Below are positions 1 to 32,477 of a stretch of DNA of 32,477 nt, piece after piece. The stretch comes from Deltaproteobacteria bacterium (GTDB lineage Bacteria > Myxococcota_A > Polyangia > GCA-2747355). The stretch is taken from NCBI GenBank assembly GCA_019314525.1, contig JAFCZD010000007.1, positions 1-32,477 of the forward strand, read 5' to 3'. Each line of letters begins with the position of its first letter. The first letter of the stretch is position 1. The notes under the pieces are model-generated. The model saw only the letters and a program-made list of their open reading frames with translations, was not told the origin of the DNA and did no database searches. The translations under genes and the position numbers were made by a program.

Positions 1-1779
1 CGCTTCTCCGCGCAGGTCGATTTTGGCACCGTCGACCTGCGGGCTGAGATGCCAGCGGTGCAGTTTTTGGATATTACCCCTGACTCTCCTGGCTACGCAC
101 GTGGGGTGGACTTGCAGCTGGGCGCGGCGACCTCTCGGGGCAAGTACATCTGCCAAGATTGGATGCACATTCGCCCTTCGGTGGGCAAACCTCTGCGCCC
201 TAACACCACCTACGCCGTGCTCTTGCGGCAGGGCATCAAGACCGAGGCGGGGGAGGCCCTGGTGCAGGACGAAGACTTCTCCCTGATGCTTGGGGCGACC
301 GAGCCCAGCGATGCCGATGAAAAGCATGCGTGGCTCGCCTACCAACCTTTGCGGGACTACCTCGGAGACCAGCAGGTCGATGCTGCGACGGTGCTGGCGG
401 CGGCGGTCTTCACGACCTTGGATCCCCACGCCAAGATGAAGGGTGTGAAGGCTGGGGTGGAGGCTGCTACGGCACCGCTGCTGACAGACCTGACGCTCTG
501 CGCGGCAGGTGTGACCTCGCCCTGTGCGGATACGAGCGATGAGACGCGTGTTTGCGCCACCACGGTGAGCAGCGCGTTTCATGAGCTGCATGGGACGTAT
601 AAGACACCTGTGTATCAGCGAGGCACAGCACCCTATCTTACGCCGGCCGAGGGGGGAGACATCGCCTTTGACCAGGATGGTAGCGCCGAACACGTTCGAG
701 ACGAGGCGATGTGCGCGGGGCTCTCGATCCCCAAAGGCGCGACGATGCCTGCTGAGGGTTGGCCGGTGGTGATCTTCGCTCACGGCACCGGAGGGAACTT
801 TCGGTCTTTCGTCAATAACGGCACGGCGGCAGCGTTGGCGGAGGTCAAGGCCGTGGCAGGTACGGTGATCGATCGCCTTGCGGTGATCTCTATTGATGGT
901 GCCGTGCATGGCCCGCGGCGTGCCAGCGAGCAGCCCCCTGATGGGCTCTTCTTCAACCTGCTCAACCCCAAGAGCGCTCGCGACAACGTTTTTCAAGGGG
1001 CGGCTGATAAGCTCTACCTCGTACGGTTGGTCAAGTCTCTCGAGGTGAGCGCCGAGGCATCACCTACCGGAGAGGCGCTCAAATTCGACACATCGCGGAT
1101 CTATTTCTTTGGTCACTCCCAAGGCACCATCGAGGGCTTACCCTTCCTCGCGGTGGATTCGGACGTCAAGGCGACCGTGCTCAGCGGCGCCGGGGGGTAT
1201 CTGATTGGCTCGCTTTTGGGCAAACGCAAGCCGGTGGACATCGCGTCGTTGGTTCAGCTGGCCTTGGCCGATGGAGATGTGAACAGCTCGCATCCGCTGC
1301 TCAACGTGCTTCAGCTCTACTTTGAGGAGGTGGATTCGCTCAACTACGCGCGGACCATGCTCACCGAGCCTCTGGAGGGACAGACGGCCAAACATGTGTT
1401 TTTGAGCTTCGGCGCTGAGGACAGCTACACACCACCCGGCCTGATCACGGCCCTGACGCGCGCCATGGGGTTGCCCCAGGTGACGCGTTGCGGCGATGGT
1501 GCCTGCACGGGCGACGAGACGTGCACCACTTGCGTGGCGGATTGCCCCACCGACGCTTGCAACGAACATGACGTCACCTTTGGTCAGATCAGCGCTCCTG
1601 TGAGCGGGAATATCTCCAAGGTGGGGGAGGGCTACACGGCGGTGATGGTGATGTACAAGGGCGACGGCAGCTACGACGACCACCACGTGCTCTTTAACGA
1701 CGCCACGGCGAAGCGACAATTTACAAACTTTTTGGGCACCGCGGCGCGCGACGGCGTGCCCGAGGTTCCGGCGGAATAG
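1..1779 (+). CDS. Alpha/beta-hydrolase-fold exported protein, 5' end outside window
   Basis: The frame is open from base 1, so the ATG at 49 is probably internal and the gene begins upstream of the window. The visible part has alpha/beta-hydrolase features: a strand-turn VVIFAHGTGG that fits an oxyanion-hole region, and a nucleophile elbow GHSQG with Ser encoded at 1117-1119. A Cys-rich segment CGDGxCxxxExCxxCxxDC near the C terminus (about 1489-1560) resembles short disulfide-rich modules common in extracellular proteins of Myxococcota. The layout suggests a secreted or surface lipase/esterase-like enzyme. The substrate cannot be read from the sequence. The gene converges with the next one, 23 bp away. 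Confidence is high for the fold and low for the exact reaction. Confidence 0.8.
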   Translation, partial: RFSAQVDFGTVDLRAEMPAVQFLDITPDSPGYARGVDLQLGAATSRGKYICQDWMHIRPSVGKPLRPNTTYAVLLRQGIKTEAGEALVQDEDFSLMLGATEPSDADEKHAWLAYQPLRDYLGDQQVDAATVLAAAVFTTLDPHAKMKGVKAGVEAATAPLLTDLTLCAAGVTSPCADTSDETRVCATTVSSAFHELHGTYKTPVYQRGTAPYLTPAEGGDIAFDQDGSAEHVRDEAMCAGLSIPKGATMPAEGWPVVIFAHGTGGNFRSFVNNGTAAALAEVKAVAGTVIDRLAVISIDGAVHGPRRASEQPPDGLFFNLLNPKSARDNVFQGAADKLYLVRLVKSLEVSAEASPTGEALKFDTSRIYFFGHSQGTIEGLPFLAVDSDVKATVLSGAGGYLIGSLLGKRKPVDIASLVQLALADGDVNSSHPLLNVLQLYFEEVDSLNYARTMLTEPLEGQTAKHVFLSFGAEDSYTPPGLITALTRAMGLPQVTRCGDGACTGDETCTTCVADCPTDACNEHDVTFGQISAPVSGNISKVGEGYTAVMVMYKGDGSYDDHHVLFNDATAKRQFTNFLGTAARDGVPEVPAE

Positions 1780-1802
1780 TATCGACTCGTCGTCGTTTCG
1801 CG

Positions 1803-3281
1803 TCAGAGCGCGTAGCCACCGGAGAGCTGGATCATGTGGAAGTTGTCCACCGCGCCACCCGCGGCAGGCAGGCCATTGTCCCGGCGGGTGAGGGGATCGT
1901 TGAAGCTGAAGAAGTAGCGTGTGTAGCTGTATTCGAGGCGGGCCAGGATATTGCCGAGGCGGCCATTTACCCCAAGGGTCAACGCGAGCCCGCCTGTGGA
2001 CGCTGGCCCATAGCCTGGCCTTTGGTCGGTGGAGATCTGGCCGGAGCCGGTGACGATGCGATAGTCAAAGCGCATGTGCGCGCCCATGAGTTCATAAAAG
2101 GGGAAGGGGTAGTTGCCGCCGAGCCCGATGAGCAAGAAGCCATAGTCGACGTTGGGCAGAGATTGCGTTTGGGCCCCCCAGTCGATCTCAAAGCTGGTGA
2201 TGCCATACCCAAAGGAGAGGTCTACGGTGGGGCTCTGGGGGCATGTTTCGGACTCAGCGCTGCAGCTTTCACCGAAGGTACGGAAGACCTCCAAGCGGTA
2301 GCCCACATCGAAAAGCAGCTCCATGATCGAGGTCGAGAGGGTGTCGCTGCCGGCCTCGATCACCGAACCCAGGCCAAGCACCGTCTGGAATCGGAGGCGG
2401 CTAAAGAAATCGGCGGCGATGTTGTCGGTGAAGAAGGACGCCGGGCGAACCATGCCTTCTAGGCGCAACGCGAAGGTGGCGCCCGAGGAGTAGGTCGCGT
2501 CGGAGTCGGGGGTGGCGGGGGCGTTGATGGAGAAGCTGCGCAACCAGGTGCCCACACCGAGCAGGGCCAAGGCTCGCGGTGACGTGGCCTTGGCGTGTGT
2601 TTTCTCGGTCTTGGGCTGGGCCGCTGCGGGTTCGTCTGTGGGCGGCTTTGCTTTGCTTGAGCCCAAGGGGTTTTCGGGGCCATCTTCAGGTGGCAGGTTA
2701 CCTCCATCAGAAGGGGTGCTGCCGTCGCCCGTGATCTCGTCGGGATTGAAAGAGAGACCTGGCTCATCCTCTGGGAGAGGTTGGGGACTTGTCGGTTGGG
2801 GCCTGGGTGCGGGCGCGGGTGGACGGCGACGCCCTACTCTCCGTGGTGCCTTGGCCAGCCCTCTTCGCAGGGCCGCAAGGGCGCGTCGCACCATCTTCCT
2901 GTTGGGGCGCCGCGACCAGCGAGTGCGCGTGGAGAGCAGCACCTGGCCGCTCTTGCCTGAGAAGACCACCAGAGTCAGCTGCCGTTTGGCGGCCTTGCCT
3001 CCCACCACAGCCACGGCACCGATGTGTTTAGCGCAGCGAGCCAGGTTACGGCCCTTGGTCATGGCGATACCGAGATCAGCGCAGGCCTCGGGCATGCTGT
3101 TGGCGCCGAGCACGTTGTAACGTTTGCGAAGCCCAGCCACGACACGGGCTCGGGCTCTCTTGGCGTTGGGCCCGCCGAACGCGAGCACGCTGATGGTGCT
3201 GCGTGCCAGGGCAGGGCGCGCGGTGGCGAACAGAGGCATGGCTAGTGTCAGGATTAAGAGACTTCGCAGCATGCCAAGCAT
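1803..3281 (-). CDS. Exported protein with C-terminal beta-barrel-like region
   Basis: The protein is 492 residues from the preferred ATG at 3281, which has an AAAGG ribosome site 7 nt upstream. A TTG at 3299 would add six residues but lacks a comparable site. The N terminus (MLGMLRSLLILTLAMPLFATARPALA) is a Sec signal peptide. About 110 residues follow that look like a small alpha/beta domain (TISVLAFGG...), then a Pro/Glu/Asp-rich linker, then about 260 residues of alternating aromatic and small residues (for example FDYRIV, LARLEYSYTRYFF) typical of an outer-membrane beta barrel. The protein ends in YAL, and a terminal aromatic residue or nearby Tyr is common in barrels. I do not recognise a named family. 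It is divergently transcribed from the Lgt-like gene. Confidence 0.75.
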   Translation of the reverse strand: MLGMLRSLLILTLAMPLFATARPALARSTISVLAFGGPNAKRARARVVAGLRKRYNVLGANSMPEACADLGIAMTKGRNLARCAKHIGAVAVVGGKAAKRQLTLVVFSGKSGQVLLSTRTRWSRRPNRKMVRRALAALRRGLAKAPRRVGRRRPPAPAPRPQPTSPQPLPEDEPGLSFNPDEITGDGSTPSDGGNLPPEDGPENPLGSSKAKPPTDEPAAAQPKTEKTHAKATSPRALALLGVGTWLRSFSINAPATPDSDATYSSGATFALRLEGMVRPASFFTDNIAADFFSRLRFQTVLGLGSVIEAGSDTLSTSIMELLFDVGYRLEVFRTFGESCSAESETCPQSPTVDLSFGYGITSFEIDWGAQTQSLPNVDYGFLLIGLGGNYPFPFYELMGAHMRFDYRIVTGSGQISTDQRPGYGPASTGGLALTLGVNGRLGNILARLEYSYTRYFFSFNDPLTRRDNGLPAAGGAVDNFHMIQLSGGYAL

Positions 3282-3345
3282 ACTAGAACCTTTCGGCAAA
3301 AATCGTAACTGGGACTTAGCCCCCTAGATGAGGCTAATAGATGAG

Positions 3346-3372
3346 GCCAACTGTCCCCGGTTGGCTGTTTTT
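3346..3372 (+). terminator. Hairpin plus T-run in the divergent intergenic region
   Basis: GCCAAC (3346-3351) pairs with GTTGGC (3360-3365) around an 8-nt loop and is followed by TGTTTTT. This has the shape of a rho-independent terminator on the plus strand. No plus-strand gene ends just before it, so it may insulate the downstream promoter or stop antisense transcription. The stem is short (6 bp). Confidence 0.3.
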
Positions 3373-3381
3373 GCCTTTCGA

Positions 3382-3410
3382 TTGACCCTTGCAGCCAGGG
3401 CGCGTAGGTT
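3382..3410 (+). promoter_or_regulatory. Candidate sigma70-type promoter for the Lgt-like gene
   Basis: TTGACC (3382-3387) and TAGGTT (3405-3410) are separated by 17 nt. This fits a -35/-10 pair about 40 nt upstream of the GTG start at 3450. The call rests on sequence match only. Confidence 0.35.
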
Positions 3411-3449
3411 TTCCCACACCCGACGGGCGGGTGGAGTCGAGATAATAAC

Positions 3450-4502
3450 GTGATCCCCTATATCTATATACCAACCTTCAAGATCCCTCTGCCCCTTGGT
3501 TTGCCAGATATTCCGATCCAGCCCTTTGGTATCCTGGTGGGCATCGGCCTGGTGGTGGGGTATTTCGCGAGCCGACGGCGTGCGCGTCTCACGGGGCTCG
3601 ACCCAGAGGTGATGGCAGACTCCATCCTTTGGGTGGCAGGCGTGGGCTTCATTGTGGGCCATTTGGTTTCGGTGATCTTCTATTTTCCAAACCGCATCGC
3701 CGAAGATCCTCTCGTGTTGCTCGCCATCTGGAGTGGGCTCTCCTCTTTTGGTGGATTCATTGGTGGCGCGCTGGGTGCTTGGCTCTTTTTCCGTCGGCGC
3801 GGCCTCTCTGTCTTAGAGCATGTGGACGCGTTGATCTTTGGCCTCTTGCCGGGGTGGATCTTCGGTCGTCTGGGCTGCACTGTGGTTCATGACCATCCTG
3901 GGAAGGTGACGGACTTCTTCTTGGGGGTGCACTGCAGCACCGGCCCCTGCGCGCGACCCTGGATGCTCGGGCAGACCCGCCACGATCTGGGCCTCTACGA
4001 GATGATCTTCACGGTCTTTTTGACGCTGATCATCTACTCCCTGCGCAAGGTTCGCCCCTTCCGCGGCTTTCATCCCGCGTTGATGTTGATCCTCTATGCT
4101 CCCGTGCGCTTCGTCTTCGATTACGCGCGCACCGCGGACAAACTCTACTTTGGCCTGACACCTGGACAGTATCTCGCCATCTCGTTGCTCTTTGTCGCCA
4201 TGGCCGTGATCATGCACGGGCGAGGGCTGCGGGCCGCCGGGATCATCCCTGGTGTCACCCCTGCAGGCTTGCCCATGCCTGACCAGCGCGCCCTGATGTT
4301 CGTCACCCTGCGGGGAATCAGCGCGGAGGTGCCCGAGGCGAAACTCGGCGCCTTCCAGCATGAGTTCTCGGCTTGGGTCGAGGGCTCCCACCCCGACTAT
4401 TTGCGGGAGTTTGCTAAGGGCAAGGAGCCACCCAAGGACACGGCGCGCCGCATGGAGGACGCCATGCGAGCCTTCACCGCCGACTTCCTCAAAGCGAGCT
4501 GA
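3450..4502 (+). CDS. Divergent prolipoprotein diacylglyceryl transferase (Lgt)-like protein with extra C-terminal domain
   Basis: Lgt moves diacylglycerol from phosphatidylglycerol to the lipobox Cys of prolipoproteins in the inner membrane. This 350-residue protein starts with GTG and has several membrane helices between residues 25 and 255. It shows the Lgt pattern in modified form. SSFGGFIGG (98-106) stands where E. coli Lgt has SFHGGLIG, so the His103 position is Phe. GRLGC (139-143) keeps the Arg143 equivalent but has Cys for Asn146, followed by an unusual HDHPG. R220 and D224 match Arg239/Glu243. From about residue 285 there is a soluble tail (VPEAKLGAF...HPDYLREF...) that closely resembles the C-terminal helical end of F1-ATPase alpha subunits. 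It is the first gene of a closely spaced run. It could be the true Lgt of this lineage or a paralogue with changed chemistry. Confidence 0.8.
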   Translation: MIPYIYIPTFKIPLPLGLPDIPIQPFGILVGIGLVVGYFASRRRARLTGLDPEVMADSILWVAGVGFIVGHLVSVIFYFPNRIAEDPLVLLAIWSGLSSFGGFIGGALGAWLFFRRRGLSVLEHVDALIFGLLPGWIFGRLGCTVVHDHPGKVTDFFLGVHCSTGPCARPWMLGQTRHDLGLYEMIFTVFLTLIIYSLRKVRPFRGFHPALMLILYAPVRFVFDYARTADKLYFGLTPGQYLAISLLFVAMAVIMHGRGLRAAGIIPGVTPAGLPMPDQRALMFVTLRGISAEVPEAKLGAFQHEFSAWVEGSHPDYLREFAKGKEPPKDTARRMEDAMRAFTADFLKAS

Positions 4503-4541
4503 CGCTTGCCCCCCTTGCCCCCCTTGTCCCCCTCGCCTGTC

Positions 4542-5627
4542 GTGTTGCGCTTCACGCTCTCTGCGCTCATTTGCGCGATCATGGTGACCCTCTCCGCTCC
4601 TGCGCGTGGTGGGGGAGCGGCCCGGCGGCCCACAGTGGTGATGGCAGCGCCCCTTGGCCAGGAGGTTGTCGCCCAGGATGGCGCCGAGATCGTGATCTGG
4701 AACGCTCAGGGTGAACAATTGGCGCGCTTCGCGGGCCACACGCCTTTTCGTGGGAGCCTCGCGGCCGGAAAGCTAGCTGGCGTCTTTGACGAGGGGCTGG
4801 GGGTCCGCTTCGGCAAGGCCTACGCCAAGCTCTTGCTCTTGGACGATCCTCCCGCCCTCGTCACGCTGCGGCGTGTGTTCCTCTCAGCCAACGGCCAGCT
4901 CGTCGCAGCCCTCCATCGCAACAAGGGCCTCGCTGGGCACGCCGACACGGTGAGCTTCTGGAACGCCAACACGGGCCGCAAAAAGGGCATGACGCATGTG
5001 ATGTCTGGGCGTCGTCTTCTCGAGGTGGCCCTGGCGAAGAAGGGGCGCTTGGCGGTTGTCTGTGGAGACCGTGAGCGACGGGAGGTGTTTTGCCGATCAC
5101 TGCGCATTCGCAAGAAGGTGCGACAGGTGAGCAGCTGGCGCAGCGCAGCACATCGAACCGTCTACTCCCTTGATGTGGGGCCCTCGAGCACGCGGGTGGC
5201 GGTCTCAGTCACGGGCGAGATTCTTGTCTTCTCCCTTCCCCAGCTGAAGCTCCTGACACGCAAGCCGGTGTCGGCGCTCTCGGCGCTCTTTCCACCACAA
5301 CTTCGGCGCCTCCTCGAGCCTTTCCCTTCGGCCCATGTGCTGCGTTTTTCGCCGGGGGGCGACCAGCTCTTCACCTTTCACGGTACCAAGGTGGTGGGGG
5401 TGGGGCGTTGGGCGCTCCTCTCTGGGCGGCGCTCCGGGCTCACGGCCAAGGCTTGGCTACCTCGTCCTCGTGGCCTACATGGAGCGATCAAGGAGCTCCT
5501 CTGGGGCCCCAAGGGGGCGATCTTGCTCTTCGCTGGGGCAGGTGGCGTCGCTTTACAGCGCTATGAGGGGAATGAGCGTGTTTTTCACGAGACGTTGCGT
5601 TTCGTTCCAAGGCCCAACTCGCGCTAA
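4542..5627 (+). CDS. Exported beta-propeller-like (WD40-like) protein
   Basis: The preferred start is GTG 4542, giving 361 residues. From here the N terminus (VLRFTLSALICAIMVTLSAPARG) is a clean signal peptide. An upstream TTG at 4506 would add a Pro/Leu-rich stretch with no sense as a leader. No clear ribosome site precedes either start, and the frame opens 3 nt after the Lgt-like stop, so translation is probably coupled. The body has repeated units of the WD40/YVTN type: IVIWNAQGEQLARFAGH, VSFWNANTGRKKG, ILVFSLPQLKLL and LRFSPGGDQLFTFHG. This suggests a periplasmic propeller that binds a partner rather than an enzyme. It lies 9 bp before tldD. No named family was recognised. Confidence 0.7.
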   Translation: MLRFTLSALICAIMVTLSAPARGGGAARRPTVVMAAPLGQEVVAQDGAEIVIWNAQGEQLARFAGHTPFRGSLAAGKLAGVFDEGLGVRFGKAYAKLLLLDDPPALVTLRRVFLSANGQLVAALHRNKGLAGHADTVSFWNANTGRKKGMTHVMSGRRLLEVALAKKGRLAVVCGDRERREVFCRSLRIRKKVRQVSSWRSAAHRTVYSLDVGPSSTRVAVSVTGEILVFSLPQLKLLTRKPVSALSALFPPQLRRLLEPFPSAHVLRFSPGGDQLFTFHGTKVVGVGRWALLSGRRSGLTAKAWLPRPRGLHGAIKELLWGPKGAILLFAGAGGVALQRYEGNERVFHETLRFVPRPNSR

Positions 5628-5636
5628 GCTGGCTTC

Positions 5637-7073
5637 ATGAGCCAGAAGCTGAAGACGCCTATCAACTTCTTCGAGGGCACCCTTGGCACAGACGACGGGC
5701 TCTACCGTCGCGTGCTGGAGGCGGCGCTGATGCATGGCGGCGATCACGCCGACCTCTATTTTCAACAGCGCACGTCTCAGTCCATTGCTTTGGAGGACCA
5801 CGAGGTGCGGCGCGCCTCCTTGGGGGAAGACCTCGGGGTTGGCGTGAGGGTGGTCCATGGTGACGCCACGGGCTTGGCCTTCTGCGAGTCTCTTGACGAA
5901 AAGGCGTTGATCGAGGCCGCGCGAGTGGCGTCGGGGATCGCGCGAGGTGGAAGCCCTCGCGCTCCACGCCCCTTCGAGGACGTTGCGCTCGAGAGTCGCT
6001 ACGCGTTGCTCCGCGGTTGGGAAGAGGTGAGCACCGAGGAGCGTCTCCCGTTGCTCGAATCGTTGGACACGTCGATCTCCGCCCAGGACCCCCGCATCAT
6101 CAAGGTCAGCGTTAGCCTGCGAGACAGCGCCAATCATGTGATGATCGTCGACGCCGAGGGGCGCAAGGCCTATGACTACCGCCCGATGGTCGTTTGCTCA
6201 GCGAGCTGCGTGGTGGAGCACGAGGGGCGTCGTGAGGAGAACTCCACCAGCATCTCGGGGCGCGAGGGTATCGAGAGCTTCGATGAGGCGCGGCTACACG
6301 AGATGGCTGATAGGCTGGTAGCGCGCACGCTCGTGCTGCTCGAGGCCGAGCGCCCACCCCCTGGTGAGCTTCCGGTGGTCTTGGCGGCAGGGGCCGCGGG
6401 GATCTTGCTGCACGAGGCCATCGGTCATGGCATGGAGGCCGATTTCAACCGCAAGGGCACGTCGATCTATTCTGACGCCGTAGGCGAGGCCATCGCCCCG
6501 GCGTTTGTTTCAGTGGTGGATGACGGTACGCAAGAGGGATTGCGCGGCGCCCTCAACGTTGACGATGAGGGCTACCCTGCGCAGCGCACGGTCTTGGTGG
6601 AGGATGGCATCTTGCGCGGCTATCTCCATGATGTGATCAGCGCGCGTCACTATGGCCTGGCGCCCACAGGGAACGGTCGCCGGCAGTCTTTCCGCCACCT
6701 GCCGCTGCCGCGCATGCGCAGCACCTATATGCTGCCCGGACCTCATGCCGCGGAGGAGATCATTCGCTCGGTGAAGCGCGGTATTTACGCTCAGAGCTTC
6801 ACCAATGGGCAGGTTCGCATCGGCGCAGGCGATTTCACCTTCTACATCAAAAATGGCTACTTGATCGAGGACGGCAAGCTCACAGCGCCCATCAAGGAGG
6901 CCAATATCATCGGTAATGGCCCTGAGGTGCTGCGCGACGTGAAGATGGTGGGGGACGATCTACTGATGGACCAGGGCGGATGGACCTGCGGGAAGGATGG
7001 TCAGAGCGTGCCAGTCACCGTGGGCATGCCCACAGTGAAGCTCGGTGGTGTGACCGTGGGAGGTGTGGGATGA
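5637..7073 (+). CDS. tldD: Metalloprotease TldD
   Basis: TldD is the zinc-bearing subunit of the TldD/TldE heterodimer, which degrades unfolded peptides and in some bacteria matures peptide natural products. The protein has 478 residues, the normal family length. The HExxxH motif is HEAIGH at residues 259-264, followed by GMEAD. A Cys in GGWTC (residue 451) matches the third zinc ligand near the C terminus of E. coli TldD. The ATG start follows the propeller gene by 9 bp, and the stop overlaps the start of tldE by 4 bp (ATGA). All catalytic residues expected from the family are present, so the enzyme should be active in the cytoplasm. Confidence 0.95.
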   Translation: MSQKLKTPINFFEGTLGTDDGLYRRVLEAALMHGGDHADLYFQQRTSQSIALEDHEVRRASLGEDLGVGVRVVHGDATGLAFCESLDEKALIEAARVASGIARGGSPRAPRPFEDVALESRYALLRGWEEVSTEERLPLLESLDTSISAQDPRIIKVSVSLRDSANHVMIVDAEGRKAYDYRPMVVCSASCVVEHEGRREENSTSISGREGIESFDEARLHEMADRLVARTLVLLEAERPPPGELPVVLAAGAAGILLHEAIGHGMEADFNRKGTSIYSDAVGEAIAPAFVSVVDDGTQEGLRGALNVDDEGYPAQRTVLVEDGILRGYLHDVISARHYGLAPTGNGRRQSFRHLPLPRMRSTYMLPGPHAAEEIIRSVKRGIYAQSFTNGQVRIGAGDFTFYIKNGYLIEDGKLTAPIKEANIIGNGPEVLRDVKMVGDDLLMDQGGWTCGKDGQSVPVTVGMPTVKLGGVTVGGVG

Positions 7074-8416
7074 GCGATCAACCACGGGTGGACGCCGACC
7101 TCGCGGCGCTGGCTGAAGACACACTAAAACTGGCACAAGCACGCGGGGCCGGTGAGGTCGCTGTGGGCGTTGGGCAGAGCCGCTTCACCGAGATCAAGCG
7201 GCGTGACGGCGCCATCGAGGTCTTGCGGGCTTCCACGAGCCGTGGCTTGAGCCTCACGCTCTATCTCGATGGCCGCTTTTCGTCTAATGGCACGAGCTAC
7301 CTTGAGCCAGCGGCCCTCTCGCGCTTCGTCGATGAGGCGCTGGCGATGACACGCCGACTGCAGCCCGACCCCCACCGCGGTCTGGCGGACCCCTCCCTCT
7401 ACGGACCAACCCCTGGGGCTGAGATCGACACCTGGGATCCGCGAGGCGACGTGCTGCCCATGGAGCGCCGCCACGAGCTGCTGGAGGAGGCAGAGCTAGC
7501 CGCACGTGAGCACCTGATGGATGGCCCCGTGGTTGTCTCGGTTTCGGTGAGCCAGACATCCCAGGCTTCGCGCTCACTGCAGCTGCACTCCAACGGGTTT
7601 GCCGGCGAGCATGCCCAGACCGGCCACTACCTCGGTGTGGGGGTGACGGTGCGCGACGAGGGCGCGCGCAGACCTCAAGATCATGACTTCGCAGGCGGAT
7701 GCCACTTCGATATCCTACCAGCCGCGGCGACCATCGGGCACGAGGCTGCTCGCCGCGCGGCTTTTCAGGTGGGCGCTCGCAAGCTGAAGAGCGGCTCCAT
7801 GACCTTGCTGGTGGAGAGCCGCGCTGCGAGTCGTCTTGTGGGCACGCTCCTCGGCGCGGCCACGGGGCAGGCCCTGGACCAGCGCCGCTCCTTCCTCCAA
7901 GAGCATGAGGGTGAAGCCGTGGGCTCGCCTTTGCTCGATCTCTTCGATGATCCCCTGCTGCCGCGGGGTGTGGGTTCACGCACCTTCGATGGTGATGGGC
8001 TCGTCGCACGGCGCTTGTCACTCTTTTCCCGTGGCGTCTTCGAAAACCCGCTCATCGGCGTCTATTATGGTCGCAAGCTCGAGCGTTCGCCCACCACCGC
8101 CTCCACCAGCAACCTCGTGCTCACGCCAGGCGAGGCCTCCCTCGATGAGCTCGTGAAGGAGATCGATCACGGCGTGCTCGTCACGTCTTTTATCGGTGGA
8201 AATTCCAGCATGGCCACCGGCGATTTCTCCTTCGGTATCGTGGGCGAGGCCATCGCTGGTGGCGAGCGGGTACACCCCGTATCCGAGATGAACGTCAGCG
8301 GCAATCACCTCGAACTCTGGAAGCGCCTCGTCGCCGTGGGCAACGATCCCTATGCCTATGGGTCGCGGGTTCTCCCCTCGTTGCGCTTCGACGATGTTAC
8401 GCTCTCGGGTTCGTGA
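7070..8416 (+). CDS. tldE: TldE/PmbA, non-catalytic partner of TldD
   Basis: The protein has 448 residues from ATG 7070, which overlaps the tldD stop codon (ATGA) and so indicates translational coupling. The frame is open further upstream, but that part lies inside tldD. The sequence is of the TldD/PmbA fold without HExxxH. At the corresponding region it reads LPAAATIGHEAARRA, then ARKLKSGSMTLLVESRAASRL and a glycine-rich core (LLGAATGQALDQRRSF). The C terminus has the family's FIGGNSSMATGDFSFG segment. In E. coli TldE completes the active cavity. The matched pair and the coupling make the heterodimer assignment firm. Confidence 0.93.
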   Translation: MSDQPRVDADLAALAEDTLKLAQARGAGEVAVGVGQSRFTEIKRRDGAIEVLRASTSRGLSLTLYLDGRFSSNGTSYLEPAALSRFVDEALAMTRRLQPDPHRGLADPSLYGPTPGAEIDTWDPRGDVLPMERRHELLEEAELAAREHLMDGPVVVSVSVSQTSQASRSLQLHSNGFAGEHAQTGHYLGVGVTVRDEGARRPQDHDFAGGCHFDILPAAATIGHEAARRAAFQVGARKLKSGSMTLLVESRAASRLVGTLLGAATGQALDQRRSFLQEHEGEAVGSPLLDLFDDPLLPRGVGSRTFDGDGLVARRLSLFSRGVFENPLIGVYYGRKLERSPTTASTSNLVLTPGEASLDELVKEIDHGVLVTSFIGGNSSMATGDFSFGIVGEAIAGGERVHPVSEMNVSGNHLELWKRLVAVGNDPYAYGSRVLPSLRFDDVTLSGS

Positions 8417-8431
8417 ACATGGAGGAGTGTC

Positions 8432-9094
8432 ATGGCTGAACGTTTTGTCGCTGGATATACCGTCGCCTCAGGCGCTTTGTCAGGGCTGGTGGGAGCGAGG
8501 ACGCTCCAGGGCGCTGATCTTTTGCGAGGGGTGGACGAGGACTTCGTTGAAGACTTGACCGCGACCCTCGACCTCGAGGAAGAGGAGCTCATCTCGTTGC
8601 TGGACGAGATTTTTTCCGGTGAGCTGCAGGAGGAGCACGCCAGCGAGTATCTGCGGGTCTTGGAGCTGATCTTGGTTGCTCGCTGCAACAAGCTCGAAAG
8701 CGAGCTAGAGCTCGTTCTCACCTACTACCTGCCCAACGATACGTCTGGTCGCTGGAACCCTGTCCTTGCCGCCCTCGGGATGAGCACACTGGCCAAGCAG
8801 TTTGGCGAAACCACCCTCGCGTTCCCCTGGAAGCACGTGAGCAACGTCATCTGGCCGGGCGTGATGGCCTTCACGCCGGCCAAGCTGCGCGTTCTTCGTG
8901 TGGAGCTAGACGGCGATTGGCGCGGGCGTCTGCAGGCTTTGCCCGTTGGTCTTCTCATAAATGCAGACTCGGATTGGGATCCAGCCGAATGCCGCACGGA
9001 GCTGGAAGAAGGATTGAGCACCCTCTCCACATGGGTCGACGTGGCGCTCTCGCGCAACGAGGGTCTGATCCTTTGGATGGATGGTGACCAATAG
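8432..9094 (+). CDS. Uncharacterised 220-residue soluble protein
   Basis: A strong ribosome site (GGAGGAG) lies just upstream of the ATG, 15 bp after the tldE stop, so the gene very likely belongs to the tldDE operon. There is no signal peptide or membrane segment. Residues 30-65 are very acidic (DEDFVEDLTATLDLEEEELISLLDEIF). The C-terminal half has a mixed alpha/beta look, with WKHVSNVIWPGVMAFTPAKLRVL, then LSTLSTWVDVALSRNEGLILWMDGDQ. The ending recalls small proteins of the DUF7691 type, but this is a weak impression from memory. The position makes it a candidate substrate, adaptor or regulator of TldD/TldE. Confidence 0.75.
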   Translation: MAERFVAGYTVASGALSGLVGARTLQGADLLRGVDEDFVEDLTATLDLEEEELISLLDEIFSGELQEEHASEYLRVLELILVARCNKLESELELVLTYYLPNDTSGRWNPVLAALGMSTLAKQFGETTLAFPWKHVSNVIWPGVMAFTPAKLRVLRVELDGDWRGRLQALPVGLLINADSDWDPAECRTELEEGLSTLSTWVDVALSRNEGLILWMDGDQ

Positions 9095-9146
9095 CGTTTG
9101 TCGTGAATCAAGACGCCATCGAGGAGGCGGGTTTGAAGCGGACGAT

Positions 9147-9656
9147 CTAGAGACCGAAGTGCGCCTGAAAGCGCTTGGAGCGGTTGATGGGATCGGTCTG
9201 GTTGTGCCAGGTCGTGCCGTCCATTGTGACCCAAACCTCGACGCTCTGACGGTGGGTGTGGTTCCCGCCATAGCCAGAGACCCCAGTGGTAACCTTGGGC
9301 ATCTTGCCTGAGAGGTGCATTCCGTATTGGGCGCTCTTGCTCGGCTTGAGGTTCACACGCACGGTTTGGTTCCCACCGTATTCATAACCATTGTAGTTGG
9401 GATAGCTGCGAATGATCACCGTCGCGCGGGATTTGTCGGTGAGGTTTTTGGCCTGCAGGTTGATGTAGCCTGTGGCCGTGTGGTTGAAGGTTGGCTTTGT
9501 GTTGTGTGTGTTCGTGCGCTTGTGCTGCCTGTCGATAGAGAGGCGGATGTTCGTGGTGCTCTTCAGGTTTGTTCTTTTCCACCCGTTTGCATCAGCTGAA
9601 CTCGACCAGACGCATGCGACCAACAGCAGGCTTAGACCCCAGATTGTTTTTTTCAT
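9147..9656 (-). CDS. Small exported protein, unrecognised, sigma54-controlled
   Basis: The protein has 169 residues. MKKTIWGLSLLLVACVWSSSADANG is a Sec signal peptide with probable cleavage after ADA. The mature part is rich in Asn, Thr, His and Tyr and has alternating polar and hydrophobic strands (ATVIIRSYPNYNGYEYGGNQTVRVNL, SVEVWVTMDGTTWHN), which suggests an all-beta secreted domain. It has no Cys after the leader and no lipobox. The ATG has AGGAG about 8 nt upstream. A near-consensus sigma54 promoter ends 26 nt before the start. I do not recognise the family. It converges with the gene ending at 9094. Confidence 0.75.
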   Translation of the reverse strand: MKKTIWGLSLLLVACVWSSSADANGWKRTNLKSTTNIRLSIDRQHKRTNTHNTKPTFNHTATGYINLQAKNLTDKSRATVIIRSYPNYNGYEYGGNQTVRVNLKPSKSAQYGMHLSGKMPKVTTGVSGYGGNHTHRQSVEVWVTMDGTTWHNQTDPINRSKRFQAHFGL

Positions 9657-9682
9657 GATGAATCTCCTGGGGGGCCCTACAC

Positions 9683-9698
9683 TGCAAAGCTCGCGCCA
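9683..9698 (-). promoter_or_regulatory. sigma54 (-24/-12) promoter upstream of the 169-residue exported protein
   Basis: On the minus strand the 16-mer reads TGGCGCG-AGCT-TTGCA, against the sigma54 consensus TGGCACG-N4-TTGCW. There is one mismatch, and the required GG-N10-GC spacing is exact. It ends 26 nt before the ATG at 9656, leaving a short leader that contains AGGAG. Confidence 0.75.
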
Positions 9699-9804
9699 AA
9701 GCTAAGGTGCCGAGGAGACACCCTTATTGGATGCATAGCCCTTGTTGAAAACCGGAAGGAGAGGAATGCCGAATGGTCAGTATGGAGGTAGGAGTGGAGG
9801 CGGG

Positions 9805-10707
9805 CTACTTCTTTTGGCTTGTTTGGGCAGCCTCGAACTGGGCTACCAGGCCGTCGGTGAGGGTCGTGAGCAGGCCTGCGTTCAGCTCTGCGGCCGTGAA
9901 GCTCTTTTTCGAAAGAAACTGCTGAGAGCCACCTGTACCGGAGGAATATTCAGAGGCGAAGGCCTTCAGCCCCACTTGGTAGCGAGGATTTCCGTCCTTT
10001 GTGCGAGTCGTGCGGTCGAGGGCCACAAAGGCCTCCCATTGTGAAATCGGCCTTCCATTGAACAAGCCACCTCTGCTGCCAGTGGCACCCTTGAGAGACA
10101 TGGAGAAGGGAAACTTCTTTGTGCCTGCTTCTAAGGTCGCCAGCTGAATGCTATTGGCCGGGAGCATGAGGCGCACTCGGGCGATGGATGGTGTCTTCAG
10201 CGTGCGATCGTAGGAGTTCGCCGGGACGCCGCGCTTCTTGGCCAGAAAAGAGAGCAGTTGATTCTGCTCCCAACTTTGTACCAGATCTTTGCCTTGGATT
10301 TCCGTTTGTCCCTTTTCAAGGCTACAAGCGACCCAGTTCGACTTGGGTTTTCTGGCTTCCCGGATACGCCGGTTATTCTGATTGTGCACTTCGTTGGCAG
10401 CATAGCTGCGCTGCAGCTTTTGCAGGTCGCCCACGCTCATGATCTTGACCGTGTTGTCGGGCATGGTGACGGCGACAGTGGAGCCGACAGCGATGGGTTC
10501 GAGCTTCATCTTGGCCGCGTTGGGGTGGCGGTGAATCTGGCCCTTGGATTGAACGTAATGCTGTTCCGCCCGTCGTTTGTGAGCTGGAAAGTTGAAGGAG
10601 CCATCCCGACCGAGGGTGCCCTTGAGTTGGACATACTTGAACTGAGCGGCGCCAGCTGTCATCGGCAGGAGCAAGCTGGCAACGGTGAGTAGCAGGATTT
10701 TCTTCAT
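9805..10707 (-). CDS. Exported 300-residue protein, unrecognised, sigma54-controlled
   Basis: MKKILLLTVASLLLPMTAGAAQ is a Sec signal peptide. The mature protein is basic and mostly hydrophilic, without Cys pairs, lipobox or membrane anchor. Segments such as KRRAEQHYVQSKGQIHRHPNA and HNQNNRRIREARK are strongly charged, whereas the C-terminal half (PFSMSLKGATGSRGGLFNGRPISQWEAFVALDRTTR) looks beta-rich. There are few Cys residues in the mature part. The ribosome site GAGGAG stands about 8 nt before the ATG, and a -24/-12 promoter ends 26 nt upstream, the same geometry as in the 169-residue gene. No family was recognised. Confidence 0.75.
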   Translation of the reverse strand: MKKILLLTVASLLLPMTAGAAQFKYVQLKGTLGRDGSFNFPAHKRRAEQHYVQSKGQIHRHPNAAKMKLEPIAVGSTVAVTMPDNTVKIMSVGDLQKLQRSYAANEVHNQNNRRIREARKPKSNWVACSLEKGQTEIQGKDLVQSWEQNQLLSFLAKKRGVPANSYDRTLKTPSIARVRLMLPANSIQLATLEAGTKKFPFSMSLKGATGSRGGLFNGRPISQWEAFVALDRTTRTKDGNPRYQVGLKAFASEYSSGTGGSQQFLSKKSFTAAELNAGLLTTLTDGLVAQFEAAQTSQKK

Positions 10708-10733
10708 GTAGGTCTCTCCTCATGAAGCAACAT

Positions 10734-10749
10734 TGCATCAAACATGCCA
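10734..10749 (-). promoter_or_regulatory. sigma54 (-24/-12) promoter upstream of the 300-residue exported protein
   Basis: The minus strand reads TGGCATG-TTTG-ATGCA, two mismatches from TGGCACG-N4-TTGCW with the correct GG-N10-GC spacing. It ends 26 nt before the ATG at 10707, identical to the spacing at 9683-9698. The rest of the 117-bp gap (10708-10824) holds no gene. Confidence 0.65.
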
Positions 10750-10824
10750 TGAAAATGATCAATCTTCTTGGGCATGCGAGTTCGATTTTTTGCGCAGGAG
10801 TGGCCAATGAAGTTGCTCAAGTGG

Positions 10825-12249
10825 CTACGCCGAGAGGGTGTCGCGCCATTGGAGCATTCTGTACAGACGGAACCACACACACAGCAGCGCCAGGCACGCT
10901 AGGATCCAGCTTCCACCGGCGGGTCCTGAGTGGCTGCAGCCACCGCTCAGCTTCACGTCCTCGCCTGGGCCAGCTTCCCGGGGGCTTGGTGAGTCTTCGC
11001 CTGCGATTGATGTCCCATCAAGATCGAGTGTGCTCTTGCCATCGCTAGGCTGCACTTGACCAGCCTCATCCATGGGCGCCGTGCCGCGATCTGGAGGAGG
11101 TGGCGTTCCCTGGTCTGCAGGAGGTGGCGTTCCCTGGTCCGCAGGAGGTGGCGTTCCCTGGTCTGCAGGAGGTGGCGTTCCCTGGTCTGCAGGAGGTGGC
11201 GTTCCCTGGTCCGCAGGAGGTTGTGTCGTGCCTGAAGGGGAGCAGCTGTCAGTGGGGCGAAGGGCGTCATAGGCGAGGCATGGGGTGTCGTCCACAGCCG
11301 CCACCAAGCTCCCCTTGCTCGGGTAGACATGGTCCACGCCAGCGGAGTCACGAAAGTGGAAGATGTAACGGTGACACCCCTTGGGTAGGGTGAGTTCTTT
11401 TTCGTAGGAGCCATGATCGGCGGCGCCATAGGCGAGAGAGAGGTCATGGCATACACCTTCCACCACCACCATGGCGATCTTCGGAGGTCCACCTCCGGGT
11501 TTGTAGTAGACCTGCCCAAACGACGGCTTGTCCGCATCTTGAAGACGCCAGGAGTAGGCCGTGAGTTGGAGGCGCCGCTGAAAGCGCGAGCCATAGGCTG
11601 CGATGGGGCGGGTCTCGCTGCCGCCACCAAAGACCTGCACGTGTCGCTGTGTGGCCGCTCCAGGGCCGAGGACGAGGTGCGCCGCCCGCGTGAGGTTATC
11701 CCAGTGGCCGCCTGAGTTGAGCCAGGCCCACATCGCTTGCTCGGCTGAGCGCGTGCCTGAAGCCGCGTTCTCTGAGATGCCCCCTCGGCTGCTGAAGAGG
11801 CCAATGCGGGTGCGCCAGGCGGTGACGCCGCAGGTGGTGACGGGCGCTGTGCATTGCACCTCACCGTCGACGATGCCCAAGGGGCAACATGAGCTGTGGT
11901 CATCACAAAGGGGGCAGCCGTCCTCGGCGAGGTGCCGGGCTTGCCAGCGTGCCGCCTTGTTGAGGTCCAAGGCATAGGACACAGGCGGCACGGGCACCTT
12001 GGTGCTCTCCGGTCGATAGCCGAAGGTTGTGTCGAAGGTCCTGGGATCGGTGCGCATGCGGTTGGTAAAAAAGAGGATCGTGCCCTCTTCGGTATTGGGG
12101 TAGCCATCCTCGGGTACACCGAGGGCGGCGCGTCGATGATCGACCTCGTCCATGGAGCCACTTTTTTGGGGGGTATCCATGGTGCAAGCCGAGCCCCAAG
12201 CCAAAAGCGCGCACAAGAACGCTGGTGCGGCGAACGATCGCGGTCGCAT
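10825..12249 (-). CDS. CAP/SCP-domain lipoprotein with Pro-rich repeats and MYXO-CTERM-like tail
   Basis: The protein has 474 residues. A leader with lipobox GSAC (Cys22) predicts a lipoprotein. Residues about 50-220 look like a CAP (cysteine-rich secretory/PR-1) domain: EEGTILFFTNRMRTDP, then LNKAARWQARHLAEDG, GISENAA, and MWAWLNSGGHWDNL. The second half of the domain region is Cys-rich. A linker contains repeated TPPPADQG octapeptides. The C terminus has GGCSHSGPAGG, a hydrophobic stretch (WILACLALLCVW) and Arg residues, which fits the MYXO-CTERM sorting signal, though 11 extra residues follow. The start has AGGAGG 5 nt upstream, and a TAGAAT -10-like box lies at 12286-12291. It is probably surface exposed. 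CAP proteins vary in activity, so no reaction is claimed. Confidence 0.82.
   Translation of the reverse strand: MRPRSFAAPAFLCALLAWGSACTMDTPQKSGSMDEVDHRRAALGVPEDGYPNTEEGTILFFTNRMRTDPRTFDTTFGYRPESTKVPVPPVSYALDLNKAARWQARHLAEDGCPLCDDHSSCCPLGIVDGEVQCTAPVTTCGVTAWRTRIGLFSSRGGISENAASGTRSAEQAMWAWLNSGGHWDNLTRAAHLVLGPGAATQRHVQVFGGGSETRPIAAYGSRFQRRLQLTAYSWRLQDADKPSFGQVYYKPGGGPPKIAMVVVEGVCHDLSLAYGAADHGSYEKELTLPKGCHRYIFHFRDSAGVDHVYPSKGSLVAAVDDTPCLAYDALRPTDSCSPSGTTQPPADQGTPPPADQGTPPPADQGTPPPADQGTPPPADQGTPPPPDRGTAPMDEAGQVQPSDGKSTLDLDGTSIAGEDSPSPREAGPGEDVKLSGGCSHSGPAGGSWILACLALLCVWFRLYRMLQWRDTLSA
11101..11220. repeat. Five tandem 24-bp units inside the CAP lipoprotein gene
   Basis: Five consecutive 24-bp units (plus strand TGGCGTTCCCTGGTCYGCAG + GAGG) differ only at one C/T position. 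They encode the octapeptide TPPPADQG on the minus strand. The period is a multiple of three, so copy-number change would keep the frame. Confidence 0.95.
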
Positions 12250-12342
12250 CTTTCCTCCTGGTTTGATGGGGCGAGGTATCTCTTGATTCTAGCGGAAAAC
12301 GTGAAGATGTGTGTTATTGCGGCTGGCGCGCTGTTTCCCCAG

Positions 12343-13815
12343 CTACTCCAACTCAGCGGAGATCATCGGCCCTGAAAACACCAACGCCTTGTTCTTCACC
12401 GCGCCGATCAACTTAAAGCTCGAGGGGGTGTTGTCGCAGTCGAGATCACCTCGAGCTTCCAGCGTCAACACCAGCGCTTTGCCGCGGCCTGTGCGCAGTA
12501 CCCGGTACTGGTAGCGGTAGGGAGGCGTAGGGGCGAAACCCAAGGCCTGGAAGGTGGGGGTCTTGAACGTCACAAGACCGGCACTGGATTTTGCTCGTCG
12601 TTGGCACGAGCTCTGGGCGGGGGTCCAGGGTGTGCTCTTGAGCCGCGCCAGCTTGCGGGCTCCACCACGGGTGGCAAAGAGCGTCTGGGCGCCGCGCTGG
12701 AGCTGCTGAATGCCCTCGCGGGCCTCCATGGACTTCGACTTGCGCAGGTATTTGATGAAAGCGGGGATCGCAACAGCGGCCAACACGCCCACCATGGGCA
12801 GCCCCCCAACGTCCATCATGGGCACCTTGAAGCGGCTTGTCAGCGTTCCGCTCTCGTCGTCGAGGCGAGGGGTGGCTTCTTCGATCACCTTCTTGGCGAG
12901 GTGATAGGCGGCGATGGCGATCGCACCTTTGGCGACGTCGCTGCCGCGCTTGGCCATGGTTTTCTGGTGCAACATGCGGGTGATCACAGCCCCTGTGCCC
13001 ATGGCATAGAGCGGTGGCACGCGGCCCATGAGGGTGGGGTCACCTTCAACCTGCAGCGTCACCTCGTAGTGCTTGCTCACGGTCACCGCGGCGTGTCGCA
13101 TGCCAAAAGCCGCCGCGGCCTGACCGAAGGCCAAGAGGTTCACGCTGCCAGCGAGCACAGGTTTTTGGCCGGCGAGCGCTTGGAGCTTGGCGGCGAGGGG
13201 GCTGGGCGTGCTGCTCTGGCGCTGGTCAATCACCGACGTCACTGCTCGTCGACTCCCCACGAGCAGGGCGTCATCCACCAAGGCGGCCACCACCTTGCCG
13301 TCAAGGGCGATCAGGGGGATGCCCTGGTGTTGCCCTGCGAGGGGTCCCCGCAAGGCGCGCCCGCTTGCCCCCTGCAGCGAGAGCCGGAGGCAGAACTCGG
13401 GTTGCGGTTGCAGCGCGGTGACGAACACCGCCAACCCGCCCTGCTGTTGACTCACGAGGTCGATGCCGAGGGCCTTGTGAAGAAAGGTCGAGAGTTCTTT
13501 CTTTAGCTCCGGGATCTCGTTGACGAGGCCACGCAGGGCTCGCAGGCCAAACTCAGGGCCCAAGGCGACGACGCCAATGGCCTGGTGGGGGATTGCCGCC
13601 AAGAGCCTGGCGTCCCAAGCGGGGCCTTTTGTGTTTTGTGTGCTCTTGAGGGCTCGTGGCCTGTCAGCCTCCTCTGCTTCGTGTTTCGTCTCCACGTGCG
13701 TTTTGATGGCCGTGGGTGGAAGAGTCGGGTTGTTCAAATTTCCACCGGTCGCACAGGCGCCCAGGGTTAGCGCGAGGGTGAGGGAGAGTGTGGCGAACGT
13801 CTGGGTACAAACCAT
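12343..13815 (-). CDS. Lipoprotein with an internal type IV pilin-like segment
   Basis: The protein has 490 residues. The leader ends in lipobox LGAC (Cys21), and the ATG has AGGAG 6-7 nt upstream. Residues 75-270 form an alpha/beta region (AIGVVALGPEFGLRALRGLV, GGLAVFVTALQPQPEFCLRLSL) that resembles DUF3352-like or other substrate-free lipoprotein domains, without a firm match. At residues 341-380 the sequence MVGVLAAVAIPAFIKYLRKSK...EAREGIQQLQRGAQTLF has the hydrophobic helix and amphipathic continuation of type IV pilins, but sits 340 residues into the protein without a prepilin cleavage site. The last 100 residues, with paired Cys (SSCQRR, DLDCDN), look like a pilin-type globular head. 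The function is unknown. Confidence 0.78.
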   Translation of the reverse strand: MVCTQTFATLSLTLALTLGACATGGNLNNPTLPPTAIKTHVETKHEAEEADRPRALKSTQNTKGPAWDARLLAAIPHQAIGVVALGPEFGLRALRGLVNEIPELKKELSTFLHKALGIDLVSQQQGGLAVFVTALQPQPEFCLRLSLQGASGRALRGPLAGQHQGIPLIALDGKVVAALVDDALLVGSRRAVTSVIDQRQSSTPSPLAAKLQALAGQKPVLAGSVNLLAFGQAAAAFGMRHAAVTVSKHYEVTLQVEGDPTLMGRVPPLYAMGTGAVITRMLHQKTMAKRGSDVAKGAIAIAAYHLAKKVIEEATPRLDDESGTLTSRFKVPMMDVGGLPMVGVLAAVAIPAFIKYLRKSKSMEAREGIQQLQRGAQTLFATRGGARKLARLKSTPWTPAQSSCQRRAKSSAGLVTFKTPTFQALGFAPTPPYRYQYRVLRTGRGKALVLTLEARGDLDCDNTPSSFKLIGAVKNKALVFSGPMISAELE

Positions 13816-13915
13816 GATCGACTCCTTCTACTGACGAGGCCAAGAACCGTCGTCTTGGTAGCGGAGACCCTAGCATGGAGCTGGTGATGCGGTCCCCAGC
13901 TAGCGCGTGGAGGAA

Positions 13916-14767
13916 CTACATCGGCTGGGCGAAACCCTTCCTCACCAGCTCGGCGTTGAGGTGGCGACCTTTGGAAAAAACCCGCTGCTCGTTCTCGACG
14001 CCGGGCGCGTAGAAGATATGCCCGACATAGCGGCCGTAGAGATCAACCTTGTTGGTCTTGACCACGACGAAGGGAACCTTCGCCAAGGTGTCGCGGACGA
14101 AGTCGCGAGCGTCTCTTCCTGCCTTCTCGCCCAGTGGCGGGGTATCTAGCCGCGCCAGGCGCACGCGTTGTCGCTTCAGCACGTGAAAGCCAAGATCGAT
14201 CACGAGCAACAAGGTGTCACCGTCGATCACCCGCTCAACGGTAGCCTTGTAGACGTAGGTCGCTTCCTGGGGGCGGGGCAGAGCCTTGCTCTTTCCGGTG
14301 GCTCCTGGCGCTACAAGGCAGGCTTGGGCATGGGCGTCATGGTGGATGGCGTCGACGAGCTGGCGCACAGTCCACTCACTCGTGGCCGTCTGTGCTTCGT
14401 ACCAGGCGCGGACGTCGTCGTCTTTGACGCGTACCAACTCACGATAGTGTGCCCAGCGTAAGCCCATATGTTCGGTGGGGACCTCGGGATAGAGGCGGGC
14501 GAAGAGCATCGCTCGTTGCAACACCCGCAGGTTGAGGTTCAGCTCGTCTCCGAGTTCGCGCAGAATGCCACTTCCATAGCCCGCACGCTCCGTTAGCTCT
14601 TCGGCGATGATGCGTTGACCGAGCCCATGATAGGTGCGCACAAGCTCACGGCCCAAGGCGGCTTCGGCGCGAGCTTTGCCCTCTTCCAGTAGTTGGCGGA
14701 GATCTGCGAGGAGGCGGTTGTAGGAGCGCTTGGAGAGCACGAGTTCGGCGTTGGTGGTCTTGGCCAT
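13916..14767 (-). CDS. DUF1016_N (YhcG-type N-terminal) domain fused to a staphylococcal-nuclease-like domain
   Basis: The protein has 283 residues. Residues 10-145 match the DUF1016 N-terminal domain (LLADLRQLLEEGKARAEAALGRELVRTYHGLGQRI, GYGSGILRELGDEL, WAHYRELVRV), a helical module found in nuclease-like YhcG proteins. Residues 172-283 are a thermonuclease fold: RVIDGDT (metal-binding D182, D184), RLARLDTP (R203 and D208 match Arg35 and Asp40), LYGR (R246 matches Arg87). The residue at the catalytic Glu43 position is Pro211, so normal catalysis is doubtful. No signal peptide is present, so it should act in the cytoplasm, presumably on nucleic acid. AGGAGA precedes the ATG, and a perfect inverted repeat lies 10 bp upstream. 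It is the only cytoplasmic-type gene amid exported-protein genes, which suggests acquisition. Confidence 0.85.
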   Translation of the reverse strand: MAKTTNAELVLSKRSYNRLLADLRQLLEEGKARAEAALGRELVRTYHGLGQRIIAEELTERAGYGSGILRELGDELNLNLRVLQRAMLFARLYPEVPTEHMGLRWAHYRELVRVKDDDVRAWYEAQTATSEWTVRQLVDAIHHDAHAQACLVAPGATGKSKALPRPQEATYVYKATVERVIDGDTLLLVIDLGFHVLKRQRVRLARLDTPPLGEKAGRDARDFVRDTLAKVPFVVVKTNKVDLYGRYVGHIFYAPGVENEQRVFSKGRHLNAELVRKGFAQPM

Positions 14768-14777
14768 GAAGGATCTC

Positions 14778-14814
14778 CTAAAACAATACGACCACCGTGG
14801 TCGTATTGTTTTAG
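14778..14814. repeat. Perfect 37-bp inverted repeat (18-bp arms, 1-nt centre)
   Basis: The arm CTAAAACAATACGACCAC (14778-14795) is exactly complementary to 14797-14814, around the single base at 14796. It sits between the stop of the FG-GAP lipoprotein gene (14832) and the start of the DUF1016-nuclease gene (14767), and its near edge overlaps the ribosome-site region. It could be an operator for the nuclease gene, a terminator for the lipoprotein gene (long stem with a T-rich edge), or both. Confidence 0.9.
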
Positions 14815-14835
14815 TCTAGCATGGCGCTCTCTCAA
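14808..14835 (-). promoter_or_regulatory. Candidate promoter for the DUF1016-nuclease gene
   Basis: On the minus strand TTGAGA (14830-14835) and TAAAAC (14808-14813) are 16 nt apart. The -10 box lies in the outer arm of the inverted repeat, so a protein bound to the repeat would block initiation. This is inferred from sequence match only. Confidence 0.3.
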
Positions 14836-16313
14836 TACCCGCTCAAGTCAGCGAAGTAGACCGCGCCTGTGGCGCTGACGAGCCCGTCGGCCTCAGGCGC
14901 GCCGATCACCGCCCAATCCCCAAAGATGGCCAACTGGTAGCCAAATTGGGCTCCATCCACCGCAGCGTTGGGCAAGAAGGTGGCGCGCAATTGCCAGGCT
15001 CCAGCCGCGTTCACGTAGAGAAACGCAGCCCCATGGTCAGACCCGGCGAGGTCACTCCGCGACGCCCCCACCAAGACACGATGACCAGCCGAAGGTTCAA
15101 TCGCTACGTTGCGTCCCACCCAATCACCCGCTTGGATGCCTGGGGGGTGTAGCTGAATGTTCTCGGTCCAAGCCGAGCCGGCGTCTTCGAATGCATACGC
15201 TGTGCCCGTCAACGCGGCGGGCCCCCGACGGTGGGCACCAATGATCGCTCGGGTGCTCGCCATGCTGAGACCCACTCCGAATTCATCGCCGGCGCTGCCA
15301 TCGCTGGCCACAAGCTTCTCGCGTTCTGTCCAGGTGCCGCCGTTGAGTTCGAATCGATAGACCGCGCCTGCGTCTTCATCCTGACTGTCTTGGAGCTCGG
15401 CCGTAATCAACGCTTGGGTGTCGTGAAGGTCCAAATAGCTGCCAAAATGATCACCCACAGCACCGTCGCTGGCGAGGAGGAAAGCCTCCTCGCTCCACGC
15501 GTCGCCATCGTAGTGAAACATCGTCGCAGAGCCCGAGTTGGCCCCCTGTGTGCCGTCAAAACGGCAGCCGATGAGGATTCGATCGCCCCAGATGGCGACG
15601 GTTTCACCGAAATAGCGCCACGCTGCTGGCGACGATTGGGTGAGCCTCTGCTCCTGCACCCAGGTGGTGCCATTGAAACGAAATACGTAGGCCGCGCCTG
15701 CTCGATGAGCAAACTGACTGTCACCATCTGCCCCAACCACGATGACGTCACCCTGAATGTCTACGTAACGGCCAAAGCGGTCGTCGAGCTGGAGCCCAGG
15801 AGGGTTCAACTTTTCTTCGAGTTTCCACGCGGCACCGTCAAAGCGATAGATGTAAACCGCACCCGTCTTGATCCCTCCAATGGGGGCCCCGTGGGCACCG
15901 ATCACGGCCACGGGGCCATCGATGGCCACAGCGTGACCGAAGAGGTCGCCCGTGTCTCCGTCGGGAGCCACCACACGCTGGCTCGGTGTACAAGTGGAGA
16001 GCAGACAGGGCCCGCTGTCACTAGAGGCGTCTGGTGAAACAGCGTCTGGGACTACAGCGTCTGGGACCACAGCATCCTGGACTGCGGCATCTGGGACTGC
16101 GGCGTCTGGGACTGCGGCGTCTGGTGAAACAGCGTCTGGTGAAACAGCGTCCAGGACGACAGCGTCCGGCACGACAGCGTCTTCCGCCAGGGGCTTGAAG
16201 CCAACACGCGTACATCCGCCAACGAGAACACTCAACATGAGGGCGAGACAGAGCCTCCATGAGCCCCTGGTGAATTGACCACGCCAGGCGATGTGATCCT
16301 CACGCTCCCTCAA
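14832..16313 (-). CDS. FG-GAP repeat lipoprotein (integrin-alpha-like propeller)
   Basis: The start is TTG at 16313, supported by GAGGAGG about 7 nt upstream. The protein has 493 residues. A signal peptide ends in lipobox VGGC (Cys34). After a CTRVGF motif, about 50 residues are pentapeptide repeats of the type DAVVP/DAVSP. From about residue 115 there are seven FG-GAP-type units, each opening with a DxFG/FGxxVAI-like turn and closing with a VIGA-like strand (FGHAVAI, FGRYVDI, FGETVAI, FGSYLDL, FGVGLSM, VGRNVAI, FGYQLAI). Seven units fit a complete seven-bladed propeller. It is likely anchored to the outer membrane with the propeller held outward for binding. No enzyme motif is seen. Confidence 0.88.
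   Translation of the reverse strand: MREREDHIAWRGQFTRGSWRLCLALMLSVLVGGCTRVGFKPLAEDAVVPDAVVLDAVSPDAVSPDAAVPDAAVPDAAVQDAVVPDAVVPDAVSPDASSDSGPCLLSTCTPSQRVVAPDGDTGDLFGHAVAIDGPVAVIGAHGAPIGGIKTGAVYIYRFDGAAWKLEEKLNPPGLQLDDRFGRYVDIQGDVIVVGADGDSQFAHRAGAAYVFRFNGTTWVQEQRLTQSSPAAWRYFGETVAIWGDRILIGCRFDGTQGANSGSATMFHYDGDAWSEEAFLLASDGAVGDHFGSYLDLHDTQALITAELQDSQDEDAGAVYRFELNGGTWTEREKLVASDGSAGDEFGVGLSMASTRAIIGAHRRGPAALTGTAYAFEDAGSAWTENIQLHPPGIQAGDWVGRNVAIEPSAGHRVLVGASRSDLAGSDHGAAFLYVNAAGAWQLRATFLPNAAVDGAQFGYQLAIFGDWAVIGAPEADGLVSATGAVYFADLSGY
16030..16181. repeat. Degenerate 15-bp tandem repeats in the FG-GAP lipoprotein gene
   Basis: Roughly ten imperfect 15-bp units (plus strand variants of GCGTCTGGGACTGCG) encode the pentapeptides PDAVV, PDAVS and PDAAV. 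They form the flexible linker between lipid anchor and propeller and keep the reading frame. Confidence 0.85.
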
Positions 16314-16330
16314 TCGCTCGCCTCCTCATG

Positions 16331-16363
16331 TCTTGAGCAAGTTTATCCTGAAATTGCTCAAGA
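16331..16363. promoter_or_regulatory. 10-bp inverted repeat, candidate operator for the FG-GAP gene
   Basis: TCTTGAGCAA (16331-16340) and TTGCTCAAGA (16354-16363) are perfectly complementary, with a 13-bp spacer. On the minus strand the spacer includes GGATAAAC, a possible -10 box. The repeat ends about 18 bp upstream of the TTG start at 16313. Confidence 0.45.
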
Positions 16364-16377
16364 TTGAAGGAGTGCTG

Positions 16378-16392
16378 GTGCACCGGGTGCAC
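16378..16392. promoter_or_regulatory. Short perfect palindrome upstream of the FG-GAP gene
   Basis: GTGCACC and GGTGCAC flank one central G. The palindrome lies 14 bp from the 10-bp inverted repeat, in the same 118-bp gap, and could be a second regulator site. The gap holds no gene. Confidence 0.35.
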
Positions 16393-16431
16393 GACCGATT
16401 GTAGCAAGCGCAGCCTACGAAGGAAATCGAG

Positions 16432-17064
16432 TCAATAGGAACTCGACACAGCGATTTTGGTGAGCGCTGCTCGGGTGTTCGAGAAATCTTCGATATCCCC
16501 CACCGAGCGTACGATGGTGTAGTTGGAGTTCAGGTCGGACAAAGCGGCACTGTACATCTGCAACGCCTGCTTGCTTTTTCGGGCGATGGTTTTGACTTGT
16601 CCACGCGGTTTGAGGTGATGCTTCTGGGCATAGGCGGTCGCCTCGTGAAGGGTCGCCTCGACCTCGGTCAGCGCCATCTGGGTCAACGTGATGCTATATC
16701 CTGCCCGCTCCTGGTTCCATGCTCCCAGACTGTTGGCCATCCAACAGAGTTTAGCGAACGCCTTGGCGTAGGCGTGTGTTTGCTCGACAGCGGCTTTGGC
16801 GCGCGTGAGTTTGACCTCAAAGATCTGCGCGGGTTTCACGCGTGCGGGCAGGGTGTGTTTCTTGACGAAGCGCACATGTTCAGGCAGTGAGAGCCGCTCG
16901 TCGCGGTCCACCTGGCGGTTGTATTTGGCTTTCGCGATCCTCTGTTGAAGGCGCTTGAGCGGTTTCTTTGCCACCCGCGTGAATGAGGTCCACTTGCCAG
17001 CTTCAGCGGGTGTCGATAGGGCGATCGTTGCAAGTCCCAAGAACAGAATCATCGTATATCGCAT
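16432..17064 (-). CDS. Exported helical protein, 210 residues, sigma54-controlled
   Basis: MRYTMILFLGLATIALSTPAEAGK is a Sec signal peptide with a probable AEA cleavage site. The mature part is strongly basic at first (RVAKKPLKRLQQRIAKAKYNRQ), then long amphipathic helices rich in Ala, Lys and Gln (LTRAKAAVEQTHAYAKAFAKLCWMANSL, LTEVEATLHEATAYAQKH). It has one Cys in the mature part and no lipobox. A GAGGAG ribosome site lies about 6 nt before the ATG, and a sigma54 promoter ends 24 nt upstream. I do not recognise a family. It is divergent from the 594-residue lipoprotein gene, which also has a -24/-12 element. Confidence 0.75.
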   Translation of the reverse strand: MRYTMILFLGLATIALSTPAEAGKWTSFTRVAKKPLKRLQQRIAKAKYNRQVDRDERLSLPEHVRFVKKHTLPARVKPAQIFEVKLTRAKAAVEQTHAYAKAFAKLCWMANSLGAWNQERAGYSITLTQMALTEVEATLHEATAYAQKHHLKPRGQVKTIARKSKQALQMYSAALSDLNSNYTIVRSVGDIEDFSNTRAALTKIAVSSSY

Positions 17065-17088
17065 GGCAGCTCCTCATTTCTAGAACAA

Positions 17089-17104
17089 AGCAAGAGACAT
17101 GCCG
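17089..17104 (-). promoter_or_regulatory. sigma54 (-24/-12) promoter upstream of the 210-residue exported protein
   Basis: The minus strand reads CGGCATG-TCTC-TTGCT, two mismatches from TGGCACG-N4-TTGCW, with exact GG-N10-GC spacing and an intact TTGCT. It ends 24 nt before the ATG at 17064. Confidence 0.68.
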
Positions 17105-17340
17105 GCTCTCTTCATCCTGTTATTCCAAAAACTTGGGAGTGCTGTGTGAGGGGTTGCTTGTCTCAGGGACTGGCTCAGTGGCAACTGTAGTTGGCGTTGT
17201 TGAAAAGGGCTAAACCTCCTGGCTGGTGCTGCCTTTGGCAACCTCGATGAACGCCATCAGCCTCTTTGGCTGCGTGGTTCGGCCGCCAAAAAGACCACAA
17301 GCACCCACAATGACTTACATCAAGGAAGCACGTCATCTTT
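17105..17340. other. Divergent intergenic region between two sigma54 promoters
   Basis: No convincing gene is seen. The region separates two divergent -24/-12 elements and is where enhancer-binding activator sites would be expected. A small palindrome CAACT-GT-AGTTG lies near 17177-17188. No other clear structure was found. Confidence 0.5.
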
Positions 17341-17356
17341 TGGCACGGGACCTGCT
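17341..17356 (+). promoter_or_regulatory. sigma54 (-24/-12) promoter upstream of the 594-residue lipoprotein
   Basis: TGGCACG-GGAC-CTGCT has a perfect -24 box and one mismatch in the -12 box (C for T), with exact GG-N10-GC spacing. The predicted transcript start near 17367 leaves no room for the upstream TTG at 17371 and supports the GTG start at 17416. Confidence 0.75.
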
Positions 17357-17415
17357 TTGTAGCCTGGACGTTGAGCTTCATGTGCGCTTCTGCGACTCCA
17401 CGAAAGGTGAACTCT

Positions 17416-19200
17416 GTGCAGATCTATCGCTCTCCTCTGTTGTGCATGCTCTTGTCCACGGCGCTGCTGGCGTGTGGCCCCGACTCATCCCATGAGCCTG
17501 TGTCGACACAGAGCCCTTCGGTCATCGTCGATTTTCCCTCCTGTGAGGGCCTGCCTGCTGGAATTCATGGTGCACGCGCCCGTGAGGTCTACGACGGTGG
17601 GGTGGGCTTGTCTGTGTACCAAGTGCCTGCCTACCCTCTTGCCGGAGAGGAACTCTTTTTCTTTGTGAAGGTGCCCGGCGAGAGGAACATCACAACCCTC
17701 GACGCCCGCGTCACCTACGACAAGTGGGTGACCCATGCCGACCTTCCCCTTCAGAAATGGTGTGCCACTGCCTCTACCAATTGGGTGTGGGGAATTTCGC
17801 TTGGTAGCCATGGTGCGGGTACATCCATCGAAACTGCGGTTCACCAGGTGTTCACCTCGTCTTGGACCCATGAGCCCCGGGACGGTTGGGGGAACAACAG
17901 GGGGGCTAACTACCGCTTTGACGTGGAGAGCGAGAATCCGCTGGAGTGGGTCGGGGATACGCATCTTCGCACGGATGGCGGCTATCTGCCGGCCGAGGCC
18001 GTCGGCGTGGGATACCCTCTCGACGTTTACACCCAGACCTATCCCATGGGCTCCGCGCGCCAGGTTGAGCTCTTCTGGGCCAACAGCGATTATAGTCGTG
18101 TGCAGTCTGCGAGCATGACCCTCGACACAGAGCACGTGGGCTCAGGTCGGAATAATGATCAATGGCGTGCAACGTTGCCCGTAGAGCTGGTAGCGGGCGA
18201 GGAGCTTCACTATTGGGTTCGCAGCGAGGACGCGAGCGGCCAGGTTCGATGGGATAGCGCTGGCGGGGGCAACTACCACGTCACACCACGCACCTACGAC
18301 GTGGTGTGGGGCGGTGGCTTTGGCTCTTACTATTTCAACAGAGACGGCTCTGGCTCCTATAGCGAGGGTGGCCTCTTCAATGCTGATGGCTCAACCAGCA
18401 CCGGCTGCTGGACCCGTGGGGGTCGGTTGAGCTCCACCCGCGCCATACGCATCTACGTGCCCGGTCTCACCGATCGCACCTACACAGGCGACGCAGAGAG
18501 CCGGGCCGCGTCTCGTGCGCTGCGCGCGGAACTCTACACCAATGCGCGTAGTGGCGGCTGGACGACTCTCCCCATGCGCTTCCTCGCCCAGGTGGGGAAC
18601 GACTTCGTCTTTGGCTTCCAGTTCGTCAGGTTTGCACCCGGCTGCATTCTAAATCTTCCGGATGGTGATTATGAGTACAAGATTCGGGTCTCTGGCAACG
18701 CTGGCCACGACTGGTTCTGGATCGGCACGGAGGCTGGCCCCGACGGCGGCGCCAACCGCAAGGTGGGCTACCAGCAGCACTGCAGCGCCCTCAATCAACC
18801 CGACGACTGCATGCCCAAGAGCACAGCATCTTTGACAGTGGGGACTCTGCCAGCCTTCGGTGAGGTCGCCGCCGGTGAGGTCGCGACAGCCACAGGCCTC
18901 GTCGTCAATACCAACAACGCCGGGCGTGTCGTGAGCAACATCCGCATCACAGGCGCTGATGCTGCCTTGTTCACCTTCGTCGCTCGCGATGGCCAGAACA
19001 ACAGTGTGCTCGACCCAGCCGGCCCCATCGACCTGAGTGGCCCCCGCCGCCGCATCTTCTTCGACATCGTCTACGCCCCACCTGTGGGAAGCTCAGGGAC
19101 GCATCGTGCGACCCTCGAGATGGACGTGCTCGATCCAGAGGATGACTGGGTCGTGCCGGGTCAGGTCAGCATCGAGTTGGCTGGGGCTGTTACTCTCTAA
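17416..19200 (+). CDS. Lipoprotein with C-terminal HYDIN/ASPM-like (choice-of-anchor) domain
   Basis: The preferred start is GTG 17416, with AAGGTG 6 nt upstream, giving 594 residues. GTG 17407 and TTG 17371 are alternatives. The leader QIYRSPLLCMLLSTALLAC is a typical lipoprotein signal with lipobox LLAC. The middle part is rich in aromatic and Gly residues and reads like several beta-sandwich domains (RQVELFWANSDYSRVQSASMTL, LHYWVRSEDASGQVRWDS, YEYKIRVSGNAGHDWFWIG), possibly carbohydrate-related, but no named family is certain. The last 110 residues (LPAFGEVAAGEVATATGLVVNT...ISIRITGADAALF-like, IFFDIVYAPPVGSSG) match the choice-of-anchor D/HYDIN-like immunoglobulin fold. Surface or outer-membrane location is likely. 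Expression is predicted to be sigma54-dependent. Confidence 0.82.
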   Translation: MQIYRSPLLCMLLSTALLACGPDSSHEPVSTQSPSVIVDFPSCEGLPAGIHGARAREVYDGGVGLSVYQVPAYPLAGEELFFFVKVPGERNITTLDARVTYDKWVTHADLPLQKWCATASTNWVWGISLGSHGAGTSIETAVHQVFTSSWTHEPRDGWGNNRGANYRFDVESENPLEWVGDTHLRTDGGYLPAEAVGVGYPLDVYTQTYPMGSARQVELFWANSDYSRVQSASMTLDTEHVGSGRNNDQWRATLPVELVAGEELHYWVRSEDASGQVRWDSAGGGNYHVTPRTYDVVWGGGFGSYYFNRDGSGSYSEGGLFNADGSTSTGCWTRGGRLSSTRAIRIYVPGLTDRTYTGDAESRAASRALRAELYTNARSGGWTTLPMRFLAQVGNDFVFGFQFVRFAPGCILNLPDGDYEYKIRVSGNAGHDWFWIGTEAGPDGGANRKVGYQQHCSALNQPDDCMPKSTASLTVGTLPAFGEVAAGEVATATGLVVNTNNAGRVVSNIRITGADAALFTFVARDGQNNSVLDPAGPIDLSGPRRRIFFDIVYAPPVGSSGTHRATLEMDVLDPEDDWVVPGQVSIELAGAVTL

Positions 19201-19266
19201 TACTCTCTAAACCCGCTACGACTTCATTGCTTGACCGCGTTTCGCATTGGAGCAGACAATGGCGCC

Positions 19267-20244
19267 ATGCCCAAGTGTGGTAGCCACCATCTGATCTCTC
19301 GAGCGGCCCTGTATTTCGCGCGAGGGGTGGTCGTGGTAGCCGCCCTATGTGCGCTGCAGGCGTGTGTACGCGCAGGCTTCTCTGAACAGGGGGTAGCCCT
19401 CGACCTTGGGCCAGACCTCGGGCCAGACCAAGGGCCAGAGGCCGCTCTCGACCTTGGGCCTGCACGTTTGGCTCTCTGCGCAGAGCTTCCCGATGCAGAC
19501 GTGTTGGCGCTTTTTCTCTTTGGGGGGAGCGGGACTACACTAGACAACACCGTCGTAGGCGGGCCTGTGGGCAGCCTGATGGGCGCGGGGGCCCAGAGGG
19601 TAGCAGGGCCCGTGCGCTGTGGCGGAAGCGCGTTGCAGTTCCCCATGAGTGTCTTGGAGGTCTGCGGCGGTTGCGATGTGGGCGGGGGATTTTGCGCCAC
19701 AGATCCTGCCCATGGTGTGCTCCCTGCCTCTTTGGGCGCTAACCTCGACTCCGGATCCGTGGACCTTTGGGTGCGCTTCGATGGTGTCCCTCACTCGAAC
19801 CATCCTCAGGGCATCCTCTCCCGGGACGCTCAGCACGAGCTGGACCCTGGACATTTCACCCTCCACCGCCTCCTCGACGGCTCCATCGGCGTGCGCATTC
19901 AGGATGGTTTGGATATGAGCGATGAGCCCTTCATCTGCTCTGCCCCCGTTCCCGAGGATGAGTGGCATCATGTGCTCGTCAATTTTGGACCCGAGGGTCT
20001 CCAATTGCAGGTGGATGGCCAATGGGTTGCCGTCCCCAAAACCGTGGGAACAACCCTCTGTGTGTCGGACAGCCCTGTGAGCGTGGGAATCGCGGGCAAC
20101 GCCGAACCCTGGCTGGTAGGAGCTTCTTCGGTGTTTTCCTGCACGGGAACAGCGTTGCCAGCCACGACGCCTGTACCCGGGACCATCGCCAGGCTACGTA
20201 TAAGCCGCGTCCGTCGCGATTTCAGCGTCGACTTTGGGGAGTAG
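19267..20244 (+). CDS. Lipoprotein with LamG/concanavalin-A-like domain
   Basis: ATG 19267 gives 325 residues and a good leader (SRAALYFARGVVVVAALCALQAC). A TTG at 19231 would add 12 residues without a ribosome site. After lipobox LQAC comes VRAGF, similar to the TRVGF that follows the lipid Cys of the FG-GAP lipoprotein, then a DLGPDLGPDQGP tetrapeptide-repeat linker. The domain at residues about 135-325 has LamG/pentraxin features: SGSVDLWVRFDG, GHFTLHRLLDGSIGVRI, DEWHHVLVNFGPEGLQLQVDG, and a terminal GTIARLRISRVRRDFS. Such domains bind glycans or proteins. It follows the HYDIN-domain gene by 66 bp and may be cotranscribed. Confidence 0.82.
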   Translation: MPKCGSHHLISRAALYFARGVVVVAALCALQACVRAGFSEQGVALDLGPDLGPDQGPEAALDLGPARLALCAELPDADVLALFLFGGSGTTLDNTVVGGPVGSLMGAGAQRVAGPVRCGGSALQFPMSVLEVCGGCDVGGGFCATDPAHGVLPASLGANLDSGSVDLWVRFDGVPHSNHPQGILSRDAQHELDPGHFTLHRLLDGSIGVRIQDGLDMSDEPFICSAPVPEDEWHHVLVNFGPEGLQLQVDGQWVAVPKTVGTTLCVSDSPVSVGIAGNAEPWLVGASSVFSCTGTALPATTPVPGTIARLRISRVRRDFSVDFGE

Positions 20245-20354
20245 TTGGCCCCCAGCCCAAACAGACTTGTTGGCTGACGGAGCACCTCCATGAGCGTGGC
20301 TTTGGGACCTTGTGGCGGCACAGGGGCTGCTGAAGACTTTGAGAAGCTTCTAGA

Positions 20355-20384
20355 TTGGCCTCTCGGCGGCGAAGACCCTAACAT
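20355..20384 (+). promoter_or_regulatory. Candidate sigma70-type promoter for the symporter operon
   Basis: TTGGCC (20355-20360) and TAACAT (20379-20384) are 18 nt apart, about 33 nt upstream of the GTG start at 20418. The 173-bp gap 20245-20417 has no gene. Confidence 0.35.
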
Positions 20385-20417
20385 GGAGCCGCCCCACACA
20401 GGGCCCGTGGAATTGTC

Positions 20418-22118
20418 GTGCAGCTCAGCAATCTAGACCTCTCCATCGTCGTGGGCTACATCGCGTTCAGCGTGCTGGTGGGGCTCTACCTCTCGCGGCG
20501 AGCCACCCGCAGCGTCACCGAATATTTTGTGGGCGGTCGCTCGCTGCCCTGGTGGCTGGCGGGCACGTCGATGGTTGCCAGCGCCTTCGCCATCGACACC
20601 CCCTTCGGCATCACCGGCTTCGTCGCCAAAAATGGCATCCAGGGCGTTTGGTTTGCGTGGGCCTACGCCATCGGCGGTGCGGGCACCTTCGGGGCCTTCA
20701 TCTTCGCGGCGCTCTTGCGACGCTCGGATATCATCACCACCGCTGAGCTGGTGGAGCTGCGCTACAGCGGCCAGGGCGCCGCGATCCTGCGCGGCTTCAA
20801 GGGCGTCTACTTCGGTGTGCTCTCCTTGGCCATCTCCATGGGGTGGGTGATCCGCGCGGTGGTGACGGTGGGGCAGGAGGCCCTGGGTTGGGACCCCACG
20901 CCAACGCTGGTCGTGATCATCTGTATCACCATCGTCTACACCACGGCGGCGGGATTCTGGGGTGTGGCAATCACAGACTTCTTCCAGTTCTTTTTGGGCA
21001 GCGTGGGATCCGTCGCGCTGGCCTACTTCGCGGTGAAGTCCGTGGGTGGGCTCGATTCTTTGGTGACGGCTGTGCACCACCACTACGGCGCCGTGGAGGG
21101 CGCGCGGCGTCTGCAGTTCGTGCCTCGCCCTGACGAGAGCTTCTTCTACGTCTTCATCGTCTTCATCTCCCTCAAGTGGTGGGGAAACCCCCCCGCGTCG
21201 TTGACCCAGCGAATCATGGCTACCAAGGACGAGCGTCACGCCACCTTCTCGATGATGCTCTTCGCGACGGTGCACTTCGCCCTCAACTATTGGCCGATGA
21301 TCCTCGTCGCTTTGGTCTCGCTCGTCACCTACCCAGAGATCGCCGTAGACAAGGCTGAGCAAGGCTACGCCAAGCTGCTGGTGAGCGTGTTGCCGCCAGG
21401 TGTGCTCGGAGTCGCTGTGGCAGCTGCCGCGGCGGCGTTCATGTCCACCATCGACACCCAAGCCAACACCGGCGCTTCCTTCATCATCAACGATATCTAC
21501 CGGCGCTTCTTGGTGCGAGACGCCAGCGACAAGCATTATGTGCGGGCCAGCCAGGTGGCCACCGTCGTGATGGTGGGTATGGCGCTGCTGGCCTATTTCA
21601 TGATGACGTCGGTGCGCGCGGCCTGGGAGTACCTGGCGACGATGACCGCTGGCTATGGCTTCATCGCCGTGGCGCGCTGGTTTTGGTGGCGCGTCAACGC
21701 GTGGGCCGAGATGGCAGCGCTCGTGGGGTCGGCGGCCGGCACCCTGATCACCAACCACCTGCTTCACATCGAGAGTTTTGGCCTACGCTTTTTCACCACG
21801 GCGATGATCTCCACGGCGAGCTGGGTGATGGTGTCTCTCGTTACAGCCCCACCGGATCTTGAGCACCTTGCTCAGTTTTGTCGCAAGGTAAAGCCCTACC
21901 CCTTGGGTTGGGCCCCCGTCTATGAGCGCTATCCAGACATCGAGTGGAGCCCGCGGCTCAACCGCAGCGTCGCCCTCTGGATGTTGGGGCTGGCCACGGT
22001 CTTTTGCCTCTCTTTTGGTCTTGGTCACGTACTCTTGGGCGCGCGCGTCCTGGGAACATGGCTCATCTTCTGTGCTGCTCTAGGCGCCATCGGGATCGCG
22101 CGCTGGTTTCGTATCTAG
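20418..22118 (+). CDS. Sodium:solute symporter (SSS family)
   Basis: The protein has 566 residues with about 12-13 membrane helices, typical for the SSS/SLC5 family, which couples sodium entry to uptake of sugars, amino acids, organic acids or similar solutes. Family marks are RRATRSVTEYFVGGRSLPWWLAG near the N terminus, the second-helix region MVASAFAIDTPFGITG, and AAFMSTIDTQANTGASFIINDIYRRF in the second half. The start is GTG with a weak ribosome site. The substrate cannot be told. The gene is followed after 9 bp by an MscS-type channel gene, so uptake and osmotic release may be linked. Confidence 0.9.
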   Translation: MQLSNLDLSIVVGYIAFSVLVGLYLSRRATRSVTEYFVGGRSLPWWLAGTSMVASAFAIDTPFGITGFVAKNGIQGVWFAWAYAIGGAGTFGAFIFAALLRRSDIITTAELVELRYSGQGAAILRGFKGVYFGVLSLAISMGWVIRAVVTVGQEALGWDPTPTLVVIICITIVYTTAAGFWGVAITDFFQFFLGSVGSVALAYFAVKSVGGLDSLVTAVHHHYGAVEGARRLQFVPRPDESFFYVFIVFISLKWWGNPPASLTQRIMATKDERHATFSMMLFATVHFALNYWPMILVALVSLVTYPEIAVDKAEQGYAKLLVSVLPPGVLGVAVAAAAAAFMSTIDTQANTGASFIINDIYRRFLVRDASDKHYVRASQVATVVMVGMALLAYFMMTSVRAAWEYLATMTAGYGFIAVARWFWWRVNAWAEMAALVGSAAGTLITNHLLHIESFGLRFFTTAMISTASWVMVSLVTAPPDLEHLAQFCRKVKPYPLGWAPVYERYPDIEWSPRLNRSVALWMLGLATVFCLSFGLGHVLLGARVLGTWLIFCAALGAIGIARWFRI

Positions 22119-22127
22119 GAGTCGACG

Positions 22128-23078
22128 ATGGAGTGGTTGATCGGGAATGGAGCGTGGAGAGTCTTTTCTGGCTGGGCGCAACATGTGTTGGCCATTGAGC
22201 CTGTGAGCCTGGGCAAGATCCTCAACACGCTCTTGGTGTTCTCCGTTTTCTTTCTGCTCAAGCGCCTTGTTCGGCGTGAGGTGTTGTTGCATATCGACGC
22301 CGCGAGCATGCGTTATCGTGTCAGCAAGGTGGTCTCCTTGCTCCTCAGCATCATCTTGGTGCTGACCTTGGGAAAGGTTTGGTTCGCTGGCCTGCACCTC
22401 GCCGCCTATTTTGGTGTGCTCTCGGCGGGGCTGGCCATCGCCCTCAAAGACCCATTGGTCAATATCGCGGGGTGGTTCTTCGTGATGATTCGCAGGCCCT
22501 TTGTCATTGGTGATCGTATTCAGATCGGCTCTCAGAGTGGCGACGTGGTGGATATTCGTCTCTTCAACTTCACGCTCCTTGAGGTGGGGAATTGGGTGCA
22601 TGCCGATCAGAGCACGGGACGCATCGTGCACATGCCCAACGGGCAGGTCTTCAACGAACCGGTGGCCAACTACACTGAGGGCTTCGAGTATATCTGGAAC
22701 GAGATGCCCGTGGTGGTGACCTTCGAGAGCGACTATCAGCGCGCTCACGAGCTGCTGACGGAGATCGTCGAGCGCCACGCGAGCGGGGAAGACGAGGTGG
22801 CGTCGCAGGTGGAGAGCATGGCGGACAGCTACAAGGTCTCCTACCACTACCTGACGCCCATCGTTTGGCTCGAGGTGGCGGATATCGGCGTGAAGCTGAC
22901 GTTGCGTTATCTCTGCAAAGTGCGACAGCGTCGCTCCACGGCAGATCGTCTCTGGCGGGATGTGCTCGCCGCCTTTTCTGCGGAGACGAACATCGACTTT
23001 GCGTACCCGACCTGGCGCTTCTTCGACCACCACAAAGAGGGCAAAGAGGCGGTAGCGCAGCACACCAAGAGGGTGTGA
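22128..23078 (+). CDS. MscS-family mechanosensitive ion channel
   Basis: The protein has 316 residues. Three hydrophobic segments lie in the first 120 residues. The pore-lining helix and beta domain follow the family pattern: YFGVLSAGLAIALKDPLVNIAGW, then RRPFVIGDRIQIGSQSGDVVDIRLFNFTLL and GRIVHMPNGQVFNEPVANYT. The C-terminal alpha/beta part is normal in length. AGGAG precedes the ATG by 5 nt, and the symporter stop is 9 bp upstream, so the two genes are cotranscribed. The protein would release small solutes on membrane stretch at the inner membrane. Confidence 0.93.
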   Translation: MEWLIGNGAWRVFSGWAQHVLAIEPVSLGKILNTLLVFSVFFLLKRLVRREVLLHIDAASMRYRVSKVVSLLLSIILVLTLGKVWFAGLHLAAYFGVLSAGLAIALKDPLVNIAGWFFVMIRRPFVIGDRIQIGSQSGDVVDIRLFNFTLLEVGNWVHADQSTGRIVHMPNGQVFNEPVANYTEGFEYIWNEMPVVVTFESDYQRAHELLTEIVERHASGEDEVASQVESMADSYKVSYHYLTPIVWLEVADIGVKLTLRYLCKVRQRRSTADRLWRDVLAAFSAETNIDFAYPTWRFFDHHKEGKEAVAQHTKRV

Positions 23079-23158
23079 TGGGCTCTGGGTAAGGGGTAGC
23101 CTTGCCCGGTCCCCTCGAAGTGTCATACTCAGCAAAGGGCGCGGGAGGAGGGCTTTGG

Positions 23159-23476
23159 ATGGCCTGTCGACATCTTAGATTCGTGATACCTGAGGACCGG
23201 GGGGATGAGTGGGTCCCCATGGCGTTGCGCGAGGCGAAGTGCGCGCTGCGCGGCTCCAACCCCGAGAAGTGGAATGAGGTCTTGCGCTGTCACAGTGTGC
23301 CCGTGGAGGGCGATGACACCGCCTGTATGCACAACCTCGATGGCACCTGGAAGCGCTGCCCACTCTCAGTGGAGCGCACGCCACGCAAGGAGCGTGAGGC
23401 GATCCTCGTCGAAGAAGAGGGCCAAGAGGACGACGACGTGCCGCGCAATGAGCATGGGTATCCTCTGGTCCTGTGA
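23159..23476 (+). CDS. Small Cys-rich cytoplasmic protein, possible metal binder
   Basis: ATG 23159 is preferred because GGAGGAGGG lies 7 nt upstream. It gives 105 residues. An upstream TTG at 23102 has no such site. Cys residues stand at 3, 28, 44, 56 and 67, with His at 5, 45 and 58. The order C-x-H, C, CH, C-x-H, C suggests a zinc or Fe-S site, or redox pairs. The C terminus is very acidic (EEEGQEDDD). There is no signal peptide. It follows the MscS gene by 80 bp, with a weak stem-loop between (GGGTAAGG/CCTTGCCC at 23087-23107, no T-run). I do not recognise a named family. Confidence 0.65.
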   Translation: MACRHLRFVIPEDRGDEWVPMALREAKCALRGSNPEKWNEVLRCHSVPVEGDDTACMHNLDGTWKRCPLSVERTPRKEREAILVEEEGQEDDDVPRNEHGYPLVL

Positions 23477-23519
23477 TCGATCAACCCACTCCAAAGAGAT
23501 CCAGACCGAGGATCGTGGC

Positions 23520-25418
23520 TCACACCTGACGAGCGCGCAGAGACCCCGTGCGTGGCCGCACCTTCTCCAGCAGCACCCTCACCTCGCCGCCCACGGAGAG
23601 CTCCGCTGACTCCATCAAGAGTCCCTCGGCGCCGCAGCTGTCGAGGCGCACGCGATACCCCCCTTTGACTTTGCCCACGACCTGGGCCGCCAGAGGCTCG
23701 TCCTTGGACAATCGGGCGGCATATTCCAGCATCCAATATTGCTTCACCGCCGCCTCCAAGCGCTTGGCCTGTTGCTCGGTAGCCTCGATGCCCGCGAGCA
23801 CCTCCAAGAGTTCGCTGGCGGCGTGGGGAGGCGCTTGTCCCAGCAGGTGGGCGTGCAGCTGTCGCTGCTGGATCATGTCCCCATAGCGACGCAAGGGGGA
23901 GGTGACCTGCGTATAGGCCTCGAGTCCAAGCCCCCAATGAGGCCGGGCGTGCAAGGAGAGGGTGGCGGGCTTGATATGCTTTCGCAGCGCGAAGAACGTT
24001 GCCGGGTCGTCCCCCTTGATCTCACCGAGAGCTTCGAGGGGGGCATCTTGGGTGCGGTAGATCAGCGGGAGCCCTGCCTCTTGGGCCATGGTGGCCGCCA
24101 GCTCGTTGGTGAGGATCATCATCTCCGCGACGAGGAGGCGACTGGGGCTCTTGGCATCGAGAGGCTCTGCGCTGATGGAGGCGCCCTCGTCTTCGACTTT
24201 GATCTTCCATTCCTTGCGGGCCAAGAGCAGCGCCCCCCGGCCGCGGCGGATCTCTTGCCGCTTCAGCGCCAGGCGATACAGCGCGGCGAGCTGCTCACCC
24301 ACTTCGTCCGTCGGCTCTTTCAGCAGCTGGTCGGCCTCTTCGTAGTCGAGGCGACGAGCCACACGGATCCTCTTGGCCTCCATGGTGAAGCGCTCGACTT
24401 CGCCCTCATCGTTGAGCCAGACAGAGGTGCGCAGGGCGGGGCGCTCCTGCCCGGCGTGCAGGCTCCCGAGCTCACAGCTCAAGTACTCTGGCAGCATGGG
24501 TGTCATGCCCGTGGGCAGGTAGATGGTGGTGGATCGGAGTCGGGCTTCGCCGTCGACCGGATCGTTGGGTTGTACGAAAGCGGCGGTGTCTGCGATGTCG
24601 ATGGTGACACACCACAACGCCCCCTCCTGCTTCACAGAGAGGGCGTCGTCCACCTCACGTGTGTCTGGATCGTCAATGGAGAAGGACGCCTCTTCAAGGC
24701 TCTCTTTGGGCGGAAGGGCGAGCCCCGCTGCGTGAGCCTTCACGTCTTCTGGGTGGGTCGTTGGCAGGTTCGCTGCCAGAAGCTCTGGCGTGCTGCTCTT
24801 GGGCAGATAGCCTGTGTCCACGAGCAGCCAATGGGCCTTGGGGCTGGCTTCACCGCCAAGAGCTAGCTCCAGGGCTTCCTTCAGTGCACGGTCGGGTTGT
24901 CCGCGGAGATGGTGTTGGAGGCGAGTGGCCAGCTCTGCGTCCACCTCACCCCTCTCGAGGGCGTCTTTCAGCGCTTGTCGTTCAGCGGCGGCTGCGGCTT
25001 CAGCTTCACGTTGTTTCCTTAGCTCGTCTAGCTCTTCAGCGTTGCGTGGTGCGAGCTCTTTGCCACGGCGTCGAAAGTGGAGGCGGTCCTCCAAGGCGAC
25101 GTGGAAGATGGCAGAGGCATGGTAGGAGCTGACTTCTCCAAAATAGCTCTCGGCGAGGGCTTTGGCGCTCTTGGTGGCGAGGTCCTCCTCATCGAGCAGT
25201 GTCTCCCAAAGCAATGGGAGGTCGATCTCTTCGCTGAGGGTTTCGATGCGCGCCTTGGCGCCTTCAAGCTGCCCTTGATGCTCGAAGAGCACACGGTCAT
25301 TGGCGACGCGATGCTGTCGACCGGAGGCGTCGGTGGCGCGTAGACCCTTTGCGTCTCGCGTTGTGACCTCAGCTAGGTGGATCCCGTCAAGGTAGAAGAA
25401 CTCGATGAGTGTGGGCAT
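23520..25418 (-). CDS. RNase II-family (RNB) 3'-5' exoribonuclease
   Basis: The start at ATG 25418 gives 632 residues, beginning PTLIEFFYLDGI. The longer open frame upstream overlaps the preceding gene and is not used. Residues 130-180 are charged helices. The RNB catalytic region opens at about residue 247 with SIDDPDTREVDDALS: D249, D257 and D258 match three active-site Asp residues of RNase II, and the fourth position is Glu255, as in some organelle and cyanobacterial relatives. It continues with VTIDIADTAAFV, ARLRSTTIYLPTGMTPMLP and TQVTSPLRRYGDMIQQRQL. A C-terminal S1-like strand set (QVVGKVKGGYRVRLDSCGAEGLL) follows. It degrades RNA in the cytoplasm. It is the last gene of the minus-strand operon, 11 bp after the preceding gene. 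Confidence 0.9.
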   Translation of the reverse strand: MPTLIEFFYLDGIHLAEVTTRDAKGLRATDASGRQHRVANDRVLFEHQGQLEGAKARIETLSEEIDLPLLWETLLDEEDLATKSAKALAESYFGEVSSYHASAIFHVALEDRLHFRRRGKELAPRNAEELDELRKQREAEAAAAAERQALKDALERGEVDAELATRLQHHLRGQPDRALKEALELALGGEASPKAHWLLVDTGYLPKSSTPELLAANLPTTHPEDVKAHAAGLALPPKESLEEASFSIDDPDTREVDDALSVKQEGALWCVTIDIADTAAFVQPNDPVDGEARLRSTTIYLPTGMTPMLPEYLSCELGSLHAGQERPALRTSVWLNDEGEVERFTMEAKRIRVARRLDYEEADQLLKEPTDEVGEQLAALYRLALKRQEIRRGRGALLLARKEWKIKVEDEGASISAEPLDAKSPSRLLVAEMMILTNELAATMAQEAGLPLIYRTQDAPLEALGEIKGDDPATFFALRKHIKPATLSLHARPHWGLGLEAYTQVTSPLRRYGDMIQQRQLHAHLLGQAPPHAASELLEVLAGIEATEQQAKRLEAAVKQYWMLEYAARLSKDEPLAAQVVGKVKGGYRVRLDSCGAEGLLMESAELSVGGEVRVLLEKVRPRTGSLRARQV

Positions 25419-25429
25419 GATGCTCTGTC

Positions 25430-26329
25430 CTAACGCCGTTTGAAGCCAAAATAACGCCAGAACTGCCACCAGGGGGGCGTGGCGGGGCGAGGGGAGGGGG
25501 GTACGAAGCGGTCTCTGGCGCGCAGCATCTCGTCGAGGTCGGCTTGAAAGCTGCCCGCGTGATAGCTGATGATCATGCGCACTTTCGCGCCAGGTGAACA
25601 CGCCTTCGCGCGGGCTAAGAGCGCTTCTTCGAGCTCCACCAGTCGGTCCACGGCCCGGCCGCTAGGGCGCCCTTCCACGTAACGATCGTCGCTGAGGCTC
25701 AAGCCAAAACCGGCGTCGTGTTCACGCGGTACCACGGGGGTGGCGTCACTTTCAGAGCCATCGGAGGCGTGGAGTTTTGGAGCAAAGAGCGAGCAGGCAC
25801 GCTCCTCGATGTCGCCCTCCTCATTGGCGTGACGCTCAACGCCGGTGCCGAGATCTATCTTTCCTTCCGCACCAAGGGCTGGCACAGCGAGGAGCACAAG
25901 GAAACGTGGCACGCCCATGCCTACCAGGGTCGCGAGGGCGCGCTGCTCCACGTCCTCGTAGAGAGGCATCTCACCGCGATGGGGCGTGGCGGCTCCCCAG
26001 GGGAGGTCAGGGCTCTGCAAGAGCTTCTGTGCGCCGCCTGGTTGGTTCTCGCCGATGCGCAGCAAAAAAGAGTGTGCGATCAGCTCACAGCTGATGACCC
26101 GTCGCCCGAGGCGCTCTGCCATCGCCTTGGCTGCTTGAGGCAGGTCTTCGAGCCAACCACCCGTGCCGCTCACGACGCGCCAACGCTGGAGAGGGGCTGA
26201 GAGCGTCAGCGCTTGTGCGCCACAGCTCTCAGCGGTGAGCTCGCGAAGGTGCGTCATGACGTCTTCTTCGCCCACTGGTTCCTCACCGTCACCATCCTCG
26301 ATGAAGAGGTTGCGCATTACCCAGGCCAT
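25430..26329 (-). CDS. Uncharacterised 299-residue protein between rluA-type and RNB genes
   Basis: ATG 26329 is preferred, with GGAGGA 5 nt upstream inside the end of the pseudouridine synthase gene. The frame stays open for 7 more codons upstream. The protein is soluble, begins MAWVMRNLFIEDGDGEEP, and has a central region resembling an alpha/beta fold (ALTLSAPLQRWRVVSGTGGWLEDLPQAAKAMAERLGRRVISCELIAHSFLLRIG). A Pro-rich end (FVPPSPRPATPPWWQFWRYFGFKRR) carries a Trp/Phe/Arg cluster that could touch the membrane. No family was recognised. Tight packing between RNA-related genes is the only functional hint. Confidence 0.75.
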   Translation of the reverse strand: MAWVMRNLFIEDGDGEEPVGEEDVMTHLRELTAESCGAQALTLSAPLQRWRVVSGTGGWLEDLPQAAKAMAERLGRRVISCELIAHSFLLRIGENQPGGAQKLLQSPDLPWGAATPHRGEMPLYEDVEQRALATLVGMGVPRFLVLLAVPALGAEGKIDLGTGVERHANEEGDIEERACSLFAPKLHASDGSESDATPVVPREHDAGFGLSLSDDRYVEGRPSGRAVDRLVELEEALLARAKACSPGAKVRMIISYHAGSFQADLDEMLRARDRFVPPSPRPATPPWWQFWRYFGFKRR

Positions 26330-26330
26330 C

Positions 26331-27266
26331 TCAATCCTCCATCCCATCACCCGCGTCTTCCTGAGACCACCCCAGCTTGGCGAGCAGCTGGCGCCAGGGC
26401 TCAGGGAGGGCTGCCACGAAGGTGCGTCCCTCTACGCTCAGTTCGGCGGCGTGGAGGAGCGCCCCTTCCAGCCCCATCATTGCTTCGCCGCCATAGAGGA
26501 CGTCGCCCGCCAGCGGATGACCTTGGGACGCGAGGTGCAGGCGCACTTGGTGTCGGCGCCCCGTGTGGCAGTCGACGTGCACCAGCGTCCACGCACCGAG
26601 CCGGGCGAGGGGATGTACCACGCTGCGCGAAGGGAGCCCCACATCGTCGCGGTATGAGACCTCCACGCGGCGGCGGTCCTGGCCGTCAGATTTGATCGCA
26701 CGTTCGATGACGAGCGTCTTTTCCACCGCACCCGAGACGAGAGCTAGGTAGCGTTTGTCCACTTGTCCAGCACGGAAGAGGCCGCGCAAATGCTGAAAAG
26801 CGCGCCGGGAGCGGGCGGCGAGCAATACCCCGCTTGTGCTGGTGTCTAGCCGGTGAACCAGTCCACCTTCTCGGGGTAACTCGCTGGCCTCGATGCACTC
26901 CGGGTAGCGTGCCACCAACGCGTTGGCCAGCGTTCCTTGTTCTGCTGGCAGCAGCGGGTGTGTGGGCACGCCTGGGGGCTTGTTCACCACGACCACGGCT
27001 GGGGTGACATCGATCACCTCCAAGGGCATCTCCGGGGAGGGGAGCGGGCGCTCGTCAGGGGCTGTGGCGGCGAGCACGCGCTGTCCTACGCGGAGTCGTT
27101 GTCCCTTGCGTCCTGGGCGGCTATCAACCCAGACCTGCCCGGCTTCGATGACCTTCTTGATGGCCCCCGAGGAGACGCCTGGGAGACGAACCCGCAAGAA
27201 GCTGGCTAGCCGTACGTTGCCCTCATCAGGCTGGACTATGAAAGCTAGCGGTGGTTCGTCGGTCAT
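26331..27266 (-). CDS. RluA-family pseudouridine synthase
   Basis: The protein has 311 residues. An N-terminal S4-like RNA-binding region (residues 17-70: VRLASFLRVRLPGVSSGAIKKVIEAGQVWVDS) is followed by the RluA catalytic domain. VVVVNKPPGVPTHP and GGLVHRLDTSTSG hold the catalytic Asp141. Later motifs are KRYLALVSG, and LVHVDCHTGRRHQVRLHLASQGHPLAGDVLYGG. It isomerises uridine to pseudouridine in rRNA or tRNA; the target site is unknown. The start codon overlaps the stop of the lytic transglycosylase gene (ATGA), which indicates translational coupling. Confidence 0.93.
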   Translation of the reverse strand: MTDEPPLAFIVQPDEGNVRLASFLRVRLPGVSSGAIKKVIEAGQVWVDSRPGRKGQRLRVGQRVLAATAPDERPLPSPEMPLEVIDVTPAVVVVNKPPGVPTHPLLPAEQGTLANALVARYPECIEASELPREGGLVHRLDTSTSGVLLAARSRRAFQHLRGLFRAGQVDKRYLALVSGAVEKTLVIERAIKSDGQDRRRVEVSYRDDVGLPSRSVVHPLARLGAWTLVHVDCHTGRRHQVRLHLASQGHPLAGDVLYGGEAMMGLEGALLHAAELSVEGRTFVAALPEPWRQLLAKLGWSQEDAGDGMED

Positions 27267-29332
27267 TTCTTGGCTGCGGCTGCCTTGCTCTTGCCCCCAA
27301 GGCTGCTCTTGGTTCTGGCTGCCTTGCTCTTGCCCTGGAGGCTCTTGAGAGGTGGCTTGCCCTTTGGGGGCTTCTTGGCGCTCGTCTTCTTGGCGCTTCT
27401 TCTTGAGGTTTTGCTGGTGCGACCCTTCTTCTTCTGACGTGCGTGCTTCTTATCGAGGTAGAGAGTGACCTTCTCTCCTTGCTGCACTTTGTGGCTGCGG
27501 GAGAAGCGGTTGATGCGCGCCAGGCTGCCGACGCTGAGCTTGAAGCGTCGACTTATGCGCTGGAGGGTGTCGCCTTTGCGAACGGTGTAGATCACCCGTC
27601 GCCTCCCTCGCCTGGACTCATGGAGTTCAAGGAACTCCTGGCCCCCCGTTAAGACGATCTTGATGTCGCGCCCATGGAGCAGGCGGATACCAGAGACGTC
27701 TTGGTCGGCGGTGATGAAGGCCTGGAGCACCATCTGCGAGATCAGCCGCGCAGATCGGTCAACGTCATTCCAGCGGGCGAGCTCGTCAGCCGATACCCCA
27801 AGCCGTTGGCCGATCTCCGCCAAGGTGTCACCCAGGACGACGCGGTAGAAGACGCGCTTGCGGCCCTCGAGTTCTGTGGGTCCGCGGGGCGGCAGGGCGA
27901 TGATCTGAGGCTCTTGGGGTGCCTTATTTTGCTTGGCGGTTGAGTGGGCCCGGGGGCGCGCTGGTACGAGGAGCACGAGGCCGGGGCGGACCTCTCGTTC
28001 TGAGCGCAGCCCGTTGATGCGCCGTAGGGTGCTCGTTGAGGTGCGATGTCGCCTCGCGATGCTGGCCAGAGATTCTCCAGCCACGACGGCATAGGGGCGG
28101 TAACGTAGTTTGCCGAGGGCACCCAGGCTGGCATAAAAGCGCTTGGTGCTGCCTGTGGGTACCCGCACCCAGCTGCGCTTGCTCGGTGGCGTGCGACCCC
28201 GCCGTAGCTCGGGGTTCAACGTTTGTAGCGTTTTGATGCTGGCGCCACTTGCACGTGCCAGTTGGGCCAGGGTCAATGAGCGTGGGGCCGAGACCAGGTC
28301 GAAGGAGAGGGCTGCATCAGGCTGAACGTCGCTGAAGCCAAAGTAGGCGGGATTTTCACCAACGATGGCGGCGGCCAGGATCTTGGCGACATAGAGCGTT
28401 GTAGACCACGGTAGCGCTGCCTCATACTCACAGAGTTGCCAGTAGTCGTTGGTATTGTATTTGCGGATCGCCCTTAGGACCGTGCCATAGCCAGCGTTGT
28501 AGGCGGCAAGGGCGAGGTGCCAGGAGTTGAAGCGTCGATAGAGGCTGAGCAGATATTGAGCGGCGGCCTCTGTGGAGCGCCGCGGATCACGCCGCTCATC
28601 GACCCAATGGGAGCGCTGCAAGCCAAAGCCGCGTCCCGTGCGGGGCATGAATTGCCACAGCCCCGCAGCTCCAGCGCGGGATGTTCGTCGTGGGTTGAAG
28701 CCACTCTCGATCATCGCCACATAGATCAACGCCCGGGGCGCTCCACGCTTGGCGAGCATGCCTTCGATGGATGAAGCGTAACGTCCCATGCGCTTGATCC
28801 AGGTGCGCATGATGGCCTGGCCCCGCCTGCTTTTCTTGTAGAACTCGAGGTATTTCAGCACTCGGCCGTGCCAGCGTACGGGGAGGTCGGGGAGCGTTAG
28901 TCGTAGCGCCCAATCAGGTTGAGGGGCGCTTCTCCTAGTGGCGGGGGCGCCCGCCAGCAGACTGCCACGAGAGGTTGAGGCCAGGGGGCGAGGGGGGCGG
29001 GCTGGCGCAGCCAGCTTCGCAAGGTCAGGGACGCCAAGGAGCGTTGGGATGGGGAGTGGTCGGGGGAAGGTTTGTCGCTCAAAACGTATCAACGCTGTGT
29101 TGGGATCCTCTTTGGCGATTGTGGGAGCGGCCTTCACCACAACGGCCTTGGTCTTCACCACAACGGCCTTGGTCTTCACCACAACGGCCTTGGCCTTCAC
29201 CACAGCGGCCTTGGTCTTCACCACAGCGACCTTGGTCTTCACCACAGCGGCCTTCACCGGAGTCGCCTCTGCCCAGCCGCCCAGCATGAGCGCCATGAAA
29301 CCTATGATGATGGGTGGAAGAAAGTGATTCAC
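27263..29332 (-). CDS. MltD-type lytic transglycosylase with LysM repeats
   Basis: The protein has 689 residues from GTG 29332; a downstream ATG at 29296 is possible. The leader (NHFLPPIIIGFMALMLGGWAEA) is a Sec signal. Residues 28-70 are heptad-like repeats of the type VKTKAVV. The transglycosylase domain spans about 180-345: ALIYVAMIESGFNP with catalytic Glu209, AAGLWQFMPRTGRGFGL, DPRRSTEAAAQYLLSL, HLALAAYNAGYG. The C-terminal half has at least three LysM modules for peptidoglycan binding (VVAGESLASIARRH, VVLGDTLAEIGQRLG, VRKGDTLQRISRRF), then a Lys/Ser/Ala-rich tail. It cleaves peptidoglycan glycan strands in the periplasm. Its stop overlaps the pseudouridine synthase start. Confidence 0.93.
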   Translation of the reverse strand: MNHFLPPIIIGFMALMLGGWAEATPVKAAVVKTKVAVVKTKAAVVKAKAVVVKTKAVVVKTKAVVVKAAPTIAKEDPNTALIRFERQTFPRPLPIPTLLGVPDLAKLAAPARPPRPLASTSRGSLLAGAPATRRSAPQPDWALRLTLPDLPVRWHGRVLKYLEFYKKSRRGQAIMRTWIKRMGRYASSIEGMLAKRGAPRALIYVAMIESGFNPRRTSRAGAAGLWQFMPRTGRGFGLQRSHWVDERRDPRRSTEAAAQYLLSLYRRFNSWHLALAAYNAGYGTVLRAIRKYNTNDYWQLCEYEAALPWSTTLYVAKILAAAIVGENPAYFGFSDVQPDAALSFDLVSAPRSLTLAQLARASGASIKTLQTLNPELRRGRTPPSKRSWVRVPTGSTKRFYASLGALGKLRYRPYAVVAGESLASIARRHRTSTSTLRRINGLRSEREVRPGLVLLVPARPRAHSTAKQNKAPQEPQIIALPPRGPTELEGRKRVFYRVVLGDTLAEIGQRLGVSADELARWNDVDRSARLISQMVLQAFITADQDVSGIRLLHGRDIKIVLTGGQEFLELHESRRGRRRVIYTVRKGDTLQRISRRFKLSVGSLARINRFSRSHKVQQGEKVTLYLDKKHARQKKKGRTSKTSRRSAKKTSAKKPPKGKPPLKSLQGKSKAARTKSSLGGKSKAAAAKK
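29132..29252. repeat. Nearly six tandem 21-bp units in the lytic transglycosylase gene
   Basis: Units of CTTCACCACAACGGCCTTGG + T run from 29132, with few substitutions. They encode a VVKTKA-type heptapeptide just after the signal peptide. The period keeps frame. The repeated basic segment may bind the anionic wall or lipids. Confidence 0.92.
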
Positions 29333-29379
29333 AGGTTCTGCCCTCGTCTGCGAAGACTAACAGTCGAGCTCATTAGCGC

Positions 29380-29556
29380 TCAAGTTTTGGGGCCGGGAGC
29401 AGGAGGCTTAGCGTGGCGCTCTCGCGCTTTGTCCACTGCACGGCCAATGGCTTCACCCAAAGCGGGGAGGCGACGAGCACCGAAGACCACGACCAAGATT
29501 ACCAGCAGGAATGCCAGCTCGACGAAGCCCGGAACTATAGAGCCAACGAGGTCCAC
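29380..29556 (-). CDS. TatA/TatE-like small membrane protein
   Basis: A 58-residue frame starts with GTG 29556; an in-frame TAA lies just 4 codons upstream, so this start is forced. The protein has one hydrophobic helix (VELAFLLVILVVV), then FGARRLPALGEAIGRAVDKARER and a Pro-rich end. The Phe-Gly hinge followed by an amphipathic basic helix with LPxLG is the hallmark of TatA/B proteins of the twin-arginine translocon. It is shorter than most TatA proteins. It lies in the minus-strand operon, 40 bp after the solenoid gene and 47 bp before the lytic transglycosylase gene. It could be the pore-forming subunit or a second copy; no tatB or tatC is in the window. Confidence 0.8.
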   Translation of the reverse strand: MDLVGSIVPGFVELAFLLVILVVVFGARRLPALGEAIGRAVDKARERHAKPPAPGPKT

Positions 29557-29596
29557 GCTTTTCTGTTAACACGGGCACCCTGCCGCGGCAACGTCA

Positions 29597-30367
29597 CTAG
29601 TCTCCCAGGTGCTCTTGGGCGGCCTGTCGCAGGCGGGCGGTGAGGGTGGGGCTCTGGGTTATGAGGCGGAGATCCGTGCGACGCATCAGGCTCAGCAGGC
29701 GCAAGGAGATTTCAAGGGGGGTGTAGGGGTTGAGAATGAGCGCACGCTTGATCGCATAACGCTGGATCCAGCGGGGAGAAGTGAGGATGGTCCGCTGGAC
29801 CTCTGGATCCGTGGGTCGCCGCGCTGCAAGCGCGACGAGGTCTCGCTCCGTGATCCGTGGGTTCTGCAGGATGAGCTCGATCACTTTGGGCTCGGGGTTG
29901 CTCAGTAGCCGCTGCAAGACGTCGCGATCATGGCTTCGGGCAAGGCTCTTGCGGTGGCCAAGGGTGAGCTCGCGGGGGGGATCGGGGGGGCGTTCGGGAG
30001 GCGCCGCTGGATCATCGCTGAAAAAGAGTGTTCCCACAGTGTCGAGCCCCTGGCTCTTGGCGGCCTCATAGAGGCGGGTGAGGGTTTCGTAGGAGAAGAG
30101 CCCCTGGGTCAGGGCGCGGGCGACGGCGGTGAGGGCGACATCGAAAGGCGGACCTCCTGCGTGGCCACGGCGTTGAATCACCGCCAAGACCCCTGTGACT
30201 TCGACAGCTGCAGTCTGTGCAATGAAGCGCACAAAGGCTCGCTCTTGCATCTCAGGCTCACTGAGAGCGGCGAGGCGGCGGGCAAAGTCTGCCGCCTGCT
30301 CTTCCAAACCAGTGTCCTCTTGCGAGCTGTTCTCCCCCGTCATGGTGCTGTCACCATCGGGGTCCAT
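29597..30367 (-). CDS. Alpha-solenoid (HEAT-like) protein, uncharacterised
   Basis: The protein has 256 residues, and its ATG overlaps the stop of the zinc-ribbon gene by one base (TAATG). The first 30 residues are acidic. Residues 30-125 are helical, and residues 130-250 form short helical repeats: GHRKSLARSHDRDVLQRLLSNPEPKVIELILQNP, RITERDLVALAARRPTDPEVQRTILTSPRWIQRYAIKRALILNPYTPLEISLRLL. The pattern of Asn-Pro at repeat ends resembles the leucine-rich-repeat-variant/HEAT solenoids. It has no signal peptide, so it is probably a cytoplasmic scaffold. Coupling to the DUF3426 gene suggests that they act together. Confidence 0.75.
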   Translation of the reverse strand: MDPDGDSTMTGENSSQEDTGLEEQAADFARRLAALSEPEMQERAFVRFIAQTAAVEVTGVLAVIQRRGHAGGPPFDVALTAVARALTQGLFSYETLTRLYEAAKSQGLDTVGTLFFSDDPAAPPERPPDPPRELTLGHRKSLARSHDRDVLQRLLSNPEPKVIELILQNPRITERDLVALAARRPTDPEVQRTILTSPRWIQRYAIKRALILNPYTPLEISLRLLSLMRRTDLRLITQSPTLTARLRQAAQEHLGD

Positions 30368-31557
30368 TATGGCGCCTCATAGCTCTCGACGCTGTCAATG
30401 TGTGCGACGACGTCATACTTGCCAGGGCTGTAGTCAGGCGGCACTGCAGTGAAAACCACCATGTATCCCACACTAGCCCCCACAGGAATTTTTGTGTTGC
30501 GCCCGTTCTTCCCTGCAGGGTTGCTCGTGGAGTAGAGGCTCTCCTTGTCCAACGTCGCGAATTCGTCGCGGGTGAAGACATTGCCTGCGGGAGCACGAGC
30601 TCGGCTGACGATCTGGCGCCCCTTGCGCAATTCGGCGCGAACATAGACGTAGCGTTTGGTCTCACCACGGAGATTTCGAACCACGCCAGATGCGGCGAGC
30701 GCAGGGGTCCCGTCCAGGAACTGATAGCGCGTCAGCGCAGGCTTGCTGAGGGATAGTTGTTCATCGAGCGTGTCTCTTGGGGGAGCAATGGGCGTCCCCC
30801 CGAAGGCGTGCTCCACCATGCGGTCGAGGTTCGAAAAGTCGAGGGTCCAATCATTTCGGAAGAGGACGAAGAGGCCAAAGGCGAGGGTCAGGGTGATGGA
30901 GAGCAGCATCAGGATGCCAACGGCCTTTACGGCTCGGCTTTGGCGTGGCCGCAGATCGTAAGGGTCGGGTATCTGGGCCGGAGGATAACCTGAGGGTGGG
31001 TGATGGGCTGGTTGGCTTGAGCTTGGCGCTCCGTGGTCTCGGGCGGCCATGGAAGCGGTGGTGGTGGTCACAGCGGAAGCGTTTGCAGCAGAAGCGTTTA
31101 CAGGCAGGGATGAGGGCGCGGGCGCTGTGCTGGTAGGGAGAGCCTCTAATCGGCCAAAGGCTTCAAAACCCTCTTCGGCGTCGCCATCGGCTTGGCTGAG
31201 TACGACCTGTAGCGCACCATCAACCATCGTGGGGCTTGTTTGCCACTTATCCACAGCGTCCAAGAGTTCTGGGCTGAGCTTGATTGAAGAGTGTGTTTCA
31301 GCGGCGACGAAGGCAGGCTGAGTCTTGTCTCCAATCTCCCCAGCGGTGCTGCTGATATCAGCGGAGTCGGTGACCCCCTCAAGAGGCACAGGCTCATCTG
31401 CCGCGATGCTCTTTTCTGTGGGTTCCTCAGAAGGCTCACCAACGCGAATAACAAAGGGCTTAGTACAGTGGGCGCACCTCACTTGAGCCACGCCTGTGGT
31501 CATCAAAGTCTCGGGGACCGGTACATCCTGGCCACATTTTGGGCAGCCTACGTGCAT
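30367..31557 (-). CDS. Zinc-ribbon membrane protein with DUF3426-like C-terminal domain
   Basis: The protein has 396 residues. The N terminus has an MJ0042-type zinc ribbon with CPKC (5-8) and CAHC (28-31). An acidic and Ser/Ala/Pro-rich linker of about 170 residues follows. One membrane helix (AVKAVGILMLLSITLTLAFGLFVLF) then leads to a periplasmic beta domain of the DUF3426 type (PALAASGVVRNLRGETKRYVYVRAELRKGRQIVSRA). The ribbon would be cytoplasmic and the beta domain periplasmic, so the protein could link a cytoplasmic event to the envelope. It is the first gene of the long minus-strand operon. Confidence 0.85.
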   Translation of the reverse strand: MHVGCPKCGQDVPVPETLMTTGVAQVRCAHCTKPFVIRVGEPSEEPTEKSIAADEPVPLEGVTDSADISSTAGEIGDKTQPAFVAAETHSSIKLSPELLDAVDKWQTSPTMVDGALQVVLSQADGDAEEGFEAFGRLEALPTSTAPAPSSLPVNASAANASAVTTTTASMAARDHGAPSSSQPAHHPPSGYPPAQIPDPYDLRPRQSRAVKAVGILMLLSITLTLAFGLFVLFRNDWTLDFSNLDRMVEHAFGGTPIAPPRDTLDEQLSLSKPALTRYQFLDGTPALAASGVVRNLRGETKRYVYVRAELRKGRQIVSRARAPAGNVFTRDEFATLDKESLYSTSNPAGKNGRNTKIPVGASVGYMVVFTAVPPDYSPGKYDVVAHIDSVESYEAP

Positions 31558-31574
31558 CTCTACTCGTAGAGTCG

Positions 31575-31603
31575 ATTATCAATCTTCCCAGCTATAAATT
31601 CAA
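31575..31603 (-). promoter_or_regulatory. Candidate sigma70-type promoter for the minus-strand operon
   Basis: On the minus strand TTGAAT (31598-31603) and GATAAT (31575-31580) are 17 nt apart, a good -35/-10 pair. The start codon at 31557 is close, so the leader would be about 10 nt. An inverted repeat CTCTAC-TC-GTAGAG (31558-31571) covers this leader and could fold or bind a regulator. Confidence 0.5.
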
Positions 31604-31702
31604 GAACTATGCGATTACAGGATGTTGCAACAAGGCGCTAGAAGTATGACGCAGTGCGCATAGTGATTGTACCGGGCTTTTTCCTGTGTTAAACGAGCAA
31701 AA

Positions 31703-32386
31703 ATGGAAACCACACCTAGAATCGTCAAGCGCTACGCGAACCGGAAGCTCTACGACACCCAAGACAGTCGTTATGTCACTCTCGACCAAATCGCCGAGAT
31801 GATCCGTGCGAGCGAAGATGTCAAAGTCATCGACAATAGCACCAAGGAGGATCTGACCTCCGTTACCCTTGCGCAGATTATCTTCGAGGAGGAGAAGCGG
31901 CAACGTAGCTTCTTGCCGCTCTCGGCGCTGCGCAAAGTGATACAGACGGGTGGGGATTCGCTGCACAACTTCGTGGCTCAGGTTCAAAGCTCCACGGGGC
32001 GTGTTTTTCGCCGAGACGAGGAAAAGGCGGAGGGCGAGGTTAGCATCATGGAGGAGGGGGGCGAGCAACGGGAGCCGATGAAGACGTTGCGCGAGCTCGT
32101 GGACTCCGTGCAGCATACCGTGGACGATTGGCAACAGCGCATTGATGTCAACGTTCAGAGCGCCCTTGAGAGCGTCTCCTCAGTTTCATTGCAGACCGAG
32201 ATTCAGTCTCTTCGCGAACGCTTGGGCGATTTCGAACGCATGTTATGGCGGCGCGATGCCAAGCCCAGCGCAGAAGATGGCGCTGAAGCCTCTGAAGAGA
32301 AAGCCTCTGAAGAGAAAGTCTCTGAAGAGAAAGCCTCTGAAGAGAAAGTCTCTGAAGAGAAAGTCTCTGAAGAGAAAGCTCTCTGA
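31703..32386 (+). CDS. phaR: PhaR-like polyhydroxyalkanoate accumulation regulator
   Basis: ATG 31703 gives 227 residues beginning [18 protein letters not shown]. The PHB/PHA accumulation regulator DNA-binding domain is clear: [37 protein letters not shown], and an associated segment [30 protein letters not shown]. PhaR controls phasin and granule genes and often its own gene. The rest is a helical region and then [10 protein letters not shown] pentapeptide repeats. The stop codon results from a one-base increase in repeat length (15 bp to 16 bp), so the true length of the tail may vary. A possible promoter, TTACAG-N18-TAGAAG, lies upstream near 31615-31645. Confidence 0.9.
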
Positions 32387-32477
32387 AGAGAAAGCTCTCT
32401 GAAGAGAAAGCTCTCTGAAGAGAAAGCTCTCTGAAGAGAAAGCTCTCTGAAGAGAAAGCTCTCTGAAGAGAAAGCTC
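32288..32477. repeat. Tandem repeats at the right edge: six 15-bp then at least six 16-bp units
   Basis: Units of GYCTCTGAAGAGAAA (15 bp) run from 32288 to 32377 and encode [10 protein letters not shown]. From 32378 the unit becomes GCTCTCTGAAGAGAAA (16 bp), repeated without change to the window end (six full units plus four bases). The extra base creates a stop at once and makes each later unit shift frame. The array continues past the window. Confidence 0.95.

Follow-up and report, generated by a model that had tools for sequence, protein, structure and literature searches.

A perfect 37-bp palindrome beside a DUF1016–SNase gene as a proposed DNA site of the adjacent protein

A perfect palindrome just upstream of a DUF1016–SNase gene is probably the DNA site of the protein encoded there, which would bind it as a dimer in the manner of ParB and Noc and would switch off its own gene. 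The palindrome lies in a stretch of 32,477 nucleotides from a Deltaproteobacteria bacterium (contig JAFCZD010000007.1, assembly GCA_019314525.1; hereafter the window). We favour this reading because paralogues and distant relatives carry palindromes of their own and the N-terminal domain of the protein resembles ParB and Noc in its predicted fold, and also because the palindrome core occupies four places in the genome with none for the control, the arms co-vary, and dispersed copies in other genomes mostly match gene-linked palindromes.

The palindrome and its copies in the genome of the window

The palindrome is composed of two 18-nt arms around a single central base (arm CTAAAACAATACGACCAC, centre C, arm GTGGTCGTATTGTTTTAG) that are 100% complementary, and a preliminary description of this DNA was exact in its position and pairing. 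The same description called such arms rare by chance, which the calculation bears out: at the base composition of the window, equally perfect arms are expected 2.3e-6 times per window and 5e-4 times per 7.57-Mb genome, and the runner-up palindrome in the window has arms of only 10 nt. The palindrome is situated 10 bp upstream of the DUF1016–SNase gene (ATG at 14767) and, as had been described, 17 bp from the stop codon of the gene behind it and in contact with the ribosome-site region (Table 1). We do not think that this upstream lipoprotein-like gene is part of the palindrome/DUF1016 system. The claim that the palindrome covers a −10 box is weak, as a promoter can be drawn there by eye (Table 1) but a scan with the sigma-70 consensus gave none above threshold. 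As RNA, the palindrome folds with about −25 kcal/mol (z about −5) and its AAAA..TTTT ends give it the shape of an A-tract, stem and T-tract; a scan for intrinsic terminators found none, the T-rich part of the palindrome falls within the stem, and Rfam had no match anywhere in the window.

Table 1. Features at and around the palindrome (positions in the window)
Feature	Position	Strand	Remarks
DUF1016_N + SNase-fold protein gene, 283 aa	13916–14767	minus	PF17761 8.5e-20, PF00565 4.9e-7; AlphaFold2 mean pLDDT 90.5
DUF1016_N domain, aa 1–152, all-helical	14312–14767	minus	AlphaFold2 pLDDT 92.5; HTH-like helices 65–75 and 80–92; predicted ParB/Noc-like fold
SNase domain, aa 201–281 (Pfam)	13925–14167	minus	SNase fold of the model begins near aa 172
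Perfect 37-bp palindrome	14778–14814	none	proposed as a parS/NBS-like cognate site for the DUF1016 protein; may be an autoregulatory operator
Conserved core AATACGACCACCGTGGTCGTATT	14785–14807	none	common to G000:C449:16304–16326, C699:269–291 and C650:2330–2352 (one mismatch)
Shine-Dalgarno-like GGAG	14775–14778	minus	read from the sequence; 7 nt before ATG; one base common with the palindrome
Weak possible promoter TTGAGA-N16-TAAAAC	14808–14835	minus	−35 at 14835–14830, −10 at 14813–14808 inside the palindrome; drawn by eye
Upstream FG-GAP-repeat lipoprotein-like gene	14832–16313	minus	PF14312, 7 repeats

The core AATACGACCACNGTGGTCGTATT was found at three further places in the same genome, all intergenic (contigs C449, C699 and, with one mismatch, C650), while the reversed-pattern control gave 0; a shorter core pattern with 3 mismatches added one weak match, against 1 for the control in the same genome. 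The likeness among the four copies stops at the edges of the palindrome, no target-site duplications were seen around them, and the genes beside the dispersed copies have no function in common; two of the sites precede start codons by 81 and 56 bp. Beyond the core the arms are still palindromic but not identical (window CTAA/TTAG, C699 GAG/CTC), and half-sites alone occur at chance-level frequency and are not palindromic at other places. The exact core had 0 matches in GTDB genomes (257 Gb) outside that of the window and 0 in IMG/VR viral contigs, and with up to 2 mismatches it had 0 in 95 relatives. Thus the sequence itself is confined to the genome of the window, and what is conserved is the arrangement alone. 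Repeats of the ATTCCCGTTTTCACGGGAATGACG type are found close to one of the dispersed copies (L069 160–620, on G000:C699).

The genome contains further DUF1016–SNase genes with palindromes: ACGAACTCGGAGTTCGT lies 1 bp before the start codon in C843 and has no dispersed copy, C329 and C707 have two tandem units (GGTTCCGC..GCGGAACC), and C719 has CGGTTCCGAACCCGCGGTTCGGAACCG. The palindromes of the paralogues are thus not all alike, and each protein would have its own address. Among these paralogues, C329 has GETL where the others have GDTL, and the one on C707 (L052, 489–1424), behind its two tandem palindrome copies, is frameshifted.

The DUF1016 protein and the palindromes of its relatives

The DUF1016_N domain of the window protein scores 71.7 bits against a cut-off of 32.8, which places the protein in the DUF1016 family, and its C-terminal half is an SNase domain in place of the PDDEXK domain YhcG_C, which places it outside YhcG proper. 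The DUF1016-nuclease gene that had been reported beside the palindrome is therefore present, in an SNase form and not the PDDEXK form. Residues D182, D184, R203, D208 and R246 correspond to staphylococcal D19, D21, R35, D40 and R87; the equivalents of D21, R35, D40 and R87 are kept and the position of E43 is occupied by P211. Judged by these residues, the SNase domain of the window clade, which has no equivalent of the catalytic Glu43, may be weak.

When the model of the DUF1016_N domain was compared with the PDB by Foldseek, the leading neighbours were DNA-binding domains of Noc, ParB, Spo0J and SopB (7ng0, 7nfu, 6y93, 6sdk, 7ol9 and 1vz0; prob 0.98–1.00, E 0.07–0.3), several of them solved on their palindromic sites, and the strength of the matches was modest overall (E 0.07–1, TM about 0.5). 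On this predicted model, the domain has the fold of the ParB HTH domain. The Pfam family HTH_ParB gave weak matches in 12/30 members (best 5.7e-5; 0.1 for the window protein, under the 22.6-bit cut-off), mostly below the Pfam cut-off, as were those of them that were re-run singly, and E. coli YhcG had no match to it; a profile search of PDB sequences put Spo0J (6sdk) first with E 0.01. The domain thus resembles a ParB/Noc-type HTH fold in the model, and the weak sequence matches agree with this. Only DUF1016_N and SNase were found in the window protein, and the CTP-binding N-terminal domain of ParB was not. Its N-domain alone also matched PDC-S02 of PADLOC, a candidate defence system (2.3e-24), and its phage matches, among those listed, were SNase-only or partial.

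A locus scan with a narrow alignment gave 80 loci in relatives, 61 of DUF1016–SNase and 19 of SNase-only genes. Strict palindromes were present in or near 29/61 of the former versus 0/19 of the latter. In the window clade, 11/21 genes had a palindrome that scored >=8 and lay no more than 100 bp from the start, compared to 10/222 other ORFs (Fisher 2e-8, with related loci counted as independent, as in all our Fisher tests on this association), and 10/21 had no clear upstream palindrome. Overall the palindromes lie upstream of the gene, downstream of it or in frame inside the ORF, there mostly at a single position of the protein. This position, in Opitutaceae and in many Omnitrophota, follows the second HTH-like helix and precedes the LxWSHY motif, and the peptide varies there (IVQTSAQL, IVRGHAQL, IPAALPEL) while the DNA stays palindromic; in Leptospiraceae the in-ORF palindrome sits further downstream, past the DUF1016_N core. 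Palindromes inside ORFs or right before starts are often free of T-tracts. A lack of recurrence near homologues had been named beforehand as something that would speak against the idea; palindromes do recur there, with different sequences, so that the idea is not refuted by this test, and we regard the pairing of gene and palindrome in the DUF1016 family as well supported. Inverted repeats GAAGCAATC..GATTGCTTC, common to different genomes (L110 and L123), look like a separate REP-like family.

YhcG has been assigned a PDDEXK domain akin to that of Holliday-junction resolvases, next to a helical N-domain (PMC1189080). The yhcG gene of E. coli K-12 (L095 5828–6995) has three in-frame palindromes inside it and one just downstream, all four with the same core CAGACNNNGTCTG and different outer arms. 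Among E. coli strains these palindromes vary in sequence and number (with deletions of 39 nt and about 80 nt), and the few mismatches on the sense strand, in a small sample of alleles, are A-C or C-A and not G-U. BLAST with one of the palindromes hit, in the median genome, 2 places, the best of them in yhcG; for a palindrome these may be a single site matched in both orientations. Plasmid YhcG genes have in-ORF palindromes too, with a different core in Paraburkholderia; of 8 that were read, two (L248 and L253) had no palindrome at the threshold used and a third had one outside the gene only. On plasmids L252 and L253, YhcG genes have BREX pglX and a Shedu-family gene as immediate neighbours, and restriction-modification genes on either side.

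The palindrome arms co-vary base for base in two sets (0.774 versus 0.169 and 0.329 versus 0.064; 0/500 shuffles in each), a measure of the freedom to change while palindromicity is kept and not an unbiased rate, since the rows had been chosen as palindromes. Dispersed copies are found in other genomes as well. Those in G070 are of two main types, each of which also stands beside a DUF1016 gene of G070, and in G077, G057, G043 and partly in Leptospiraceae they agree, exactly or with slight changes, with a palindrome linked to a DUF1016 gene of their own genome; some, such as L225, have no gene-linked partner. In G070 and G077 the dispersed copies have 100–260 bp in common, either among themselves or with the DUF1016 locus. 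The AAAAGT..ACTTTT palindromes of L198–L206 (G077) and L190–L197 (G070) are parts of longer repeats in which a TGGACA-N16/17-TATAGG-like stretch, possibly a promoter, is conserved; in G070 this stretch and the 3′ end of the DUF1016 gene overlap. Compared with L197, the copy at L191, which has no DUF1016 gene nearby, keeps about 75 bp of the 3′ coding end of that gene and looks like a deletion derivative. This remnant and the longer repeats indicate that a larger element was also copied in these two genomes.

Proposed function and alternative explanations

We infer from these comparisons that a symmetric dimer of the protein would bind the palindrome through the DUF1016_N domain, with its predicted ParB/Noc-type HTH. 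The site spans the leader, and probably also the −10 region, and touches the ribosome site, so that binding would repress the gene; the three further genomic copies would be extra docking sites or remnants of an element that may have spread, and the SNase domain could also have a role. Of the uses offered in the preliminary description, that as a nuclease-like protein's own binding site is the best supported, by the palindromes of relatives and by the modelled N-domain. Use as an operator fits the position and would be a likely consequence of such binding. Against our reading stand the modest Foldseek E-values, the HTH_ParB matches mostly below the cut-off, the greater length of the palindrome compared with parS or NBS, the 10/21 clade genes with no clear upstream palindrome, L248 and L253 with none at the threshold used, and the absence of a promoter above the threshold of the scan; moreover, a bare operator does not explain the sequence shared by the copies of G070 and G077.

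RAYT transposases are thought to help REPs spread, and the palindromes could be mobile in a REP- or MITE-like way, with the DUF1016 nuclease acting on a hairpin or cruciform and aiding their spread from the copy at its own gene. We consider this unlikely, even though the dispersed copies adjoin unrelated genes in several genomes, those of G070 and G077 share 100–260 bp, L191 retains its coding remnant, E. coli yhcG alleles differ in the number and sequence of in-ORF palindromes, and the genome of the window (84% complete) has 0 matches to the Y1/RAYT transposase (PF01797). There are just four copies in this genome with nothing in common beyond the palindrome, target duplications are not seen, and the Glu43 equivalent is lost in the window clade. 

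The other explanations concern the transcript or another protein. That the palindrome terminates the lipoprotein transcript, as had also been suggested, in the form of an intrinsic, possibly bidirectional terminator with an A-tract, GC stem and T-rich tail, agrees with its distance from the stop codon, its folding energy and the AAAA..TTTT ends, which recur in the AAAAGT..ACTTTT groups; but the terminator scan was negative, the arms recur precisely at unrelated places, and many palindromes of relatives lie inside ORFs or before starts, often with no T-tract, which makes termination improbable as a general function despite the suitable shape here. It is still less probable that the DUF1016 nuclease binds or cuts a hairpin of its own mRNA. 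The hairpin in the leader or ORF is strong and has compensatory pairs; however, the ParB-like fold points to DNA, symmetric dimer sites explain the co-variation equally, and the few E. coli mismatches, in a small sample, are of the A-C/C-A kind. Least probable of all, we think, is that the palindrome serves as operator for a different regulator (TetR-like or similar), whose small regulon would include the ABC-F and metallophosphoesterase genes: the two dispersed sites upstream of start codons would suit it, but it leaves unexplained why DUF1016 genes of many phyla have their own palindromes, also in the ORF.

Comparison with known systems

We found no description of palindromes of DUF1016, yhcG or COG4804 genes in the literature, mostly openly accessible papers. 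We tentatively propose, as a possibility that goes beyond the window, that DUF1016 proteins including E. coli YhcG are a widespread nuclease-based counterpart of ParB-parS, with a private palindrome in or beside their own gene that is kept perfect while its sequence changes and that sometimes spreads as a small mobile unit. DUF1016/YhcG proteins are common (E. coli, hundreds of plasmids, several phyla) and are predicted nucleases that may have a part in defence. Should every member bring along a recognition site in or beside its gene, the genome itself would reveal the target, and the function of the whole family could be tested directly. Palindromes in coding sequence that remain perfect while the encoded amino acids change are also unusual by themselves.

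In ParB and Noc, symmetric dimers bind palindromes by way of the HTH domain, and Noc is believed to descend from a duplicated parB whose specificity changed (PMC7383237). The DUF1016 system would share with ParB-parS, Noc-NBS and the KorB operators the HTH fold, as it appears in the model, palindromic sites in few copies and specificity that diverges between paralogues. In contrast to ParB and Noc, the DUF1016 protein has a nuclease domain (SNase or PDDEXK) instead of the N-terminal CTP-binding domain, and its palindromes (23–37 bp) are longer than parS or NBS (16 bp). In B. subtilis a parS lies within the spo0J gene itself, to which the DUF1016 genes with internal palindromes can be likened.

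Within the YhcG/DUF1016 family (COG4804, PADLOC candidate PDC-S02), the window protein shares DUF1016_N with YhcG, whose genes have in-ORF palindromes, whereas in the window SNase replaces PDDEXK and the palindrome is upstream and not inside. REP/RAYT (TnpA-REP) systems likewise have short extragenic palindromes that are tied to a single gene and dispersed over the genome that carries it, while the DUF1016 protein has no HuH/Y1 domain, none is found in the genome, and the copies are few, near-perfect and also in-ORF. Finally, Rickettsia palindromic elements of about 100–150 nt insert in many genes (PMC4316617); like them, DUF1016 palindromes are found in frame within coding sequences, but they are about 20–37 bp long and tied to one family.
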